From positions 62,001 to 126,000 of the forward strand of contig NZ_SPEY01000017.1 in assembly GCF_009360615.1 (NCBI RefSeq): a DNA stretch of 64,000 bases. Direction: 5' to 3'. This document shows, piece by piece, positions 1 to 64,000 of this stretch. The notes under the pieces are model-generated. The model was not told the origin of the DNA. It did not search any database and saw nothing but the letters and a program-made list of their open reading frames with translations. Every line of letters begins with the position of its first letter. The first letter of the stretch is position 1. This DNA is from Comamonas sp. GTDB taxonomy: Bacteria > Pseudomonadota > Gammaproteobacteria > Burkholderiales > Burkholderiaceae_C. Position numbers and translations under genes: made by a program.

Positions 1-7
1 CAGATAA

Positions 8-469
8 ATGAATTTACTTAACTTTATAGAAACTTATCCTTTTACTACCGGTCTTATTATAGGGACTGTATGCCTTGTTTTGCGTTTACTCAGACCGTTA
101 ATCATTAGATTCGATTTTGTAGGAACACCATATTTTCACTATGCAGTTGTAAAAAAAATTCTCGAATCGGATCACACTGTTGTTATGTATGAAGTGAGTT
201 CCAACGGGCACAAAAGTGTAATAGATGAAGAAAAATCCCAAAGAGTTTTTATCGAGGACCCATTAAGAGTCGAAGATGACTTTATGTTCTCAAAAGTCAC
301 CCCGCATATACACTATGATCCAAAAACACTCAAAATTAAGGGTTATTTTCACTTATTAAGTCCTAAGATGGCTAAAGATAAATATTATGAAACCGTCTAC
401 GAAGGTCAATTAGTACTGATAGAACATATACCGGCTTATAAAGAAAATTCTAAGGTTGAGGACAAATAA
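8..469 (+). CDS. Membrane-anchored protein of unknown function
   Basis: 153 residues. The N-terminus has a hydrophobic stretch (about residues 12-34, ending in an Arg-rich turn), then a soluble, charged domain of about 115 residues with no motif I recognise. It probably sits in the inner membrane with most of the chain on one side. The next gene starts 2 bp after its stop, so the two are almost certainly co-transcribed. The start lies only 7 bp inside the window, so its ribosome-binding site and promoter cannot be judged. Confidence 0.6.
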   Translation: MNLLNFIETYPFTTGLIIGTVCLVLRLLRPLIIRFDFVGTPYFHYAVVKKILESDHTVVMYEVSSNGHKSVIDEEKSQRVFIEDPLRVEDDFMFSKVTPHIHYDPKTLKIKGYFHLLSPKMAKDKYYETVYEGQLVLIEHIPAYKENSKVEDK

Positions 470-471
470 TC

Positions 472-882
472 ATGATTACTAAAATTTTTGTGAACTCGCT
501 GCTTATATTCGCCGGTTTCTATTGCATGTACATAATTGTTTATAACCTGATCCAGAAATTTATATTTCAACCTAAGCGAGATTTCGTTCATGCAATGAAT
601 GCTCAAGTAACCAAATTATTAGACAAATCAGCTAATAAATATGGCTTAAAATCAGCATATACAATGGACGAAACTGTTGGCTCAACTACAAAAACGAAAG
701 AAGCAGCCCAAGAAAAGTATGCCGTAGAGCTTTTAGCAAAATGCAAAGAGGAATTAAAAATGCACTCTTTTTACGTGGCTAACCAAGACGCAACTAAAGT
801 AAGTGCGATCTGCATGGTGCCATTAGAAGATGAAAGCATAAAGGTTTATCACATTGTATTAAGCCCTAAATCCAAATCATGA
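472..882 (+). CDS. Single-pass membrane protein of unknown function
   Basis: 136 residues with one N-terminal membrane segment (about residues 6-28), then a soluble region rich in Lys and Glu (about 60-100) that is likely helical. I recognise no family. It follows the preceding gene by 2 bp and precedes the next by 15 bp, which suggests a three-gene operon with the flanking genes. Function cannot be assigned; two adjacent membrane-anchored proteins may act together. Confidence 0.6.
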   Translation: MITKIFVNSLLIFAGFYCMYIIVYNLIQKFIFQPKRDFVHAMNAQVTKLLDKSANKYGLKSAYTMDETVGSTTKTKEAAQEKYAVELLAKCKEELKMHSFYVANQDATKVSAICMVPLEDESIKVYHIVLSPKSKS

Positions 883-897
883 ACCGAGGTTAATTTC

Positions 898-1341
898 ATG
901 AGTGACATGGAGCAACCTGATCTTATTAAAGAGATGGGTGGTATAGAAGCAGCCAGAGCCGTGGTAACTGGAAAAGCCTCTCAAGATATTTTTTTTGATA
1001 TTGGTTTAAAGACTTTTTTCCAAATGGATAATCACGGCGAATGGAAGTATTGGGATGCAAAAAAAGAATCATGGTTGATATGTGATCCAAAGTCAGAGGA
1101 TGATCTTATTGATCACTCCCGTCTTTGGGTCGCAATTTGCAACTATACAAGGTCATTAACACTTGGTTCAAAAGTCGTTGCGTTCAAGCCTATGGAAGCT
1201 GAAATAAGGACAATTACACTAATTTATAACGATACTGGCATGGCGATGTTAGATGATTACTACCTCGTCCCTTTAGACCAAATCCGGCACCCTACAGAAG
1301 AAGAACTTAAATTGGGCAAACGTAGTGATACTGAGCCTTAA
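898..1341 (+). CDS. Soluble protein of unknown function
   Basis: 147 residues, acidic, with no signal peptide or membrane segment. The middle is Trp-rich (WKYWD...SW, about residues 47-60). The start is supported by an upstream GAGG with a spacer of about 8-9 nt. It is the last gene of an apparent operon with the two small membrane-protein genes before it and converges with the minus-strand gene that ends at 1364. No family recognised. Confidence 0.6.
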   Translation: MSDMEQPDLIKEMGGIEAARAVVTGKASQDIFFDIGLKTFFQMDNHGEWKYWDAKKESWLICDPKSEDDLIDHSRLWVAICNYTRSLTLGSKVVAFKPMEAEIRTITLIYNDTGMAMLDDYYLVPLDQIRHPTEEELKLGKRSDTEP

Positions 1342-1363
1342 AAAAACTTTCAAGCATCAGTGG

Positions 1364-1564
1364 TCAATATGAATTCCTTTGTTGTGAGTAGCGCACTTGA
1401 TTACCAATGAGTTGATAATTATCAATTGAATAATAATCACGACCATTATGTTCGATCCGTGTTTCGAGCCACTTATCATCTATAAGAACTTCAACCACAT
1501 CACCGCTTGTGAATTCAACACCATCACATTCAATACGACCAATAGCATTTTTTATAGCAGACAT
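1364..1564 (-). CDS. Small DUF5348-like protein
   Basis: 66 residues. The pattern of a short strand, then GDVVEVLIDDKWLETRIEH and a Tyr-rich turn before a final G-x-x-V-R, resembles the small all-beta DUF5348 family; this is a resemblance by eye, not a search result. Such proteins are common on mobile elements and have no established function. The gene converges with the three-gene plus-strand operon, and a 54-residue gene lies 47 bp upstream on the same strand. Confidence 0.55.
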   Translation of the reverse strand: MSAIKNAIGRIECDGVEFTSGDVVEVLIDDKWLETRIEHNGRDYYSIDNYQLIGNQVRYSQQRNSY

Positions 1565-1611
1565 ACATTACTCCATGCGAACGATTAATTGATTGTTTCA
1601 AATAAACTAAA

Positions 1612-1776
1612 TCAAAGTTTTATTTTATGATTAGTAATGCTTGCACCACGATTGATAGTTTCCTCAGCTTTTTTTCTTGCTTCACTGTATTGGTTTTGAC
1701 CTTCTTTCAATGTTTTTTTAAAATTTTCAGCAGTCTCATCGAGCTTATTTGGAGAATCATTAACCTTTGTACTCAT
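1612..1776 (-). CDS. Small charged helical protein (54 residues)
   Basis: A short minus-strand frame that encodes a Lys/Glu-rich, probably all-helical 54-residue protein. The start is supported by AAAGGTGG about 7 nt upstream of the ATG, a good ribosome-binding site, and the composition is protein-like. The longer plus-strand frame across the same bases (1627-1827) encodes a Cys/Phe/Ser-rich chain typical of a shadow and was discarded. Function unknown; the length and amphipathic character would fit a small binding protein or antitoxin-like factor, but nothing proves it. Confidence 0.5.
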   Translation of the reverse strand: MSTKVNDSPNKLDETAENFKKTLKEGQNQYSEARKKAEETINRGASITNHKIKL

Positions 1777-1876
1777 ACTAGCCACCTTTATGGATTGATT
1801 AGCCCTTCAAGTGAAGGTAGTCGATAAATCATACTAACATGTTAAAATTGGTAAATACCAATTGAGTCCAGACCTT

Positions 1877-2296
1877 TTATAGACTCAAAAAACGGATGGT
1901 TTTTAAATTGTTTTTCAGCTCCCATTCCCCTACAAAATCTTCATTAGAGATGCCATTGTTTTTTGATGTTATATCCATCCATTCTTCAAAAGCGGCTTGG
2001 TCCACGTACCGTAGTTGATCCAAATGAAAATTATCCTTTTTGAAAAATACAGCGACAGTTTTTGTTTCAACCAATTCATTTAAGATTTTTTGCGCGGTAT
2101 CAATACCGCCAATCCGGTCAACTTCGAATTTTGCTTGTTGAAAATCCATATCATCGTAAACGTCAGCTAAATCTATTGCTTGCTTAAGATCGTCAGCCTC
2201 AGCAACTTCGATAAACATGACCTTGTTTTCTTTATTGATAAGCCATTTACCAATCTCGAAGGTACCATCATCTTTTTCACGAATCTGATTACGCAT
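1877..2296 (-). CDS. Acidic soluble protein of unknown function
   Basis: 139 residues, acidic, without membrane segments. It begins with a short beta-type stretch and continues with a probable helical region rich in Asp and Glu. No motif recognised. It may be transcribed with the two genes upstream (2322-2543 and 2540-2848); the gap to the first is 25 bp. Confidence 0.6.
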   Translation of the reverse strand: MRNQIREKDDGTFEIGKWLINKENKVMFIEVAEADDLKQAIDLADVYDDMDFQQAKFEVDRIGGIDTAQKILNELVETKTVAVFFKKDNFHLDQLRYVDQAAFEEWMDITSKNNGISNEDFVGEWELKNNLKTIRFLSL

Positions 2297-2321
2297 AACA
2301 CATCCTTTGAATCATTAGTTT

Positions 2322-2543
2322 TCATGAACTGGAAATAACGCTAAACGTACGCTTAACTTTATTCTTGGTAATATATAAAACAAATAAAGAAAGCCCAAAA
2401 GAAAAAATAGCTTTTTTCAAGTCTGGTACGTTGTTGTTGTAGTTATACTCAATGTATAGCGTGAAAGACAGCCAAACCATGAAAATTAAAGCCAGTGCAA
2501 AAACTAAAAGATTAAAGATGAGTACTAGCCAGTGTTTTGTCAT
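2322..2543 (-). CDS. Small two-helix membrane protein
   Basis: 73 residues with two hydrophobic segments (about residues 5-30 and 43-60) joined by a polar loop, ending in a basic tail. Its ATG overlaps the stop of the upstream gene by 4 bp, a classical coupled arrangement. Unknown function; likely works with its overlapping neighbour. Confidence 0.5.
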   Translation of the reverse strand: MTKHWLVLIFNLLVFALALIFMVWLSFTLYIEYNYNNNVPDLKKAIFSFGLSLFVLYITKNKVKRTFSVISSS

Positions 2544-2848
2544 TTTTTATGTCTTAAGTAAAGTTTAGACCATTGTATCCTAAAGGCTATTGTTTGGAGA
2601 GACTGTTGTTTCCTGATCCGGATAAGATTAGCGATCGAGGTAAAGTTCACAACGGTTTTTGGAGATAGGACTTCTCCGGAAAAAGACCTGGTGTAAGCTT
2701 CATTGAAACCAGTTAAAAAATAAACCAGACCACGGTGTGAGAATTGTTTCGCTCTTAAAGATTTACAGTTATGAGTAAAAACTAAAATCGATAAAAAATA
2801 TATAAATAGATTAATGATTGAGAAATATTTAGCAAATTTAAATGCCAC
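2540..2848 (-). CDS. Small basic membrane-associated protein
   Basis: 102 residues with one N-terminal hydrophobic segment (about residues 7-25), then a basic C-terminal region (many Arg, Lys, Gln, Ser). It is translationally coupled by a 4-bp overlap to the downstream two-helix membrane gene. No family recognised. Upstream lies the long noncoding block that starts near 2849. Confidence 0.45.
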   Translation of the reverse strand: MAFKFAKYFSIINLFIYFLSILVFTHNCKSLRAKQFSHRGLVYFLTGFNEAYTRSFSGEVLSPKTVVNFTSIANLIRIRKQQSLQTIAFRIQWSKLYLRHKK

Positions 2849-3028
2849 TATGGATTGAAGCCTAAAAATTTCGTGGATTAAATCAGCGACTTTTATAAAT
2901 CCTAGATGGGTAATGGCATCACTAAAATAGCTATTTTAACCCACTTAAAAACTATCAGGAAAAGCCCCAATTTTTTTCAAAATGATAGCCTACTTGCTGC
3001 GATCGCCACGCGCATTTTTCCGACCGCT

Positions 3029-3082
3029 CTGGTAAGGTCCACGGCGGGAAATTTTAAAAAAATTTTCGCCGCGCCCTACCAG
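3029..3082. repeat. Long imperfect inverted repeat
   Basis: The two arms run from CTGGTAAGG...CGGCGGGAAATTTT to AAAATTTTCGCCG...CCCTACCAG, with only a few bases at the centre. RNA or single-stranded DNA from here would form a hairpin of more than 20 pairs with small bulges. It lies in the noncoding block just before the iterons. It lacks a clear T-run, so a structural or origin role is as likely as a terminator. Confidence 0.6.
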
Positions 3083-3134
3083 CATATACCACAAATATGG
3101 GAAAACTCAAATAAACGCATTTAAACCATACAAT

Positions 3135-3621
3135 CCCGACTGCTATAAAGCACCATGGTTTTCTATAAAAATGGCATAGGAATTCACAATGCCTTATAGG
3201 TATCTATAAAAATCAAATCGGGAACCATAACTTTAAAATAGGAAACTATCCCCTATCCTTTAGAAATCTATAAATACAAATATAGCTGACTATATAAAGC
3301 AAGGAAGCACCCTCACATGCGATGTAACAACAGATAAACGAAGCAATGTGTCAAATCATCAACTCATATATAGAAAGCTAATACAAAGCGAATAGGAGGC
3401 AATAGAGCAGAATATAGGTAACTCTTAAGGATATAGCCATCTAAATATAAACAACTATTGAAATTTAAAAGTAGGCAGTAGATCGGGCGCGGTGCCGCCA
3501 GAATTTAGCAATATAGAAAGCCGTAACAAGAACAATAGAAAGGTATTTTATAAGTATAGAGAGCTAAATTTTTAAAAATAGAAGACTATAAATAGATAAT
3601 AGGAAGCTATAAGTGGGATAG
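3135..3621. repeat. Iteron-like array, ATAG-N4-CTAT, 21-22 bp period
   Basis: A 12-bp degenerate palindrome ATAG-N4-CTAT recurs at 3196, 3238, 3260, 3282, 3370, 3392, 3414, 3513, 3535, 3556, 3578 and 3599, with weaker copies at 3155, 3217 and 3433. Spacing inside each group is 20-22 bp, about two helical turns, so all sites in a group face the same side of the DNA. Perfect copies include 3196, 3238, 3282, 3578 and 3599. This is the layout of replication iterons or a partition centromere. No Rep gene is next to it; an H-NS gene follows at 4019. Confidence 0.75.
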
Positions 3622-3626
3622 TGGCG

Positions 3627-3726
3627 GCGGCGGGGCAAACCCTAGCTCTAGGGCGGATTAAATCTAAAATTAAATTTAATACTAGACTTACACTAATTCA
3701 TGCTCATGAACGCTATGCCCCGCCGC
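3627..3726. repeat. Nested palindromes (possible cruciform)
   Basis: GC-rich arms GCGGCGGGGCA (3627-3637) and TGCCCCGCCGC (3716-3726) are exact inverted repeats. Between them lie two perfect palindromes with 2-base centres: CCCTAG-CT-CTAGGG (3640-3653) and TTCATG-CT-CATGAA (3697-3710). The whole could fold as a stem with two side hairpins. It starts right after the last iteron. In an AT-rich plasmid this GC-rich structure stands out and would fit an origin of replication or transfer. Confidence 0.6.
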
Positions 3727-4018
3727 TAGATAAGTATAATTAAATATTCACAAAGATTTATATAATTGCTGTAAATAAATAGCAAAAAACTAAAATATTA
3801 AACCAAAAAAACCACTGCGCATGCAGTCGGGAAAATGACCAGAATTTGCGAGTACTGCACATAATAATTATTTTTTTCAGTAGGTTAACTACCCCCACAG
3901 TTAATAATTTATTTGATTTTAAGCAATATATATAGTATTTTTATTCTAATGCTTTTTATTTCCGAAATATTAATTTCAAAATTAATCTTTTCCCGATTTT
4001 AAGAATGAGGCTTTTAAA

Positions 4019-4438
4019 ATGAGTAAAGAAGCAACTCAGATCGCTCAAGATAATACGGACTTAACAGAACAGTTCAAAGAACTCTTGAAGGACCGTGATG
4101 TCAATGACATCGAAAGTGTTATCAAAAATTTAAACATGATGGCTGATGTAAAACGAAAAGAAGATTACCTCGCTATTTATAATGAATTTGAAGAACGTGT
4201 GATTGCACTTGGTTTCGGTAGCTTGCCAGACTTTTTGGTCGCGATCGAAGCGCAAGGGCTTGTTAAAACCGCACGTAAAGAACGTAAGAAAGTTGATGTT
4301 CGCTATATCGATCCAGAAAACCAAAACAATACATGGACTGGTCGCGGCAAAAAACCAATCTGGATTCAAGATTACCTTAGTAAAGGTCGTGAACTTGAGG
4401 AATTCTTGGTACCGGCAGAGAAAGAAGATCAGGAATAA
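4019..4438 (+). CDS. hns: H-NS family nucleoid-associated protein
   Basis: 139 residues. The N-terminal half (about 1-85) is helical and suited to oligomerisation. The C-terminal region (about 96-130) carries the H-NS DNA-binding signature: RYIDPEN followed by WTGRGKKP and a closing EEF. H-NS proteins bind AT-rich DNA and silence foreign genes; plasmid copies reduce the cost of carrying AT-rich cargo. Start is supported by GAGG upstream. It directly follows the iteron block and is followed by a strong terminator, so it is a single-gene unit. A second hns gene sits inside the CRISPR locus. Confidence 0.9.
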   Translation: MSKEATQIAQDNTDLTEQFKELLKDRDVNDIESVIKNLNMMADVKRKEDYLAIYNEFEERVIALGFGSLPDFLVAIEAQGLVKTARKERKKVDVRYIDPENQNNTWTGRGKKPIWIQDYLSKGRELEEFLVPAEKEDQE

Positions 4439-4463
4439 ATTTTCAAATCATTTCTACATCATT

Positions 4464-4491
4464 AAAGCAGCCAAAACTGGCTGCTTTTTTT
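4464..4491 (+). terminator. Terminator after hns
   Basis: AAAGCAGCC and GGCTGCTTT arms around a 6-base loop, followed by a run of T. A strong intrinsic terminator for the hns gene; it may also work for the convergent gene ending at 4501. Confidence 0.85.
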
Positions 4492-4500
4492 AAATTGTAC

Positions 4501-4782
4501 TCAAACTGGATTATCTTGAACTATGAGCCAATTAAGTGACCCGACACCATCATCAACAATATCTAAATGACCACTACCCTGATGAATATGTATATTTTTA
4601 AAAGCTGTTTTTATAAAACCAAACATCTTAGTTTGATTGACCTCAAGCCATGCTTCAAGTGCAATGTCTAAGTCAGTTTTCAAATCGTTTAAATTTTGTG
4701 TGTAATCAACATCTAATTCATCTATTAGCTGACCACGAACTACTCTTTTTATACCACTCAAATTTATCACTTTAACTTTCAT
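4501..4782 (-). CDS. Protein of unknown function (93 residues)
   Basis: 93 residues, acidic, no membrane segment. The centre is probably helical and the end has a short HIHQGSGHLDIVDDG stretch. No family recognised. It stands alone between the hns terminator and an AT-rich spacer and converges with hns. Confidence 0.5.
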   Translation of the reverse strand: MKVKVINLSGIKRVVRGQLIDELDVDYTQNLNDLKTDLDIALEAWLEVNQTKMFGFIKTAFKNIHIHQGSGHLDIVDDGVGSLNWLIVQDNPV

Positions 4783-4906
4783 AGAAAACCTATCTGCTTA
4801 TAATTTGATTATGTATCATTAAACATTAATTATTAAAAACAATAAAATATATCTGTAAACTATAATTTTACTCAGTGCTTATAAACTACTCGGCTGCATG
4901 AATATC

Positions 4907-6535
4907 TTAATCTTTCTTTAGAATTTTCCATGGCTTAACCAGTGATTCTACCCAATTTTCCATTGCCATAACTATTTGCTCTCGTTCAACTGATTCTGGA
5001 TACATGCTTACTTTAGCATTCCAACTTGACGGCGTTTGATCTGTCCCATAAACCAAAAATTCATTTATTTGTCCTTCTTCAATTAACCGATCACTCATCC
5101 ATGTCTCAAATGCCCTAGCAAAAAGTTCAGTTGGTTCTGCCCAATAAAGCTTTTTGGTTGCAGCATCCAATCGTGCGGCATTATTTGAATATTCACTTAT
5201 TTTACTCAATGATCCATTGTATTTTTTATAAACTATATTTTGCATCAAAAACATAAAATCTGGGATCATTGTTTGGTCCTTTATATTTCTTATATATCGA
5301 GCTTCCTCTCTAAGAAAAGTCCGATGGTCCTTAATACTATAAATAAATTCTTCTGATAGGAATTTTGAGTTTGTTTTGTTTCTTTTGGCTAAATACGCAT
5401 CAAGAGCATGTCCAAATTCATGTGCCAATGCCCCCACACCCTTTGTTTTAGTCAAATGGATTAACCATTGATCCAGTTCAAAATGTGCGGCAACACTATC
5501 TCCTTTCCCACGACTCCCAAAAGCAATCCCCAGAGTCCCGCCCAAAGAAGCAAAAGTCGGTGGTAAACCAAAAATACGAGTTAGGTCCATAAATGCATCA
5601 TAGGTTGCATCAATAAATCCTTGTCTTTCTGATTGAGTTACCCAATTACCAAATTCAACTCCACGAAATTTAAAAGTTTCAGCAAATGTTTCAACTGATA
5701 TAAGCCCACCTTGTCTGTAATCTGGACCTTGACGGATATATGGTCTATCGAAACATGGGCGAACTGGTGGTTTGGTTCTCTCCTTTTTTTCCTTTGGCTT
5801 ATTTTTTCGACCAGTCAATACTTCTTTATCGAATATCTTCTTCGCTTGTGCCATAGCCTCCTTAAATGTTGAAAATTCAGTCCACCCATCCAATGTCTTT
5901 ACTGTTTTAGGTGTAGCAGATTTCACGGCGAACCAAGCCTTTTTTTTGGTATTACTATCTATCAGAATACAGGCTCCATAATTATCACTATCCAATACAT
6001 CTTCATCATCAAACCAACCTAAAGCCTCTAAACTATCCAACCTTAGTTTGGACTCCATATTTAAACTCAATGGATGTGCTACTTTTCTTCTTGTCGTTTT
6101 ACCGGCTGCGTAACGCTCTATATCATTTTTTGAATTAGGGTATTTGTTTTTTATAAAGGAATTAAAATGATTTCTCAGAATATCAATTGATTCATAATGC
6201 GAATTTTCATAAGCATTTTTCAAGAATTCAATGCTTTCTATGTAGGCTTCACGCCAGATCGTTGCCGATAAGTTAAACCAACCTCCATCTAAAGGCTTAT
6301 TAGATAAATTTTCATAAATTACCATGAATAAAACGGCGTGTTTACCGGTATTTAACCCCCCCTTAACATCATCTCGAAAGTTTGGTCGAGTCCAGAGGCT
6401 CCTTTTGGATATTTGACCTCCAGTCTGATTCAATGTGAAATGAACAGGTAATGCCAAATCTTTCTTAGCACCTTCAAATTTTTCACCTATATCACCGATA
6501 TAGTCACTTGAATCCTGTAAATTTCCGTCATTCAT
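4907..6535 (-). CDS. LPD1-domain protein with HEFGH metallopeptidase-like motif
   Basis: 542 residues. The region from about 260 to 400 matches what I know of the LPD1 domain of large polyvalent proteins on mobile elements: GPDYR, FGFRGVEFGNW-like core, LGLAFG-like turn and LTKTKG...LAHEFGHALD. HEFGH (372-376) is an HExxH zinc site, and the later E in WAEPTELFARAFE could be a third ligand. These domains occur in conjugative plasmids and phages, often as proteins thought to be injected with DNA. The N-terminal 240 residues are unrecognised. Two small unknown genes lie upstream on the same strand and may be co-transcribed. Confidence 0.75.
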   Translation of the reverse strand: MNDGNLQDSSDYIGDIGEKFEGAKKDLALPVHFTLNQTGGQISKRSLWTRPNFRDDVKGGLNTGKHAVLFMVIYENLSNKPLDGGWFNLSATIWREAYIESIEFLKNAYENSHYESIDILRNHFNSFIKNKYPNSKNDIERYAAGKTTRRKVAHPLSLNMESKLRLDSLEALGWFDDEDVLDSDNYGACILIDSNTKKKAWFAVKSATPKTVKTLDGWTEFSTFKEAMAQAKKIFDKEVLTGRKNKPKEKKERTKPPVRPCFDRPYIRQGPDYRQGGLISVETFAETFKFRGVEFGNWVTQSERQGFIDATYDAFMDLTRIFGLPPTFASLGGTLGIAFGSRGKGDSVAAHFELDQWLIHLTKTKGVGALAHEFGHALDAYLAKRNKTNSKFLSEEFIYSIKDHRTFLREEARYIRNIKDQTMIPDFMFLMQNIVYKKYNGSLSKISEYSNNAARLDAATKKLYWAEPTELFARAFETWMSDRLIEEGQINEFLVYGTDQTPSSWNAKVSMYPESVEREQIVMAMENWVESLVKPWKILKKD

Positions 6536-6553
6536 CTGGCTATTACCATCCCA

Positions 6554-6853
6554 TTAAAGCCAAATCAATTTTGCTGAGGGGTTATCTAGCATTTTACTAA
6601 AATGAATCGCATGTTCTAAAGCTGAATTGACATCAAATACTATTCCTAGTTCCTTAAGAAATTTAAGTTCATCCTTGAAGGTTCTTTTATTTACACTGTC
6701 CCTTGATGTTGAAGCATAGTATGCGTATTGACCCGCCAAATACTCGACAGTGAAGTTTGTATGCTTACCGGTATGATTATGGTCAAAAAAACTAACCAAC
6801 TTTGAACAGTCTATTTGCCATAGTCCGGCACTTACAATAAATTCAGATGCCAT
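6554..6853 (-). CDS. Protein of unknown function (99 residues)
   Basis: 99 residues, soluble, with a probable helical C-terminal half. No family recognised. It lies 18 bp upstream of the LPD1 gene and 12 bp downstream of the 168-residue gene, so the three are likely one operon and may act together. Confidence 0.55.
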   Translation of the reverse strand: MASEFIVSAGLWQIDCSKLVSFFDHNHTGKHTNFTVEYLAGQYAYYASTSRDSVNKRTFKDELKFLKELGIVFDVNSALEHAIHFSKMLDNPSAKLIWL

Positions 6854-6865
6854 TGTTTGCCTAAC

Positions 6866-7372
6866 CTAATTCATCAACGAAACGGATGTATTAAAATCTG
6901 GTAACGTTAAATTCTGACTTGTGTAAATCTCAAAGTGTTCCGAATCATCAGTGAACACTTTCAGTTCATCAAGCAAATCATTAACTTCTTGTAATATATA
7001 GTTTTTAAATATATTGTACAGTTCTTCACTTACATACTTATTCCGAGTAAGAATATTTGTAGTTTCTACGAGGAAGGTATATAGAACCTTTTTTAACTCG
7101 AATATTAAATTTGCCTCTGATACTCCCTCAATATTGAACATTCCAGATTCTTCACTGAAATACCTAACAAATATTAATGATTGATGTTGATCTAAGAACC
7201 GTCTTAATGCTGAGTAAGACTCCACATGCTTTTTATAAACCTGTATATCTTTAATGGAATCAGTTATATAAACATGGTACCGACTTGATAGTAGGAATGA
7301 ATGATGATTTTGTGTTTCCAAATATTTGGAAACATTGGTTTTTAGATTTTGACCAACATATCGATTTTGCAT
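6866..7372 (-). CDS. Helical protein of unknown function
   Basis: 168 residues, mostly helical in appearance, no signal peptide and no membrane segment. No family recognised. First gene of the apparent operon that continues with the 99-residue gene and the LPD1-domain gene. A 31-bp gap separates it from the secreted-protein gene upstream. Confidence 0.55.
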   Translation of the reverse strand: MQNRYVGQNLKTNVSKYLETQNHHSFLLSSRYHVYITDSIKDIQVYKKHVESYSALRRFLDQHQSLIFVRYFSEESGMFNIEGVSEANLIFELKKVLYTFLVETTNILTRNKYVSEELYNIFKNYILQEVNDLLDELKVFTDDSEHFEIYTSQNLTLPDFNTSVSLMN

Positions 7373-7403
7373 ACTTTTTCCTTAAGAAATCTTTAGTTAT
7401 TAA

Positions 7404-8204
7404 TTATCTAACTGATTTACAGACATACTTTTGAATTGCGCCTGAAATTTTACTTTCATTTGCTATACGGTACTTGATTTCAGAAAATGAATATCGTTCT
7501 TCTGAGAGTTGAGTTCCATTCCTATCATATTTTGAAACATACAGACGAGCGATCGTCCCTTTTTCACAATCAGCCATATTTTTTGCAATAAAATATTGTC
7601 CCTTACCTAAGTAAGATGAATTATTACTTTTAGATGTCATTTTACTTGTAAAGGCTACCATCTTATTTTTTGTATTCGCCGAGATAGATGCTTCATCTAC
7701 CTGAACTAAAACATTCTCATCCTGCGTAACAAAGGACCAGATATTTTTATTATCTGTTCTGAAATTCGGGACCGATTGTATAACCTCTTTTTGAGGATTA
7801 TTTTTTGGCAATAAAGGGCATAAATAGTTCATCACATCTGAGTAGATTGTGTTTGGACTGACTTTAACCACATTAATTGCGTTGCCATCGTCAGTAGATT
7901 TATATGAAATTTGACCGGCAGGGTTATACTTAATTAGAGCAAAAAGTGTTTTAGTACCTGTTGCGCAATTTATCGTTTCTTTAGCAACTAACAGCTCTCC
8001 TTTTTTCAACCCGTCCTGATCGCTACCTGACTCTAAACGGCTTTTGTAGAGAATTTCATTGGGATCATTCACATTGATCAAGATGGAATCTTTATCAACA
8101 AACATTTTCGTGCCAGTTTTAGTGATAGCGATTGGTTGCCAAGAAGCAGCGCCGACTTGAACAGAGAGTGCCGTGATTGCACCAAATATCACATATTTTT
8201 TCAT
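7404..8204 (-). CDS. Secreted protein with two adhesin-E-like domains
   Basis: 266 residues if it starts at the inner ATG, which has GAGAG about 7 nt upstream; a start 12 bp earlier is possible. A signal peptide is clear (basic start, hydrophobic core, cut after VGA or GAA). The mature part has two similar halves, each with a Trp near its start, a Asp-x-x-Ser-Ile turn, a central YlGKGqYf/KKGELLVAKE stretch, a single Cys in the D/N-C pattern and a closing Y-x-C. This resembles the surface-adhesin protein E family common in Acinetobacter. Probably periplasmic or surface-exposed. Confidence 0.6.
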   Translation of the reverse strand: MKKYVIFGAITALSVQVGAASWQPIAITKTGTKMFVDKDSILINVNDPNEILYKSRLESGSDQDGLKKGELLVAKETINCATGTKTLFALIKYNPAGQISYKSTDDGNAINVVKVSPNTIYSDVMNYLCPLLPKNNPQKEVIQSVPNFRTDNKNIWSFVTQDENVLVQVDEASISANTKNKMVAFTSKMTSKSNNSSYLGKGQYFIAKNMADCEKGTIARLYVSKYDRNGTQLSEERYSFSEIKYRIANESKISGAIQKYVCKSVR

Positions 8205-8275
8205 ATTGGCTCTCATTCTTGAATGATCATTAGCAGTACAATATTAATATAATTATAAATCATTAATATAAATAT

Positions 8276-9013
8276 TTAGTAAAATATTCTATAAATAATA
8301 TATGCAATTAAGATTGCTATAACAAAATATAAGTATCGTAAAATGAAAGAGCCAGAGTGGTCCCCCTTCATTTTTCGCACATAGTCAACATGGTTCTCTC
8401 TCATATTTTCATCAGCTTGTTTAATTTTTTCTTCTAATTTTTCCACAAAACCTAAAACTTCATCCTTTGTATAATCATTATTAGATCGCAGCCATAAACT
8501 AAAAATGAACCAAGTACCTTTTTCAATTGCCGCTTTTCCAAATAACGGCTGGATATTTCCTTTTAATTTCGCATCACCTACATTCGTCACAAAACCTTCA
8601 ATTGAACTTGGATCGACCTTCAATACTTTGGCAAGATGATTGATGTGTGATTGATTTTGGAAAATAGGGTTGTAAATTGTATTTTTATTTCCTTTCCTAT
8701 TGATATGAATCCAATTTTTCTCATCCACATTCCCTTTTAACACACCATTTAGATTTTTTGTTTCAATACAATAAATTCCTTTTTTACTGATAACGATATG
8801 ATCAATTTGAGTTGTGTTTCCTGATACCGTCATAAATGTCACATCATCATAGATTTTGGCACCACCCCACCCCAACCAGAATCTTAATTTTCTATCAACG
8901 ATGATCTCGCCTTGGCGACCAAACTCTTTTTTTCTTTTTTGATCAAAGTAGTTCTTAATACAGAGAATAATGCCGAGCAACGCAAGACCGATAAACAGAA
9001 AATAAATATCCAT
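8276..9013 (-). CDS. Membrane protein with NERD nuclease-like domain
   Basis: 245 residues from the inner ATG. A membrane segment at the N-terminus, then a NERD (nuclease-related) domain: FGRQGE, then QIDHIVISKKGIYCIETKNL, which holds the D and E-x-K of a PD-(D/E)xK-type fold. A second membrane segment closes the chain. NERD proteins are linked to DNA handling or defence but few have proven activity. It is transcribed alone, divergent from the lipoprotein gene at 9110, sharing an AT-rich promoter region. Confidence 0.75.
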   Translation of the reverse strand: MDIYFLFIGLALLGIILCIKNYFDQKRKKEFGRQGEIIVDRKLRFWLGWGGAKIYDDVTFMTVSGNTTQIDHIVISKKGIYCIETKNLNGVLKGNVDEKNWIHINRKGNKNTIYNPIFQNQSHINHLAKVLKVDPSSIEGFVTNVGDAKLKGNIQPLFGKAAIEKGTWFIFSLWLRSNNDYTKDEVLGFVEKLEEKIKQADENMRENHVDYVRKMKGDHSGSFILRYLYFVIAILIAYIIYRIFY

Positions 9014-9109
9014 ACAATGCACCAGTTAAAGCAAATATTAAAATAATAATACTAAATTTTATAATAAATGTTATTATAAAATTAATGTTTATCTTAATAT
9101 TTAAATGCT

Positions 9110-10159
9110 ATGAAAAACCGTCATCGTGTTAATTTTGTTTGCGCAATTTCTATAACTTTGGTGGGCTGCGGCACAAGTGGCTTAGGCGAAATCAGCAAAT
9201 ATCAAGCTGCCCCCCTCATGACTGATTGCTTAGATAACTCCACATCATATATCTACAACAATGAGCAAAAGGAGTTCAGCACAGCAAGTATCAACCTAGA
9301 CATGCCAAAACCTAGCGACTTGACATACATTGCTAAAAGCATCAAATCCTACTTATCTAATGAAACCGAGTCACTTAAAGAATATCAATCTACTTTAAGA
9401 AAGAACCCTTTAGTAAAAATTGCTCGAGTTAATTTAACTTCCCTGAACGATAAGATTTCTTGTGATTACATCTATTTAACCGATAAAAATAATCTTATTA
9501 TCCAACAGCCATTACTCTATAAAATTACGGGACCACACCAAACGCATTTCATAAATTCTGAACAACTTGTCCACGAGATAAGCCCTATTGAATACCTTTT
9601 CGAACTGCCAAAAAGCCAACATGGAATTCGTCTATTTCATTTAAATTTTACAGATCAAATCCGCAAAGTTACAGTTAACAATTCGGATGTACTCAATCGA
9701 ATCAGTAATGTAATCGCAAGTAATAGTTTATTGGAGTTCTATGACTTGGATAAGCCAATACAAGACAGTCTTGCGATAGAGTTGGCGAATTCAGCAACTA
9801 CAAATCTTAAGATTCCTACTTTTGTGCCTCAGAATCCGATATATATAACCCCATCACTAAAATCAAAACCAATGACCAGTTTGGACATTGCAGACGATGA
9901 AAATATCAATGCTAAACAAATGGATCAATACAATAACGAACGCTATGTTGATGCAACTACAGGTATTAATACTACACGTCATATTTTGAATCAGATGCGT
10001 CAAGAACTTGGTATAAGTGATGATCGATATACAGTTGGTGGAAAACAAGAAAGTACCCAATTGAGTATCAATACAAACAACTTCACTCGGGAGGAAATCC
10101 AACAAGGGAACAGACAGATGCAGCAAGAACAAGAAAAAAAATGGGGTAAATCTCAGTGA
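9110..10159 (+). CDS. Lipoprotein of unknown function
   Basis: 349 residues. The start is a lipoprotein signal with a lipobox L-V-G-C (Cys about residue 20). The rest is soluble, Asn/Gln/Ser-rich near the C-terminus, without a known domain. It ends in a GTGA overlap with the next gene, so the two are translationally coupled. Likely anchored in the outer or inner membrane, facing the periplasm. Confidence 0.65.
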   Translation: MKNRHRVNFVCAISITLVGCGTSGLGEISKYQAAPLMTDCLDNSTSYIYNNEQKEFSTASINLDMPKPSDLTYIAKSIKSYLSNETESLKEYQSTLRKNPLVKIARVNLTSLNDKISCDYIYLTDKNNLIIQQPLLYKITGPHQTHFINSEQLVHEISPIEYLFELPKSQHGIRLFHLNFTDQIRKVTVNNSDVLNRISNVIASNSLLEFYDLDKPIQDSLAIELANSATTNLKIPTFVPQNPIYITPSLKSKPMTSLDIADDENINAKQMDQYNNERYVDATTGINTTRHILNQMRQELGISDDRYTVGGKQESTQLSINTNNFTREEIQQGNRQMQQEQEKKWGKSQ

Positions 10160-11019
10160 ACTACTTTGAGCGATTAACCACGTATGTAAAGGCGATCAGG
10201 GGCAATTCCAATGCTCAATTTAGCATTGCCAAATATATGATGGAGAATGATGATCCAGATTCAAAAGATAGAGCTATTACTTGGTTCACAAATTCTGCTA
10301 ATCAAGGTCATTCAGAAGCTTGTCTTTATATAGCTAAACACTTCATTAGAAGTAATGATACAGATAATGCAATTAAATATTTACGTTTAAGTATTCCATC
10401 TCCAACCGGTATTCAAGAATCCTTGTTAGGGCAAATGCTGTTAAATGGTTTTACTGCATATATAGACCAAAAAAGAATGGATCAAAGTTCAGGCGAACCT
10501 GTCAGTGATTTGGACAATTATATAAAGTCCCTCTATCCACAAATCGAAAAAACACATCGTTTGTGTACCTCTGACAAAAATGCTCAAGAAAACTTAGAAG
10601 AAGCTCTGAATCTACTCAATCAGGGAATCGAAAAAAACAACCCATTAGCATTACATGCTTTAGCTATTTATACACTCGAATATAAAGATGGCTTGACTAA
10701 ACCAGAAAGGAACATTGCTTTAGATTGGCTGCATCGTGCTGCGGAAGCAAACTTTGCACCTTCATTACAAGTATTGGCAGGGATGTATGAAAACGGCTTG
10801 TTTGGCATAAAAACTGATATTGGGAAAGGTTTGGACATGCGTATCAAAGCAGCAGAAACCGGCTCTAAAGACGCGCAATATGCACTGGGTATGTTAATTT
10901 ACAAAGGTAATGGTTTTGAGCAGAATAGAAAAAAAGGGATCGTTTTAATGAAAATGGCGGCTAAACAAGGTCATCGAGAAGCGATAGACTTTCTTGAATC
11001 AATTGATTCGAAAATATAA
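10156..11019 (+). CDS. Sel1-repeat protein
   Basis: 287 residues, GTG start inside the stop of the preceding lipoprotein gene. It has about five Sel1-type (TPR-like) repeats, seen as A-x-x-W-x-x-x-A-A-x-x-G/N-x-x-x-A and Y-x-x-G-x-G/x. Sel1 repeats are helical protein-binding scaffolds. No signal peptide, so cytoplasmic. Coupling with a lipoprotein suggests a shared task at the cell envelope. One of four Sel1 proteins in this window. Confidence 0.8.
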   Translation: MNYFERLTTYVKAIRGNSNAQFSIAKYMMENDDPDSKDRAITWFTNSANQGHSEACLYIAKHFIRSNDTDNAIKYLRLSIPSPTGIQESLLGQMLLNGFTAYIDQKRMDQSSGEPVSDLDNYIKSLYPQIEKTHRLCTSDKNAQENLEEALNLLNQGIEKNNPLALHALAIYTLEYKDGLTKPERNIALDWLHRAAEANFAPSLQVLAGMYENGLFGIKTDIGKGLDMRIKAAETGSKDAQYALGMLIYKGNGFEQNRKKGIVLMKMAAKQGHREAIDFLESIDSKI

Positions 11020-11046
11020 TTTAAAATTTTATGAAGGGAAAATGTA

Positions 11047-11331
11047 ATGGAACAAGAAACAATAGAAATCAAAAAATTACGAGATGAAAGAACACCAGAC
11101 CTATTTCACACTTTAACTGAGAGTGATATTGATATTATTAGTCTAAAATTAAGTGAAGAACCCAAAGCAAGATTCAAGAATTACTTGGACAAAAATATCA
11201 TACGTGAGTTTATTGTTTATATCTCGGATCGAAACCCTAGTATTGTCACGAAACTTCAAAAGTACAAAAAAAGTAGAAAATCTAAAAAAAATATATCGGC
11301 TGCCAATAAAAAAGACGAAATTCTTATATAA
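11047..11331 (+). CDS. Small basic protein of unknown function
   Basis: 94 residues, acidic at the start and Lys-rich at the end. Start is supported by GAAGGGAAA upstream. It follows the Sel1 gene by 27 bp and is probably the third gene of that operon. The basic tail could bind nucleic acid; no family recognised. Confidence 0.5.
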   Translation: MEQETIEIKKLRDERTPDLFHTLTESDIDIISLKLSEEPKARFKNYLDKNIIREFIVYISDRNPSIVTKLQKYKKSRKSKKNISAANKKDEILI

Positions 11332-11341
11332 TTAATAGCTG

Positions 11342-11632
11342 TTAAATTAATCGATGCCACATAGATACAGGAAAACTATTATTAGGCAGAAACCCTTTAT
11401 TATTACGTTTAGCAGGGATTAAAAGGTTGTCTCCATTTAAAGTGAAATATTCTTGTTTAAAATAGCCACCCATATTCAATAAATCATCAACTACCCAATG
11501 TTTTAATCCATACTTCTCAATGGATTTTGATCTTAAAGCTTCCTCTGTATGCCAACCATAACTAAATATTCCGTAGACCTCTCCACTATCATCTGAGCTA
11601 ATAAACGGAGCTAGAGTTGTATCAATACGCAT
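11342..11632 (-). CDS. Protein of unknown function (96 residues)
   Basis: 96 residues, aromatic-rich, no membrane segment, no family recognised. It converges with the plus-strand Sel1 operon and lies 29 bp downstream of the ASCH gene, so may be the last gene of a 12.7 to 11.3 kb minus-strand operon. Confidence 0.5.
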   Translation of the reverse strand: MRIDTTLAPFISSDDSGEVYGIFSYGWHTEEALRSKSIEKYGLKHWVVDDLLNMGGYFKQEYFTLNGDNLLIPAKRNNKGFLPNNSFPVSMWHRLI

Positions 11633-11661
11633 AGGGACCTCTGGTATCTGGTGCAGTGTAA

Positions 11662-12039
11662 TTAATTTATATAAACAAACGATTGAGGTGCTTTGAGTCC
11701 TTCTTTAAGTTCATTTAGACTAATAGGTGTTTTATATGCTTTTACGTTAGCAATTTTTATAGCATGAGCTAACGATCTACCCTTGAAATACTCATTGAAA
11801 AAATCTTCACTAATCCCTGAATAATGCTTTGTTTCCTCCCATACCTGATTTGGGGAATTTGAAATTATTTGATCAATTTCGAATTCCCCAATAATTTTTC
11901 CAACGGGAGCAGTTGCATATATTAATACTTTCTTTATATCAGTTTTCTTGAAAATTGTTTTACGATATTCAAAATGTTTTTTACCGTTTAAAATTTTATC
12001 TGCGTAATCTGGTTTTATTGAAATTAAAATTTTCATCAT
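11662..12039 (-). CDS. ASCH-domain (PUA-like) protein
   Basis: 125 residues, one whole ASCH domain: it begins MKILISIKPDYADKIL-NGKK-x-x-EYRK, continues VLIYATAPVGKIIGEFEI and ends PQSFVYI. ASCH domains have a PUA-like fold and bind RNA or nucleotides; some are RNases or amidohydrolases. Small stand-alone members are frequent in phages and plasmids. It overlaps no neighbour and sits 6 bp after the next gene upstream, so is co-transcribed with it. Confidence 0.8.
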   Translation of the reverse strand: MMKILISIKPDYADKILNGKKHFEYRKTIFKKTDIKKVLIYATAPVGKIIGEFEIDQIISNSPNQVWEETKHYSGISEDFFNEYFKGRSLAHAIKIANVKAYKTPISLNELKEGLKAPQSFVYIN

Positions 12040-12045
12040 TATTTC

Positions 12046-12702
12046 TCACAGGTTCTTCAAATCAGATTTTATTTCAGGTAACTCTTTATCGTCTATGGTT
12101 GATGAAAAGTGCCTCAAATCATAACGCATAAAATCTACCACAGACAGGCTAAAAAGCTCTATATCAATGAGATCATCCTTATCACATTTATCTTGTTTTA
12201 TTAATTCATTAGGATCATATAATGTTACATTTTTTTCTTTTATGGCTAAAAACCTAGAATTATTTTCATGGGAGTTTTTTAGAAACTCTTTTGCCTCACT
12301 CTCATTTTCGAAATGTAAATATATGGGGTTTGCTTTTATTACAGAATAAAGGAATCCATTATCCTCTAATGTTTCACAAATTGGTTTTTGGGGGAATTGA
12401 CGGCACATCAAATGAAAAACATCATCGTGTGGATTGTATGTGTCGCTAATGTCATTCGTTATATTAAACATCTGCTGATAAATGGTGCTTGTACTATCAT
12501 TACTTTCAACCCTGATAAATTGTACATCTTGAATAGACTGAACTTTTGCAATTTTTTTTATCAATTGGCTAAGAGACTTGATAGTTCTAAATTGCTCCTT
12601 AGAATAAAGAAATATGATGATTTTATACTTATGTAAGTGTGATCTTATACTAATATACGACCACAAGAAGCTTTGCATATCTACTAACAGAATTCGCTTC
12701 AT
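12046..12702 (-). CDS. Protein of unknown function, possible PIN-like start
   Basis: 218 residues. It opens with a hydrophobic strand ending in Asp (KRILLVDMQSFLW), which resembles the first strand of PIN/NYN RNase domains, but the later acidic residues of such a domain are not evident. No membrane segment. Co-transcribed with the ASCH gene 6 bp downstream. Treat the PIN idea as weak. Confidence 0.5.
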   Translation of the reverse strand: MKRILLVDMQSFLWSYISIRSHLHKYKIIIFLYSKEQFRTIKSLSQLIKKIAKVQSIQDVQFIRVESNDSTSTIYQQMFNITNDISDTYNPHDDVFHLMCRQFPQKPICETLEDNGFLYSVIKANPIYLHFENESEAKEFLKNSHENNSRFLAIKEKNVTLYDPNELIKQDKCDKDDLIDIELFSLSVVDFMRYDLRHFSSTIDDKELPEIKSDLKNL

Positions 12703-12741
12703 GCAATTAAAATCCTTTTAGTTGATATTTAAATAGGAACT

Positions 12742-12767
12742 AGCTCGATCATTAATTTGATCGAGCT
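12742..12767. terminator. Hairpin after the MazG-like gene
   Basis: A perfect 10-bp stem, AGCTCGATCA and TGATCGAGCT, around 6 bases. It lies just downstream of the minus-strand gene that ends at 12775. The T-run follows it on the plus strand (TAATTTTTT), so on the minus strand it is a poorer terminator; it still probably ends or protects the 3' end of that mRNA. Confidence 0.5.
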
Positions 12768-12774
12768 TAATTTT

Positions 12775-13566
12775 TTAAGCTGCTCTATTTTCTAATAAAG
12801 CCAGTGCCTTGAATTTAACATTTGGATAGCACTGCCATACAGTTTTCTCATCAGTAATTTCATCAAAAACAGGCGCGGACCAATTGTAAAATTTCAGAAA
12901 TTTATCTTTACTAATGGTTTCACCATTAAAGAATTGTTCTTTGCTCGAAAATATAGCATAACCGTTATTAGTTTTTTTGAAATATGTTTCACATCCTTTT
13001 TTCGCATACACTTCAACGGACTTTTCCGCATCATCAATTGTTGGGCAAATCTTAGACAAAGAAGATGCCGTGATCGCTACCAAATCATCTCTTATCGTGA
13101 ATTTTGCAAATTCTGGTAAACCATGGTAAGTGTGCGCAAGAATTCTTATAATTTGTGACTTCACCTGAGTTAAATCTTTTTCTACTATCGCTTTTTCTAA
13201 AAGAATAACACCATCATAAATATCATCTACATAACCCAAATAATCTTCTCTTGGAAAAATTGTTTCTTTGAAATAAATATCTTTTAAATCCTTTTCTTTT
13301 ATTTGCATATCAATCAAGTATGCTAGAGCTAAGCTAGTGGTGATCACATCGCCAATCCCATCGCGCAACTCTATGTAGTCTTTTTCATGTACCGCTTTTA
13401 CTAATTCCTTAAATTCAGACAAGAAAATATTAAAGCTACCGAGTGAAGCTGCTTGATTTTCCAAATTAAACGACCCCTTCACTCTTGTAAATTCTTCCTG
13501 CAAAGCAAAGATCATAGGATAGTCATGTAACTCTAAGATTGAAGATAGTGAACTCACAATTTCCAC
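12775..13566 (-). CDS. MazG-like / PRA-PH all-alpha NTP pyrophosphohydrolase
   Basis: 263 residues. The first 90 hold the signature of all-alpha NTP pyrophosphohydrolases: EFKE (ExxE) about residue 50, then a helix with ELRDGIGDVI (E-x6-D) about residue 66. This superfamily hydrolyses nucleoside triphosphates or phosphoribosyl-ATP and is common in phages for pool control or defence. The C-terminal 170 residues are unusual for the family and include a second EKxxxxK-rich helical part. Alone in its unit, with an AT-rich promoter region upstream. Confidence 0.65.
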   Translation of the reverse strand: MEIVSSLSSILELHDYPMIFALQEEFTRVKGSFNLENQAASLGSFNIFLSEFKELVKAVHEKDYIELRDGIGDVITTSLALAYLIDMQIKEKDLKDIYFKETIFPREDYLGYVDDIYDGVILLEKAIVEKDLTQVKSQIIRILAHTYHGLPEFAKFTIRDDLVAITASSLSKICPTIDDAEKSVEVYAKKGCETYFKKTNNGYAIFSSKEQFFNGETISKDKFLKFYNWSAPVFDEITDEKTVWQCYPNVKFKALALLENRAA

Positions 13567-13939
13567 TCAATAAAAAAACTCATTCGCATGATTATATCAT
13601 ACAATTAATATTAGATTAATATTATTAAATAAGTTAATATTCGCAAATATTTTAAATTAATATTTTATTACATTATTGAATTTCAAAAGCACCTGCTATT
13701 TTTATAATACTCTATTCTCTTTAGTCCCTTACCATCAGTTGTGACTGGAAAAATTGGCTAACTTTGTGAAAATTGGCTTTTAAGCCCGAGAGCTGCCCTT
13801 TAAAATAAAAATAATTTTCAGTCGGGCAGCAATTGAATTTTTACCGTAATCAATGGCTTATGGTTAGCTTAAAAGCCTTCATTTCTCTACCTACTTAGAA
13901 CCGCCGCCACAATCAAATAAGACATCAAGCACAGTTTCT
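13567..13939. other. Intergenic region with a strong hairpin
   Basis: No gene seen in 373 bp. An exact 7-bp inverted repeat GCTGCCC / GGGCAGC (13792-13798 and 13824-13830) encloses 25 AT-rich bases. Short matching pieces on each side (GGCTTTTAAGC near 13783 and GCTTAAAAGCC near 13869) could pair outside it, so a longer structured RNA is possible. It lies at the end of the CRISPR-associated operon. No CRISPR-type direct repeat was found here. Confidence 0.45.
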
Positions 13940-14740
13940 TCAATTACCATTTGAATTAACTTCAAGATCAAATGTTTTTGCCTTTAAAATTTTAGCTGCT
14001 TCGGTATCACCCTTAATCGCAGCATCATTTAACAATTCCAGACCCTTCGAAGTATCTTGCTTTACTCCAATTCCGTTATAAAAGTATAAGCCTAATTGTC
14101 TGGTGGCGGGTTTATAATCTTGCGCAGCAGCCATAGCTAAGTATTCGGCAGATCGCCTCAACAAGCTTTGTTTATCTAATACAACATCTTCATTTAATTC
14201 ACCGAACCTTAAGGTGTTTGCCATCTCGAATTGAGCTTGAGGAAAACCTTCATCAGCAGCACTCATCATTAGTTCAACACCTTTACCTATATAGTTTTTA
14301 TCTTTTTTGGCTTCCTCTATGTATATTTTGGCTAAAATATATTTGTATTCTAATTTTTTATCTTTAATTAGCTCTAACAACTGAATTGCCTTTTGTGGAT
14401 CAGCTTGCGTTGCCTCACCATAGTAGTTCATTCGCGCTAAAATAAATGTCGATAATTCGTCTTGTTTTTCAAATCCTCTTTTCGCCCAGAAAAGTGCTTT
14501 TTCATCGTTACGCTTAATGTTCACACCATCATAGTATTCACGAGCCAATTTACCCATTGCGATGGGTACGCCTTCCTGCGATAAATCATATAGTGACTTT
14601 AAAGCCGTGTATTTGCTGTCTGTGATTACTTCTGCTTTTGTGAAAGAATCTACTTTCGAGTCAGTTGATAAATAATAACCTAATCCACCAAAACACAATG
14701 CTACTGCTGCCAATACAACAATTGGCTTTTTATTTTTCAT
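13940..14740 (-). CDS. Membrane-anchored Sel1-repeat protein
   Basis: 266 residues with one N-terminal membrane segment (about 7-24), then five or so Sel1 repeats (for example ALFWAKRGFE, AQFEMANTLRFGE, LYFYNGIGVKQD). The repeats would face the periplasm. It follows csf2 by 6 bp, so it shares the csf3-csf2 transcript. Sel1 genes are not a known part of type IV CRISPR systems; the position suggests co-regulation and leaves a functional link open. Confidence 0.75.
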   Translation of the reverse strand: MKNKKPIVVLAAVALCFGGLGYYLSTDSKVDSFTKAEVITDSKYTALKSLYDLSQEGVPIAMGKLAREYYDGVNIKRNDEKALFWAKRGFEKQDELSTFILARMNYYGEATQADPQKAIQLLELIKDKKLEYKYILAKIYIEEAKKDKNYIGKGVELMMSAADEGFPQAQFEMANTLRFGELNEDVVLDKQSLLRRSAEYLAMAAAQDYKPATRQLGLYFYNGIGVKQDTSKGLELLNDAAIKGDTEAAKILKAKTFDLEVNSNGN

Positions 14741-14746
14741 TTACTT

Positions 14747-15763
14747 TTATCCAAAATATTTAAAATTAAATAATTCTTTATCCAATAAAGAGCTTTCAAA
14801 AGCCTTTAGATCAACATCTGTATCAATATCCAAAGCTTTTATAAATTCTCCATCTTTCCATCCGATTTCACCACATGGAAAGCCCTCCGGATGTGAAAAA
14901 TTATGTTCTGTAATTTTCCAGAAAGGTTCGACTTCTCCATAGTTATATGAACGACCACCTCCTACTCGAAATAATGGTAGTTTACTGATTGTCCAAAATA
15001 AGAAATGCAAGGACCCCAAATGGTTTCCTGTTAATTTCATGGTATGTTGTGCTACAGAGTCCGCAGCGATAACATCAAGCCCATAGTTAACACGGCGAAC
15101 CGATTCTTTAGAACCTGTCTTTTTTCCCTTAATATCTGCAACCCTATCTTGCAACTGCTGTATTTGTTTGTTTAGTTCAGTTTTTTGCTCAAAATTTGGC
15201 GCATTTCTTTTTTCATGTTGAATTATTTTAATTTTGGCTTTTAATTCTTGTATTTGTGGTGCTGTCTCTGCATCTTGTTCCATAATATCTAAAAGCAACT
15301 GTTTATCACCCTCAGTTATATAATGGTCAAAATCATCAAACGAATCAGCTATATGTCCTCTACTAGAATTTGCAGATTTAACTAAAGATGAAATTGGTGC
15401 AATTGCACTGCCAACCCCTAATGCCCCAGAAATACCCCATCGACCAAATAAATCCATCATTGGATTTATCTTGCGAACATCAATATTGAGACCTATCGTT
15501 GTTGCACGTTCATTATTTATTAAGTTTCCAGTATCAATACCCTTCGCAAGAAGATAATGTTCATGAATTGAAAATAGTTCACCTCTTTGCTTCATGACTT
15601 CTAAAAGTGAACGATAACTGGCAAACCTTAACCAACCTCTTAGTGTCTGAGAGGGCATCAGGGGGTTTCCATTAGTATCAACAGGAAAGTGAATTGTATT
15701 TGGCAGGTTCACTGTGAAAGGCTGAATTAACTTAATACCTCCTTTAAATTGATAATACTTCAT
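14747..15763 (-). CDS. csf2: Type IV CRISPR Cas7 backbone protein (Csf2)
   Basis: 338 residues from the ATG with AGAGG upstream; the longer frame to 15877 would overlap csf3 by 95 bp and is not used. Csf2 multimerises along the crRNA as the backbone of the type IV complex. Family marks: FPVDTNGNPLMPSQTLRGWLR (about 26-46), NPMMDLFGRWG...LGVGSA (100-119) and a Gly-rich PLFRVGGGRSYNYGEV (263-278). Residues about 168-214 form an unusual Glu/Lys/Gln-rich coiled-coil insertion. It follows csf3 by about 20 bp. Confidence 0.8.
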   Translation of the reverse strand: MKYYQFKGGIKLIQPFTVNLPNTIHFPVDTNGNPLMPSQTLRGWLRFASYRSLLEVMKQRGELFSIHEHYLLAKGIDTGNLINNERATTIGLNIDVRKINPMMDLFGRWGISGALGVGSAIAPISSLVKSANSSRGHIADSFDDFDHYITEGDKQLLLDIMEQDAETAPQIQELKAKIKIIQHEKRNAPNFEQKTELNKQIQQLQDRVADIKGKKTGSKESVRRVNYGLDVIAADSVAQHTMKLTGNHLGSLHFLFWTISKLPLFRVGGGRSYNYGEVEPFWKITEHNFSHPEGFPCGEIGWKDGEFIKALDIDTDVDLKAFESSLLDKELFNFKYFG

Positions 15764-15782
15764 AGGTTTACCTCTCGTGATC

Positions 15783-16445
15783 CTATATAACAATGACGTT
15801 GTTAATTGGAATGTAACAGTCGGTGGTATCACCACTTTTATAATTCGGTTTATACCGGCAACATTTAATTGGCTCATTCCGCGCCATGTTAAAGATACTT
15901 ATTGGGAGGATTCGATTCAATTTATCATCATAGAACCAACTATAATCTTCCATAGAATCTTCAACTGTGACTTTCGCTATCTCTCCAAATCCTGCATTTG
16001 CTGACCGCCCTATGCCAATTAAGCTATTAAGATAAAATTTAATTTTCTCTGCATCACCATGTGCAAAAAATATGATTTTGTTTACTTTGGTAGCAAGTTT
16101 CTCAGTAAATAACCGTCTAAATGGACCTTCATTTTCCTTGATACTTTTTTTAGGTTTGGTAAATTTCCCTGAAAATTCCGTCCATTGAAAATGTGTCGCT
16201 CTTACCACCTCAGTTGCAATAATTTTTGAATCTCTACCTTTCACGAACAAAGCTTGTGATGCATGATATACCCCACTAGATTTCGAAAAAACTTTATCAA
16301 CTTCTTCTATTGCAATAGGATGTGTATCAGAAAAATTACGAACCGCCCAATAGATAAGTCCATCCAAGTGTATTGGATAGTAGTTACCATGAATGATAGA
16401 AGTGATTATTTCTATCTCAATTCTTAAGGGATGAAATGATGACAT
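15783..16445 (-). CDS. csf3: Type IV CRISPR Cas5-like protein (Csf3)
   Basis: 220 residues, the usual length. Csf3 is expected to cap the 5' end of the crRNA in the type IV effector. Marks seen: an N-terminal PLRIEIEI strand followed by HLDGLIYWA (about 27-35), the Gly-rich IGIGRSANAGFGEI loop (about 144-157) and a closing LPISIF motif. It begins a short unit with csf2 and a Sel1 gene: the hns gene upstream ends in its own terminator (16591-16620), so csf3 must have its own promoter in the AT-rich 16446-16590 gap. Confidence 0.75.
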   Translation of the reverse strand: MSSFHPLRIEIEIITSIIHGNYYPIHLDGLIYWAVRNFSDTHPIAIEEVDKVFSKSSGVYHASQALFVKGRDSKIIATEVVRATHFQWTEFSGKFTKPKKSIKENEGPFRRLFTEKLATKVNKIIFFAHGDAEKIKFYLNSLIGIGRSANAGFGEIAKVTVEDSMEDYSWFYDDKLNRILPISIFNMARNEPIKCCRYKPNYKSGDTTDCYIPINNVIVI

Positions 16446-16590
16446 AGTTCACCACTTGTTTGGCTTGATTAAAATTTAATCTTATTATATTTCAGAATTA
16501 TTATTTTTTAAACATTAATTTAATATTTCACCACACAAATAATAAAGAATAATTATTTAAGCGGTAATCAAAATTAATATACAAACAAAT

Positions 16591-16620
16591 AAAAAAGGAC
16601 AAAAAAATTGTCCTTTTTTT
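16591..16620 (-). terminator. Terminator between hns and csf3
   Basis: AAAAAAGGACAA and TTGTCCTTTTTTT arms around an A-rich loop, T-rich on both strands. It ends the minus-strand hns transcript and separates it from csf3-csf2. Confidence 0.85.
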
Positions 16621-16633
16621 AAATCAGCCTAAT

Positions 16634-16969
16634 CTATACGGCGAAACTTTCAAGTGTAGCTCCGGCTTCAATCGCAGCAACCAACCATTTAGGTTTTAAT
16701 CCACGTCCAGTCCATGACTGTTCATGATTTTCTGGATTGCGATATTTCACTTCCGCCTTCTTAACTGCTTTTTTATTTGGTTTAGTTGGTTCCGCAAATA
16801 ATTCCTCTAAAGAGATACCCAAAGATGCAGCCAATTCGCGAACATGAATACGAGCATCATTAACTTCTTTTTCTTTACGAGCTTCAATTGCAGAAGCAAT
16901 GTCTTTTTGTAGTGCTTCAAGGTCTGAGATTGAGGAATCCGCAATAACTTGATCTAAGCTTTCTTTCAT
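16634..16969 (-). CDS. H-NS family protein inside the CRISPR locus
   Basis: 111 residues. Helical N-terminus with a Glu/Ala-rich oligomerisation region, and the H-NS DNA-binding signature KYRNPEN-x-x-x-SWTGRGLKPKW (about 76-96) with a closing LESF. It is the shorter of two H-NS proteins in the window. Lying between the two halves of the csf gene set, it could silence the AT-rich locus or be a passenger. It has its own terminator. Confidence 0.9.
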   Translation of the reverse strand: MKESLDQVIADSSISDLEALQKDIASAIEARKEKEVNDARIHVRELAASLGISLEELFAEPTKPNKKAVKKAEVKYRNPENHEQSWTGRGLKPKWLVAAIEAGATLESFAV

Positions 16970-17061
16970 TTACATCTAACTCATTATGTATTGTAGGTAA
17001 ATTTGATTATATGCAATTTAAAACTTAAATAAAGTTTTTAAATACAACATTATCAAAATAT

Positions 17062-17547
17062 TTACATATTTATTGATTTATAGACTAATTGCAAGACTAA
17101 GATTAGCCCAAAGCAAACTACTCCAAAATTAAACATCTGATTAAACCGTTTTACCTTATCCACCAACATTGCTGAAAGATTAGCTTTTTGGGTCTCTAAT
17201 TGAGATAAGGTTTTTTGAGTAATTGAATGAGCAAATAAAGTCAGCCCTCCAAAGCACAACAGTAACAGTACAAAGACATCACTATATGGCAAGCTTGGAC
17301 CACGAAATATCTGTTCTGAATAATTCTTATCCACAAAAATCGCCAATATTAGTATTACATTAAATGTAATAGCTACCGATCCCACGGCGATTTGCTTCGC
17401 TATAAAATTAGATCGCCACAACTGTAGTTGGAGTCTCGTTATTGAACTGGCATAAACTGGACTATTGAAATCGAATGACTTAAAAGATACAACGATCCAG
17501 ACAACCAAAAAAACAGAAACAAAACTTAATAAAAGTAAATTCAACAT
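17062..17547 (-). CDS. Four-helix membrane protein in the csf locus
   Basis: 161 residues from the inner ATG (AAAGAG upstream); an alternative TTG start lies 21 bp earlier. Four hydrophobic segments: near the N-terminus, in the middle (two) and at the C-terminus, with a Gln/Lys-rich helical stretch between the third and fourth. No family recognised. It lies about 65 bp downstream of dinG/csf4 on the same strand. Membrane proteins are not standard type IV components, so this is either cargo or an accessory worth testing. Confidence 0.6.
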   Translation of the reverse strand: MLNLLLLSFVSVFLVVWIVVSFKSFDFNSPVYASSITRLQLQLWRSNFIAKQIAVGSVAITFNVILILAIFVDKNYSEQIFRGPSLPYSDVFVLLLLCFGGLTLFAHSITQKTLSQLETQKANLSAMLVDKVKRFNQMFNFGVVCFGLILVLQLVYKSINM

Positions 17548-17612
17548 ATTTGACTCTTTTTCTTTCAATATTTGGTGAATAATTTCGATGGAAATTAAAG
17601 TAAAAATTAAAT

Positions 17613-19691
17613 CTACAATACAACGCTAATTTCGCTATCCATATAAGCTTCCACCTCACCCTCACTAGAAAATATGCCTGCTTTTGCGTAATTGCTTAAA
17701 AATCTAACAGGAATTGCATTTATGAGAGGTTTAGATTTCGGAGAATTAAAATAAGGCATTCGTGGATCAGCAAACCAAATAATTATTCGATCTTCCGGTG
17801 CCCGCAAGCCTCGACCCAAACCTTGCTTAAGCACACGGACGCAATAATTATTTTGTTTAAGCCATAGGATATTATCGATAACATGTGGCGGAATATTTTT
17901 TGAAGTCATGTATTCTCGTGCTACATATTCTTCCAACTCATTCTTAGGTGGATTAGGAATTCTTGTTATCACAATATTCTGCAAAAACTGACTATTGTCA
18001 GCAGAACGAATATTTAAACCATCCCATCCAGAAGGTGTGATTAATACATCAGAATGCCCTGCAATAAACTCCGGTAAGCATTCCATCAATCGCTTACCGG
18101 CTTCTTGAGTTATACATTCAACACCTAAGCCTTCCATGTGTTCTTTGATTAATCTGGTTTCCTCAAATGAGTAAGTCAGTACCAAGGTGGGACCTGTCTT
18201 AACAGCCTCCTTAATCATAGATGCAGTGTATTTCAACCAATAACTATTGAATCTGTTACATCTATTATCGCGGTCATAACTTGTTGGTACCGAAACATTC
18301 TTAGATGGTAGAATGAATCGCATATCTCCATACATAGACGGCGTTAAACGCAATAGGCATGTTACCGCCTCATGGGAAAAGCCAAGATCGCCTGCAACAG
18401 CTATTGCCTTATCATCTACCCGATTATCAAACAGGGTTGCAGACGTTATTATCATTCGTGTTGTTAAACGTTTTAAAGTATGTGCAAAAAGTCGAGAAGC
18501 AATTGGATTTACAACTGCTAGACTTGGATTTCGCATATTATCGCTGTATAGGATCGCTCTATATAAATAATCATTAGAGGACCGCCATTGCGCTAAAGTT
18601 ATTAATGCTTCGTCTAGTTGCTCTAAGCATTCAACCTGAAAATGATCCAAACTATTCAACTTTTGAAATTCACGAAAATCTTTCTCTAAATGACGTAGAT
18701 TTGCTTCAATTTGAGCAACATAATCAATCTGATCTGTTAACCACTGCTTATGACCACCAGAACTAATGTAAAAGTCCTGATATGAGCCATTTGCTTTATC
18801 ATATTGAATAACATTTGCCTGCCAATGTTTAAGAAACTGGCGTGTCTCTTTTACATACGGCGCATGTATATCAAAATCTTTTGCGCTACTAAGCAAGAAA
18901 TTTATCCTTGCAAATGGCAAGATTTTATTTGATCTTTCTGACATGAGACGATCTAAATGATGTGCTTCATCGGTGATTACTGCATAAGCCGATTCAGTAA
19001 AATCTGTAACATTGTCATGCCCAATTAATGTTGCATGATTGGTTAATAGTAGTCTTGCGGAGGCTGCTTGATTGATATGTTTTATATAAGCATCATTACT
19101 GATCCGCCCATCATACAACAAACATATATCTCTACTATGGATATGGTCTGGGAACATAAAATATTCCTCCAACCAATCTAGCCACAAACCTGATCCACTG
19201 TTACAGCTCTTATGTGCATAAGATAAAAATTCTTCTAACTGTTGACAGTAATCAACATCATGCGAATACTTCGCTAAGAGCTGCTCCACAAGATGCTGAG
19301 TTCGTTCCATACAATAAAAAGCTTGCCGACCCATTCTGTAAGCGCACGGCACCGGCTCCAAGCCTAATAGCTCAATTACACGAATTGCGAACGGCATATC
19401 CTTATGCATGATTTGTTTCTGGAGCAACCGAGTAAATGTTGAAATAATAATTTGATTTGCTTCTACGTGGGTACTAAGAAAAATCAAACATGGTATCAAG
19501 TAACCTAAGCTTTTTCCTACGCCGGTTTCTGCTTCAATAATTGCAAGTGACTCATCTGGGTACATCAATGACTCACCGACTGCTTGGGCATATTGATATT
19601 GCTCTTTGACATATCGTCCACCAAGCGATACCACAACACCATGCGGATTAAATGCTTCATGTATGTAATCTGATAATTTTTTATTAGTCAT
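17613..19691 (-). CDS. csf4: DinG-family helicase of type IV-A CRISPR (Csf4)
   Basis: 692 residues, superfamily 2 helicase. Walker A AETGVGKS (54-61), DEAH box (241-244), TSATL in the second half, and motif VI QGLGRGLR near the C-terminus. In type IV-A systems this ATP-dependent 5'-3' DNA helicase is recruited by the crRNA complex and is needed for interference. Cys at 116, 127, 149, 163 and 190 do not form an obvious standard four-Cys iron-sulphur pattern, so the cluster may be vestigial. It overlaps the upstream cas6-like gene by 8 bp. Confidence 0.85.
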   Translation of the reverse strand: MTNKKLSDYIHEAFNPHGVVVSLGGRYVKEQYQYAQAVGESLMYPDESLAIIEAETGVGKSLGYLIPCLIFLSTHVEANQIIISTFTRLLQKQIMHKDMPFAIRVIELLGLEPVPCAYRMGRQAFYCMERTQHLVEQLLAKYSHDVDYCQQLEEFLSYAHKSCNSGSGLWLDWLEEYFMFPDHIHSRDICLLYDGRISNDAYIKHINQAASARLLLTNHATLIGHDNVTDFTESAYAVITDEAHHLDRLMSERSNKILPFARINFLLSSAKDFDIHAPYVKETRQFLKHWQANVIQYDKANGSYQDFYISSGGHKQWLTDQIDYVAQIEANLRHLEKDFREFQKLNSLDHFQVECLEQLDEALITLAQWRSSNDYLYRAILYSDNMRNPSLAVVNPIASRLFAHTLKRLTTRMIITSATLFDNRVDDKAIAVAGDLGFSHEAVTCLLRLTPSMYGDMRFILPSKNVSVPTSYDRDNRCNRFNSYWLKYTASMIKEAVKTGPTLVLTYSFEETRLIKEHMEGLGVECITQEAGKRLMECLPEFIAGHSDVLITPSGWDGLNIRSADNSQFLQNIVITRIPNPPKNELEEYVAREYMTSKNIPPHVIDNILWLKQNNYCVRVLKQGLGRGLRAPEDRIIIWFADPRMPYFNSPKSKPLINAIPVRFLSNYAKAGIFSSEGEVEAYMDSEISVVL

Positions 19692-20295
19692 GAAGAACCC
19701 TCACGCAACCCAATCCATATACTCTTTTATTCCCGACACCAAAATTCCATGCCGAATCAAATTTTTCGTGATGAAGTATTAAACCCTCGAAAATCACATT
19801 CATCGTGGGTTCTACAATAAATAAATTGTCACGTTTATGATAAATCGGCACATCTATTCCCTCATGAATCTCAAAATTTGTACTAGATGGATCGAAACCC
19901 AATTCATCCATTACCTTGTGAACACGTACCTTTTTTTCTGCTTCATTCATTAGACGAATAGAGTTTTTGTACCTTGGGCTTGTTTGTGCCTCATATTTCA
20001 AATTCGGTGTTTTTATTCTTTTCTTTGTAGATAATTGCACTACCACTCTTATAGGCTTATCCAGATTAATGGCAAATTCATTATGTTCAACGATTGGGTG
20101 TTGAATAGGTACAGAACTCTTGCCGATCAACCCATAATCATCTCCATATTGAAAGACAACATAAGTGATTGCCTTATAATTCTCCGAAAAAAGATCACTC
20201 AATCCATTACGGCGTAACCAATGTACAAGCGTATAATGAGCATCCTTACCCTTTGGAACGCTTATTTCGAATAACCATTCATTAAGCTGCTTCAT
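19684..20295 (-). CDS. csf5: Cas6-like crRNA endonuclease (Csf5-like)
   Basis: 203 residues. RAMP-type protein: two half-domains and a C-terminal Gly-rich loop, NFGVGNKRVYGLGCVRV (about 182-199), like that of Cas6e/Csf5 enzymes that cut precursor CRISPR RNA at repeat hairpins. It overlaps csf1 by 14 bp and dinG by 8 bp, so all three are translated from one mRNA. I cannot tell Csf5 from a Cas6e-type protein by eye. Confidence 0.65.
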   Translation of the reverse strand: MKQLNEWLFEISVPKGKDAHYTLVHWLRRNGLSDLFSENYKAITYVVFQYGDDYGLIGKSSVPIQHPIVEHNEFAINLDKPIRVVVQLSTKKRIKTPNLKYEAQTSPRYKNSIRLMNEAEKKVRVHKVMDELGFDPSSTNFEIHEGIDVPIYHKRDNLFIVEPTMNVIFEGLILHHEKFDSAWNFGVGNKRVYGLGCVRVLHD

Positions 20296-21013
20296 TAACC
20301 ACCACCTTAAGTAAATTCAATATAAAAAGCCGAGAATGAATATCCATTGCTAACAGATCATTAAATTTGATCATTAGAATTTGGTTTTTTTCTACGAACA
20401 TCCTTACATCATTATCCAAATTCGATAATTCTCCTTTGGCAATTTTTTGCATCAAGCTAATCGCTTTATCAACAATTTTTTTATCGTTGAGTTTTACAAG
20501 CTTTGTAAGCTTTCGCCATATATCTAAATTTATGCAGTACCCCCCTTTTGAAGTCGAAATATAAACAGAACGCTCATCTGATACCATTAAATTTTGAGCA
20601 TATTCTGCATACCGTATTGTGGGTCTTATAATAATTCTTTTTCTAGGATTGTTTAGTAAATTTATTATATATTCATTTACACCATATACCACAAATTTAA
20701 CGAATTTTGTATCGGTTACTTGCCTCGCATAACGTTCACTTACAACCAAGGTCATACAGTCATTTTCTTCTATTACTAAAAGCGAATTTAAGAAGCTTAT
20801 AGGGCTATGTGCGCGAACATGAGTTAACATTCCAAACAGCTTTGCATTTGGTCTTTGAAAGAAGTCACATACCATACAAGTATTTGTATTATTATCATTT
20901 TTGCAAACTTCAACATTATTCTCGCCACATACATCGCAGCATGAAGTTACCTTGAATTTTTCTTCAATAATTAGCGGAAAAATGCATTTTTTTATTAAGC
21001 CGTTAGCAGTCAT
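20282..21013 (-). CDS. csf1: Type IV CRISPR large-subunit-like protein (Csf1)
   Basis: 243 residues. Csf1 is the signature subunit of type IV complexes, with a Cas8-like role. A four-Cys zinc-finger-like site is visible: C26-x2-C29 and C46-x2-C49. The rest has alternating beta and helical parts without further motifs. First gene of the csf1-cas6-dinG operon; an AT-rich region of about 65-120 bp separates it from the divergent gene at about 21.1 kb and should hold promoters for both. Confidence 0.75.
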   Translation of the reverse strand: MTANGLIKKCIFPLIIEEKFKVTSCCDVCGENNVEVCKNDNNTNTCMVCDFFQRPNAKLFGMLTHVRAHSPISFLNSLLVIEENDCMTLVVSERYARQVTDTKFVKFVVYGVNEYIINLLNNPRKRIIIRPTIRYAEYAQNLMVSDERSVYISTSKGGYCINLDIWRKLTKLVKLNDKKIVDKAISLMQKIAKGELSNLDNDVRMFVEKNQILMIKFNDLLAMDIHSRLFILNLLKVVVNEAA

Positions 21014-21133
21014 AATCAGCTCTCTTAAAATATATGTTTTATTATATATTAATTACCTTAAATCACTAATATTTTATTGAAAAAAACATTAAATAATATA
21101 AAATATAATAATCAAACTTTGGTTGGAAAAACT

Positions 21134-22405
21134 ATGACAGATAACCTGATGAGTACCCTTACTCAAATAGCAAAAACTGGCAATAATGACAATTCAAACT
21201 CACTTAACATCACTAATATCTACCTCAAGGTAATAGACATATCCAATGATCCTTCGGGTCTAACTTATGCTACTGGCACAAACCTTGTTACTGGCGAAAA
21301 TATTAGAGTCCGGTTAAGTACGATTGATGAATCTGCACATGATCTAGTTAGCATGAAAAAAGAAGCATCTCTTGCCAATGCAAAGCACACGGTCACGAGA
21401 CTTTATGCCGGACAAAAGCCTAGAGAAGAACTCATGGCTAAAAAGTTTAAGAGAAATGCTAATTTTCTATTCTTTGATCGCTGTTTTTTTATGGGCAATA
21501 TTAATAATATCCCCACTTTTCGTAGCCATTGGGCGAACACCATCTCTAAACAACCAAGCATTGAAACAGTTACAGGCTATGTAAATATCCAGTATAAGGA
21601 TGAATCCCATACACCTAATGGGAAAATACGTGCTTGGGCAAACGTACTTGAATTCTGTCGATACTTTACTTTAGAGGACAAATCTAAAAATTTAGATATG
21701 GTTGTATATGCCCTCAGAAATACACTTAATAAAACAAACAACATTCTGCGAGAAGGTCGCTTTCAAGCCGAGATCATTGATGGGAATAATAATACCGTAG
21801 CATTATTTAATATCCCTCAGAAGTACATTGAAACTAATGGCAAGGACTCGTATGGTCAATCATCAGTATTTCTTGCCCCAAGTGAGCCACGAGATTCAAT
21901 AGCCACTTTTTTAATGAAAGACAGCAATTCAGCAAATTCTTTTTCAGTATCAAAAGACATTGCCCGAATTGTACTCAGTGTTTTTTGTGATTACCCATAC
22001 CAGAAAGAAGATTTTCTTTCACAAGATTTAGATTATTTGCAAAATCTCGAGAATTTGAAAAATCAGCTTTTAAACGGTGAATTTAAAGTAAAAGTGTTTG
22101 GCAGCCGGACCTATCGCTTCGGTCGTGAAACTATCCAAGACCTCTCACCACGAGGCAATTACAACCCCTTAAAAATATTCGCCAGAGAAATCTATCAAGA
22201 TAACAATCCAACTGGCAATTATGAAAACTTATATGTACCAATGCTTTTAGTAATGCAAGTTGCTGAAACCGGTCGCCGTTTTATTGTTTTCCACAATCGT
22301 ATTAACTACAACACATTAGGTGAAGGCAAACCCAAAAGCCTAAAAGAATTATCTGATGATTTAGATACTGTTCAACCCTTAAAAACCAAAAGCTATTCAA
22401 TTTAA
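21134..22405 (+). CDS. Large protein of unknown function, divergent from csf1
   Basis: 423 residues from the ATG at 21134; a TTG start about 57 bp earlier would give 442. The chain is soluble, has no signal peptide, and contains GSRTYRFGRETI and repeated Asn-rich parts. No family recognised. It faces away from csf1 across a short promoter region and is followed after 12 bp by a long Sel1 gene, so the two form an operon. Its position makes it a candidate accessory of the type IV system, but there is no direct evidence. Confidence 0.65.
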   Translation: MTDNLMSTLTQIAKTGNNDNSNSLNITNIYLKVIDISNDPSGLTYATGTNLVTGENIRVRLSTIDESAHDLVSMKKEASLANAKHTVTRLYAGQKPREELMAKKFKRNANFLFFDRCFFMGNINNIPTFRSHWANTISKQPSIETVTGYVNIQYKDESHTPNGKIRAWANVLEFCRYFTLEDKSKNLDMVVYALRNTLNKTNNILREGRFQAEIIDGNNNTVALFNIPQKYIETNGKDSYGQSSVFLAPSEPRDSIATFLMKDSNSANSFSVSKDIARIVLSVFCDYPYQKEDFLSQDLDYLQNLENLKNQLLNGEFKVKVFGSRTYRFGRETIQDLSPRGNYNPLKIFAREIYQDNNPTGNYENLYVPMLLVMQVAETGRRFIVFHNRINYNTLGEGKPKSLKELSDDLDTVQPLKTKSYSI

Positions 22406-22417
22406 TAGGGACAAAAA

Positions 22418-24121
22418 ATGACGAACGAATCCGTATTTGCAGCAGCAATGGACCATTTAAATAACAAGAAATATGGAGATGCTGAAAATCTATTTCGCGA
22501 ATTGATGAATCAAGGAAATATACATGCTCAGATTAATCTAGCAACAATGTTTCTTGACCCCAATTTGTCTTTGCGTAGATACAAGGAAGCTTATGAATTA
22601 TTGATTGATGCTGTAGAAAAAGTTGATGGTATAAGTGCAGCAAACAATATTGGCATGATGTATATGGCGGGCATACATGTTGAACAAGATTTTCACAAAG
22701 CATTCGAATGGTTTCAAAAAGGAGCTGACCATCAAATTGGTGCATGTTTCGTGAATCTGGCTAAAATCCATGTAATCGGAGCAGTAAACAACGGTAAACC
22801 TGATCTAAAATCTGCTATCAAATGCTTCATCCAATCATACAAGTTTGGCTATCCAATGGGATTAGACGAAATAAGTACCGTCTTATCACGTCAAACCCCA
22901 ACCACACTCTCAAAAGAAAAAAAAGAGGAGCTTGTTGATTATATAAAACGCACTTATATCGAAGAAAATAGCCTTGACCCTAAAAGTGGTGATGGGTCTC
23001 ATGAAGTCGAATTGGCAGAGATGTTCGATCGGATTGACGGTACATATTCATATAAATCTGATGCAGCAGAATGGTATGCTGCTGCACGAGAAAAAGGTTG
23101 TACTAAGGCAATAAATAACCTAGCAGCAATGTTCCTGACTGGCGAGCATGTACAACAAGATTTGAAGCAGGCATATTGTTACTTCAAAGAAGCTGCCGAA
23201 CTTGGTGATGCTTTTGCAATGAAAAACTTAGGTTGCTGCTATCTTGAAGGTAATGGGACAGCCGTGGACCTTAATGCTGCATCACATTGGTTAATGAAGT
23301 CAGTCGAGGGAGGTTGTAAACATGCCATACCTCCTCTAGCCTTTACGTTATATTCAATAAACCCCTTGGACTCGTCAACTTATATTGGCTATATGGAAAA
23401 GGCATGTGATCTAAATCACCGAGAATGTCTGCTAATACTCGGAAAAGAATATTTAGAAGGTGAAAATTTAAAACAAGATTTAAACAAAGGCATCTCCCTT
23501 TTGAAAAGAGCGAGTTCGTTGGGTGAAGAATCTGCACCATTAATCCTTGGTCTACATTACATCTCAACCGAGAAGCCTGAAAATTATGCAGATGCATCAA
23601 AGTATCTTTTGAAAGCCGTCAGTGCAAAAGATAGACACCCAAAAAGCTTGTCTTTAGTAGCCCAAATATTTTTTAATAAGAGGGAATATGAGGAATTTGA
23701 TAAGAGCCAAACATTAAGGCTAAATAAACTACTTGCAGATAGCGGTGATTCCGAAGCTCAGGCGCGTGTAGCAGCTTTATATCTGGAAAATTGTGAATCT
23801 AACCAAGACATAGAACAAGCATTGAAATATGCGATTCTCAGTGCGGATCAAAAGTGTATAGCAGGGCTTTCAATTTTAGTAACCATGTTTATTACTGGTG
23901 ATCTTCCAGATAAGTCAATACTTCCAAAAGCATTGGATGACCTTGAAGAAGCAAGCAAAAATGGTTCTGCAATTGCTACTTTCGCTCTTGGGCAGTTTTA
24001 TGAAGTTGGTACAACGAATATTGCCATGGATAAGCAACTTGCTATTGAATACATTAGTCAAGCGGCAGAAATGGGTTACGAACCGGCTAGTCTAAAAATC
24101 AAATCAATGCTTAAGAATTGA
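22418..24121 (+). CDS. Long Sel1-repeat protein
   Basis: 567 residues with at least eight Sel1 repeats through most of the chain (for example AFEWFQKGAD, AYCYFKEAAELGDAFAMKNLG, AIEYISQAAEMGYEPA). AGGGA 7 nt before the ATG supports the start. No signal peptide, so a cytoplasmic scaffold. Second gene of an operon with the unknown gene at 21.1-22.4 kb and followed by a strong terminator. Confidence 0.85.
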   Translation: MTNESVFAAAMDHLNNKKYGDAENLFRELMNQGNIHAQINLATMFLDPNLSLRRYKEAYELLIDAVEKVDGISAANNIGMMYMAGIHVEQDFHKAFEWFQKGADHQIGACFVNLAKIHVIGAVNNGKPDLKSAIKCFIQSYKFGYPMGLDEISTVLSRQTPTTLSKEKKEELVDYIKRTYIEENSLDPKSGDGSHEVELAEMFDRIDGTYSYKSDAAEWYAAAREKGCTKAINNLAAMFLTGEHVQQDLKQAYCYFKEAAELGDAFAMKNLGCCYLEGNGTAVDLNAASHWLMKSVEGGCKHAIPPLAFTLYSINPLDSSTYIGYMEKACDLNHRECLLILGKEYLEGENLKQDLNKGISLLKRASSLGEESAPLILGLHYISTEKPENYADASKYLLKAVSAKDRHPKSLSLVAQIFFNKREYEEFDKSQTLRLNKLLADSGDSEAQARVAALYLENCESNQDIEQALKYAILSADQKCIAGLSILVTMFITGDLPDKSILPKALDDLEEASKNGSAIATFALGQFYEVGTTNIAMDKQLAIEYISQAAEMGYEPASLKIKSMLKN

Positions 24122-24126
24122 ATCTC

Positions 24127-24159
24127 AAGGGCATATCTTTCTTGGATATGCCCTTTTAA
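24127..24159 (+). terminator. Terminator after the long Sel1 gene
   Basis: AAGGGCATATC and GATATGCCCTT, an 11-bp perfect stem around 7 bases, followed by TTAATT. Confidence 0.8.
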
Positions 24160-24186
24160 TTATAGGTCGTTTCAGGAGGCTAATTT

Positions 24187-24813
24187 ATGGAACCTAGTCT
24201 AAAGAAAATAGTATATATCGGTTCTCTTTTTCTTGTATTATTGATAATGGTACCATTAACAAAGTATGTAGCGGCTCAAAATCTTAGTGATATTATCCTT
24301 TTCATTACAACAATTAGCCTTGCGAACATTTCCTGTTTACTTCATATATTTATTTATAAAAAAATAGAAACGAAAGCAAAATATAATGATTACAGCCAGA
24401 GAAATATAATTTTTGCGAGTACAGTTGTTTTTTTAGAGTTAAATGGAATATCTTATACTATTCAAAAAAAAGAAAATAAAGAACAGTTTTCTTTTTCAGT
24501 TAATTGGAAAAAAAAAGATGCTGCAACCGAGCAATTACGTGCTATTTTTTGCAGTTTATGCATACACAATTTCAAAGGAATTACTCCAACTCAACAAACA
24601 AAATGGGCGATTCAAAACGATTGGGAGGAAAATCTGGAAACAAATCTAACAATTGAAGAAAAAAAACGGCTCTGGAAAAAGCAATCCAAAAGCTTACAAT
24701 TCCATTTTAAGAATAATAAAAAAACAGTAAATAAAATTCATAAATTTATTCAAAAAAATAGTAACAGTGAAATGATAAAAAACTTTGTTGAAGAATTGGT
24801 TAAAAAAAAATAA
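24187..24813 (+). CDS. Lys-rich membrane protein
   Basis: 208 residues. Two N-terminal membrane segments (about 10-27 and 34-57), then a very Lys/Asn-rich cytoplasmic domain. AGGAGG upstream gives a strong ribosome-binding site. No family recognised. Single gene, converging with a group of small minus-strand genes. Confidence 0.6.
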   Translation: MEPSLKKIVYIGSLFLVLLIMVPLTKYVAAQNLSDIILFITTISLANISCLLHIFIYKKIETKAKYNDYSQRNIIFASTVVFLELNGISYTIQKKENKEQFSFSVNWKKKDAATEQLRAIFCSLCIHNFKGITPTQQTKWAIQNDWEENLETNLTIEEKKRLWKKQSKSLQFHFKNNKKTVNKIHKFIQKNSNSEMIKNFVEELVKKK

Positions 24814-24826
24814 TAAGTCATACTTT

Positions 24827-25048
24827 TTAAAACCTTAAATAAGCAGACTTTTTTTCATACTGCTGAAATACAATATATTTTTCCACATGCGCATCATGCT
24901 TTTTTATTTTAAAATTTGATCTATCAAAGTTTTCATCAAACTCATTAATTAGCACTCCCTCCCTGTGATACAGATAAATAATTAATAGAAAAAAGAGGAC
25001 GGTCCATAAAATAATTACATAATCATAGTAGTTCATTTTTAGTTCCAA
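24827..25048 (-). CDS. Small single-pass membrane protein
   Basis: 73 residues with one membrane segment (about 8-27) and a charged tail of about 45 residues. No family recognised. It follows the next gene by 8 bp, so both are probably co-transcribed. Confidence 0.45.
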   Translation of the reverse strand: MELKMNYYDYVIILWTVLFFLLIIYLYHREGVLINEFDENFDRSNFKIKKHDAHVEKYIVFQQYEKKSAYLRF

Positions 25049-25056
25049 AATATATA

Positions 25057-25323
25057 TTAGCCTAATAAAGTGACAAGATAAACTATAGGGAAAGGCACAA
25101 TATAAACTAAATTAATTAATTTATTATATTTAGATTTCCGTAAGTACATAAATTGAAGTATCAATAAACAGATTTCTACCAACATTAAAATAAAAAATAA
25201 ACTCTTGAAACCATATACAACTAGAAGTGAAGTGCCATTAAGAATTATCATAATTGTGATAAAAATTGCTATTACCTTAAAAATTTTTACTAATTTTTCC
25301 ATGTAGACACCTAAATTATTCAT
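25057..25323 (-). CDS. Small three-helix membrane protein
   Basis: 88 residues with three closely spaced hydrophobic segments. No family recognised; the size and hydrophobicity would fit a small membrane-acting or immunity protein, which is speculation. Upstream of, and probably in one unit with, the 73-residue membrane gene. Confidence 0.45.
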   Translation of the reverse strand: MNNLGVYMEKLVKIFKVIAIFITIMIILNGTSLLVVYGFKSLFFILMLVEICLLILQFMYLRKSKYNKLINLVYIVPFPIVYLVTLLG

Positions 25324-25379
25324 GGTTTAATTTAACTGATTTTAACATTGGCAGAGTTACTTAATTTCTCTTTTAGAAA

Positions 25380-25874
25380 TCACCTGAAATTAAAAGGCAA
25401 TTGAAAATCTGGATTACATGATTGGCAAGATTCAATGTAACCAAACCCATCTTCTCGAATAAATTTCTTACTATTACATTGCTTACAGATAGAACCTTTT
25501 TCTAAAACTTTGTAAGAAAATCCATTCTCACCTTGATCTTTATCAAAGAAAATTTCAATTCCGTTTTTATAGTACGCCCTAATCGGTTCATGAAGCTTAA
25601 AAGTCTTTATAATGCGACTATGATTCACTGTGTTGAATTCATAACCACGATCTCCACCAAACTTAAAAAAGTATACGAAATAGGACTTTCTCAACTGCAA
25701 GTCATAAAATTTATTTTCCAGTAATATTTGGCAAAGCCTAGCTTTGAGTATTTTCATACTCAATGACATTTCATGATCATCATAATGAATATCATGTGAA
25801 CCATCGCCAGTATTTATCCTTGTCATATTTTCAGTATCCCATATAAACCCACGACTGAAATTATACTCCCCCAT
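25380..25874 (-). CDS. Protein of unknown function with C-terminal zinc-binding pair
   Basis: 164 residues from the inner ATG; a TTG start 9 bp upstream is possible and neither has a clear ribosome-binding site. The C-terminus carries CKQC and CQSC separated by about 17 residues, a likely zinc ribbon. The N-terminal 120 residues are unrecognised. It lies about 30 bp downstream of the DndB-like gene on the same strand. Confidence 0.55.
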   Translation of the reverse strand: MGEYNFSRGFIWDTENMTRINTGDGSHDIHYDDHEMSLSMKILKARLCQILLENKFYDLQLRKSYFVYFFKFGGDRGYEFNTVNHSRIIKTFKLHEPIRAYYKNGIEIFFDKDQGENGFSYKVLEKGSICKQCNSKKFIREDGFGYIESCQSCNPDFQLPFNFR

Positions 25875-25905
25875 AAAAATCAATTTTTATGAGGGGCTAA
25901 TGTAC

Positions 25906-26973
25906 TTATGCAACCGATACGAAAGTATCTTCAATCTGCTGATTTGCTTCTGGTAAAGGAATACCTATATTCTTAAAAATCAAATTAGAAGATAGAATAA
26001 TATTCTGCCTAGCTTTAGAAATCCTACCGGATATTACACATCGTCCCTGCCACTGCGGATCAGTTCTGGACCAATTGATATGTTGTAATCGTTCAACATA
26101 CTGCATCCAGTCGGTAGGTCGGTTTTTTATTAAATAACATCCCACTTCTGCTATTGCTAGCCAAATAACACTATGCGCATGTACAAAAGAATCTCTAAGC
26201 TCCACTGGCTCTATATGCAGTTTACCCAGATTAGCCCATTGTTGTATGTTGATACTTACTTCCTGCCAGAAGGTATGAATGATTTCTGGATTGTCTGAGA
26301 TTTTTTCCTCTTTGAGCATCGTTTTAGTCACTTGGTAGATTCCACTAAATGTGAAAAACATCTTGGACTTGGATGGTAAATTTGTTCTTTCGTAATCCAC
26401 ATATTCTTTAAAAAGTGGTACGGAATCTATCACCTCTCGTGTTACTTTATTTAGTCTATCTCTATGGTTGAAAAGCAATTTAATGGATTGTGCCGGTTTA
26501 GTTGCATTAATATTAATATCAGCAAATACTTGTTGAGCAGCTTCAATACTACCGTTGCTATAAAGCATTACCGCTATATATTCATCACCAAGGTATTTTG
26601 AAATTTTTACTGCTTCCTCAATAGCTGCACGTCTATGCTGACCATCAAAAAGACGTACATCGGCATCAAGGGATATTTTTAAACGCCCTAGATTGACAGT
26701 GCCATCAAACCGTTCAAAATTTACCTCACCGGCACTTATATACGCAACAAGAGGAGGTAGAATATAGGAATCTGGATTATCCACCATATATTTCACGATT
26801 TGTGACACTCGAGCTTTATTAAGTATTCTTTGACTTCTCTGCTCAACTGGAAGCTGTGTATTTTCTTCCCTTAGAAACTTTGATAAAACTTTCAAAGGAA
26901 CCTGTATTAGATAGTTTCCTTTTCTACCCTGAATGCCTGAAAGTGCTGCAAATGAAAAATAGTTCTCGCTCAT
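25906..26973 (-). CDS. DndB-like DGQHR-domain protein
   Basis: 355 residues from the ATG with AAGGA upstream; the longer frame to 27048 would overlap the gene before it. The chain contains the hallmark FDGQHRR (about 115-121) and later HAHSVIW, as in DndB and related DGQHR-domain proteins. DndB acts as a regulator or ATPase in DNA phosphorothioation systems. No dndC, dndD or dndE is next to it, so it is an orphan here. Immediately downstream of the small gene at 27014-27169. Confidence 0.75.
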   Translation of the reverse strand: MSENYFSFAALSGIQGRKGNYLIQVPLKVLSKFLREENTQLPVEQRSQRILNKARVSQIVKYMVDNPDSYILPPLVAYISAGEVNFERFDGTVNLGRLKISLDADVRLFDGQHRRAAIEEAVKISKYLGDEYIAVMLYSNGSIEAAQQVFADININATKPAQSIKLLFNHRDRLNKVTREVIDSVPLFKEYVDYERTNLPSKSKMFFTFSGIYQVTKTMLKEEKISDNPEIIHTFWQEVSINIQQWANLGKLHIEPVELRDSFVHAHSVIWLAIAEVGCYLIKNRPTDWMQYVERLQHINWSRTDPQWQGRCVISGRISKARQNIILSSNLIFKNIGIPLPEANQQIEDTFVSVA

Positions 26974-27013
26974 AATAATTCCTTCAATTTCATAAATTTT
27001 TGAATGCTTTGTA

Positions 27014-27169
27014 TCAATCTTCAATCCAAAACTTAAATTTAGGAACATTAGCTTTAACTTTCACAACACTATTTGGACCCATAAAAATAATTTGTTTTTC
27101 GTGTTCTACAAGTTGACGATCACTAAAACGGTTTTCATTAGGTACAAAGTTAAGAGGATTTTTTGACAT
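27014..27169 (-). CDS. Small basic protein (51 residues)
   Basis: 51 residues from the inner ATG, which has GGAG 7-8 nt upstream; the longer frame adds an implausible N-terminus that runs through the promoter motif. Chain is Asn/Lys-rich with no motif. First gene of a unit with the DndB-like gene. The plasmid motif AAGTAT...GCGGTATATG lies about 35 nt upstream of this start, which supports the start choice. Confidence 0.55.
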   Translation of the reverse strand: MSKNPLNFVPNENRFSDRQLVEHEKQIIFMGPNSVVKVKANVPKFKFWIED

Positions 27170-27202
27170 TACGATCTCCAAAGTTATATATACAATATAC
27201 AA

Positions 27203-27227
27203 CATATACCGCAATAAAAACATACTT
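27203..27227 (-). promoter_or_regulatory. AAGTATTGC-N6-TGCGGTATAT motif, copy 1
   Basis: On the minus strand this reads AAGTATGTTTTTATTG then CGGTATATG, 34 nt upstream of the small basic gene. One of seven copies of a shared upstream motif in the window. Confidence 0.6.
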
Positions 27228-27404
27228 TAAATTATTAATTATTGTAAAAGATGCACCGAACTAAATGCAAGTTATTGATATTTTTTGTTTATTATAATTT
27301 TAAAAATTTTAATTGTTCAGAAATTTACGACTTAGATTATTTTAAACTTAAAAAAAGCTTTAAGCGATTTCTAATACTTAGATTTCCCTTAAAGCTAATT
27401 TGTA
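27228..27404. other. AT-rich spacer
   Basis: Between the promoter motif of one minus-strand unit and the end of the next. A 70-codon plus-strand frame (27251-27463) has a shadow-like composition and overlaps the gene that ends at 27405. Nothing else seen. Confidence 0.4.
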
Positions 27405-28835
27405 TTAGTAAGCATAAGAACGTAGTACTTCATCGAAATAACCTTCGTAATCCGCGCATTTAGTCATCGATAAATCTACTTCATTACCTACGATAATTGT
27501 ATGATAAAAAGATCGGTCGGGCTGGTTATCCGAACCTATTAAAACATAACTGTCACCAACTCTTTGGAGTACAAAACCGATGTCACTAAACATCGTATCA
27601 TTACAGTCAAGTCCAACAAGGATATGGCAATTTATCAACAACTCTTTTACGAAATCTTTAGAAAGCGATCCATAAGAATATCCTGCCTTGAGATAATTAG
27701 CCTCATTTTCAAATCGCATAAATGCACGAAATACATCCAATTTCCTAATATCATCGATCCCGCAATCCAAATTATTGATATAACGGTCCACATTACCGGA
27801 ATAAGAACAATTCCAATTCATGCTGTTAAAGATCAAGCTATACCCAATCGCATAACTCAAATCAGATGTATTGTTTTGAAAGCTTTTAGACTGGAAAAAA
27901 CTGAAAATTGCTTCTACATACTTACGATTCTTAATACAACCTTTGAGACCAATTTTCATGAACTCCTTGAATAGCAGATGAATATCATGAAATTTGCAAT
28001 TACGTGCAACCTTCGAAAAGAACTGGAGCCATGGAATGAAGGTTTTTTTATCCTGCGATAATTGCTGTAGTGTTAAATGATCACAACTTATAAAAAACGC
28101 AATGTCGCTGTTATCGAATCGGGCTTGATCATCAATATTTGATAATATCAATTTAGCGAAGGACGATTTAGACAAAAAATTGCTTGTCTCTATAACTTTC
28201 AACAGTTCTGGCGAGATATGGATAAATTTTGCCATAGCCAAATGATTAGGTAAGAATTTATTATAAATTTTAATGGCTTCTGAATGGATCGTTAAATTTA
28301 GAAGTGTACTGATTCTTATTTTATCCGGCACATACGGGAATACTTCTGACAACGGCTTTAACGAAAATAATTTATCTTGGAAGAATGAGTGAAGCATTGA
28401 AACAAGACAAGCAAATTTTTCTAAATTTAATGAAACCAATTTATTATTTATAAAATTCAGTATTTTATTATTGGTAATTTTAGTTCTACGATAGTTCAAA
28501 TAATCATAACAAGTCGTTATTTTTTTAAATATGGCTTCTGTGAAATATGTTTTCCACTTTAATAAATTGTGTTCATGGTCAAGCATCTCCTCAAAATTTG
28601 AAGAATGTCTCGTATCAAATACAACACGTCCAGATTCGATAAATAATGGGATGTGGCAATTACTGAGTTCAACCTCCTCCCAGACTCCAAATGCATTTTT
28701 CTCTTGAATAGTCAAACACTTATTTTGAGAAATTTGAATTTTCCACAAATCAAATAAAGCCACTTCATTAGAATTGGAAAAACTAATACTTTCTTGAATT
28801 TCTAATCGCTCTAAGAATTGATCTAATAAGCTCAT
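27405..28835 (-). CDS. Large protein of unknown function
   Basis: 476 residues, mostly helical in appearance, no membrane segment, no motif I recognise. AAGGG upstream supports the start, which overlaps the stop of the preceding gene by 4 bp. Last gene of a four-gene operon (30.6 to 27.4 kb) that also encodes a secreted protein, a membrane-anchored protein and a protein with an AcrVA2-like end. Confidence 0.6.
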   Translation of the reverse strand: MSLLDQFLERLEIQESISFSNSNEVALFDLWKIQISQNKCLTIQEKNAFGVWEEVELSNCHIPLFIESGRVVFDTRHSSNFEEMLDHEHNLLKWKTYFTEAIFKKITTCYDYLNYRRTKITNNKILNFINNKLVSLNLEKFACLVSMLHSFFQDKLFSLKPLSEVFPYVPDKIRISTLLNLTIHSEAIKIYNKFLPNHLAMAKFIHISPELLKVIETSNFLSKSSFAKLILSNIDDQARFDNSDIAFFISCDHLTLQQLSQDKKTFIPWLQFFSKVARNCKFHDIHLLFKEFMKIGLKGCIKNRKYVEAIFSFFQSKSFQNNTSDLSYAIGYSLIFNSMNWNCSYSGNVDRYINNLDCGIDDIRKLDVFRAFMRFENEANYLKAGYSYGSLSKDFVKELLINCHILVGLDCNDTMFSDIGFVLQRVGDSYVLIGSDNQPDRSFYHTIIVGNEVDLSMTKCADYEGYFDEVLRSYAY

Positions 28836-29182
28836 TTTAACCCTTTCAATTGCTCTTTCATTATTTCAACATTACGTCTAGTATTTTCAATAGATTTCTT
28901 TTCAGCACTAGAAAGACCCGTATGTTTATCATCGAATTCTACATTTATATCTGAATATCCGCCATACCCTTTTTGTACTGCATCGAACATTGCCTTATTA
29001 TAATTACTAGATGAGTTAATAATCTCCGTCTGTGACTTACTTGCTAATTCACGCATCTTGAGTATGCTCTTATTTTTTTCAGATTCACTATAGTAAGGAG
29101 CTTCATTATTAACTTGGGCTTGACAAACACAACAGATAAATCCAAGCGAAATAAATAAATTTTTTTTATAATTCAAAATCAT
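28832..29182 (-). CDS. Small secreted protein
   Basis: 116 residues from the ATG with GGAG upstream (an ATG 12 bp earlier overlaps that site). Signal peptide with a Cys-containing core and a likely cut after CQA. The mature part is Lys/Glu/Ser-rich and helical. No family recognised. Third gene of the four-gene operon. Confidence 0.55.
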   Translation of the reverse strand: MILNYKKNLFISLGFICCVCQAQVNNEAPYYSESEKNKSILKMRELASKSQTEIINSSSNYNKAMFDAVQKGYGGYSDINVEFDDKHTGLSSAEKKSIENTRRNVEIMKEQLKGLK

Positions 29183-29183
29183 A

Positions 29184-29822
29184 TTATTCTCCATTTAGTA
29201 CCGGCAAACCGCGAATCTCGTAAGTATAGACCCCTACATTCTTCTTCTGTTCAAATTTTGCATCGGATATAAGCTGAAAATTGTAATTTTTCTTGAAATT
29301 CTCTCCATTCTTCAATTGGACCATTTTCTGCATTTCATCTTCTGATAATTGTTGCGAAAAAACAGTTTGAGCAAGTACTGCGGAGTAGATAGCCCAACTT
29401 TTCTTTGCTACTACAGCCTCCTCAGTGACTTGACTTCCTACGATCTGCATTACTAATTTAATATTCGTAGCTTTATCATTAAAACCCGTCACGGAATATT
29501 GAAGGGTTTTCTTGCTTTTTTGATTTGGGATTTCTATTTCCGATGTACTACAACCGTATAAGTTTTTTTCAGCATCTAAGAGCGTATAAGGGGTTGTTAC
29601 GACATTTGCATTAGCTAACGCGGCACAAGCACTTGATGGTATGGCACCCCATACCCGATCGCTTTCACTAACGGGTCGTTTTAAATTTTGAGTGTTTATA
29701 GACGTAGTATCTTTTAAAGGTTTGCCAGTAAGATATATTTTATAGCCGCAAAAGACTGTAAATATAATCACTGGAATACCAACAGTACTCACTATCACTA
29801 TTTTCTTTGTCTTTTCTTTCAT
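29184..29822 (-). CDS. Membrane-anchored periplasmic protein
   Basis: 212 residues from the inner ATG (GAGAG upstream). One N-terminal membrane segment, then a domain with two Cys (A-C-A-A and Y-G-C-S) that could form a disulphide, facing the periplasm. No family recognised. Second gene of the four-gene operon. Confidence 0.55.
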   Translation of the reverse strand: MKEKTKKIVIVSTVGIPVIIFTVFCGYKIYLTGKPLKDTTSINTQNLKRPVSESDRVWGAIPSSACAALANANVVTTPYTLLDAEKNLYGCSTSEIEIPNQKSKKTLQYSVTGFNDKATNIKLVMQIVGSQVTEEAVVAKKSWAIYSAVLAQTVFSQQLSEDEMQKMVQLKNGENFKKNYNFQLISDAKFEQKKNVGVYTYEIRGLPVLNGE

Positions 29823-29829
29823 AAGGCTC

Positions 29830-30630
29830 TCAATCATTCATCCAAATTGGCTGTATCCATTTAATCAACTTGCGTTCTCGCCCATTGGGAAGTTTTTCTT
29901 TATAAGTATGCCAATGAGCTTTACGCCATTTCCCTTCTTTAAATTTATGTTGCTCTATCTTTTCCTCGAATCTGAAACCTAGATAATCGGTACCATTCTG
30001 AGTAATAACATCCTGCTTATGCAAAAATTCGCTTAGAACATACAGAAGAACATAAAATACAAAGGCAATATTGCCCCAATCAGGGATTGCCTTTAAGTCC
30101 TGAAATGGATTGAACTTCTCTACGGTCGGTAGTGGAATAGAGAAATATTTTGAATACCGCCCATCATTAGAAAATAGTGAAATATTGAGTGAATACTGAT
30201 TAGCTATCCCCTCATCTAAACAGTCCTTACAAAATAGAATTCCATCATAATTGCCAAACTTCTGATTAACCAGAATTGCTTGTGAGGGAAAAGCGAAAAG
30301 TAATTCTGGACTTATATAGTCTAAAAGACTTGTTTGATAGATGAAGTCCATTACAGACTCAGACACAACAACTGTGCGAGGATTCATGGACCAAACAAAT
30401 AATGAATGGATGAAGTCTAAATTTTTATATGGTAGCCCGAGTAAACTATCATCAATTTTATTTATATATTTTTCATAGTAGGAATAAAAAATGAAACTAG
30501 GAACGATGAAAGATTTATTATTATCAATAGCTTGCTCAACTTTCCACAAGCCAATCATCTTCTCCACATTTGGGATTTTACTGTTAATTTCTAAAACTGC
30601 CTCATAAATATTCATAATAATATAATGCAT
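29830..30630 (-). CDS. Protein with AcrVA2-like C-terminal motif
   Basis: 266 residues (an ATG 15 bp downstream is also possible; neither has a clear ribosome-binding site). The last 35 residues read KWRKAHWHTYKEK...GRERKLIKWIQPIW, close to the C-terminal motif R-x-G-H-W-H-x-Y-W...R-x-x-W-Q-P of the anti-CRISPR AcrVA2, which blocks Cas12a production. A hydrophobic helix precedes it, as in AcrVA2. The N-terminal half is dissimilar by eye. Many plasmid and phage proteins carry this motif, so an anti-CRISPR role is unproven. First gene of its operon. Confidence 0.5.
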   Translation of the reverse strand: MHYIIMNIYEAVLEINSKIPNVEKMIGLWKVEQAIDNNKSFIVPSFIFYSYYEKYINKIDDSLLGLPYKNLDFIHSLFVWSMNPRTVVVSESVMDFIYQTSLLDYISPELLFAFPSQAILVNQKFGNYDGILFCKDCLDEGIANQYSLNISLFSNDGRYSKYFSIPLPTVEKFNPFQDLKAIPDWGNIAFVFYVLLYVLSEFLHKQDVITQNGTDYLGFRFEEKIEQHKFKEGKWRKAHWHTYKEKLPNGRERKLIKWIQPIWMND

Positions 30631-30795
30631 ATTGATTTAATTTATTATAATAAATTAAAGTTTATTATTAAAGTATTATTTTATTAATAAATAATTAATT
30701 ATATTAATAATAAAATTCACAACTCGATCTGGCTTACCACATAGATACACATTGAGATTTGTGAGAAAAATGCCAAAAAAAATGTCAACTCTACG

Positions 30796-30824
30796 TTGTC
30801 TAAAAATTAATATTAGACTAAAAT
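30796..30824 (+). promoter_or_regulatory. Promoter of cassette 1
   Basis: TTGTCT (30796-30801), 17-bp spacer, TAAAAT (30819-30824). Transcription should begin near 30831, at TGAAGAATAC, a sequence that also follows the promoters of the other two cassettes. Confidence 0.7.
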
Positions 30825-30830
30825 TAATTT

Positions 30831-30950
30831 TGAAGAATACTCATATTAAGTTGTTTTTCATCAGTTTCTTTCCTTACAAAATTTTTTGTATGGATAGCTG
30901 ATGATTGCAAATGCATTCTTCCGTTATCCGTACGCCAACGGAGTCTTAAA
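30831..30950 (+). ncRNA. Structured 5' leader, cassette 1
   Basis: First stem: CATCAG (30859) with CTGATG (30898), and after a 3-base bulge CTTTCC (30868) with GGATAG (30892). Second hairpin: TCCGTT (30920) with AACGGA (30937) around the loop ATCCGTACGCC. This hairpin contains the GGAG ribosome-binding site (30940-30943), 7 nt before the ATG. GGATA of the first stem could instead pair with TATCC in the loop of the second, which gives two exclusive folds, as in a riboswitch or thermometer. Confidence 0.7.
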
Positions 30951-31307
30951 ATGTCTAATTCAGCTCAAACTACATCTATCAATTTCACTAAGATTAAAAA
31001 CACTTTAGCTCTTAATGAATTTGATTTACCGATACTTGGGGAACAAGGTTTGAATGCTTTAATGCATACTGATCTAAACCTTAAGCTAGAAGATGTTTTC
31101 TTCTGCTATATAGCTCCTGAACAAGCTAAACCATTGAAAGACTATATCAATGGTTTTTCACGACCAGAAGAAAGAGAGTTTTTAAATGATTACGTCAACT
31201 GGCGCACAAATGCACCTAGAGATTGTTTTTCTTACTCAACAGTAAGAATCACTGCTGCACTACATCATTTGGAAAAAGTTGATATGTACTTAACATATCG
31301 TTATTAA
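30951..31307 (+). CDS. Cassette 1 protein of unknown function
   Basis: 118 residues, soluble. The last 50 residues (R-x-E-E-R-E-F-L-N-D-Y-V-N-W-R-T ... LEKVDMYLTY) align with the end of the cassette 3 protein (YNLLVDWVKFRT ... LKLAESYLTY), so the two are paralogues in that part. No known family. The gene has its own promoter, structured leader and terminator. Confidence 0.65.
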   Translation: MSNSAQTTSINFTKIKNTLALNEFDLPILGEQGLNALMHTDLNLKLEDVFFCYIAPEQAKPLKDYINGFSRPEEREFLNDYVNWRTNAPRDCFSYSTVRITAALHHLEKVDMYLTYRY

Positions 31308-31345
31308 ACAATGCCTTATCCGCATTATTAATATTTAATAAAATT

Positions 31346-31378
31346 AGCCACTTAGAATTTTTCTATTTGGCTTTTTTT
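31346..31378 (+). terminator. Terminator of cassette 1
   Basis: AGCCA-CT-TAGAA and TTCTA-TT-TGGCT arms with a 2x2 internal loop and a run of T. Same structure as the terminators of cassettes 2 and 3. Confidence 0.75.
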
Positions 31379-31395
31379 ACACTTAAAACAAACAT

Positions 31396-31424
31396 TTGCC
31401 TAATATTTAAACTTCTATTAATAT
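31396..31424 (+). promoter_or_regulatory. Promoter of cassette 2
   Basis: TTGCCT (31396-31401), 17-bp spacer, TAATAT (31419-31424), followed by the shared TGAAGAATAC at the expected start of the RNA. Confidence 0.7.
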
Positions 31425-31430
31425 AAACAT

Positions 31431-31548
31431 TGAAGAATACCTTTCTATTCTCATCAGATTCTATCCTTACATTTTTTAATTTAAAGTTCGGATAGCTGAT
31501 GATCGCTCAAGCGTTTCTTCCGTTATCCGTACGCCAACGGAGTTCAAT
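31431..31548 (+). ncRNA. Structured 5' leader, cassette 2
   Basis: Same fold as in cassette 1: CATCAG (31452) with CTGATG (31496), CTATCC (31461) with GGATAG (31490), then TCCGTT (31519) with AACGGA (31536) around the identical loop ATCCGTACGCC. The buried GGAG (31539-31542) lies 6 nt before the ATG. Here CTATCC pairs perfectly with GGATAG, where cassette 1 has one mismatch. GAATA and TATTC at the 5' end add a small extra hairpin. Confidence 0.7.
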
Positions 31549-31743
31549 ATGCTTTTTTTCTTACTTTCTGAATCAGACATCGCAAAATTTATTTGCCGTG
31601 ACTATGACAATATTCCTGTCTCTAAGAGAAATCAGTTTACATCTCTTGAAGAAGCAGAACTAGCTAAGAAAAGGGATGCCAAGCATCACCTTAAGATTCT
31701 AAAATTATTGCGCAATGGTGGTTATTCTATCATTGACCTATAA
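31549..31743 (+). CDS. Cassette 2 protein of unknown function
   Basis: 64 residues, basic, probably helical, unlike the other two cassette proteins except for size class and position. The start is fixed by the GGAG in the leader hairpin. No family recognised. Own promoter, leader and terminator. Confidence 0.55.
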   Translation: MLFFLLSESDIAKFICRDYDNIPVSKRNQFTSLEEAELAKKRDAKHHLKILKLLRNGGYSIIDL

Positions 31744-31785
31744 TTTTGATACAACGACTAAACATCGCTGTATAACTACCATAAA

Positions 31786-31823
31786 AGCCACTTAGAATTC
31801 TTCTATTTGGCTTTTTCTTTTTT
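31786..31823 (+). terminator. Terminator of cassette 2
   Basis: AGCCA-CT-TAGAA and TTCTA-TT-TGGCT with a 3-base loop and T-rich tail; stem identical to that of cassette 1. Confidence 0.75.
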
Positions 31824-31847
31824 CAAACAGCCTGATGTTTGAAATAT

Positions 31848-31876
31848 TTGCCTAATATTAAAAGTTGAATTAATAT
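31848..31876 (+). promoter_or_regulatory. Promoter of cassette 3
   Basis: TTGCCT (31848-31853), 17-bp spacer, TAATAT (31871-31876), followed by ATGAAGAAAT at the expected RNA start. Confidence 0.7.
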
Positions 31877-31881
31877 TACAA

Positions 31882-32006
31882 ATGAAGAAATCAATTTTTT
31901 TGTGATTCTTATCAGATTCTATCCTTACTATAATTTTTTATGTATGGATAGCTGATGATCGCTCAATGCTTTCTTCCGTTATCCGTACGCCAACGGAGTT
32001 CTTCTC
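31882..32006 (+). ncRNA. Structured 5' leader, cassette 3
   Basis: Same fold: ATCAG (31911) with CTGAT (31952), CTATCC (31919) with GGATAG (31946), TCCGTT (31975) with AACGGA (31992) around the identical loop ATCCGTACGCC. The C of CATCAG is replaced by T, which changes a C-G pair to U-G and keeps the helix. GGAG (31995-31998) lies 8 nt before the ATG. A longer 5' hairpin (AAGAAATCA with TGATTCTT) precedes it. Confidence 0.7.
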
Positions 32007-32558
32007 ATGCAAAAGTTAAACGCTACCAAAACTGTCAATACGCAATCAATCATTAATCTAATTAATGGCGGTATTCACTTCCCTAAAATGAAGAATGTTT
32101 TTGTTGTTAATGAGCATAGTTCTTGCCCAGATCACAACAATAACCTACAAGTTTATAAGGACTTAAATGCTGTATATTTTGCAATGCAGTTCAGAGGAAA
32201 AATGAAAACCTGTGCAGCATGTACAGTTACTCAGAATCCTTCTGTTGATAAGCGTGCGCCAATCAATACGATTCGCCTTTCTCGAGACGGAAACGAAGTA
32301 TATACGCAAAGTCTATTTGCTTATAATAAGGAGTTTGATGTCAAAGTTCGTCAAACTGCTGCACTTCCTAAGTTTCAAGATAGTGGATTAACTCAAGCAG
32401 AATATAATCTTCTTGTTGATTGGGTTAAATTCAGAACTGATCGCGAAACCTCCAATCTTGTTCACAAACGTGGATTAGGTTTGGTTAAGATTAATTCTGT
32501 TTTGAAATTAGCTGAATCTTATCTAACATACGAAATAAGTGCTAAAAACACTTATTAA
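32007..32558 (+). CDS. Cassette 3 protein of unknown function
   Basis: 183 residues, soluble. Two Cys pairs (CPDHNN and CAAC, about 34-70) could bind zinc. The C-terminal 55 residues are paralogous to the end of the cassette 1 protein. No known family. The start is fixed by the leader GGAG. Confidence 0.65.
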   Translation: MQKLNATKTVNTQSIINLINGGIHFPKMKNVFVVNEHSSCPDHNNNLQVYKDLNAVYFAMQFRGKMKTCAACTVTQNPSVDKRAPINTIRLSRDGNEVYTQSLFAYNKEFDVKVRQTAALPKFQDSGLTQAEYNLLVDWVKFRTDRETSNLVHKRGLGLVKINSVLKLAESYLTYEISAKNTY

Positions 32559-32569
32559 TTAATAATAAA

Positions 32570-32602
32570 AGCCTTTTAGAATTTTCTAATTGGCTTTTTT
32601 TT
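32570..32602 (+). terminator. Terminator of cassette 3
   Basis: AGCC-TT-TTAGAA and TTCTAA-TT-GGCT, then eight T. The internal loop is kept although bases differ from the other two copies. Confidence 0.75.
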
Positions 32603-32770
32603 CACCGGCAAGTTTGTGAGGGCGATAAAAAACATTATGCTTAATTACAATCAAGTATCAGAATTTAAAAATTATTTTTTATGTGAAATACCATACATAA
32701 AATTGTAAGTTACAAATTTATGTATGGTGATTATATTTTATTTTTGAATTTAAAAATCCCAGTCTTACAC

Positions 32771-34189
32771 CTAGTCCGTTTCTTCTATTGTTTCAACCAA
32801 ACCTAATTTTGATGCTAGTTTTAATATTCTAGGATTTTCTCGTAATTGAACTGGTACAAAATTATAAAGAGTTTTGTCTTGCTCCAAAGCTATCAGACAT
32901 TGTTCAACTGTACGCATATCAGTTGGTACCAACTTTAAGACATCAGGGATTTGTTTTATGGCAATAAGAAAGAATTCATTGCAATGCAGTTTTTTGGGTA
33001 TACCATAAATTGCATGAGGATTTTGCAAAATAGCATTCCTACATAGGACCTCATCAATAACATCTTCTGGCACGTATGAAATCGCTTCACCATTTTGTGC
33101 AATAGCTAATGATGGTATTTCATTATCTCGATAAGGTGTAGGTACATATTTAAGGGATAATCCGTCATTAGAAACCGCAACTTTATATAATTCATCATTC
33201 TTCAAATGATTAGGTACCGCCCCCAATGCCATTCCGCAGCGAGCTACTGCATCTGTACATAAATCTTTAGTTCTAAACTTAGATGGAATTCCATACAACA
33301 TCATTGGATTACAATTGATCAGTCGATGGCTAAGATTTGCGTTAAACAAATCCTCCGGCACATGGTGTAAAGTTTCGTACTTATTTAGAAATGGTGCTAT
33401 CTCAAAAATCATTTCTTTTGTGATTTTTTCGTACGGTACTTTGCTAAAGGAAGATTCATCTTTGCGCACACTCATTATTACTAGATCGACATCAAATTCT
33501 TTAACTGGCAATAAATCCAGTATGGCTTGCACTTCTTCTTTTTCACATTTCTGAATAGCTTCTTTTATTATTTTAAGATCGATAAATTTAGTTGGGAAAC
33601 TAAATATTTCTCTATAATTTCTTTGCAATGCCGTAATACAGATCGATGCCGTACGCCATATTTCTGGTATACATGCCAAGGTAAAATGTGGAGACTCCAT
33701 GGCAAGTAAACATAGTTCACGATCCTCTTGGTCCCTTAATAGAATGCTTAATATTTTGGGATTACATACACATAATTTTTTTATAAAAGCACGATCACTC
33801 TTAAGTATTTGAGGTAAGTAGATGATGTTTCTATGATCAAGAATTACAAACTTTTCACAAATCAATTGAGTTTTATTTTCTTCATCGAGCTTACTTAACA
33901 ACGGTTCATTGATTTGAGAACTAACCCAAGGCATTCGCTCCTGAGGAATAGTCAGCAAATTTGTACTTAACAATTGGCAAGCAGCTAGACAAGATAAGTT
34001 ATCTAACTTTGAGAATGGAATGTTAGATAAACACCCATCTTGCGCAACAATGATATGCATTGCAACACGTTGGGATACAAACAATTCAGGTATGTCCTTG
34101 ATCAAGCACTGCCCACTTTGGATGTCTGCGATGATCTCATGTTCAATATCTTTTATTTTCTTAAAAAGTTCTTTATAAGATAAATCCAT
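32771..34189 (-). CDS. DUF4116-like repeat protein
   Basis: 472 residues from the inner ATG; a GTG start 18 bp earlier is also possible, and neither has a clear ribosome-binding site. The second half has tandem units of about 25-45 residues with the pattern A-x-x-x-G-x-A-x-x-x-V/I-P-x-x-x-R/K-x-x-E-x-x-x-x-A, as in DUF4116 proteins of mobile elements and amoeba-linked bacteria. Probably a helical repeat scaffold. Single gene. Confidence 0.65.
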   Translation of the reverse strand: MDLSYKELFKKIKDIEHEIIADIQSGQCLIKDIPELFVSQRVAMHIIVAQDGCLSNIPFSKLDNLSCLAACQLLSTNLLTIPQERMPWVSSQINEPLLSKLDEENKTQLICEKFVILDHRNIIYLPQILKSDRAFIKKLCVCNPKILSILLRDQEDRELCLLAMESPHFTLACIPEIWRTASICITALQRNYREIFSFPTKFIDLKIIKEAIQKCEKEEVQAILDLLPVKEFDVDLVIMSVRKDESSFSKVPYEKITKEMIFEIAPFLNKYETLHHVPEDLFNANLSHRLINCNPMMLYGIPSKFRTKDLCTDAVARCGMALGAVPNHLKNDELYKVAVSNDGLSLKYVPTPYRDNEIPSLAIAQNGEAISYVPEDVIDEVLCRNAILQNPHAIYGIPKKLHCNEFFLIAIKQIPDVLKLVPTDMRTVEQCLIALEQDKTLYNFVPVQLRENPRILKLASKLGLVETIEETD

Positions 34190-34290
34190 AAGGAGTACCA
34201 AAATCACAATAATATACAGGTTTAATTATACAAAATTTTAATATTCAACATATAATAAAAGAAATGTTTTATTAAAAATGAGCTAATATT

Positions 34291-34680
34291 TTGAAAATAT
34301 TATTTAGAAAAACATGTGTTGTAGCGGTCCTTTTGGCTGGATGCTCGCTTGTTAACGCAAAAGAATACCTACCGCCTAATATGGCTTTCAAGCCTGTTTT
34401 AAGTGGTAATATTATTACTATCAACATTGCTGAGGGGTACTATCTGTACCAAAATAAAATTCTGTTACAGAAGCAAAAAACGGATGTAGAGTTTAAATTC
34501 ATGAACAAATCGCTCCAAAAGAATTTCCCCCAATTTGGAACTTACTCTGTTTATTTAGATAGGGTTCAGCTCAAGATTGCGCCAGACGTAAAGCCGCCTC
34601 TTACTATAAGATTTCAAGGCTGTAGTGCCGAAGGTCTATGTTATCCACCACAGCAAGTAACACTTACATCAATTAAATGA
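34291..34680 (+). CDS. Stand-alone DsbD alpha-domain protein
   Basis: 129 residues, TTG start. Signal peptide with an LAGC that could be a lipobox (Cys18) or a cut after VNA. The rest matches the N-terminal periplasmic domain of DsbD: AFKPVLSGN..., EGYYLYQNKI and GC-SAEGL-CYPP, where C111-x5-C117 is the redox pair. In full DsbD this domain passes electrons to DsbC. The membrane and thioredoxin domains are missing, so it may relay electrons from the host DsbD to plasmid Dsb proteins such as the DsbC at 52.8 kb. Overlaps the next gene by 4 bp. Confidence 0.75.
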   Translation: MKILFRKTCVVAVLLAGCSLVNAKEYLPPNMAFKPVLSGNIITINIAEGYYLYQNKILLQKQKTDVEFKFMNKSLQKNFPQFGTYSVYLDRVQLKIAPDVKPPLTIRFQGCSAEGLCYPPQQVTLTSIK

Positions 34681-35813
34681 TGCATCACCTTTTTGGTAGG
34701 ATCATAGAAGTCTTAATTGGATTCATCATAATTAAGTACATAAGTTTCTACCTCTTTACATTTATATTCCCATCAAATTTCTGGCTAATTTTAGTCGTTG
34801 GCAGTTGGCTCACTATTGGACATATATTAAAGAAAAGATTAAGTTATCAAGGTCTGCTTTCAAACTGGTATGCTCCGCTAATAGTACTAAATGAAACTTT
34901 ATTGAGCTATTTTTTTGTTCTATTAACAATTTACTTTTTAGTTAAGAATAAATTATATTTTTCAGTAGATTTAGCATTAACTTTAACATTAAGTGCAATA
35001 GTATTAGTATTCATAAATTATTTATTTAAAATTAATAGAAATCCACCTTTACTAAAGACAATTATATTATTCTCAGCAATACAGATTTATATCATACAAA
35101 CGAATTTCTTTCAGGAAATTTATTTAAAAAAAGGGTCTCTCTTTTACCACATAATAGTCGAAATCATTATTTTATCCGTATTATCTTATATAAACTATCT
35201 TAATATGCGAAATTTCGTTTTTTACCAAAAACTAATAATCCAAAAAAATAAAGATTCTTATTCAAACTATAATCAAAAATTAAATATTGCAGTACATGAA
35301 GCATCACACTTATTATTCTATACATACTTTAAAACATTACCTAAAGATATAAATATATTTTTATTTAGCAGAGCAAAAAAAATAAGCAAAGATGCAGAAG
35401 GAATAGTTATCGCAAGAGTACCGATACATAATACAAAAGAATTTTTAATATGGCGAATGATGCTATCGATTTCAGGAATTAGAGGTGAGCTTTTAATCTT
35501 TAATGCTCATAGTCATGGGTCTGAATCAGATTTTCAGCAATGGCGTGAACTAGCAACAATATATTTAATAAATTTTGACGGAAGATACATAAGTCAACCA
35601 ATATCCACCACGGATTTTAATAATAACAAATTGATTGAAACAGAGCTATATGGTGAACAAATTGAAATTATTGACCGCTTTTTAAAAGAAAATAAAAATT
35701 TACTAATGAAAGTAGCCAAGAAAACCTTAGTCTTAAATAAGCTAAACTATCATCAGATATACCCTTTTATGAAACAGATAAAATGCACAAAAGGGATTCC
35801 GAAAGAAAAATAA
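34677..35813 (+). CDS. Membrane M41-like metallopeptidase without AAA domain
   Basis: 378 residues. Five or six membrane segments in the first 180 residues, then a cytoplasmic domain with AVHEASHLLFY (HEASH 207-211, a zinc HExxH) and SISGIRGELLIF...HGSESDFQQW (about 264-289), matching the G-x-x-A-E...G...D-L part of FtsH-type M41 peptidases; Asp285 would be the third ligand. The AAA+ unfoldase is absent. Coupled to the DsbD-alpha gene by a 4-bp overlap. Confidence 0.65.
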   Translation: MMHHLFGRIIEVLIGFIIIKYISFYLFTFIFPSNFWLILVVGSWLTIGHILKKRLSYQGLLSNWYAPLIVLNETLLSYFFVLLTIYFLVKNKLYFSVDLALTLTLSAIVLVFINYLFKINRNPPLLKTIILFSAIQIYIIQTNFFQEIYLKKGSLFYHIIVEIIILSVLSYINYLNMRNFVFYQKLIIQKNKDSYSNYNQKLNIAVHEASHLLFYTYFKTLPKDINIFLFSRAKKISKDAEGIVIARVPIHNTKEFLIWRMMLSISGIRGELLIFNAHSHGSESDFQQWRELATIYLINFDGRYISQPISTTDFNNNKLIETELYGEQIEIIDRFLKENKNLLMKVAKKTLVLNKLNYHQIYPFMKQIKCTKGIPKEK

Positions 35814-35878
35814 TCAAACAACTTACTTTTAGTACAAGTTAGATGAAGTTTTTTACATACTTCAAGACGTAATCAGAG

Positions 35879-36499
35879 TTAAATATTAGCAACTGCACAT
35901 AATCTAGTTGTGCGTGAAAATCCATAACCATCAGGTTTACTGTACTGTGCAATTTTTAAAAAATCCATTGAGGTAACTTTATAATAATATCGTATCAATT
36001 TTTTACTTCCATGGATACTTGAACTAGGCATCAAATAAATGTAGTTACAGTCGGGCAATGACTCTAGTAGAGACCTCTTTACCTCGTATGATTTCAATTG
36101 TTTTTTCTTAGTAGGAATTCTTACACGAATATATGCTGAATAGCTATTTGTGCTTACTGGAACCTCGTTAATTTCGCTTAAGCTGTATATATCTTTAAAA
36201 AATCTAACATCTTGAAGAACTGAACGGAGATGTTCCAGAGAAGTTTTCTTTTTTGTATAGACTCTTATTTTAGATTGAACTGAAACTGAGTTAGAGGGAT
36301 CACAATCAAAATTTGTCTCAATAATAGCAATTGCATAACCACTTATGCTTTTCTTTACTGAGATGTGATGCAGTGTATTTATGGCGACAGAAATTGCTCT
36401 CCTAAAGGCATCTTGAATCTTAAGTTGAGTATTTAATTCATTTACTTTAAGCTTTGATTGCAAAGGAACAAGCTCAAAATAATATCCATAAAGTGCCAT
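35879..36499 (-). CDS. cas6f: Csy4/Cas6f-like crRNA endonuclease (orphan)
   Basis: 206 residues (Csy4 is about 187). By eye it aligns with Csy4 along its length: YYFELVP start; TLHH (42-45) at the place of catalytic His29; IRV...LEHLRSVL; EVPVSTNSYSAYIRVR (112-127) like the Csy4 VPHPTPYRQVSR stretch; YIYLMPSSSIHGSKKLI (153-169) like the TLRSQSTGQHFRLF stretch with the catalytic Ser; and DGYGFS (190-195) like CYGLS. Cas6f cuts type I-F repeat hairpins. No other type I-F gene and no array is nearby. Its start abuts the stop of the preceding gene. Confidence 0.7.
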   Translation of the reverse strand: MALYGYYFELVPLQSKLKVNELNTQLKIQDAFRRAISVAINTLHHISVKKSISGYAIAIIETNFDCDPSNSVSVQSKIRVYTKKKTSLEHLRSVLQDVRFFKDIYSLSEINEVPVSTNSYSAYIRVRIPTKKKQLKSYEVKRSLLESLPDCNYIYLMPSSSIHGSKKLIRYYYKVTSMDFLKIAQYSKPDGYGFSRTTRLCAVANI

Positions 36500-36886
36500 T
36501 TACTTCCTCCATATAATTTCGTTTCCGGACGAAAGATTAATAATATTCTCAACAACTAATTCATTTATTATTAAATTGATCATTTCATCAGAAAATCCAC
36601 CATCACTTTTAGATATTTGATTAATTGAGTTTTTTAATTTCTCAACTGTTTTAGGCTTTTGAACCAATAACTTAATCTTTATTCTCTTATAATCTATTTC
36701 CCGTTTTGTTAAAGATAATAAAGTCAAAGGCTTTTTCAAACCTTCACAATTAGTTGAATTATTGTTATCAGATACAACCATAAATTGTTTATTTGAGATA
36801 TGTGTAAGTTCAGAAATCAAATAATTGATTTCCTCAGTATTTAAGGTTTGAACAAGAAAATTTGATAGTAAATTTATTTTTTCCAT
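36500..36886 (-). CDS. Unknown protein co-transcribed with cas6f-like gene
   Basis: 128 residues. The second half looks like a winged helix (KLKNSINQISKSDGGFSDEMINLIINELVVENII, closing in a strand). No family recognised. Directly abuts the Cas6f-like gene and follows the 262-residue gene by 29 bp, so the three form one operon. Confidence 0.55.
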   Translation of the reverse strand: MEKINLLSNFLVQTLNTEEINYLISELTHISNKQFMVVSDNNNSTNCEGLKKPLTLLSLTKREIDYKRIKIKLLVQKPKTVEKLKNSINQISKSDGGFSDEMINLIINELVVENIINLSSGNEIIWRK

Positions 36887-36915
36887 TTTTACAACTAGCT
36901 CAGTTTAATTAATTT

Positions 36916-37704
36916 CTAAAAAGGTAAATTCAAAATATCAAGATGACCGCCAGAGCCTACACCTTTAAAGAAATCAAATTCCTCTTTCCATATACAACTT
37001 GAATCAAGAACGTGATCATATTCCATCAAAAACTTTGTAATAAAAAAATCTATTTCATCATTATTTGTAGGTATATTATGTGATAAGTATAGATTATTAA
37101 ATCTTATTTTATCTCTATAACCTACTACATGTGCGATTGCGCTTTCCAATATCAATTCAATGATTCTGCACTGAACTACTATTCGATTTAAATTAGATAA
37201 ATGAAGTTTTAATGTTAAAAACTGCCTTAATGCCGGATGAAAGGTACAGTATTGATGAATAAAATTGATTTCATTTTGATCAAAGTATTTACCAAATCCA
37301 ACTAAATCTAAACCACTGGATGTTCTTGCCAATTTATTTACAACAGCAAAAAAGTAAGGGTGAAATAAAGGAATACCACTTTTTTTATCATCCCTGTTTT
37401 TTGGCAAAATAAAAGTTATATTTGAACGGTTAAGTTGATTAGATTCCCATAATAAATAAGCTTTTTGTAGTTCAATCGAATTCTCTCCTGAAATACTAAT
37501 ACCATTATTCAATAAAAATGATCCAATATATATTTCATCACTAATATTTGAAATTGATTCACTTTTGAATATAGGATTTAAATCTGAAAGTAAATATTTT
37601 TCCCCAGATATAAATATATCGATATTATCTGAAACTCGATTAATGCTTAATTTATTATTAAAACCAATTGATATGTCAAATCCATTCTCTTTAAAACTAA
37701 ACAT
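36916..37704 (-). CDS. Unknown protein, first gene of the cas6f-like operon
   Basis: 262 residues, soluble. The N-terminal 80 residues are beta-rich, the rest helical. No Cas family could be recognised; it is not a plain Cas7f or Cas5f. AAGG upstream supports the start, and a copy of the GCGGTATAT motif lies about 36 nt before it, so the operon belongs to the candidate plasmid regulon. Confidence 0.55.
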   Translation of the reverse strand: MFSFKENGFDISIGFNNKLSINRVSDNIDIFISGEKYLLSDLNPIFKSESISNISDEIYIGSFLLNNGISISGENSIELQKAYLLWESNQLNRSNITFILPKNRDDKKSGIPLFHPYFFAVVNKLARTSSGLDLVGFGKYFDQNEINFIHQYCTFHPALRQFLTLKLHLSNLNRIVVQCRIIELILESAIAHVVGYRDKIRFNNLYLSHNIPTNNDEIDFFITKFLMEYDHVLDSSCIWKEEFDFFKGVGSGGHLDILNLPF

Positions 37705-37739
37705 ATTTCAACCTTCATTATAGATTGGTGAATTTACAA

Positions 37740-37764
37740 TATATACCGCAAAAATGCAACACTT
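37740..37764 (-). promoter_or_regulatory. AAGTATTGC-N6-TGCGGTATAT motif, copy 2
   Basis: Minus strand: AAGTGTTGC, six bases, TGCGGTATATA. It lies 36 nt upstream of the cas6f-like operon. Confidence 0.6.
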
Positions 37765-37773
37765 CATCCATAT

Positions 37774-38178
37774 TTAAAATTTATTTTCTGTGAAAGCAAT
37801 CTTCTGAAATATTAAGAATATTACTATTATTGAATAAGTAATTACATTAGAAGGCATTGCTTCCAAATCACGATTAGTTACCGTAAGAACATTGTCTGTC
37901 AGCAAAGCTAAGTTGTATACACCTGTAATAAAAACAACTGTTAACAGTACTTCCTTCAAGGTCAGTATTAGGTTTTTCTTTCGCGAAAATCTATATAGTA
38001 AAATAAAAGTATATATTATGCCTAAACAGACATATACGGCTCCAGTTGTCTTTACTAAATTTTGTGCAAAACTTGTCTTGAACTCAGTAGTACAAGATAT
38101 AGCAAATGTAATAAGAATAATTGCTATGCCACTTAGAACTTTAAAAAATTTGGCATTACTCATTCCAAAATTGTACAT
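37774..38178 (-). CDS. Four-helix membrane protein
   Basis: 134 residues, four membrane segments, short basic loops. GTAGGGT upstream of the first ATG supports this start. No family recognised. It follows the degenerate SNase gene by 8 bp and is probably co-transcribed with it. Confidence 0.55.
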   Translation of the reverse strand: MYNFGMSNAKFFKVLSGIAIILITFAISCTTEFKTSFAQNLVKTTGAVYVCLGIIYTFILLYRFSRKKNLILTLKEVLLTVVFITGVYNLALLTDNVLTVTNRDLEAMPSNVITYSIIVIFLIFQKIAFTENKF

Positions 38179-38186
38179 GTTATACC

Positions 38187-38894
38187 CTACTTAAATTCGT
38201 CTGCATCTTTCTTTTTACGATTAAAATACTTAAAGTGTCTCGATAAATCCAAGTCAATTCCCAAATTATCAATATAGAATAAACTGAATAGCAACAACAC
38301 ACCTAAAGCAACACCCAATACAATCGAGCGTAAACTATAACCAAATCCATACTTATCTCTCTCAGCAACAAATTCATATTGTTCAGAGATTGGAACTTTC
38401 GCACTTGACGCCAAGCATTCTTTAAAAAAGTAACTTGGTGTCAAACTTATGGAATTGAACTGGAAATGATGATCAGGATTAAACAATCCAGTCTTGATTT
38501 TTTCATTATTTTCTTGAATAAGCCTATATCTAGCAGGCGCGTTGTTCTTATTAAATAACCATGCATACCCCGTTAACAACAATGCTTCGTTAAGGTTAAC
38601 ACCATCACTTAGCAGCTCACCATGTACACAGCCATTATTTGGATTATTATTCGTGACTACATTAACAGTTCTGCCTAAAAAAATACGTTCATAGACCAAA
38701 CGTGATTGGCTATAGAGATTTTGATTTGGATATGGCGTGACAATCGAATTCAATTTAACAAGGATGTCTTGACCATTGGTGTTTACGATTACACTTCCAC
38801 CATCTCTTACAGCAACTACATTACCCTTAAAATCAGCATGAGCTTGTGCGATGCATAAAAATGTTAATGGAATAAGAGTTAGATTTATTTTCAT
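38187..38894 (-). CDS. Secreted/membrane SNase-like protein, probably inactive
   Basis: 235 residues from the inner ATG; a TTG start 12 bp earlier is possible. Signal peptide, then a staphylococcal-nuclease-like fold (G-x-V-x-A-V-R-D-G, VKLNSIVTP-x-x-x-Q, NGCVHGEL-x-x-DGVNLNEALL-x-x-GYAW), and a C-terminal membrane segment followed by a basic tail. In true nucleases the catalytic Arg and Glu fall in R-L-x-x-I-D-x-P-E and G-R-x-x-G; here these are K, Y and N/G, so activity is unlikely. It may keep a nucleic-acid- or protein-binding role in transfer. Confidence 0.65.
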   Translation of the reverse strand: MKINLTLIPLTFLCIAQAHADFKGNVVAVRDGGSVIVNTNGQDILVKLNSIVTPYPNQNLYSQSRLVYERIFLGRTVNVVTNNNPNNGCVHGELLSDGVNLNEALLLTGYAWLFNKNNAPARYRLIQENNEKIKTGLFNPDHHFQFNSISLTPSYFFKECLASSAKVPISEQYEFVAERDKYGFGYSLRSIVLGVALGVLLLFSLFYIDNLGIDLDLSRHFKYFNRKKKDADEFK

Positions 38895-38987
38895 AAAAAA
38901 AGCCAAAAAAATAATATTTATTTTATATTAAATTTAAAGTTAAAAAAATGTTTTTATTTTAATAATAAATATTAAGAGAATGTAATA

Positions 38988-39010
38988 AAAAAGGGCTTTT
39001 TTAGCCCCTA
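38988..39010 (-). terminator. Terminator after the 39-kb pair
   Basis: On the minus strand, GGGGCT and AGCCC arms around AAAAA, followed by TTTTTT. It ends the unit that closes with the gene at 39020. Confidence 0.75.
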
Positions 39011-39019
39011 AAGTTACAA

Positions 39020-39331
39020 TTATTTGCGACTTCTTAAATGATCCAAAAGTTTCTTTGCATATTCCTCTGGTGTATTGTTTTTTATGACTTCCTGAACTGT
39101 AAGAAATTTTTCAGGGTGTTCAGGATGGACTTGATTTGCCAATGAATCAAACAAATACCAAATTAGTGGCGTTGCCAGTTTATGCTTTTGCCAATAGACC
39201 AAGCTTGTAGCCTGTGGTTTATTTGTATTTGAGAAGTTTAATGCAATTGCTTTACGCGAAGTCCTATGACGTGTGTGAGTCTCTGGTTGATCTTCATTTA
39301 TTAAGCCTTCAAGATTTAGAGTTAAAGTCAT
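39020..39331 (-). CDS. Protein of unknown function (103 residues)
   Basis: 103 residues with a basic, His/Arg-rich part (about 17-26), which could touch nucleic acid, and a helical C-terminus. It follows the 110-residue gene by 8 bp and ends in a strong terminator. No family recognised. Confidence 0.55.
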   Translation of the reverse strand: MTLTLNLEGLINEDQPETHTRHRTSRKAIALNFSNTNKPQATSLVYWQKHKLATPLIWYLFDSLANQVHPEHPEKFLTVQEVIKNNTPEEYAKKLLDHLRSRK

Positions 39332-39339
39332 TCTACTAC

Positions 39340-39672
39340 CTACTTTTTCAAAGCTAATTTTTGATAATTTGCTTTCGCAGTTACCGGATCAACACCTAAC
39401 ACTTTTGCCGAATCTTTGTATCCTCTTTGATCCAAGTATTTATTCTTGGCTAAAAGCTCTAACATCTCCGATGCATCAGTGTTTTCAAACAAATACAACA
39501 ATGCATCCCCAATAAAATCTCGCCATGTAGGGTCCTTAGCTTCTTTAGCTTTTTCAAATATATCATTTCGAAGCGCATTTATTGGTTTTGTCAAATCTTG
39601 AGATATATGTCCACTCCAATTAGCTTTGAACTCTGGGTCGCCGACTGGACCTTGGTGATTCTGCTTAGTCAT
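39340..39672 (-). CDS. Protein of unknown function (110 residues)
   Basis: 110 residues, soluble and helical. The end (YKDSAKVLGVDPVTAKANYQKLA) has the look of a helix-turn-helix, so DNA binding is possible. First gene of a two-gene unit, with a copy of the GCGGTATAT motif 40 nt upstream. Confidence 0.55.
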   Translation of the reverse strand: MTKQNHQGPVGDPEFKANWSGHISQDLTKPINALRNDIFEKAKEAKDPTWRDFIGDALLYLFENTDASEMLELLAKNKYLDQRGYKDSAKVLGVDPVTAKANYQKLALKK

Positions 39673-39711
39673 TATACCTACGCCATAAACAAGATTTTTT
39701 TAATGGTAAAA

Positions 39712-39736
39712 CATATACCGCATTTAAGCAATACTT
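39712..39736 (-). promoter_or_regulatory. AAGTATTGC-N6-TGCGGTATAT motif, copy 3
   Basis: Minus strand: AAGTATTGC, TTAAA, TGCGGTATATG, the copy closest to the consensus. 40 nt upstream of the 110-residue gene. Confidence 0.65.
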
Positions 39737-39813
39737 TTTTATTTTTTAACAATAAAATAAGTGTTTAAATCGACATTGAAAGAAATAAATTTTCAAAATA
39801 AAATATTGAGCTA

Positions 39814-40653
39814 ATGTTTTATTATTTGGATCAATTAATGAAAAAAAATCAGGGAAATATAATTATTCTTTTCGTTTTAATTTTGCTAATTATTATTATT
39901 TTTTCCTTTCTTTCTCTTAAAGCAAAAATTGAACATGCATGGACCCCACCTACCAATCGTGATAACCACTCTTTGCCACCTAAAAGAAACGAACAGCAAA
40001 CTTCAACACCTTCATTAACGGAGACTGAGTTAAGTACTTCCTCTACGGAATCAAAACAAGAATCTCAATTCTATGAGTATTATAATGATTTAAGTGTTAT
40101 TCAAGACAATGAAATTACGAATCCTTTTTTAAGTAAGTTTAATGAGCAGAACCAAGCAAGTAATTTGAAAGAACATGTCCAAATAAATTCTAACGAAGAC
40201 GTTAAAACCAAGGTATCTATCTCAAATATCTTAAAGAAAGCCCCGAATGGGTTTAATTTCCCGAATAAAACTGGACTACTTACTGGTTATCCCACATTAA
40301 ACAGTAAAGGAAAATTAAATATTTCAATAAGTAATAAACGTGGACATTCAAATTTAGCTGTGTTTCTTTACCTAATAAAGCCATTTAATGACCAAAGTCA
40401 GATAGACCTTAATGAACTTTTAACAGGCATATATTTAAAAGCCGGTGATGAATTCTCATTTGCAAAAGTGCAATCGGGTTACTATCGAATCGTATGGGTA
40501 AACCTAGCTAATAAAAAAACGTATCGTTCAAAAGAATTCGTTGTTTTTCAAGACAATAAGTATGCCTATGATAGAGTTTTTACATTTTATCCCAATAACA
40601 CATCAATAAAGAACAAAGCTACAGAGATTTCCATATATTCACTTTATAAATAA
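39814..40653 (+). CDS. Membrane-anchored periplasmic protein of unknown function
   Basis: 279 residues. One N-terminal membrane segment (about 16-36), a Ser/Thr/Gln-rich low-complexity linker (about 45-95), then a domain of about 130 residues with beta character. Likely anchored in the inner membrane with the domain outside. No family recognised. Single gene. Confidence 0.55.
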   Translation: MFYYLDQLMKKNQGNIIILFVLILLIIIIFSFLSLKAKIEHAWTPPTNRDNHSLPPKRNEQQTSTPSLTETELSTSSTESKQESQFYEYYNDLSVIQDNEITNPFLSKFNEQNQASNLKEHVQINSNEDVKTKVSISNILKKAPNGFNFPNKTGLLTGYPTLNSKGKLNISISNKRGHSNLAVFLYLIKPFNDQSQIDLNELLTGIYLKAGDEFSFAKVQSGYYRIVWVNLANKKTYRSKEFVVFQDNKYAYDRVFTFYPNNTSIKNKATEISIYSLYK

Positions 40654-40681
40654 AGCATGAATCATTTTAGACTCGTGCTTT
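40652..40681. terminator. Bidirectional terminator
   Basis: AAAGCATGA and TCGTGCTTT, a 9-bp stem with one G-U pair, between two convergent genes and flanked by A/T on both sides. Confidence 0.6.
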
Positions 40682-40900
40682 AAAATTAGTATAAACTGCA
40701 TATAGTACAATGCAAAGTGTTGAACAAAGTCCAATTACTGCTCCTAAATACACCGTTTTACTTACGTCTATCTGTAAGCCCATAGCGGCGACACCTAAGG
40801 CAATAATAAAACTTAGTAAACCACCACCTCCAAATCCCAAGAAAAATAATGCAAAAGCTCCAATCAACTTCATAGTAAAATCATCATTAATAATACTCAT
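40667..40900 (-). CDS. Small two-helix membrane protein
   Basis: 77 residues with two membrane segments (about 11-40 and 48-68) and a Gly-rich turn between. No family recognised. Single gene with a copy of the GCGGTATAT motif about 88 nt upstream. Confidence 0.5.
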   Translation of the reverse strand: MSIINDDFTMKLIGAFALFFLGFGGGGLLSFIIALGVAAMGLQIDVSKTVYLGAVIGLCSTLCIVLYAVYTNFKARV

Positions 40901-40988
40901 TTGAACTCCCTGAATTGATTAGTTTTATAACATTTACACCGATTTAAATTTTATCTTTATAAATCACAACATCGATAATACAATATCA

Positions 40989-41013
40989 AATATACCGCAT
41001 ATATGAAATACTT
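40989..41013 (-). promoter_or_regulatory. AAGTATTGC-N6-TGCGGTATAT motif, copy 4
   Basis: Minus strand: AAGTATTTC, six bases, TGCGGTATATT. It touches the stop codon of the gene ending at 41013 and lies 88 nt upstream of the 77-residue membrane gene, farther than other copies. Confidence 0.5.
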
Positions 41014-41822
41014 TATTTATTAGTCATACCCATTTTCGCTCTATATAAATAGATGTTATAAAGTGCTGAAAGATATAATAAAGCTGCTAGAACGCTGTAC
41101 AAAACTACCTTTTGATCAATTTTTTCAGCTACAGCTTTAAGCTCCGGCAGCTCATCCTTGCTGTTAGATAGGTTATATATTTTATATAATACATTCGCGT
41201 CCGTCTGACCAATATTACTATCATTTTGTTTGATGACGCTATCAAGCTGAGTGGTATCTGCTTTTAATAACATTTCATTGTCACGGTTTGGAATTTGTTT
41301 GAATTGATCAGCAGAAATTTGAACATTGAGATAAGCTTTTTCAAGGGGATTAATCTTTTCAGCAGCAACAATTCCATAGGCTTCTACGTATTTGTTAGAA
41401 TAAACCATACTCCCTACTTTAAAACTTGTTAAGAAACGATTCTCAAATTTCTCTATAACCGGATTGATTGTTGAAACCCACCCATAGAACCCCAAACCTG
41501 CTATAAGAACTAAGATCAACCATTTTTTACTCTGGTCATTCATGTATGAACTCATCATAACTAATTGGAACATGATAAAAAATACAATAATTCCAACAAG
41601 AAGTATGGAACTTAAGACACCACTAAAATCTAAAAAATAAGTAAAAAAGATATTTGAATTTGATCCCAAAACATCATCAAAGGGAAGAATCACAAAGGGA
41701 GACAATGGAGCTAACCCAAAGAGTTTCAACATTACAAAAGTACCGGATGCGATTAGTAAAGTCGCAATTTTCAGATTATCGTAAGATAAACTCGAAAGTA
41801 GAATTTTTATGGTGTTGTTCAT
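41013..41822 (-). CDS. Membrane protein of unknown function
   Basis: 269 residues. Three membrane segments in the first 125 residues, a polar domain of about 100 residues, and a last segment near the C-terminus with a basic tail. The topology puts the polar domain on one side as a loop. No family recognised. Divergent from the gene at 41957. Confidence 0.6.
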   Translation of the reverse strand: MNNTIKILLSSLSYDNLKIATLLIASGTFVMLKLFGLAPLSPFVILPFDDVLGSNSNIFFTYFLDFSGVLSSILLVGIIVFFIMFQLVMMSSYMNDQSKKWLILVLIAGLGFYGWVSTINPVIEKFENRFLTSFKVGSMVYSNKYVEAYGIVAAEKINPLEKAYLNVQISADQFKQIPNRDNEMLLKADTTQLDSVIKQNDSNIGQTDANVLYKIYNLSNSKDELPELKAVAEKIDQKVVLYSVLAALLYLSALYNIYLYRAKMGMTNK

Positions 41823-41956
41823 AACAATTAATCATAATATTAGATTATCATTATGATATTATAAATAATAAGTTTTAAAAACATACTTTTATCAAATTAA
41901 CAATAATTTGATAAAATGTTAAATGCATTTAATGTTCATTGTGATGATAAGCAACC

Positions 41957-43627
41957 ATGGCTAAGCTTGAAATATTAATCCTCAACTATCTTGCCGTCTT
42001 TTTTTTAACAATTGCTATAAGTATCTTTATCTCTAAACCAGAAAAAATACTGAAAGCATTTTCATTTTGGACGTTAATTGCTCAGTCTATCTTAGCACTA
42101 CTTCTTTATAAAGTGATCCAGATTTATGATCAATTTCAAATAATTTACATTGTTGATGTTATTGTTTTTGCTATCTATTTATTTAGCAGAATTCCTAAAA
42201 GAACAGATAAAAAGAGCAAATTTGATCATCTTGCAGATTCCCTATCTAAACTACATAAGCTCGCTGAGGATGACTTCACAACTTATATTACAACTTTGTT
42301 TAAAGCCTATGGATTCCAGTCGGTGAGGCAAGTTAAAGTCGAAACCGATGATAGTGAAAACCCATTAGACCAATATCTTCTTGCAAGGCATGAGGCAAGC
42401 TTAGTAGAGATTCGGGTATTAAGCCAAATTAAAAATCTATCCGAAGAACATATCAATACAATTGCTAGCAGCTTTCGTGAAAGTACGTCCCAAGCAACAA
42501 TTAGGTTGTTAGTAACTTGTGGTTGCACTAATGAAAATACAGAGATTCATATCAGAAATAGCGGTGTGGACTTAAAGGTCTTTGATTTAAATGCTATTAC
42601 TGACCTTGTTTATGTTCTTGCTCCAGATCATCAACCAAAAGTTAATTTTCTTACACACACTTTCATTAGAAGCATTGACTATATGTTGGAGGGCTTAACC
42701 TCTCTTAGAAACAAACTCGAAATTGATGACTCTTTTATTAACAAGACAAATGACTTAAAAACCTCAAAAAATTCTATCAACAATATTTTAAATACGGCTA
42801 ATGATACATGTAGCACTATTGAATTATTTGAAGAAAACTTATCTGAGCCTTTAGTAGAAACTGAAACTATAAAAGTTGAAAAAAACCGAAAGCGAAAAAA
42901 GAAACGAGCTGAAACACCCAATAACGAAAATCAAGGAAGCTTAGTTTTCGCTGAGACGAATGAAAAGGGTAATAATGATGTATTGAATGAAGGTACACCA
43001 TCTAGTGTATCAGAAAAGTTAGGGACCAACGATCCTAAACAATTTAATGAAGAAGTTACTAGCCCTTTAATAAGTAATCAGGAAAATTCTCCGGTTCCTA
43101 TTAACGAACCAATTATAGAATTGATTGTAGATTCAGATAATAAGACTTCCAATATAGCATTGAATGATGTCGGTCTTAATATTTCTGGTGATACTCTTGG
43201 TGTAGACTCTGAGGAGCCGGCGACCAATGAAGATAATTTTGCCGTAGGCTCTGAGGAGATTCAAGATAACGAAGATATTCTTATTGAGGAAGCAATTGAT
43301 CCCCTGTCAAATTTTGATGCGCTAACTCTGAATACTGTTTCTGAACCTGTGATTGATTTTGATAGTGATTTTCCAACTAGCTTAGAAGATTTTCCGGAAG
43401 TAATTCAAACTGATAGTCTACTCAGCAACGACTTAAATTCAATTGATCTTCCATTTCCCCAAGATAAAGTTAACAATGTCCAAAATGATAAGTTGGAAGA
43501 ACAAATACTCGAAAATTTGGATCTGCAAACCGGTTCTGGTCAAAGTATTGATATTCAAATTGATCTTAGCGATCTAGGGGGAGCAATTCCTAGCCCTCCC
43601 AACTCCAATAAAATGAAAAAAGAATAA
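41957..43627 (+). CDS. Membrane protein with Mrr-like domain and acidic tail
   Basis: 556 residues. Three membrane segments (about 5-25, 32-52, 58-75), then a domain of about 130 residues like restriction-endonuclease/Mrr folds (FTTYITTLFKAYGF...; LVEIRV; a Ser-Gln-x6-VTCG strand), in which the expected catalytic E-x-K is E-x-R, so activity is doubtful. After a basic KNRKRKKKR patch (about 312-320) comes a 230-residue very acidic, Asp/Glu/Asn/Ser-rich, probably disordered tail. Possibly a membrane protein that handles DNA. Confidence 0.6.
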   Translation: MAKLEILILNYLAVFFLTIAISIFISKPEKILKAFSFWTLIAQSILALLLYKVIQIYDQFQIIYIVDVIVFAIYLFSRIPKRTDKKSKFDHLADSLSKLHKLAEDDFTTYITTLFKAYGFQSVRQVKVETDDSENPLDQYLLARHEASLVEIRVLSQIKNLSEEHINTIASSFRESTSQATIRLLVTCGCTNENTEIHIRNSGVDLKVFDLNAITDLVYVLAPDHQPKVNFLTHTFIRSIDYMLEGLTSLRNKLEIDDSFINKTNDLKTSKNSINNILNTANDTCSTIELFEENLSEPLVETETIKVEKNRKRKKKRAETPNNENQGSLVFAETNEKGNNDVLNEGTPSSVSEKLGTNDPKQFNEEVTSPLISNQENSPVPINEPIIELIVDSDNKTSNIALNDVGLNISGDTLGVDSEEPATNEDNFAVGSEEIQDNEDILIEEAIDPLSNFDALTLNTVSEPVIDFDSDFPTSLEDFPEVIQTDSLLSNDLNSIDLPFPQDKVNNVQNDKLEEQILENLDLQTGSGQSIDIQIDLSDLGGAIPSPPNSNKMKKE

Positions 43628-43650
43628 TAATTAGTTGTTATTCTTTTTTT
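43614..43650. terminator. Bidirectional terminator
   Basis: AAAAAGAATAA and TTATTCTTTTT arms between the convergent genes that end at 43627 and 43631; A-rich on the left and T-rich on the right. Confidence 0.6.
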
Positions 43651-44101
43651 TATTTTTTTCGATTAAGTCTTTAGCTAATAAGTGCTTTCGTTGTTGGTCT
43701 GCAAAGTTGTCACGTAAAAAATTAAAAAAACCCGAGCAAAAAACCACACATAGCATGATAAAACCACTCAATGAACTTAAATGTTTTGTATTGAAGGATA
43801 ATATAATTATAAATACCAAACTGGTACAGATGAATGCAAAATACATCCCATACAGTCGTGAATAGTAAAAACCTAAGTCAGAAACTTCTACTGAAAAAAA
43901 AGATTTAATGTGAAGATGCATAATGCCTACCACACCTATTCCCAACAACCAACCCAACCAAGTCGTAAGCTTCAAAGAATCTGATAAAATTAGGATGCTT
44001 GCGAAGCATATTGAAAAAATTAAGGATAAAAGTAATGACATGAACTTTAAGTCCCTAGTTCTTAAAAGGAAATTTTTCACAATCAGCCCCCAATCAAACA
44101 T
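43631..44101 (-). CDS. Four-helix membrane protein
   Basis: 156 residues with four membrane segments and a basic C-terminal tail (KDLIEKNKKKNNN). An inner ATG at residue 21 is also possible. No family recognised. Convergent with the acidic-tail membrane gene. Confidence 0.55.
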   Translation of the reverse strand: MFDWGLIVKNFLLRTRDLKFMSLLLSLIFSICFASILILSDSLKLTTWLGWLLGIGVVGIMHLHIKSFFSVEVSDLGFYYSRLYGMYFAFICTSLVFIIILSFNTKHLSSLSGFIMLCVVFCSGFFNFLRDNFADQQRKHLLAKDLIEKNKKKNNN

Positions 44102-44131
44102 TATCCGAATAATAACATTATAAATATCTAT

Positions 44132-44160
44132 TTGTATAAAGGTTATTAAAATAATATAAT
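44132..44160 (+). promoter_or_regulatory. Promoter of candidate small RNA
   Basis: TTGTAT (44132-44137), a 17-bp spacer and a perfect TATAAT (44155-44160). RNA would start near 44167. Confidence 0.6.
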
Positions 44161-44166
44161 TATTTA

Positions 44167-44265
44167 GCCAATGTTTTGGTGAACTCCGTTTGTTGTCGTA
44201 GTCACAACCCCTTTCTATAAAGGATGGAGTAAAAAGGGCTGTATTATCGATACAGCCCTTTTTTT
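44167..44265 (+). ncRNA. Candidate small RNA with three-way junction
   Basis: About 98 nt between a promoter and a strong terminator, with no ORF. It can fold as a 5' hairpin CCAA/TTGG, then a junction: ACTCC (44183) with GGAGT (44226), GTTGT (44192) with ACAAC (44204), CCTTT (44210) with AAAGG (44219). GAACTCCGTT (44181-44190) is the exact complement of AACGGAGTTC, the ribosome-binding region of cassettes 2 and 3, and 8 of these bases match cassette 1. A plausible antisense-type regulator of the cassette mRNAs; expression is not proven. Confidence 0.55.
44231..44265 (+). terminator. Terminator of candidate small RNA
   Basis: GGGCTGTAT and ATACAGCCC, 9 bp extended by A/T pairs, 5-base loop TATCG, followed by a run of seven T. 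No gene on the plus strand ends just before it, which supports a small RNA gene. Confidence 0.85.
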
Positions 44266-44329
44266 GTCTTTATATTTATAAAATATTAATTTAATATTTA
44301 TTATTAAAAATCTAATCAAAGGCAACCCA

Positions 44330-45286
44330 ATGTCTAAACCATTAAATCCTTACGAAGTTTTACAAATTGAAGACTTCTCGACCGTTGAAGAAGTCGAGAA
44401 GGCTTTTGCAATTAGAGTGCGTGAGTTTGATGGGATTGAGAAATTCTCAAAAAAACAAGCCGAACTATATTCGAGTATTCATAGTGCCTATGACGTTTTG
44501 ACCAATCAGAACACTAAAAATATGGTGGATGAGGACCTACGGTTAAAGAATACAAAAAACCAAAATATTCGTGTAGCAGAGAATCTATCCCCTCATGACG
44601 AAGCCAATATTGAAGAAATAAATGAAGAAAGAGAATTAAGCCGAAAAAAAACAATTGGAATTAAAGGAAAAGGTACTAGCTCTGCACCTAAGTTTATCTT
44701 CTACAGCCTCTTTGCTTGCTTAATTGCATTTTATTTTTTAAATTTTTCAAAAAGTAAAGATACCACCAATAACCAAGAGCAAACGACTCAAGCTGAAAAA
44801 AAACCAACAGAAGAACAACCTAAGTCTCCTCCTCAACAAATCAACCTCATTGCTAAAGCAACGGAGATTAGAAATAATGTTCTTTACCCTGATCCAAACT
44901 TATTCAAGAAAGCAAATTTAATTCATGCCCCTGATGGCAGTGTATTTCCAATCGAAGCCGGACTAATACCCACCCTTCCACAAACTACTGATGGTCAAGG
45001 ATCGATAGTTATACAGAATCCGCATCCTACTGCTGTTTTTGGAAAACTTATCGTTCAATTTACTGAGTCAACCGAACCAATGGTTATTCGGTATTTTTAT
45101 ATACCGGCTAAGCAAACACTGGAATTATTTAAAACGCCGTCAGGTCGTTTTCAGATTCAAATACTCACACTAGACAAACCCGTTGCCTACGTTTCACCTG
45201 TATTCACGATTCCTCTTTATAATGAATCTAGGGTTATCCAAAAAGCTGATTGGGCATTCCCTCATAGTCCTGATTCTGTTTTCTAA
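44330..45286 (+). CDS. J-domain-like membrane protein
   Basis: 318 residues. The first 70 resemble a J domain (NPYEVLQIEDFSTVEEVEKAF ... YSSIHSAYDVLT), but the HPD that activates Hsp70 is replaced by REFDG, so it should not work as a normal DnaJ. One membrane segment (about 121-140), a Lys/Glu/Pro/Gln linker and a beta-rich C-terminal domain of about 130 residues outside. AAAGG upstream supports the start. Converges with the next gene, overlapping it by 4 bp. Confidence 0.65.
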   Translation: MSKPLNPYEVLQIEDFSTVEEVEKAFAIRVREFDGIEKFSKKQAELYSSIHSAYDVLTNQNTKNMVDEDLRLKNTKNQNIRVAENLSPHDEANIEEINEERELSRKKTIGIKGKGTSSAPKFIFYSLFACLIAFYFLNFSKSKDTTNNQEQTTQAEKKPTEEQPKSPPQQINLIAKATEIRNNVLYPDPNLFKKANLIHAPDGSVFPIEAGLIPTLPQTTDGQGSIVIQNPHPTAVFGKLIVQFTESTEPMVIRYFYIPAKQTLELFKTPSGRFQIQILTLDKPVAYVSPVFTIPLYNESRVIQKADWAFPHSPDSVF

Positions 45287-45675
45287 AATGTGAAAGTATT
45301 TTGTATGTTCTCAGCCGCAGGTCCACCCAAAGCTGAGAATTTACCTGAGTAATAAAGATCATAAAGTTTGTTAATAAGTACACTATTTGTTTTAATGAAT
45401 ACTAATTCTTTCTTTGTGGAACAATCGCAAATACTTATTCCAGAACTATTATCAATATACGAATCAACACATAAGACTTTCACGCCGGCTATATTTAAAA
45501 AATTTTCTACTCCTTTTGCCTTACATTTTAAGCTGCTTAGCATAGGTTCTGCTTCTAATGCTAAGCGAATATAATAGAGTAATAAATCATTGTTTTTTTC
45601 CTTAATTTTTAATCTTTGATCTTTACTATATAGTAAGTAATCATCGGGAAATATATCTTTTCTTCTATTTGACAT
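45283..45675 (-). CDS. Protein of unknown function (130 residues)
   Basis: 130 residues from the ATG preceded by GGTGG; the longer frame with a TTG start was rejected. Four Cys, no membrane segment, no family recognised. It begins right after the stop of the five-helix membrane gene, so both are translated together, and it converges with the J-domain-like gene. Confidence 0.5.
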   Translation of the reverse strand: MSNRRKDIFPDDYLLYSKDQRLKIKEKNNDLLLYYIRLALEAEPMLSSLKCKAKGVENFLNIAGVKVLCVDSYIDNSSGISICDCSTKKELVFIKTNSVLINKLYDLYYSGKFSALGGPAAENIQNTFTF

Positions 45676-45676
45676 T

Positions 45677-46258
45677 TCACATCCACCACCCAAAACGCAT
45701 AAAAATATAGAACACCAACCATATCAATGCTACGCATGCTATCCAAAAGATATTTAAATACTTTAATTTTCTTTCTTCTAAATAAAATACTTTATTGTTA
45801 ACCTCATTTTTATTATAAGTTAAAGAGATGTCACACAAAGATTTATTATCACAAATAAATGTATTTGCAGTAAAAACAACAGAAAAAAAACCACATAAAA
45901 CTAAGGTAGAATATGATTCCTTGGTTATCGGTACCAAATCAAATTTTCTTAATGCTATCCATGCAGTTGCAATTGTAAAAAACAAATAACCAAACAATGC
46001 ACCCAAATCCATCCTATACCTATATGATGGTGCATTAGCAAAAAATGATGCAATCAGAATATAAAGCTGATTACTAACATAAGAAATATTTATAATATAG
46101 AGAACAAAGAAAAAGAAACCCAATTTACCGAAGTTAAATAGGCTTGCTATACCATAAGTGATCAAAAGAATCAAAATGGCAATACTATTAAATGCTAGAG
46201 AATAAGTAACACCTGCAATAAAGCTTTGATGCTTATCTTCAAAAAAAAATATTCTCAC
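45677..46258 (-). CDS. Five-helix membrane protein
   Basis: 193 residues with about five membrane segments and a polar loop before the last one. No family recognised. Part of a minus-strand run: Sel1 lipoprotein, 187-residue protein, this gene, 130-residue protein. Confidence 0.55.
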   Translation of the reverse strand: MRIFFFEDKHQSFIAGVTYSLAFNSIAILILLITYGIASLFNFGKLGFFFFVLYIINISYVSNQLYILIASFFANAPSYRYRMDLGALFGYLFFTIATAWIALRKFDLVPITKESYSTLVLCGFFSVVFTANTFICDNKSLCDISLTYNKNEVNNKVFYLEERKLKYLNIFWIACVALIWLVFYIFMRFGWWM

Positions 46259-46267
46259 TATTCCACC

Positions 46268-46831
46268 TTACTTTATATCTATATCAAGATAATGATTAAA
46301 AAAAGCTTCATGCTTTTTATAATCATCTCGCTTATGGTAATCTAAAAAAAATAATATTTTATCTTGATCAACAATATTTCCTTCTAAAGATTTCATAATA
46401 TGAAGTAAAAAGTTTTGATAAAAAAGTGACATTCTAAATGGGTTTTTAAACCCTTGTATTAAAGCCCCTAAAATATTCTCCCTACATGCTAGGATAGGAA
46501 TAAGTAATGAAAGCTCTGTATGGTTAAATTTAAATATCTGATCATCTTTTCCTTTAACAGTAAAAACCTCATTATCATTAACAATATATAAAATACCAAA
46601 TTGACTAAACCTCCAATCTGAATCAACCTTTTTCTCAGTAGCCATTAGGGTAAGTGAGGTGCATAACACCCCCATATTAATTGAAAATTCAGCATCCAGT
46701 ACCCGCGCAACATCTTGTCTAAGACCAAGGCTTATCAGACACTCATTTAAGTCAGTTGCAAAACCTTGTAAGCTTACCAAGTCGGATATTTGTGGTTCGA
46801 ATTGAGATATATGAAACTTTCCACTAATCAT
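46268..46831 (-). CDS. Protein of unknown function (187 residues)
   Basis: 187 residues, soluble, mixed helix and strand, no motif recognised. It overlaps the Sel1 lipoprotein gene by 4 bp (coupled) and lies 9 bp before the membrane gene, so it belongs to the same operon. Confidence 0.55.
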   Translation of the reverse strand: MISGKFHISQFEPQISDLVSLQGFATDLNECLISLGLRQDVARVLDAEFSINMGVLCTSLTLMATEKKVDSDWRFSQFGILYIVNDNEVFTVKGKDDQIFKFNHTELSLLIPILACRENILGALIQGFKNPFRMSLFYQNFLLHIMKSLEGNIVDQDKILFFLDYHKRDDYKKHEAFFNHYLDIDIK

Positions 46832-48279
46832 TTTTTAAATGATCCCTGCAATTTTACAAACCTTTCAGATCGCTTCCAACTGCTTTCAACAGCAGATGCT
46901 TTGGGATTGTCCATTTGTTTCGCTTTATCCAACCACTCCTTTGCAAGAGCCATATCTTTTGCATATCCATAATTTCCATAGAAATATGCATTAGCCTTTA
47001 GAAGCATTGCATCACTGTCATCTTTATCAATTGCTTGGTCCAACCATTCTCTTGCTTTTACATTGTCTTTTAAAACGCCCTTCGTTCCAGTTGCATACAT
47101 ATCTACAACTTTAGCGAATGCAGGCAAATATCCATTATCAGCAGACTTAAGATAAAGTTGCCCTGCTTTTTGGTTATCAATGCTTTCTCCCATTCCGGCT
47201 TCATAAATAACACCAAGGTTGTAATCACCCATTGCACTTCCGTTAGCTGAGGCTTGTTCTAGCCATTTTTTTGCTCGCTTCAAATCTTTTGGTACCAACT
47301 CTCCCTTTAAATAAAGCATACCTATGTTGTTTTGTGCGTCTGGTAAATTCTTATTGGCTGCATTTGTCATTAATTGCACGCCTTTTTTATAATCTTTTTC
47401 GACATACATACCCGTTAAATATAAATATGCTAATGAATATTCTGCTTCTGGGTAGCCCAATGCAGCAGATTTCTTTAGATATTCAATTGACTTATTATTA
47501 TCTTCTTTTACATAAAATCCATTTTGATATAACAAGCTTAGGACGTACATTGCTTTTGCATTGCCTTTCTCTGCAACACGCTGAAACAATTGAACTGTTT
47601 TAATGGAATTTTCTGTGTCATCAGATTCTACTTCCATACCGTCTTGCAGAAGATATAACAGCGAGAGTCTATCGATAGCTAGATCATCGTTAAGATCAGC
47701 AGCTTTTAAATAATTTTCCTCAGCTTTTTTTACATCATGAGTAACACCTTTCCCCATCGCGTACATATCACCCAACGCAACAAAAGCCGGAGAATATTTT
47801 TTGTCTGCGGACTTTTGATAGAAGTTTAAAGCTTGTTTGTTCTCCTTACCGTTGAAACCAATAAAGGACAGGTTTCCAAGATTAAAATTTGCTATTTCAT
47901 CTCCCTCAAGAGCGGATTTTTCAAAGAAGTTTTTTGCTTTATCGTAGTCACCTTTACCTAAAAAAATAACACCTAGCGCATTCATCGCATCCACTGATCC
48001 ACGATCAATGGCTTTTTGATAAAACTGCTCAGCTTTTGTAAGATCGACTTCAACTCCTTTACCTTCTTCATACTTAACGCCGAGTTTATAGAAGTATTCT
48101 GCTGATCCATTATCGACAAGTATTTCTTCTTCGGGTTCCTTAACGTCATCTACTTGAACTTGATCGAAATTTTCAACAACAGTCGGAGCTGCATCCTCCA
48201 TCGAACTATTGTACAAATTTGGAGTGGTACAACTTGAAAACATTAGAGAGGAAAGAACTATTGATAAATACTTTTTCAT
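46828..48279 (-). CDS. Sel1-repeat lipoprotein
   Basis: 483 residues. Lipoprotein signal with S-S-C (Cys about 17), then at least ten Sel1 repeats of 36 residues through to the C-terminus (for example AEQFYQKAIDRGSVDAMNALGVIFLGKGDYDKAKNFFEKSA in outline). An outer-membrane or inner-membrane anchored periplasmic scaffold. First gene of a four-gene operon with the 187-residue, five-helix and 130-residue proteins. Confidence 0.85.
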   Translation of the reverse strand: MKKYLSIVLSSLMFSSCTTPNLYNSSMEDAAPTVVENFDQVQVDDVKEPEEEILVDNGSAEYFYKLGVKYEEGKGVEVDLTKAEQFYQKAIDRGSVDAMNALGVIFLGKGDYDKAKNFFEKSALEGDEIANFNLGNLSFIGFNGKENKQALNFYQKSADKKYSPAFVALGDMYAMGKGVTHDVKKAEENYLKAADLNDDLAIDRLSLLYLLQDGMEVESDDTENSIKTVQLFQRVAEKGNAKAMYVLSLLYQNGFYVKEDNNKSIEYLKKSAALGYPEAEYSLAYLYLTGMYVEKDYKKGVQLMTNAANKNLPDAQNNIGMLYLKGELVPKDLKRAKKWLEQASANGSAMGDYNLGVIYEAGMGESIDNQKAGQLYLKSADNGYLPAFAKVVDMYATGTKGVLKDNVKAREWLDQAIDKDDSDAMLLKANAYFYGNYGYAKDMALAKEWLDKAKQMDNPKASAVESSWKRSERFVKLQGSFKK

Positions 48280-48379
48280 AAAACCACTTAATAAAGAATA
48301 TTAATTTAATATTTATTATAATACATAAATTTTATTATAATGTTTTAATAAACTATATTTACAAAATTAGGATCGTGGT

Positions 48380-48748
48380 ATGTGTTTTAAAAATCTCTTT
48401 TTCTTATTTTTTGCAGCAACACTAACTATTTCCGCTTATGCCGCACCGATAAATTTCGATAAAGAAGTAACGGTGCTTTATGCCCCTACAATTACAATCA
48501 CTCCAGATCAGGATTCAAGTAAATTTCCTCATTCTCTGCTTGTGAAATTGCTCATAACCAATGAGGGATATGTTGAAAAAGTCTATTTTGTTAATGGTAT
48601 CAATCCTTTGGTAAAAAAAAGAATAGAAAATGAAATGCGTTATGCGAGGTTTTCACCATACTTAAAGCAAGGGATTGCAGTTAAAAGCATAGTTCCCTAT
48701 GTCGTAAATTTTTATTTTTTAACAGAAGAAGAATATGGCGGGCATTAA
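48380..48748 (+). CDS. Secreted TonB C-terminal-like protein
   Basis: 122 residues. Signal peptide (cut after AYA), then a single domain like the TonB C-terminus: LVKLLITNEGYVEKVYFVNGINP, a helix ending in MRYARFSPY and a last strand VPYVVNFYF. There is no membrane anchor and no Pro-rich spacer, so it cannot be a normal TonB; it may bind a periplasmic or outer-membrane partner. Confidence 0.65.
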   Translation: MCFKNLFFLFFAATLTISAYAAPINFDKEVTVLYAPTITITPDQDSSKFPHSLLVKLLITNEGYVEKVYFVNGINPLVKKRIENEMRYARFSPYLKQGIAVKSIVPYVVNFYFLTEEEYGGH

Positions 48749-48878
48749 AAAACCCATTATGAAAATGGGCTTCGATCAATTTAATGATCCATCAACTTTG
48801 GTTGAAGTAAGGTCAAACCTTTACGGCTAATCTACTGCATCCGCTATAGATTATTAAACATTAAAAAATATTTGTCAA
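48749..48878. other. Spacer with weak terminator
   Basis: CCCATT and AATGGG arms (about 48756-48771) follow the TonB-like gene, without a good T-run. Further on, GATCAATTTAATGATC and AAGGTCAAACCTT are small inverted repeats. No gene seen. Confidence 0.4.
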
Positions 48879-49394
48879 TCAACTCTCATCAAAACCTTTC
48901 ATCGATTTTCTGACTTTATCTAATAAATGGGATGGAGGATTATATTTCTCTAAAAGATAATCATCTGTTCGCCCTAAATACATTTCAATAAGTAAGACTT
49001 TCTCCAATACCATTAGGCTGTGATTTTTCTCATATACCTTTGTAAAAAAAGGCAATAGTCTTCTAAACTCTGCTTTTATTTCTCTAAATTTTGGTGTTAA
49101 GTAAAATATTTCATCCCGATAATCTTCAAGTATTTTTTTAACTTCATTCCGTTCTAAATCGAATTTTTTTGCAACCAGATCATAACTTTTTACTTCATCG
49201 TAGTACGCTAGAACGACAGCCTTTTCAGCCAACTCTTTTGCATAATCTTTAATTTTTAAATCACTTTCATAACGCTCTATCCAATACCTAACTGTATGAA
49301 GATTAATGTTATACTTTTTACTGACGAAGCTTTTGTTCTTGGTTCTAAGATAACTTTTTACCACTTCATCAATAAATTCATCTGAATATCGCAT
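48879..49394 (-). CDS. Helix-turn-helix protein
   Basis: 171 residues. Two helix-turn-helix-like units: YSDEFIDEVVKSYLRTKNKSFVSKKYNINLHTVRYWIERY (about 3-42, transposase-type HTH) and SYDLVAKKFDLERNEVKKILEDY (about 70-92). No nuclease domain, so a DNA-binding regulator is more likely than a transposase. The GCGGTATAT-type motif sits 31 nt upstream, so it may regulate itself and the other genes with this motif; that is inference. Confidence 0.6.
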   Translation of the reverse strand: MRYSDEFIDEVVKSYLRTKNKSFVSKKYNINLHTVRYWIERYESDLKIKDYAKELAEKAVVLAYYDEVKSYDLVAKKFDLERNEVKKILEDYRDEIFYLTPKFREIKAEFRRLLPFFTKVYEKNHSLMVLEKVLLIEMYLGRTDDYLLEKYNPPSHLLDKVRKSMKGFDES

Positions 49395-49424
49395 GAGTTA
49401 TCAAATTAATATAAAATAATAGAC

Positions 49425-49449
49425 AATATACCACATTATTGCAGTACAT
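49425..49449 (-). promoter_or_regulatory. AAGTATTGC-N6-TGCGGTATAT motif, copy 5
   Basis: Minus strand: ATGTACTGC, AATAA, TGTGGTATATT. 31 nt upstream of the HTH gene and also close to the divergent secreted-protein gene at 49452. Confidence 0.5.
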
Positions 49450-49451
49450 CT

Positions 49452-49904
49452 ATGAAGAATAAAATTGGTTTTTTGCTATTTGCCTTTTCTACTCTACCGC
49501 TTCTCAGTTTTGCTCAAGCACAAGTCGATGCAAACTTAATTCCTGTAGTATCATCTCAAACATCCGGATATGATACTTTCAACGCTTACGTGCTGAAAAA
49601 TTCCATTAAACGAAAAGGGAATAAAAGCACCTTTAGTTTACTCTTAACGGGCGTGTCTACATCAGAAACTACTCAAAACTTCGACCCCACTCCCGTATCT
49701 TCTGATAACAAAATTGACGAATATGATTTGGATGATGGAAGAATAGTATTGAATGTTGAAATGAATTGCGCAGCAAAAAAAACAGTTGTTAAAAAAATTC
49801 TAAGCATAGACAATGAGACGGGGAAATTCAAAGAACAAATTAATGAAAGTACTGACCAAGACTTCGATATGAATACAGCTTTACACCCTATTGTTTGTCA
49901 ATAA
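49452..49904 (+). CDS. Secreted protein of unknown function
   Basis: 150 residues with a signal peptide (cut near AQA). Two Cys in the mature part (NCAA and the closing PIVCQ) fit the single-domain adhesin-E pattern loosely. Periplasmic or surface protein. Divergent from the HTH gene. Confidence 0.5.
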   Translation: MKNKIGFLLFAFSTLPLLSFAQAQVDANLIPVVSSQTSGYDTFNAYVLKNSIKRKGNKSTFSLLLTGVSTSETTQNFDPTPVSSDNKIDEYDLDDGRIVLNVEMNCAAKKTVVKKILSIDNETGKFKEQINESTDQDFDMNTALHPIVCQ

Positions 49905-50061
49905 CTATCGGACCGCCGATTTATAGTTCTGAAATGTAATTGTTGGACCAAATTTCTTTTTTATATCGATTCTTTCGATTTTATGGACCATCCATTTCTA
50001 TAATTTACAACTTACCCCCTTTTGCTTTTTTACTCTTTTTTTTGTCGTTAGCTAAAACTTT

Positions 50062-50094
50062 TAGTGACATTCCTAAGATTTTGGAATGCCACTA
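50062..50094 (-). terminator. Terminator of the parM-tra operon
   Basis: TAGTG-x-CATTCC and GGAATG-x-CACTA arms with one mismatch, 9-base loop, just after the stop of trbC. The tail is A-rich, not T-rich, on the transcribed strand, so efficiency is uncertain. Confidence 0.5.
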
Positions 50095-50105
50095 GGGAGC
50101 TAAAA

Positions 50106-50981
50106 TTATTGATATGTTGGTGATATATTCTTCATATAACCTCTTGCTATATCTTTAATATCAGGACTTGACGCATTTTCAAAAATTTTTCGGATATTAC
50201 TTGCCAAGCTCAGGTCCCCACGCATGATGTCATAATCAGTCGGTGCGGCGCAGCCTTGCTCATCAAGGTTATCTTGAACATGCGATGCTGCAACAACCAA
50301 TGCAGGCACACGATCAATTTTGAACATCTTGAAAGCATCAGGATGTATAAATAGTTCAGGCGGAGTTTTAATGTCCATCGTATTCATGAAAGCTTGAGTA
50401 CCTGCAAATTTCAAAGGATCAGGACCAATATTTCCATTCAGAAAGACAGCTATACCAAGTTTTCCCGCATCATTCAATAATGCCTGCAATGTTTCTTTAG
50501 GCATCGATGATGAAATGAATAGGTAGGCTCTACCAGTCGTAAAATCGCTTTGTCCCCCTTGCCCATTTTGCGAACTTTTGTCTTTCAAAAGAGCCTCATT
50601 ATATTGTTTGGCTATTTTCTCAAGATCAATTTGTCCCACCTGATTTTTCAATTTTTTATCATTTATATAATCAGGAGTTGTTTGAGGAGGAACTTCTATT
50701 TGACCCAATTCAAGACGTTTAGCTACTGGATCAGGTAGCTTTTGTCCTTCTGCAATTTTTACGCGCTCAAGTACACTGGTGGCTTCTTTCTGTTGCTGAT
50801 TTAAATCTACATTTGGTACAGGATTTTCTCGTCTCACTCGTTCTATATCAATATAACCAGTGGATTTTAAATCTTTAACATTTGTGCCAACTGCTCTGTT
50901 TTGATCTACAGGGGCAGAATGAATTTCCATAGCTGCTAATAACATTATTAGAGCCAAAAACGATTTTTTATGTTTTTTCAT
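50106..50981 (-). CDS. trbC: F-type conjugation pilus assembly protein TrbC
   Basis: 291 residues. Signal peptide, a Gln/Pro-rich linker, then the TrbC core: AYLFISSSMPKETLQALLNDAGKLGI and a Cys-containing PPELFIHPDAFKMFKIDRVPALVV region with a thioredoxin-like outline. TrbC is a periplasmic protein that works with TraW in F-pilus assembly. Last gene of the parM-parR-dsbC-traW-traU-trbC run; the order traW-traU-trbC is that of the F plasmid. Confidence 0.85.
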   Translation of the reverse strand: MKKHKKSFLALIMLLAAMEIHSAPVDQNRAVGTNVKDLKSTGYIDIERVRRENPVPNVDLNQQQKEATSVLERVKIAEGQKLPDPVAKRLELGQIEVPPQTTPDYINDKKLKNQVGQIDLEKIAKQYNEALLKDKSSQNGQGGQSDFTTGRAYLFISSSMPKETLQALLNDAGKLGIAVFLNGNIGPDPLKFAGTQAFMNTMDIKTPPELFIHPDAFKMFKIDRVPALVVAASHVQDNLDEQGCAAPTDYDIMRGDLSLASNIRKIFENASSPDIKDIARGYMKNISPTYQ

Positions 50982-50983
50982 GT

Positions 50984-52213
50984 TTAATCACCATATCCAT
51001 ACACTTTTTGGCAACAATCTCTCTTACGGTAAATTTGGAAAGACATATCTTCACCTTTTACTGGATAGTAACGTCCTGTACCCCAAATAAGAGTTGTGCG
51101 ACCGAATGGCTGACAACATTGCTTTGATTTTTTCATTTCAACATCTGCTATACCCGCTCCATCATTTACAGCTCCAGTTTCACCACCAGTACTAGAATTC
51201 GAGCCTGCAATTGCCTGTGACATAGCTTTTGCAATAGATTTAGTCTGACTTACAGGATAAGTCATACTATATTTGTATTGACGCTTATTCATAAGCAACT
51301 GACGATAACCGCCACAAAGTCCATTGTTTCCGTAATAGCTCAAATTAATTCCAACACGATGCATCTTATTCAATAATCGCAACATGACGACACCGCTCGA
51401 GTCCATTGTAGATACTGATCCATCAATTTTACCCGTCATTGGATACATCAAACCATTACATCCTACACACCAATGAAGTGGAGCTATGCCAAAATGCGCA
51501 GTGGCAGCTACACAATCTCCAGTACAAGCTAAGACCGCAGGAAGTGTTCCGTATAAGTACCCGTCTGGTGAAAGCAAGTTTGCATACTCAGCCAACAACC
51601 AAGATGGATCAACTTCGGTTAGGTATCCGACATCAAACCCTTTTTGTTCAAAGCATTTAGAGTTATCCAACATTTGTCCAATGATATACATCACCGGATT
51701 AATGTAGTAGTGAGCTTGGAAAAATGTGCTTGTATGCTGTTGATCTTCCTCTTGCCCAACGAATCCCGCAGTATCTCCTGTGAATGAACCAGTATCAGCG
51801 AACGAAACCCCTCCAAGTGCAACCATACAATAGGGTTTGGTTGTTACATCCATCACACGCGCCGGCTCGTAGAAACTTATAGGAACGCCGATATACAGAT
51901 CACAAGTGCAAAGGTACTGTTTCCACCCTGTTAAATCCTTTGTCCCATCTTGACCGCCTTTGTAAAAAATGCTCGATATTCCAATAGGCATAATACAGCT
52001 CCAACACATACCTGTAATTGGATTCGTAAATTCTCCAGTACAAACAAGATTTTGTTTCGTACTTCCACTCTCCTCAGCATAGGCATTTGTGGTACCCACT
52101 AATACCAAGGCACTTATAATAAGCAAACAAGCTGAGAGAAAATTTTTCGTATAACGGCAAATTCCTTTTATGGCGTATACAATCGCCACATTAAAATTAA
52201 AGAGCGATTTCAT
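50984..52213 (-). CDS. traU: F-type conjugation protein TraU
   Basis: 409 residues, Cys-rich. Signal peptide, then the TraU mark CTGEFTNPITGMCWSCIMPI and many Cys typical of this disulphide-bonded periplasmic protein (F TraU is about 330). It is needed for DNA transfer more than pilus growth. The start overlaps traW by 17 bp and trbC follows after 2 bp. The many disulphides explain the need for the DsbC encoded two genes upstream. Confidence 0.9.
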   Translation of the reverse strand: MKSLFNFNVAIVYAIKGICRYTKNFLSACLLIISALVLVGTTNAYAEESGSTKQNLVCTGEFTNPITGMCWSCIMPIGISSIFYKGGQDGTKDLTGWKQYLCTCDLYIGVPISFYEPARVMDVTTKPYCMVALGGVSFADTGSFTGDTAGFVGQEEDQQHTSTFFQAHYYINPVMYIIGQMLDNSKCFEQKGFDVGYLTEVDPSWLLAEYANLLSPDGYLYGTLPAVLACTGDCVAATAHFGIAPLHWCVGCNGLMYPMTGKIDGSVSTMDSSGVVMLRLLNKMHRVGINLSYYGNNGLCGGYRQLLMNKRQYKYSMTYPVSQTKSIAKAMSQAIAGSNSSTGGETGAVNDGAGIADVEMKKSKQCCQPFGRTTLIWGTGRYYPVKGEDMSFQIYRKRDCCQKVYGYGD

Positions 52214-52832
52214 CTACTTTCAACCTCATTTCTTGTTGCGTTACATAACTTGGCGTTTTTTGAATATCTAAACGATTAATAAATTCGCCAGTTTGATCAA
52301 ACCAAAACTGAAATTTGTGCTTAACGCTTAAGTCATACCAATTACCGCTTACTAAAATGATGAATGTTTTTGGGTTTTTTTCACGTAGTTTTACAGCCCA
52401 TTCAACCTGTTTTGGATCATCACCATCAATGAATGCCATAGGATGTGAGATACCCATTTGCTTAAGTGGATTAATATAATCTCCTTTTCGCGCAATATAT
52501 TTCCCGTCTGGCATTTGAATATCCATTTCAAGAATAATTGAAGGATCAACTAATCGAGTTTTGTTTGACTTGGCGTGAGGTAGCTCCGTGCCTTTCGGTC
52601 GCTTAAACCCTTCCATAGTTTCTTGAATATATTTCTGTTTGAAGGTTTCCCATTCACCAGAATCAATCATGCCTTGCAACTTACCTTGGATAGCTTCAAT
52701 AAAATTAATCTCTGCAACGGGATATGTATCACCGTAGGTACCAAAGTCTTTAGCAAGTACAGAGTGGCTAAAGGAAAAACTAGCACTAACACCGATAACC
52801 AATAGAATATTTCTATATCTGGGTTTAAGCAT
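52197..52832 (-). CDS. traW: F-type conjugation pilus assembly protein TraW
   Basis: 211 residues. Signal peptide, then KDFGTYGDTYPVAE (the usual TraW opening) and a closing region with IDGDDPKQVEWAV and FDQTGEFINRLDIQKTPSYV. TraW is periplasmic and interacts with TrbC in pilus assembly. It follows dsbC by 16 bp. Confidence 0.85.
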   Translation of the reverse strand: MLKPRYRNILLVIGVSASFSFSHSVLAKDFGTYGDTYPVAEINFIEAIQGKLQGMIDSGEWETFKQKYIQETMEGFKRPKGTELPHAKSNKTRLVDPSIILEMDIQMPDGKYIARKGDYINPLKQMGISHPMAFIDGDDPKQVEWAVKLREKNPKTFIILVSGNWYDLSVKHKFQFWFDQTGEFINRLDIQKTPSYVTQQEMRLKVDEIAL

Positions 52833-52848
52833 TTTTATATCCCTAATC

Positions 52849-53583
52849 TTATTTCTTATTCGCTTTAGAAATTGCTACTTTATCCAGTTTGTAATCAAGC
52901 TCTCCGGCAGATACAGCCCCCGCAACCACGGACCCATCTTCTAAGATCGTCATAGGTGTACCATCAAAACCGAGTTCGCGTGATAATTGAACATTGGAAT
53001 CAACTGGATTTTCACACATACCATCTGATGTTGGTTCTATACTTGATACCAAATATTCTCTCCAAGCTTTTTGCTTGTCTTTAGAACACCAAATCTTTTT
53101 AGAAATATTTCTTGCGTCTGGATGGAGACTTACTAAAGGATTTGTGAATACATAAATCGTAACATTATCCAGTTTCATCAATTCTGGTTCGAGACGTTTA
53201 CAAAATGGACATTGAGGATCACTGAATACTGCTAATTTCCGTGATCCATCACCTCTCTTATAAGTAATAGCATCTTTAATAGGTAGAGAACTGAAATCAA
53301 TTTTCTTTAACTCATCACGTTTAGGAGAAGTTAAATTAGATTGATCTTTCATTCGAATAATGTCACCAAATAAAAAGAATTCGCCAGTTTCATCTGTATA
53401 TGCCAGATTTTTACCCAGAACCACTTCATAGACACCTTTTATGGGAGTTTCGTCTACAGAAGCCACCTTAGTTGCGGGATAATTCTTTTTTAAATTTGCC
53501 TTTAAAGTCGCAATATCAGCATTCGCAGATACAACGGATGCTGATAAAGTCAAACCAATTAGTAACTTTTTGAAAGTTTTCAT
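52849..53583 (-). CDS. dsbC: DsbC-like thiol:disulphide isomerase
   Basis: 244 residues. Signal peptide, an N-terminal dimerisation domain (about 22-90) and a thioredoxin-fold domain with FSDPQC-PFC at the active site (CPFC) and a second Cys pair (IWC and GMC) as in DsbC. Periplasmic isomerase expected to help fold TraU and other Cys-rich transfer proteins. Between parR and traW in one operon. Confidence 0.85.
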   Translation of the reverse strand: MKTFKKLLIGLTLSASVVSANADIATLKANLKKNYPATKVASVDETPIKGVYEVVLGKNLAYTDETGEFFLFGDIIRMKDQSNLTSPKRDELKKIDFSSLPIKDAITYKRGDGSRKLAVFSDPQCPFCKRLEPELMKLDNVTIYVFTNPLVSLHPDARNISKKIWCSKDKQKAWREYLVSSIEPTSDGMCENPVDSNVQLSRELGFDGTPMTILEDGSVVAGAVSAGELDYKLDKVAISKANKK

Positions 53584-53589
53584 AAATAC

Positions 53590-54036
53590 TCACTTATAAA
53601 TTTTAAAATTTGACATTACTGGTATCTGGGCTGAATCATCTTGTGACTCAATAACCGGTTCTGGTCTTAAATCCGAATTTGATTCGGCTCCATCATCTTC
53701 TTGAAATGAATTGGACTGATTACTAACACTCTGCTCTTGTATTTCAGTCGGTGGGACGGACGTTCCAGATTGAAGAATGCGGTGATTATCTTTAACGATC
53801 TCCAAAATCTCGCTTAACATACGTGAGTCTATTGATTCTTGGTTAAGGGGTATTTTGGGTGGCAATAAATCTGGAGCATTAGCTCCGCCCCTAACTAATA
53901 ATCCGTTCCTGTTGTACCACCGAAGGATTTCAATCATTATTTTTGGAAATGCACCATACTTAAGTGTATTCACCCATTTCAGAATTTCTGGGTCTGAATC
54001 ACCTCTAATGATTATCTTGGCTTCCTTCGATTTCAT
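53590..54036 (-). CDS. parR: ParR/StbB-like partition adaptor
   Basis: 148 residues from the inner ATG just after the parM stop; a longer frame would overlap parM by 26 bp. The first 45 residues (KIIIRGDSDPEILKWVNTLKYGAFPKIMIEILRWY) match the N-terminus of StbB/ParR-type DNA-binding adaptors; the rest is acidic and disordered. Such proteins bind the centromere and link it to ParM filaments. Its place behind parM supports the call. Confidence 0.65.
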   Translation of the reverse strand: MKSKEAKIIIRGDSDPEILKWVNTLKYGAFPKIMIEILRWYNRNGLLVRGGANAPDLLPPKIPLNQESIDSRMLSEILEIVKDNHRILQSGTSVPPTEIQEQSVSNQSNSFQEDDGAESNSDLRPEPVIESQDDSAQIPVMSNFKIYK

Positions 54037-54040
54037 AAGC

Positions 54041-55039
54041 TTAATCCGCGATGCTAGAAGGATCATTTAAAGCTTGAGAAATACCAAATTTCCTCATACC
54101 AATTGCAACGGAAAAACGAGCATTCTCCGCCAACTCACATTGTCTCCAGATTTGTTTAAGCTCGTTGTATACTGACTCTGATCCTCCACCGGCGATAATG
54201 ATGTGATCAATTGTCCGCGCCTGATTTCCAATATAATTTTTAACATCCTGCACGACTGTACTAACTGTCATCGGAACAGATTGTTTAACTAGATCGCTAA
54301 CGTCTCTAGTTTCACCAAACTCTTTTAATTTGCCAGTGCGCATAATTTCTTGGCATTCGATCAAAGTTGTGGATGTGCCTTGTGCATTGAGTTTATTTTG
54401 CAGTTCGCTAACTGCCTTATACATCCCAACACTTGATCCTGAACTTTCCTGAATCCATTGAAAATTATTCATCAGTAAAATGTCAGTCGTAAAATGTCCA
54501 ACATCAATTACTGCAAACTTTTTCATAGCAGCACTTGTGCCGTTTGGTTTATATCGACCTTCATCATTTAGTAAGCAATCCTGAAAAACGCCCCACGGCT
54601 GTGGTACTGGTAAGACTGCGCAATTGAATACGGATTTGACTTGTTTAAAAAGTAACTCAGAGCTTGATTCGAAAGTATTAACAGGTAATCCTGCAACAAT
54701 CATTTTTGGCACTACTCCATAAGACTTAAGGTATGTCTTAGAACGTATAAGAAGGGCTTTATGCTCCACACCTTCCAACCAATTGCTAACTAAACCGACT
54801 GTTTGACTTGCACCTTGCTCTATAGCTGTTTCACCAATAAAAAATTCCTCACCATCAACTTCAATAGTGTTTTCACGGGTGACTTTAGGGTTCGCATCAT
54901 AGGTTAACTTTCGTGCAGGACTAACCACTGATGGAATAAAGTGGGTTTTTACTTGATTATTAAATAGAAATGCAATCTTAACGCCACTTCTACCAACGTC
55001 TAGCCCAACCACTACTTCCTTCGGATTTATTTTTGCCAA
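54041..55039 (-). CDS. parM: ParM/StbA actin-like partition protein
   Basis: 332 residues, TTG start with GGAG upstream. Actin-like ATPase: phosphate-1 loop VVGLDVGRSGVKIAF (about 10-24), FAVIDVGHFTTDIL (about 168-181) and the adenosine loop IIIAGGGSESVY near 275. It forms filaments that push plasmid copies apart. First gene of the operon that runs into dsbC and the tra genes, so partition and transfer are co-expressed. Confidence 0.85.
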   Translation of the reverse strand: MAKINPKEVVVGLDVGRSGVKIAFLFNNQVKTHFIPSVVSPARKLTYDANPKVTRENTIEVDGEEFFIGETAIEQGASQTVGLVSNWLEGVEHKALLIRSKTYLKSYGVVPKMIVAGLPVNTFESSSELLFKQVKSVFNCAVLPVPQPWGVFQDCLLNDEGRYKPNGTSAAMKKFAVIDVGHFTTDILLMNNFQWIQESSGSSVGMYKAVSELQNKLNAQGTSTTLIECQEIMRTGKLKEFGETRDVSDLVKQSVPMTVSTVVQDVKNYIGNQARTIDHIIIAGGGSESVYNELKQIWRQCELAENARFSVAIGMRKFGISQALNDPSSIAD

Positions 55040-55181
55040 TTTGCATCGCTCCGTAACAATCCAAGAATTAAACTATTATAAAAATAATAGAAATTAAATA
55101 ATTCTAATAATAATATATTGTATTTATTATTTCCAATAATAAATAAAATGTTAAATAAATATTAATTTATTGATAAATAAA
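55040..55181. promoter_or_regulatory. Candidate promoter/centromere region of parM
   Basis: 142 bp of A/T-rich sequence between parM and the terminator at 55182, with repeated AATAATA, TTATTATT-like and TTAAATAA pieces (for example near 55076-55160). This is where a parC centromere usually lies. No exact direct repeat longer than 8 bp was seen. Confidence 0.4.
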
Positions 55182-55204
55182 AAAGGGTCCATCTAGGACC
55201 CTTT
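55182..55204 (-). terminator. Terminator after the lipoprotein gene
   Basis: AAAGGGTCC and GGACCCTTT, a perfect 9-bp stem with a 5-base loop, followed on the minus strand by a T-run. Confidence 0.85.
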
Positions 55205-55219
55205 ATAAATTTCATTTAT

Positions 55220-55912
55220 TTAGCGATAAACACGCAGCAAAGCACCATCAAGATATGTGTTAGAGAAGGTGTTTTCAAACCATGTCAAGCCATCTCGTGC
55301 GAAGTAAATATTTGTAAAGAGTACATTCATAGCCCCCACGTTCTCTGCTGTTTGCCATGTTCGTGTCATGATCGCAACTGCACGACCATTTTTATCATAT
55401 TCAACAAAAACCGGATCATTATCGAATGTATTTGTTGCACCGCTAAATTCTACAACTTCCTGACGTAAACCCGCATTAACCCTACCACTTATATAACTCT
55501 TATATACACGTACTTCATGCCCCTGTGCCTTTGCTTGGTCCACAAAGTATTTTGCCGGCAAGTCTTTTTCAGAATTATAAGAGTTAGTTCTAATACGGCG
55601 TAATGCCTCTTGAGCATTACCTTCATGATTCACATCACGGCGCAAAAAAATAGTGCCACGATCTTTAGACTTAAGTTGAAAATTTGCAGCAATCAATGGT
55701 TTTGCCAAATGAATTTCAAATGTTCCTTTTTCATCTCGCGTTGTATATAGAAAGGCATCACGAATTTTGGTATTTGCCATATTATTATATAAATCTTCTT
55801 GCTGTTTCGATATGGCTGTTGAAATCGCAGAAGAAGCTTTTTCAATTGCCTGACAACCAGTAAAAGTCCCCATAGTTGCCACCAACATTACAGAGAGCAA
55901 TATTTTTTTCAT
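55220..55912 (-). CDS. Lipoprotein of unknown function
   Basis: 230 residues from the ATG of MKKILLSVMLVATMGTFTGCQ; the longer frame adds a poor N-terminus. Lipobox F-T-G-C. The mature part starts with a helix and continues with mixed strands (LAKPLIAANFQLK, YFVDQAKAQGHEVRVYKSY). Neighbour of the TOPRIM gene and near the tra genes, so it may be part of the transfer apparatus; no family recognised. Confidence 0.65.
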   Translation of the reverse strand: MKKILLSVMLVATMGTFTGCQAIEKASSAISTAISKQQEDLYNNMANTKIRDAFLYTTRDEKGTFEIHLAKPLIAANFQLKSKDRGTIFLRRDVNHEGNAQEALRRIRTNSYNSEKDLPAKYFVDQAKAQGHEVRVYKSYISGRVNAGLRQEVVEFSGATNTFDNDPVFVEYDKNGRAVAIMTRTWQTAENVGAMNVLFTNIYFARDGLTWFENTFSNTYLDGALLRVYR

Positions 55913-55955
55913 ATAAAGTCCAAAATAATTATTCAATAATATTAAAATAATATTA

Positions 55956-57167
55956 TCAAACAAAAGACAAATCTATAGTTTTAAATAATAAATTATTATT
56001 TTTTGCAAACTCCCTCAAATCATCACCGGATATTCCATTCTTCTTCGCAACACGTTGAATACATGTATTTTTTCCATTTTCATAGAAATATTTGATTTGA
56101 TTTTCAATCATTGAGCCTATGTGTGAATATTCCATAAATTTTGATAAATCATTCCAATCACTATCATTTGAGTATTTTTCTTCATCTGGAAATACAGGAA
56201 AAATGAAAGGTGAGTTGTGTAGATAGGAGTATTCAAATCCTTTGTAAAGTCCAACTTTAGTTTGTTTTTTACGGTCATTATCAGTACATATAATAACTTC
56301 TACGTGCGCAAACTTTTCTTTAAGCAGCTTTAGAACCACCCCAATATTGTGAACATCAAAACACACAAAGATGACCCCATCCGTTGCAAGATACAAACTA
56401 TAACCCGTGGCATAACCCTCACAGAGATAGATACGTTTTGTTGATTTTTTCCAATCCCCCAAACAATAAAAAGCCCCCACCGTTGAAATATCTATACGTT
56501 GAAGCTTTACACCCTGATCAGTAATTCTCTGATAAGTAACAAATTGAAGATCAAGATTTATAGCCGGAATTAATAAATCTCCTTTGCGAATAAAAAAGTA
56601 ATCCTTATCCTTGTGTTCTTTTTTAAATTGATTGTAATAAGAGCCAATTTTTAGGTCCTGTTTACAAATAATTAAGCCCCTACCCGCAGGAACACCTTTC
56701 TTTTGCAAATATTTCTGTTGATCTGGATCAGCTCTTTCATCTTTTAATGATAAATATTCCTCTAATGCCTTCTTGCTTAAATTTAACTGCAACTCGCGTT
56801 CTCTGCGCTCCTTCTCAGCTATGTTTTTTTTATATTCTGCCTCATTAAATTTTGGCTTATTTTTCGATATTGATTTATCTTTTGGTTCATACCAAAAGTA
56901 ATTGGTTTGTGGCTTAGATACCTCTTTCCCAGTTGTTTTATCAACTACACTAAACAATGTCCAAATGATCATAGGATTGCCAGAAGTCGTTAAGTGACCA
57001 TCAACATATTTATAGCGACCAAAAGCCTTGTTCTTATAGCCATCTTTAAAAAACCGCCCCCCTTTCGAGGTGTCATCGAATGATTTTTTTAGATAAAAAC
57101 CTTCGGATTTTAAAAGGTTTTCGAATTGCATTAAGAACTCTTGATGATTGTACCCCAGATTAGCCAT
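55956..57167 (-). CDS. TOPRIM primase-like protein
   Basis: 403 residues. The N-terminal 100 look like the start of phage/plasmid primases, a Lys/Glu-rich helix follows (about 105-145), then a TOPRIM domain: YLCEGYATG (E250) and ICTDND (D296, D298), both metal-binding motifs present. The C-terminal part SMIENQIKYFYENGKNTCIQ is shared with the 60.2-61.4 kb protein. Probably a primase or primase-like factor for transferred or replicating DNA. It overlaps the helicase gene upstream by 8 bp. Confidence 0.75.
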   Translation of the reverse strand: MANLGYNHQEFLMQFENLLKSEGFYLKKSFDDTSKGGRFFKDGYKNKAFGRYKYVDGHLTTSGNPMIIWTLFSVVDKTTGKEVSKPQTNYFWYEPKDKSISKNKPKFNEAEYKKNIAEKERRERELQLNLSKKALEEYLSLKDERADPDQQKYLQKKGVPAGRGLIICKQDLKIGSYYNQFKKEHKDKDYFFIRKGDLLIPAINLDLQFVTYQRITDQGVKLQRIDISTVGAFYCLGDWKKSTKRIYLCEGYATGYSLYLATDGVIFVCFDVHNIGVVLKLLKEKFAHVEVIICTDNDRKKQTKVGLYKGFEYSYLHNSPFIFPVFPDEEKYSNDSDWNDLSKFMEYSHIGSMIENQIKYFYENGKNTCIQRVAKKNGISGDDLREFAKNNNLLFKTIDLSFV

Positions 57168-58905
57168 ATTGCTGCTTTACCTCACCTTTATCATCAAGGA
57201 ATAAAAAGCTTGTCCATACATCAATTTCACTAAGATGCTGACCACCATTCATTTTCACATTCTGCATTATGAACATTGCATTGTTCTTATATAGAGGTTG
57301 CGTATTCCCACGTTCTTTATAGCTTTTGATTGTTGCTGATATGATATTAAGCGTTCTATCTGACGGACGAATTCTTGATAAATCGATCGAAGGGTCCTTT
57401 TCACAACAAATTTGAATATTTTTTATTAACGTTGTATGTGAAATACCTTTTTGATTTAGCAAATTTTGAATTGGGTCATTAGATGCGGACAAAGATGTTT
57501 TAATATCTCTTTTCTTAACACTTGTTGATCCAGTTTTACGCTTATATTTGAAATTTTGGTTGGTACCCTGAGTTAACAGCCAACCATTTGCTTTGCATTT
57601 AGCAAAAAAGCTTTTATGGTCCTTAGAGAAGTCTTTATATGTCGCATATTTTGCTTCATTAATTATAGATAACTCTCTAAACCGGACATCAGCTTTACGA
57701 ACAATTGGAACAATCGAGGTAGCCATCTCATTCAAGCCTAGTACACGCATACCATCAAGACTTCTTAATCTACTCAAAGCAACATATCCCTGCCCACTTT
57801 CAAAAGTTCCAGACAAGTCAATTTCAGCCCGATCCAAAGTCATACCCTGACTTTTATGAATCGTTATAGACCATGCAAGTCTGAGAGGCAATTGAACTAC
57901 ACTTGCTATTTCGTCACCTGAATCATCCAAAATAGCCCATGACTCTGGTTCAACGAAAATTTGACCACCGGTCGTTAATTTCACTACAGGAATTAAACCG
58001 TGATCATCATGCTTATATGTTCCCGTTACTATTCCAGTACTGCCATTACAATAGCCCATTTCTTCATTGTTTTTTGTGAACATGACCAATGCGCCAACTT
58101 TATATTCAAATGTGTCTGGTATGCGGCTTTGATTTTTAATCATGTCACAAAGCCCTGCCGCACCATTCATTTCAATATCATGTGTAAACGATTTATTATT
58201 AATTTTGGCTAGATGTTCAGAATTGATTCTGTCTACATCTTCATTATGGGTATATAACTTTGTTATATCACCACCATCCAGTAAGTTTGTTCTCGTGCCG
58301 CGAATTAATTCCAGACTTTCCGGTGTTACCGCATTATCACGAATTTGATTTAGGATTGTTGTTAAAACATCTCCATTTTGTCTGTATTGTTTTGTTAGAT
58401 AGCAGATTGAAAAATTAGCCTCAACCCAAGAATCAGACATAAAACAGAACTTTTTTGCACCAGTGCCGTTTCCTTTTTCTACTGGAGGCAATTGAAAAAA
58501 ATCACCGCAAACAACTAATTGAATTCCACCAAACGGCTCATTACTCTCCCTACAATATTTGAGAACTTGGTTTAACATTTCAAATTGCTTAGAGTGCAGC
58601 ATTGATATTTCATCAATAAAAAGTACCGCCGTATCTTTAATTGATACTTTCTTCTTCTTTATTTTATCCAAATCTTTAATGGATAAAGAATCTCTTACGC
58701 CTATCCCACTCCACGAGTGTATCGTGGTGCCCTTTAAATGACTTGCAGCAATGCCAGTGGAAGCAGTGATAGCATACTGAATACGGTTCTTTTTAAGATG
58801 ACCGATATATTGATTTAAAGTATAGCTTTTCCCTGTACCGGCAGAGCCAGAAAGAAAAACGTTTGCACCAGTCTTTAAGATATTAAGGGCTAATTCTTGT
58901 TCCAT
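57160..58905 (-). CDS. PIF1-like superfamily 1 helicase
   Basis: 581 residues from the ATG of MEQEL; the longer frame starts with TTG inside the promoter motif. Walker A SGSAGTGKS (19-27), ITASTGIAASHL, LFIDEISML (Walker B), GDFFQLPPV (motif III), and TIHKSQGMTLDR with GYVALSR (motifs V and VI). A 5'-3' DNA helicase of the PIF1/RecD type, often next to primases on plasmids. Coupled to the TOPRIM gene; the GCGGTATAT motif is 35 nt upstream. Confidence 0.9.
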   Translation of the reverse strand: MEQELALNILKTGANVFLSGSAGTGKSYTLNQYIGHLKKNRIQYAITASTGIAASHLKGTTIHSWSGIGVRDSLSIKDLDKIKKKKVSIKDTAVLFIDEISMLHSKQFEMLNQVLKYCRESNEPFGGIQLVVCGDFFQLPPVEKGNGTGAKKFCFMSDSWVEANFSICYLTKQYRQNGDVLTTILNQIRDNAVTPESLELIRGTRTNLLDGGDITKLYTHNEDVDRINSEHLAKINNKSFTHDIEMNGAAGLCDMIKNQSRIPDTFEYKVGALVMFTKNNEEMGYCNGSTGIVTGTYKHDDHGLIPVVKLTTGGQIFVEPESWAILDDSGDEIASVVQLPLRLAWSITIHKSQGMTLDRAEIDLSGTFESGQGYVALSRLRSLDGMRVLGLNEMATSIVPIVRKADVRFRELSIINEAKYATYKDFSKDHKSFFAKCKANGWLLTQGTNQNFKYKRKTGSTSVKKRDIKTSLSASNDPIQNLLNQKGISHTTLIKNIQICCEKDPSIDLSRIRPSDRTLNIISATIKSYKERGNTQPLYKNNAMFIMQNVKMNGGQHLSEIDVWTSFLFLDDKGEVKQQYG

Positions 58906-58939
58906 GCTACGAAAACCGGCATAAGTTAATTTAATATAT

Positions 58940-58964
58940 AATATACCACTTTTTTGCAATACTT
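58940..58964 (-). promoter_or_regulatory. AAGTATTGC-N6-TGCGGTATAT motif, copy 6
   Basis: Minus strand: AAGTATTGC, AAAAA, AGTGGTATATT. 35 nt upstream of the helicase ATG; it overlaps the rejected upstream TTG start. Confidence 0.6.
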
Positions 58965-59074
58965 ACAAAAACATTTTTTTCAAGCAAAGTAATTCAGTTA
59001 AAAAACTTCAATTTAATTTGCGATCAAATTATAGTATAAATATAGATAATATTTCACTAATGATGGATTTAAAA

Positions 59075-59389
59075 ATGATTAAAAATATATTTTTAATTTT
59101 AATTACAACACTTAGTTCAGCTACATTTGCAAATACAGAAGAAACAAGGACTTATAACCAACCTCCAGTTGTGACTGGTGAATTTGAAGTTGAACAGGAA
59201 GATCAAAAACATCTGGCTAAACTAGCAAAAGACACAGATACAATTCAAGTTGAATCTGATTTTTTAGGCATTAAAAAATTTGCAAACGAAACTTTTAACA
59301 AAAAGAAAATAAAAGAACGTTTCGATGAAGGTGTAGCAAAACTACGTGAAGATGAAAGTAGCATTAGCACAGGAAAACTTGATAGATAA
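59075..59389 (+). CDS. Small secreted protein
   Basis: 104 residues from the ATG of MIKNIFLILITTLSSATFANTEE, with GGA upstream; the longer frame to 59018 adds a poor N-terminus. Signal peptide (cut after TFA or FAN). The mature part is acidic at first, then Lys/Glu-rich and helical. No family recognised. Divergent from the helicase. Confidence 0.5.
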   Translation: MIKNIFLILITTLSSATFANTEETRTYNQPPVVTGEFEVEQEDQKHLAKLAKDTDTIQVESDFLGIKKFANETFNKKKIKERFDEGVAKLREDESSISTGKLDR

Positions 59390-59556
59390 GTCAACTTAAC
59401 CACCGAATGTTAAATTAATTATTATTAATAGTTTAACATTCATTTATAAATCTTTAATTGTTATTAAAAGAAATCAATTCTATAATATTTTTAATTCAGT
59501 AAGTTTCAAAAAATCCCAACTGAATAGCTTTTTATATAAATTAGAGTGATTCCCAG

Positions 59557-59808
59557 ATGACAGAACAAACCATTAACATTCATTCAGCAGAAAACCTTGA
59601 AGAAACAACTGGAAAGTACATAATTGGAATAAAAAATGGGGTTGCTATGGTACGATACCCGAACAAGCAAAAATTTCGTGCCGAGGTTGCAGCAGATGGT
59701 TTTGATATAATTACGGTAAATGAAGTAAATGCTAATTTAATCTGGAAAAAAACTATAAATCTTTCAGTACAAATTGTTGAACCGATGAATATGAAGCGTA
59801 AAATCTAA
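59557..59808 (+). CDS. Protein of unknown function (83 residues)
   Basis: 83 residues, mixed charge, beta-rich centre, no membrane segment and no motif recognised. Separate unit, converging with the DUF3268 gene. Confidence 0.5.
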   Translation: MTEQTINIHSAENLEETTGKYIIGIKNGVAMVRYPNKQKFRAEVAADGFDIITVNEVNANLIWKKTINLSVQIVEPMNMKRKI

Positions 59809-59809
59809 A

Positions 59810-60241
59810 TTACGCTTTTTTTGCTTTGCATACTGCAATAGTTTTATTACATTCACCTACATTAAAAAAACCTATATGACATTGGTTTATAGGTATATCC
59901 AAACTTTTCGCTAACCACTCATAAGCTTCTTGCCGAGCGGCAGTTTTTGAGTATCCTTCTAATATTTTACCCTTCCAAACTTTATCAAATTCGGCATGAG
60001 CTAATACCCTCTTTTTTCTTAAATCTGATTTTGCAAGTGTACCGAACGGTTTCTTATTTATATCATGCATTCCTACCCATGCTTCGCAAGGTTCACAATA
60101 GTAAAATTCCTTATTGCTCAGTTTATGCCCTGCCCCATACAAAACACCACCTTGTACAACTTTAGAAATTGCATTGCAATATTGGCAACGGACACGTCTA
60201 TAGAAAACTTTTCCTGCTTTGGCTTGTTTGCTATTTTCCAT
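59810..60241 (-). CDS. DUF3268-type zinc-finger protein
   Basis: 143 residues. Matches the plasmid-borne DUF3268 family: CQYCNA and YYCEPCEAWVGMHD (two CxxC pairs, about 19-57), PFGTLAKSDLRKKRVLAHAEFDKVW, then YEWLAKSLDI and CHIGFF. Zinc-binding, function unknown. It lies 6 bp downstream of the membrane TOPRIM-like gene and is co-transcribed with it. Confidence 0.8.
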   Translation of the reverse strand: MENSKQAKAGKVFYRRVRCQYCNAISKVVQGGVLYGAGHKLSNKEFYYCEPCEAWVGMHDINKKPFGTLAKSDLRKKRVLAHAEFDKVWKGKILEGYSKTAARQEAYEWLAKSLDIPINQCHIGFFNVGECNKTIAVCKAKKA

Positions 60242-60247
60242 AAAATC

Positions 60248-61417
60248 CTAATATACAATCTTAAATTTTTGTTCGAATTGATGAATCGCCGTGTCCCTAC
60301 CCTGTTCATAGAAATACTTAACTTGCTCATCAATCATATTACTCATATCCACATCAGATTTAAAATCTTGTAATTCATTCCAAGTTTTAAATTGCTCATT
60401 TTTTTTACAAGTCGGAAAAACAGGGAAAATGAAAGGCATATTAAATTCTTTAGCATACATCAAGCCCTTCTTAATTCTGGCTTGGTTTTTAGTTAATAAA
60501 TCTTTTGCAGTAGCAAAAATAAATTTAGCATCATTTTCTTTGAAGATTACAGACCGAGCCACGTCAGCAATATTTTGTACGTCAAAACACACTAGAACCG
60601 TTTTATTTTTTACACGATGTAGTGTGCTACCAGTTAAATAATCTTCACATAGAATATATTCTTTATCATTTGAAGGATATGGACCAATAGCAAAGAATCC
60701 TCCTTTGATGCTCGAAGCAATGCGGACATTTTTTGCATTAATTTTATTAACCGATAAATAACTTAGAAAATCACCGTTAACATTTCTAATTGGAATCAAT
60801 AAATCATTTTTATCTACTTTAAATGTGCGTCCGGCATCAAGCGTAGCATCACCTACATGGTTATGTTCAACAACGAATTTCTTTTTAGCTAATCTCAGCC
60901 CCTGAGAAGCAGATACACCATTATCTTTCAAATAGGAATGATCAGACTCCAACGCTTGCCGACCGGCAATATCCTCAAACTCTGTTTCTAGCATTTTTGA
61001 AATCGCAGAAGGTACTCCCGCCAAACTATGATTTTCAATTACATTATAATTATTGCTGAATTCGCCATTGATGCTGTCTCTAATAAGTACTTTATACACG
61101 CCTCCATTTTCGTTTGGTTGTACAAAATTATACTTACCAACAACCGTATTATCGAATAAAGATTGGATTGATCCCGAATCAAAATTTCCTAATGAGTCAG
61201 GAACTACTTGGAGATTTAAATCGTGTAATTGTTTATCTAATGCAATTAACATATTTGGTGTTGAACGGGATGAACTTGATAAAACATTTTTAGCCTTATC
61301 AAAAACCTTTTTTTCTCCTTTCATAACTGAAATTAGATAGCCACATGCACTTAAGAATAAGTATGACAAAAAGCCAAAACCAAAAACGTAAGCAACAAGA
61401 GATAATAAGTCAGTCAT
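60248..61417 (-). CDS. Membrane-anchored paralogue of the TOPRIM protein
   Basis: 389 residues from the ATG with AAGG upstream. One or two N-terminal membrane segments (about 4-28), then a domain paralogous to the TOPRIM protein at 56-57 kb: ILIPIRN-like DLLIPI strand, YILCEDYLTG, TVLVCFDVQNIADV, NMPFIFPVFP and IDEQVKYFYEQGRDTAI. The first acidic residue is kept, but the D-x-D motif (TDND in the paralogue) reads TAKD, so metal-dependent catalysis is probably lost. A membrane-tethered partner or decoy of the primase is a fair guess. Confidence 0.65.
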   Translation of the reverse strand: MTDLLSLVAYVFGFGFLSYLFLSACGYLISVMKGEKKVFDKAKNVLSSSSRSTPNMLIALDKQLHDLNLQVVPDSLGNFDSGSIQSLFDNTVVGKYNFVQPNENGGVYKVLIRDSINGEFSNNYNVIENHSLAGVPSAISKMLETEFEDIAGRQALESDHSYLKDNGVSASQGLRLAKKKFVVEHNHVGDATLDAGRTFKVDKNDLLIPIRNVNGDFLSYLSVNKINAKNVRIASSIKGGFFAIGPYPSNDKEYILCEDYLTGSTLHRVKNKTVLVCFDVQNIADVARSVIFKENDAKFIFATAKDLLTKNQARIKKGLMYAKEFNMPFIFPVFPTCKKNEQFKTWNELQDFKSDVDMSNMIDEQVKYFYEQGRDTAIHQFEQKFKIVY

Positions 61418-61453
61418 AATAGTAAACCTTAAGTTCATGTTAGAATTATAAAA

Positions 61454-61477
61454 TATATACCGCAAAAACACAATATT
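61454..61477 (-). promoter_or_regulatory. AAGTATTGC-N6-TGCGGTATAT motif, copy 7
   Basis: Minus strand: AATATTGTG, TTTT, TGCGGTATATA, one base shorter than the others. 37 nt upstream of the chosen start of the membrane TOPRIM-like gene. Confidence 0.5.
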
Positions 61478-61515
61478 ATATATATTATTTTTTAATAATT
61501 GTTTTTAAGAAATTC

Positions 61516-61535
61516 TTTTTGCCGATCGGCAAAAA
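61516..61535. repeat. TTGCCGATCGGCAA palindrome, copy 1
   Basis: A perfect 20-bp palindrome, TTTTTGCCGATCGGCAAAAA. Two more palindromes follow at 61553-61574 (AGACAAATTT-TG-AAATTTGTCT) and 61579-61591 (GCTATT-A-AATAGC). Confidence 0.8.
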
Positions 61536-61623
61536 CCTACTTGAGAAATGAAAGACAAATTTTGAAATTTGTCTATTTGCTATTAAATAGCTCATCCTCT
61601 TATTAGTTTATTATAGTTACATG

Positions 61624-61643
61624 AATTTGCCGATCGGCAAATT
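61624..61643. repeat. TTGCCGATCGGCAA palindrome, copy 2
   Basis: A perfect 20-bp palindrome, AATTTGCCGATCGGCAAATT, 15 bp downstream of the endonuclease gene's stop. Confidence 0.8.
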
Positions 61644-61657
61644 TGTTTACATAAAAT

Positions 61658-62647
61658 TTACTTTGATAATATTCTTCTCACCCAATCAGAAACCAGATTT
61701 ACATTTGATTTAGCTGCATCCGTAGCTAAATTGACCATTTCTGATCTATTCTGCTTTACCATAGAATTTACTTGATTGGAAATTGGAGGAATGTTTTCTG
61801 AACCTTGCTTTGGTAATTGAAAAAAGATTGCACTTGAATTGTTCGATGCTACTCGAAATGATTTCATGTTAACGGCTTCATGAGAATTTACAGGCAGAAT
61901 AAAGCGATAATTAAAAATCTCTGATTGCGAGGCTTTTGGAAAGAACTTTATACCACTGTAAAGCTGTAATTGGTTAATAGACACGTAGTCATATCTGCCA
62001 GATTCATCATTGATTGCAACATACGCTCCGGCAACATTCAGTTTTGGGAACAACACAACTTTATATATATGGCTTGGGACCAAGACGTTGTTCCCAATTT
62101 TTCTTAATTTATTTCCAAGAAATAATGGACCAGTAATAACATAGACAGGTTGATTGTTCCTTGTAACAAATGCTCGTAAAGCTTCTTCAATCAAACGCCA
62201 TTCTTCTTGATTGTTATGAGGACTTTGAGGAATCATATTAACAAGTGAAAAACTTTCATATTGATCTTGAACAGTGAACCGATCGGCACTCGGAGACAAA
62301 TGCCCACGATCAAATGATGAACCTCTGTAGTCTGTTAATAAACTTCTATGTTGGAATGGTATGCGTTCTTCCTCATGGAAAGTATTATTCCTTTTTATTT
62401 GATACGCCGCTTTTAAAGATTCCGGTGTTAATAGTGATGCAGACCAAAGACCTGTTTTAGATATACCAGAATAACTGACTGCAAAGCCTGAAAAACATAA
62501 TTCATAAATGTCCTTAGATAAAAGGGCATTTTCAATAATAGGTGGAACTTTTGCATAGAAAATTTTATTGCAACGTTCCAAAGTACTTGCATTAGAGCTG
62601 GCACATGCAAAAAAAAGTAAAAATGATAAGCTCTTAATTATTTTCAC
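61658..62647 (-). CDS. Secreted DNA/RNA non-specific endonuclease
   Basis: 329 residues, GTG start overlapping the preceding gene by 14 bp. Signal peptide (cut near SNA). The NUC superfamily motif DRGHLSPSADRF (113-124, His116 catalytic) and NMIPQSPHNNQEEW with the metal-binding Asn are present. Such periplasmic nucleases degrade incoming or extracellular DNA. On a conjugative plasmid it may limit DNA uptake or act as a nutrient or exclusion enzyme. Confidence 0.85.
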   Translation of the reverse strand: MKIIKSLSFLLFFACASSNASTLERCNKIFYAKVPPIIENALLSKDIYELCFSGFAVSYSGISKTGLWSASLLTPESLKAAYQIKRNNTFHEEERIPFQHRSLLTDYRGSSFDRGHLSPSADRFTVQDQYESFSLVNMIPQSPHNNQEEWRLIEEALRAFVTRNNQPVYVITGPLFLGNKLRKIGNNVLVPSHIYKVVLFPKLNVAGAYVAINDESGRYDYVSINQLQLYSGIKFFPKASQSEIFNYRFILPVNSHEAVNMKSFRVASNNSSAIFFQLPKQGSENIPPISNQVNSMVKQNRSEMVNLATDAAKSNVNLVSDWVRRILSK

Positions 62648-63245
62648 TATCTTTTCCTTTATCTTTTATATTGAGTCGCTCAGATATACGGTATTTAAGT
62701 CGGGAAACAGTATTGTTGATATGGGTTATACTATAGTTCCATCTTTTGATTGCCTCATATTCATTATTGAAAAGTACATATTCTTCTGGATTTAGGACAA
62801 CAATTTTCGTTGCTAAATCAGTACCTATTTTTAAATCAAAAAAATCAAAGAGTGAATAAAAATGAAACTTCCCGAATTTTTTTAGGAATTGCATGACATC
62901 CGAATTAAACTCAATTTTTGCCGATCGGCAAAACGTGAAAGTTTTATCCTGATTCAAACATTCAGGTACAATATCAATGAATTTCCCTTGGTTCTCAAAG
63001 GTCATTAAAGAATCCAAACGCCGTTTGGCATAATTGGTGATTGTAAAACTTGCCGTTCGCGAACAAAAGTCACCCTGACTAATGCTATTTAATAGTTTGG
63101 AAGGGGGCGGCTCATTTTGTCTGTTCGGAATTTTTGGTAAATCTGTTTCTTCTACGATGTTCAACTCAATAGCTTTTCTAAAGACTTCATTGATACCGTC
63201 AATACTATCTAAATATTTTAGATTTGTTGAAGAAAAAATTTCCAT
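62634..63245 (-). CDS. Protein of unknown function containing a TTGCCGATCGGCAA site
   Basis: 203 residues, soluble, mixed helix and strand. The region TASFTITNYAKRRLDSLMTFENQGKFIDIVP is followed by FCRSAK, which is encoded by the palindrome at 62916-62933. No family recognised. Overlaps the endonuclease gene by 14 bp, so is coupled to it, and may control or accompany it. Confidence 0.55.
   Translation of the reverse strand: MEIFSSTNLKYLDSIDGINEVFRKAIELNIVEETDLPKIPNRQNEPPPSKLLNSISQGDFCSRTASFTITNYAKRRLDSLMTFENQGKFIDIVPECLNQDKTFTFCRSAKIEFNSDVMQFLKKFGKFHFYSLFDFFDLKIGTDLATKIVVLNPEEYVLFNNEYEAIKRWNYSITHINNTVSRLKYRISERLNIKDKGKDSENN
62916..62933. repeat. TTGCCGATCGGCAA palindrome, copy 3
   Basis: An 18-bp perfect palindrome inside a coding sequence, TTTTGCCGATCGGCAAAA. 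Confidence 0.8.
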
Positions 63246-63508
63246 TTAAGCATAAGGCACATGTAATAAATAATAATATTAACAATATATTATATTTATT
63301 TCAATTCAAAATAAATTACTTATGTTATTGTTTTTTTTAGGAATATCTTTATAAAAATAAAAATTACTATAATTTATCTTGTAGCTAAATTGCAAATTTA
63401 GAATTATTAAAATATTAATGTTTCATTAATATTAACATTATTTATAATTTATAGCATAATAATAGTTTATATTCTCTTTTCGCAAACAGACACATCAGGC
63501 ATTAAAAA
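63246..63508. other. AT-rich intergenic region with operator-like palindrome
   Basis: 263 bp between two divergent genes. AATATTAATG-TTT-CATTAATATT (63411-63433) is a perfect 10-bp inverted repeat, a good candidate operator. CTAAATT-GC-AAATTTAG-like symmetry near 63385-63401. No gene seen. Confidence 0.5.
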
Positions 63509-63670
63509 ATGAAGTTAAGAGAGCATCCTCACAGATTTCAAATCTTATGTGGGTTAATTTGCGCAAGTCTTTTTACTTTACTTACCATTTATGTATCATT
63601 TAGTGATAGTAAAGCTAATAAAGCTTTTCAAAAGGGTAGGGTAGGTCAGCAGGCTGCTACAGGACGTTAA
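63509..63670 (+). CDS. Small single-pass membrane protein (53 residues)
   Basis: A short frame with a basic N-terminus (KLREHPHRF), one hydrophobic segment (about 11-30) and a Lys/Gln/Gly-rich tail. Preceded by an AT-rich region with a possible promoter. The fourth TTGCCGATCGGCAA copy begins 3 bp after its stop. Function unknown. Confidence 0.5.
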   Translation: MKLREHPHRFQILCGLICASLFTLLTIYVSFSDSKANKAFQKGRVGQQAATGR

Positions 63671-63672
63671 AT

Positions 63673-63686
63673 TTGCCGATCGGCAA
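63673..63686. repeat. TTGCCGATCGGCAA palindrome, copy 4
   Basis: The 14-bp core, next to the stop of the 53-residue gene. Confidence 0.8.
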
Positions 63687-63796
63687 TTGTCTTTGTTTTC
63701 TAAATTATTTGCGTAAGCCAATAATTGTATGCGTTAGCTATGCCATCAAAGCATTGAGTGTCAGCGAAAATGCCGCAGCGAAAGCGAAGCAAATTT

Positions 63797-63828
63797 TGGT
63801 TTTGAACCTCAAAATGAGATTCAAAACC
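63797..63828 (-). terminator. Hairpin after the partial gene at the window end
   Basis: GGTTTTGAA and TTCAAAACC, a perfect 9-bp stem, 7 bp past the stop of the minus-strand partial gene. The tail is AAAATTT, so it is a moderate terminator. Confidence 0.5.
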
Positions 63829-63834
63829 CGAAAA

Positions 63835-64000
63835 TTAAAACAATTCGAGCTGTAAAGCTAGTTTGATTTTTCCATCTACAAGCATCTTACACTTATGCTT
63901 TTTCGTTGGACCTTTTGTCGTTCTAGTTTCATCATACAAACTTTTAGAGTCGTTATAAGAATTAGTCTCAACGTGCAGTGTTGCGTTATTAGTTCTCCCT
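63835..64000 (-). CDS. Partial gene, C-terminal 54 residues
   Basis: An open frame that enters from beyond the window and stops at 63835. The visible end is polar and Lys/Thr-rich (DETRTTKGPTKKHKCKMLVDGKIKLALQLELF). The start lies outside, so the family cannot be judged. Confidence 0.5.
   Translation of the reverse strand, partial: GRTNNATLHVETNSYNDSKSLYDETRTTKGPTKKHKCKMLVDGKIKLALQLELF

Follow-up and report, generated by a model that had tools for sequence, protein, structure and literature searches.

A repeated leader RNA with two predicted folds precedes the ORFs of single-gene cassettes on Acinetobacter-type plasmids

Single-gene cassettes that recur across three related plasmids share a structured leader of ~110 nt with two mutually exclusive predicted folds around the ribosome-binding site. 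On balance we favour a reading in which the choice of fold sets translation of each gene and a shared signal probably controls the whole plasmid-wide set as a regulon for establishment or accessory functions. At the level of sequence, the leader recurs with the same architecture, changes between copies preserve pairs, the two competing helices draw on complementary strands, and these strands lie at the ribosome-binding site. We infer that both folds occur in cells, fold A as the off and fold B as the on state, and that the cassettes serve in establishment.

The window, a stretch of 64,000 nt from a 243-kb plasmid (C122), carries three such units, all on the forward strand. Direct reading confirms the layout given in the original prediction, with a promoter, a leader, a differing ORF and a terminator in each. 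Unit 1 begins with a promoter found both by reading and by a promoter scan (30796..30824, TTGTCT-N17-TAAAAT), followed by a leader with hairpins hp1, hp2 and hp3 (30842..30945; 109.6 bits with covariance model R1). Sequence and pairing analysis places its switch strand, GUAUGGAUAGCUGAUG (30888..30903), as the 3' arm of hp1; the first 11 nt can alternatively pair with 30923-30933, within the hp3 element CCGTTATCCGTACGCCAACGGAG (30921..30943), which contains GGAG. The unit 1 ORF (118 aa, 30951..31307) has no match in Pfam or NCBIfam, finds no homologue in the 24 remaining leader ORFs, and is followed by a terminator at 31347..31378. In unit 2 the promoter (31396..31424, TTGCCT-N17-TAATAT) was assigned by reading, the automatic scan having chosen a different site for that copy. 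The leader (31435..31544; 100.3 bits), with its hp3 element at 31520..31542, precedes a 64-aa ORF (31549..31743) and a terminator (31786..31819); orthologues of this ORF behind the same leader are found on pARA1 (81% identity) and the TGL-Y2 plasmid (48%). Unit 3 has a promoter supported by reading and scan (31848..31876, TTGCCT-N17-TAATAT), a leader (31893..32000; 113.2 bits) whose switch strand, again the 3' arm of hp1 (31942..31957), has its alternative partner at 31978-31988, an hp3 element (31976..31998), a 183-aa ORF (32007..32558) with orthologues behind the same leader on pARA1 (84%) and TGL-Y2 (43%), and a terminator (32568..32603). Leader limits in the window are cmsearch boundaries, and all three window copies belong to the training set of the model that scored them. 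The 23-mer CCGTTATCCGTACGCCAACGGAG is identical in the three units, and by eye each ORF is followed by a terminator with GCC/GGC and a 2x2 internal loop above.

Altogether 25 leader copies were found: 8 on C122, 8 on pARA1 and 9 on the TGL-Y2 plasmid (NZ_CP015111.1). All 25 lie on the plus strand of their own record and all are directly followed by an ORF (ATG, at least 40 aa), with 6-10 nt between GGAG and ATG. With up to three mismatches the 23-mer occurs nine times in the assembly against zero for a reversed control, so its recurrence is not due to chance. Model R1, trained without the TGL-Y2 copies, recovered all nine of them out of sample (E 1.5e-7 to 4.7e-4). These nine share one sequence form and the 16 C122 and pARA1 copies another, the TGL-Y2 letters having diverged around an unchanged architecture, and the copies are not merely three recent duplications. 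The cassette family on Acinetobacter-type plasmids that the original prediction foresaw is represented by 25 copies on three plasmids, and the covariance search and covarying pairs it had proposed as a check came out in its favour. In the searches done the leader appears solely on Acinetobacter-type plasmids. Because the three plasmids are related and syntenic, finding any two features together on them counts as weak evidence.

Rfam release 15 (4227 families) gave no match to the window, with its three copies, at gathering score and none to the five further C122 copies at E up to 0.1. PLSDB searched with the TGL-Y2 leader gave no plasmid besides TGL-Y2's own. An exact hairpin search of viral contigs found no stretch, a phage collection yielded just two records, both from Campylobacter phages and matching over 23 and 21 bp (E 0.9 and 0.3), and among genome contigs the hairpin had one exact match, on a high-GC groundwater MAG contig; the phage and MAG matches are taken as chance. 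No copy was found in 52 other genomes of the assembly's genus (hairpin pattern, up to one mismatch) or in 398 other genomes of its family (model R1, stricter filters), zeros that say little about Acinetobacter because the assembly's genus is probably not Acinetobacter and records very near the window were possibly excluded from both sets. By title or abstract opening, no publication treating either the leader or the giant RNA described below was found, subscription papers and preprints being outside the scope of that search.

Across the 16 C122 and pARA1 copies, structure A pairs 87.6% of alignment cells, against at most 42.9% when slid. Two-sided changes affect 5 of its 24 pairs and 11 cells, the latter compared with 4.9 after shuffling and equalled in 0 of 500 shuffles; five such pairs were matched in 13 of 500 shuffles, and the further pair types in 96 of 500. 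Pair-preserving changes are present in hairpins 1 and 2, as had been claimed for changes between copies, and hairpin 2 is paired in just 70.3% of cells. The five pairs of hp3 never vary within these 16 copies; what supports hp3 here is conserved sequence, not covariation. The same set pairs 97.7% of cells in an 11-bp alternative helix between the switch strand and one side of hp3, with 5 of 11 pairs invariant and two-sided changes in none. For the nine TGL-Y2 copies, RNAalifold gives a corresponding alternative stem, a hairpin 2 with three compensated pairs and a short hp3. Compared by hand between the two families, the alternative helix exchanges A-U for G-C and hp3 exchanges U-A for A-U. At the level of sequence, two mutually exclusive conserved helices surround the Shine-Dalgarno sequence. 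The exclusive pairings proposed for the switch strand hold as two exclusive predicted folds, the alternative helix being 11 bp and not 5. The earlier picture of hp3 as a 6-bp stem with an 11-base loop holding GGAG survives as one option; many predicted folds favour a 5-bp hairpin, UCCGU[ACGCCA]ACGGA, which the diverged TGL-Y2 family retains in short form as CCGA[GCGCAA]UCGG.

Two other readings of the leader were set aside. A conserved leader peptide from ATGATCGC is rejected, as its frame differs between copies (MIANAFFRYPYANG versus MIAQAFLPLSVRQR) and single-base changes occur in hairpin 2. CsrA/RsmA recognizes ANGGA; the C122/pARA1 form has two such motifs, the TGL-Y2 form just GGA in hp3.

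Predicted energies place the two folds close together. Fold B minus fold A averages +0.6 kcal/mol (SD 3.2; 25 copies), and the folds lie within 3 kcal/mol of each other in 18 of 25 copies. Three to four of the four GGAG bases are predicted to pair in fold A and two to four still do in fold B (all 25 copies), so the on and off states are not derivable from energies. Single-sequence folding loses hp3 in fold B in 16/16 C122/pARA1 and 8/9 TGL-Y2 copies; the TGL-Y2 consensus retains hp3 beside the alternative stem, so fold B need not free the ribosome-binding site there. In the mechanism we propose, each cassette of the plasmid-wide set would comprise a sigma70-type promoter, the ~110-nt structured leader, a single ORF and a terminator, and the leader would act in cis, its choice between folds setting translation of its ORF. 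Fold A, with hairpin 1 closed, hp3 separate and the GGA of GGAG paired, would give low translation, and is the likely default because hairpin 1 is transcribed first. In fold B, hairpin 1 would lose its 3' arm to hp3, whose 5' side and loop become the new partner; for the C122/pARA1 form the result would be the loss of hp3 and a new stem capped by the small hairpin 2. Something would have to favour fold B, or hold fold A, and a trans-acting factor may play this part instead of a metabolite.

The ORFs behind the leader differ, and six orthologous ORF groups keep it across plasmids. ArdC anti-restriction genes, with ArdcN and metallopeptidase domains in all three cases, stand behind the leader on each of the plasmids, so that ardC has this upstream element in common with other genes. 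This suggests an establishment-type regulon; one signal probably governs the whole set, be its role establishment or accessory. The leader also marks plasmid genes annotated without a function that may cooperate with the anti-restriction protein, and the idea can be tested directly, given 25 natural copies whose sequences fall into two diverged families.

The hp3 element also occurs by itself. A 22-nt form is present in small plasmids of seven named species (10 records), of which five records were inspected together with C123; there hp3 alone precedes short ORFs, and no exact 8-9-nt complement to it was found in the small plasmids apart from its own opposite strand. All three megaplasmids and the small plasmids also have an RNA-like region of ~0.9-1.1 kb, both unannotated and covarying. 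This putative giant RNA of the large plasmids has a relative beside the 22-nt element in the small ones. Trans pairing between leader and giant RNA was considered and dropped, the best duplexes not being consistently above those of shuffled leaders (six plasmids, 10 shuffles each). A bolder version of our reading, which we offer tentatively and regard as possible but doubtful, is that a bistable leader runs the whole regulon of entry or accessory genes, ArdC included, in response to a common signal acting in trans, be it a plasmid-borne Cas6-like RNase, a host factor or an RNA, and that the small plasmids, with the same 22-nt element beside the giant-RNA relative, may listen to or hijack that signal.

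The strongest rival, which we nonetheless consider unlikely, makes the leader a constitutive expression aid, in which hairpins shield the 5' end of short mRNAs, hp3 with GGAG is a standard ribosome-binding module, and the cassettes spread by duplication while gene conversion keeps copies alike. The separate forms of the nine TGL-Y2 and 16 other copies are as expected from gene conversion; hp3 without the rest of the leader in small plasmids, the partial pairing of GGAG in both predicted folds and a trigger that was not found also fit. Mere protection needs neither an alternative helix paired in 97.7% of cells nor its rebuilding with other letters in TGL-Y2, which counts against this rival.

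Less probable still is that a solitary Cas6f/Csy4-like endoribonuclease switches the regulon at the mRNA level by binding or cleaving hp3 at the 3' foot of the stem, next to GGAG. The candidate trans factor (206 aa, 35879..36499, minus strand) lies 3.3 kb from the window units, and such a protein occurs in the same gene neighbourhood on all three leader plasmids, a co-occurrence that synteny alone could explain. The pARA1 protein, 54% identical to that of the window, reaches 28.1 bits with Pfam Cas_Csy4 (cut-off 25); PADLOC Cas6f matches it at E 5.5e-7 and the TGL-Y2 protein at E 4.7e-10. A three-way alignment has invariant LH, SSS, IRYYY and DGYGFS motifs, which we take to fit the Csy4 catalytic residues. 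The window protein itself has no Cas family match in Pfam or NCBIfam, matches PADLOC type IV Cas6 at E=4e-4 and found no match in a PDB sequence search. The 22-nt hp3 is kept in small plasmids of seven species, yet tblastn finds the protein in just 2 of 72,556 plasmid records. CRISPR arrays on C122 and TGL-Y2 offer another possible substrate, and hp3 is unlike the plasmids' repeats: that of C122, GTTCTTAATCGTGTAGACGATTTGTAGG, differs from hp3, and that of TGL-Y2 differs from its own leader.

Very improbable, in our judgement, is an Frpo/ssi-type single-stranded DNA promoter for conjugative entry, its hairpins acting as DNA. The common strand of all copies, ArdC among the leader genes, F-type transfer genes annotated on pARA1 and TGL-Y2, and the logic of Frpo as set out in PMC11541004 speak for it; against it, an ordinary double-stranded-DNA-type site lies upstream of the conserved hairpins, and the covarying hairpins fall in the presumed transcript. 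Promoter-region DNA folding gave mean z of -2.3 and -2.4 for the two strands, values that say little either way, with just 20 simple shuffles each and neighbouring terminators included. The RNA thermometer in the original prediction, a melting ribosome-binding site, gains little from the partial pairing of GGAG and is the least credible reading, not supported by a mean predicted site accessibility that rises just from 0.17 at 15 C to 0.25 at 48 C across the 25 copies.

In translational riboswitches and similar RNA leaders, two exclusive folds expose or hide the Shine-Dalgarno sequence. The present leader resembles translational riboswitches in its two exclusive predicted folds around that sequence, and differs from them in that its eight C122 copies lack an Rfam match and its genes have no common pathway. 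Plasmid establishment control, where worked out, uses DNA repressors or single-stranded DNA promoters, according to PMC8708921 (section 4.1); an establishment set under one repeated switch RNA would, if true, be a different control principle. The closest counterparts, described in PMC8708921, are EGeRS1 and EGeRS2 of pLS20-family Bacillus plasmids, where a conserved upstream element precedes several operons of a conjugative plasmid, ardC included, and is kept while the establishment genes vary between plasmids. In the same source, EGeRS1 is GC-rich and ~420-750 bp long with no constitutive promoter shown, and EGeRS2 involves a protein repressor acting on DNA, whereas the element here has its own promoter-like sites (TTGYCT-N17-TAAWAT) and a ~110-nt two-fold leader at the ribosome-binding site, serves single genes and belongs to another phylum. 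Frpo/ssi elements and leading-region anti-defence islands likewise place non-coding elements in one orientation before anti-defence genes, but DNA hairpins form the promoter there (PMC11541004), whereas here covarying hairpins, presumed to be RNA, lie downstream of a linear promoter.

The three units originally predicted in the window read as described: each has a promoter-like site (TTGYCT-N17-TAAWAT, at 30796, 31396 and 31848), a structured leader of ~110 nt, an ORF and, after that ORF, a terminator-like hairpin of its own. The 23-mer CCGTTATCCGTACGCCAACGGAG closes all three leaders, with the ATG 6–8 nt downstream. No Rfam match at gathering scores was found within the window, and no Pfam or NCBIfam family was found for ORFs 1–3, ORF 3 having a single sub-threshold Pfam match (E 0.26). 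BLAST and pattern searches of the assembly located eight leader copies, all on the + strand, on C122, the 242,768-base plasmid contig that includes the window, and the last leader hairpin (hp3, which holds the GGAG) alone on the small contig C123. Eight further copies lie on pARA1 of A. radioresistens (240 kb), and nine, in a form with different letters (CCGTCATCCGAGCGCAATCGGAG), on the 299-kb plasmid carried by Acinetobacter sp. TGL-Y2. At up to four mismatches, neither form was found in the pieces of the other's plasmids (C122 being covered in part), and a joint-consensus search of C122 returned nothing beyond the known eight copies. All 25 copies have an ORF immediately downstream and lie on the + strand of their own record. 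A 22-nt hp3 element, CGTTATCCGTACGCCAACGGAG, is identical in all six aligned small-plasmid sequences, and its flanks have diverged.

The covariance search proposed with the original prediction used a model (R1) built from the 16 C122 and pARA1 copies only and covered 29 loci. It recovered its training copies and then all nine TGL-Y2 copies, which lay outside the training set (E 1.5e-7 to 4.7e-4). It also matched six small-plasmid hp3 loci (E 2e-5 to 0.02) and one additional place on pARA1 (L035:24289-24394, E 2.7e-4); the four remaining matches (E 0.06 or higher) resemble chance hits. The leader is real and conserved as an RNA would be, and it was not found in Rfam, as far as scanned, or in the literature searches made. 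Our best reading, held with moderate confidence, is that it is a switch controlling a plasmid regulon.

Fold A, with hairpin hp1 closed and hp3 formed, comprises 24 pairs, and its statistics rest on the alignment of the 16 C122 and pARA1 copies (A4), in which 87.6% of cells pair, while none of six slid controls exceeds 42.9%. Changes between copies do keep the pairs, as predicted: two-sided changes occur in five fold A pairs (two in hp1, three in hp2), hp3 being invariant among these copies. The 11 cells with two-sided changes were reached in 0 of 500 shuffles of partners and the five pairs in 13 of 500; further pair types were equalled by 96 of 500. For the proposed two exclusive folds, the alternative complementarity was found: the hp1 3' arm GUAYGGAUARC can pair over 11 bp with GUUAUCCGUAC inside hp3 (fold B; 97.7% of cells paired), and the hp1 upper 5' arm CUAUCC-x-UAC mimics that hp3 sequence except at x, which is mismatched and corresponds to a G in hp3. 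Two-sided changes support none of these 11 pairs within the C122/pARA1 family. In a hand-made alignment of the two families, position 5 of the 23-mer and its alternative-helix partner go from U-A (U-G in 1 of 16) to C-G, and hp3 positions 11/18, compared by hand, from U-A to A-U. For TGL-Y2, the RNAalifold consensus consists of three elements: the stem AUGAYGG:CCGUCAU of the alternative fold, an hp2 that includes compensated pairs, and an hp3 reading CCGA[GCGCAA]UCGG.

Leaders are predicted to be near balance because the energy gap is small, fold B minus fold A averaging +0.6 kcal/mol (SD 3.2; ViennaRNA) and the two lying within 3 kcal/mol in 18 of 25 copies. Fold B would be the 'on' state, given that the C122/pARA1 form loses hp3 there; we infer this tentatively, because the GGAG stays partly paired in fold B, by predicted partners that differ from those in fold A (across all 25 copies, fold A pairs 3–4 of its 4 bases and fold B 2–4). 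Single-sequence folding of TGL-Y2 fold B loses hp3 in eight of nine copies; the consensus retains it. The weak predicted temperature response gives no support to the original suggestion of an RNA thermometer.

All-against-all BLASTP of the 25 leader ORFs gave six groups whose members have the leader on more than one plasmid: window ORF 2, p1 of pARA1 and t1 of TGL-Y2; window ORF 3, p2 and t2; ArdC and a 293–329 aa protein, each on all three plasmids; and two groups common to C122 and pARA1 only. ORFs outside these groups are unrelated to each other, except the TGL-Y2 pair t6/t9. All three ArdC proteins have clear ArdcN and metallopeptidase domains. By eye, an hp3-like variant lies just 3' of ardC on pARA1 (L035:24289-24440; TCCGG/CCGGA; also matched by R1) and C122 (L012 ~11660-11870; also with a terminator-like hairpin), preceding a 10- or 5-codon ORF, and is possibly a small RNA related to the leader.

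The pieces of C122 and C123 that were measured have 33–36% GC, versus 61–69% for pieces sampled from six further contigs in this assembly. Genomes sampled from the assembly's family represent 141 genera, presumably more than the family of Acinetobacter contains. C122 and C123 may therefore be co-isolated or mis-binned Acinetobacter-type plasmids. It is Acinetobacter plasmids that they resemble, which does not imply a host assignment. A 16S rRNA search of the assembly, positive in only 9 of its 14 control genomes, detected no such gene.

A protein acting at the leader could be Cas_Csy4-like, which we consider unlikely. The candidate (window 35879-36499) shares 54% identity with a pARA1 protein matching Pfam Cas_Csy4 above cut-off, and matches the PADLOC type IV Cas6 model (E 4e-4); neither Pfam nor NCBIfam places it in a Cas family, and no PDB sequence matches it. 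A third such protein, on the TGL-Y2 plasmid, is 30.5% identical to that of pARA1. The protein may simply serve CRISPR, because cas genes and CRISPR arrays occur on the same plasmids: a type IV-A-like locus lies at window 14747-21013 (−; profile matches to csf2/Cas7, E 5.5e-25; csf3/Cas5, 4.4e-34; DinG, 2.5e-116; Cas6, 9.7e-7; and, weakly, Csf1/Cas8, 0.01), and C122 has arrays outside the window at 196.2 kb (L049:10242; 28-nt repeat GTTCTTAATCGTGTAGACGATTTGTAGG) and, with a variant repeat, at 171.6 kb (L048:5609). TGL-Y2 has 52 matches to its own repeat core, in many short arrays scattered over both strands; no array was recognised on pARA1. Moreover, the hp3 element is kept in all six aligned small-plasmid sequences, yet only 2 of 72,556 plasmid records, counted per record rather than per host strain with all replicons, encode this protein. 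The window also encodes a DndB-family protein (25906-27048, −; E 2e-97).

Small and large Acinetobacter-type plasmids also share an unannotated, RNA-like region of ~0.9–1.1 kb, found on small plasmids (L013 ~3200-2250, −; L010 3140-4130; L011, L052, L053 and L054), C122 (221.7–222.9 kb; L050:15740-16920), pARA1 (143.9–145.1 kb; L034:43950-45110) and TGL-Y2 (210.7–211.9 kb; L041:20710-21890). RNAalifold of the six small-plasmid sequences, including hp3 and flanks, gave 259 pairs, 68 with compensatory changes; for six sequences of both plasmid classes, 76 of 163 pairs were compensated versus 35–44 in five column-shuffled controls. No Rfam match was found in the copies scanned, those of the small plasmids, C122 and TGL-Y2. 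On both plasmid classes a protein gene oriented divergently from this region (L050:14123-15502, −; L034:42306-43721, −; L041:19084-20391, −; L013:3659-4495, +) encodes a possible partner of this putative RNA. Across plasmid classes its proteins are weakly related (21–29% identity over short stretches of at most 110 aa; with a database of about ten proteins, E 3e-9 with pARA1 and 0.001–0.05 with TGL-Y2), and the two tested gave no Pfam or NCBIfam family.

The regulon logic of the leader, a shared element before ardC and other genes, resembles that of the pLS20 family, for which PMC8708921 describes conserved establishment gene regulatory sequences upstream of five operons, that of ardC among them. 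Their mechanism is a different one: one kind of element described there is long and GC-rich, with no promoter detected in it, and the other works through a repressor. Frpo promoters, according to PMC11541004, work as DNA.
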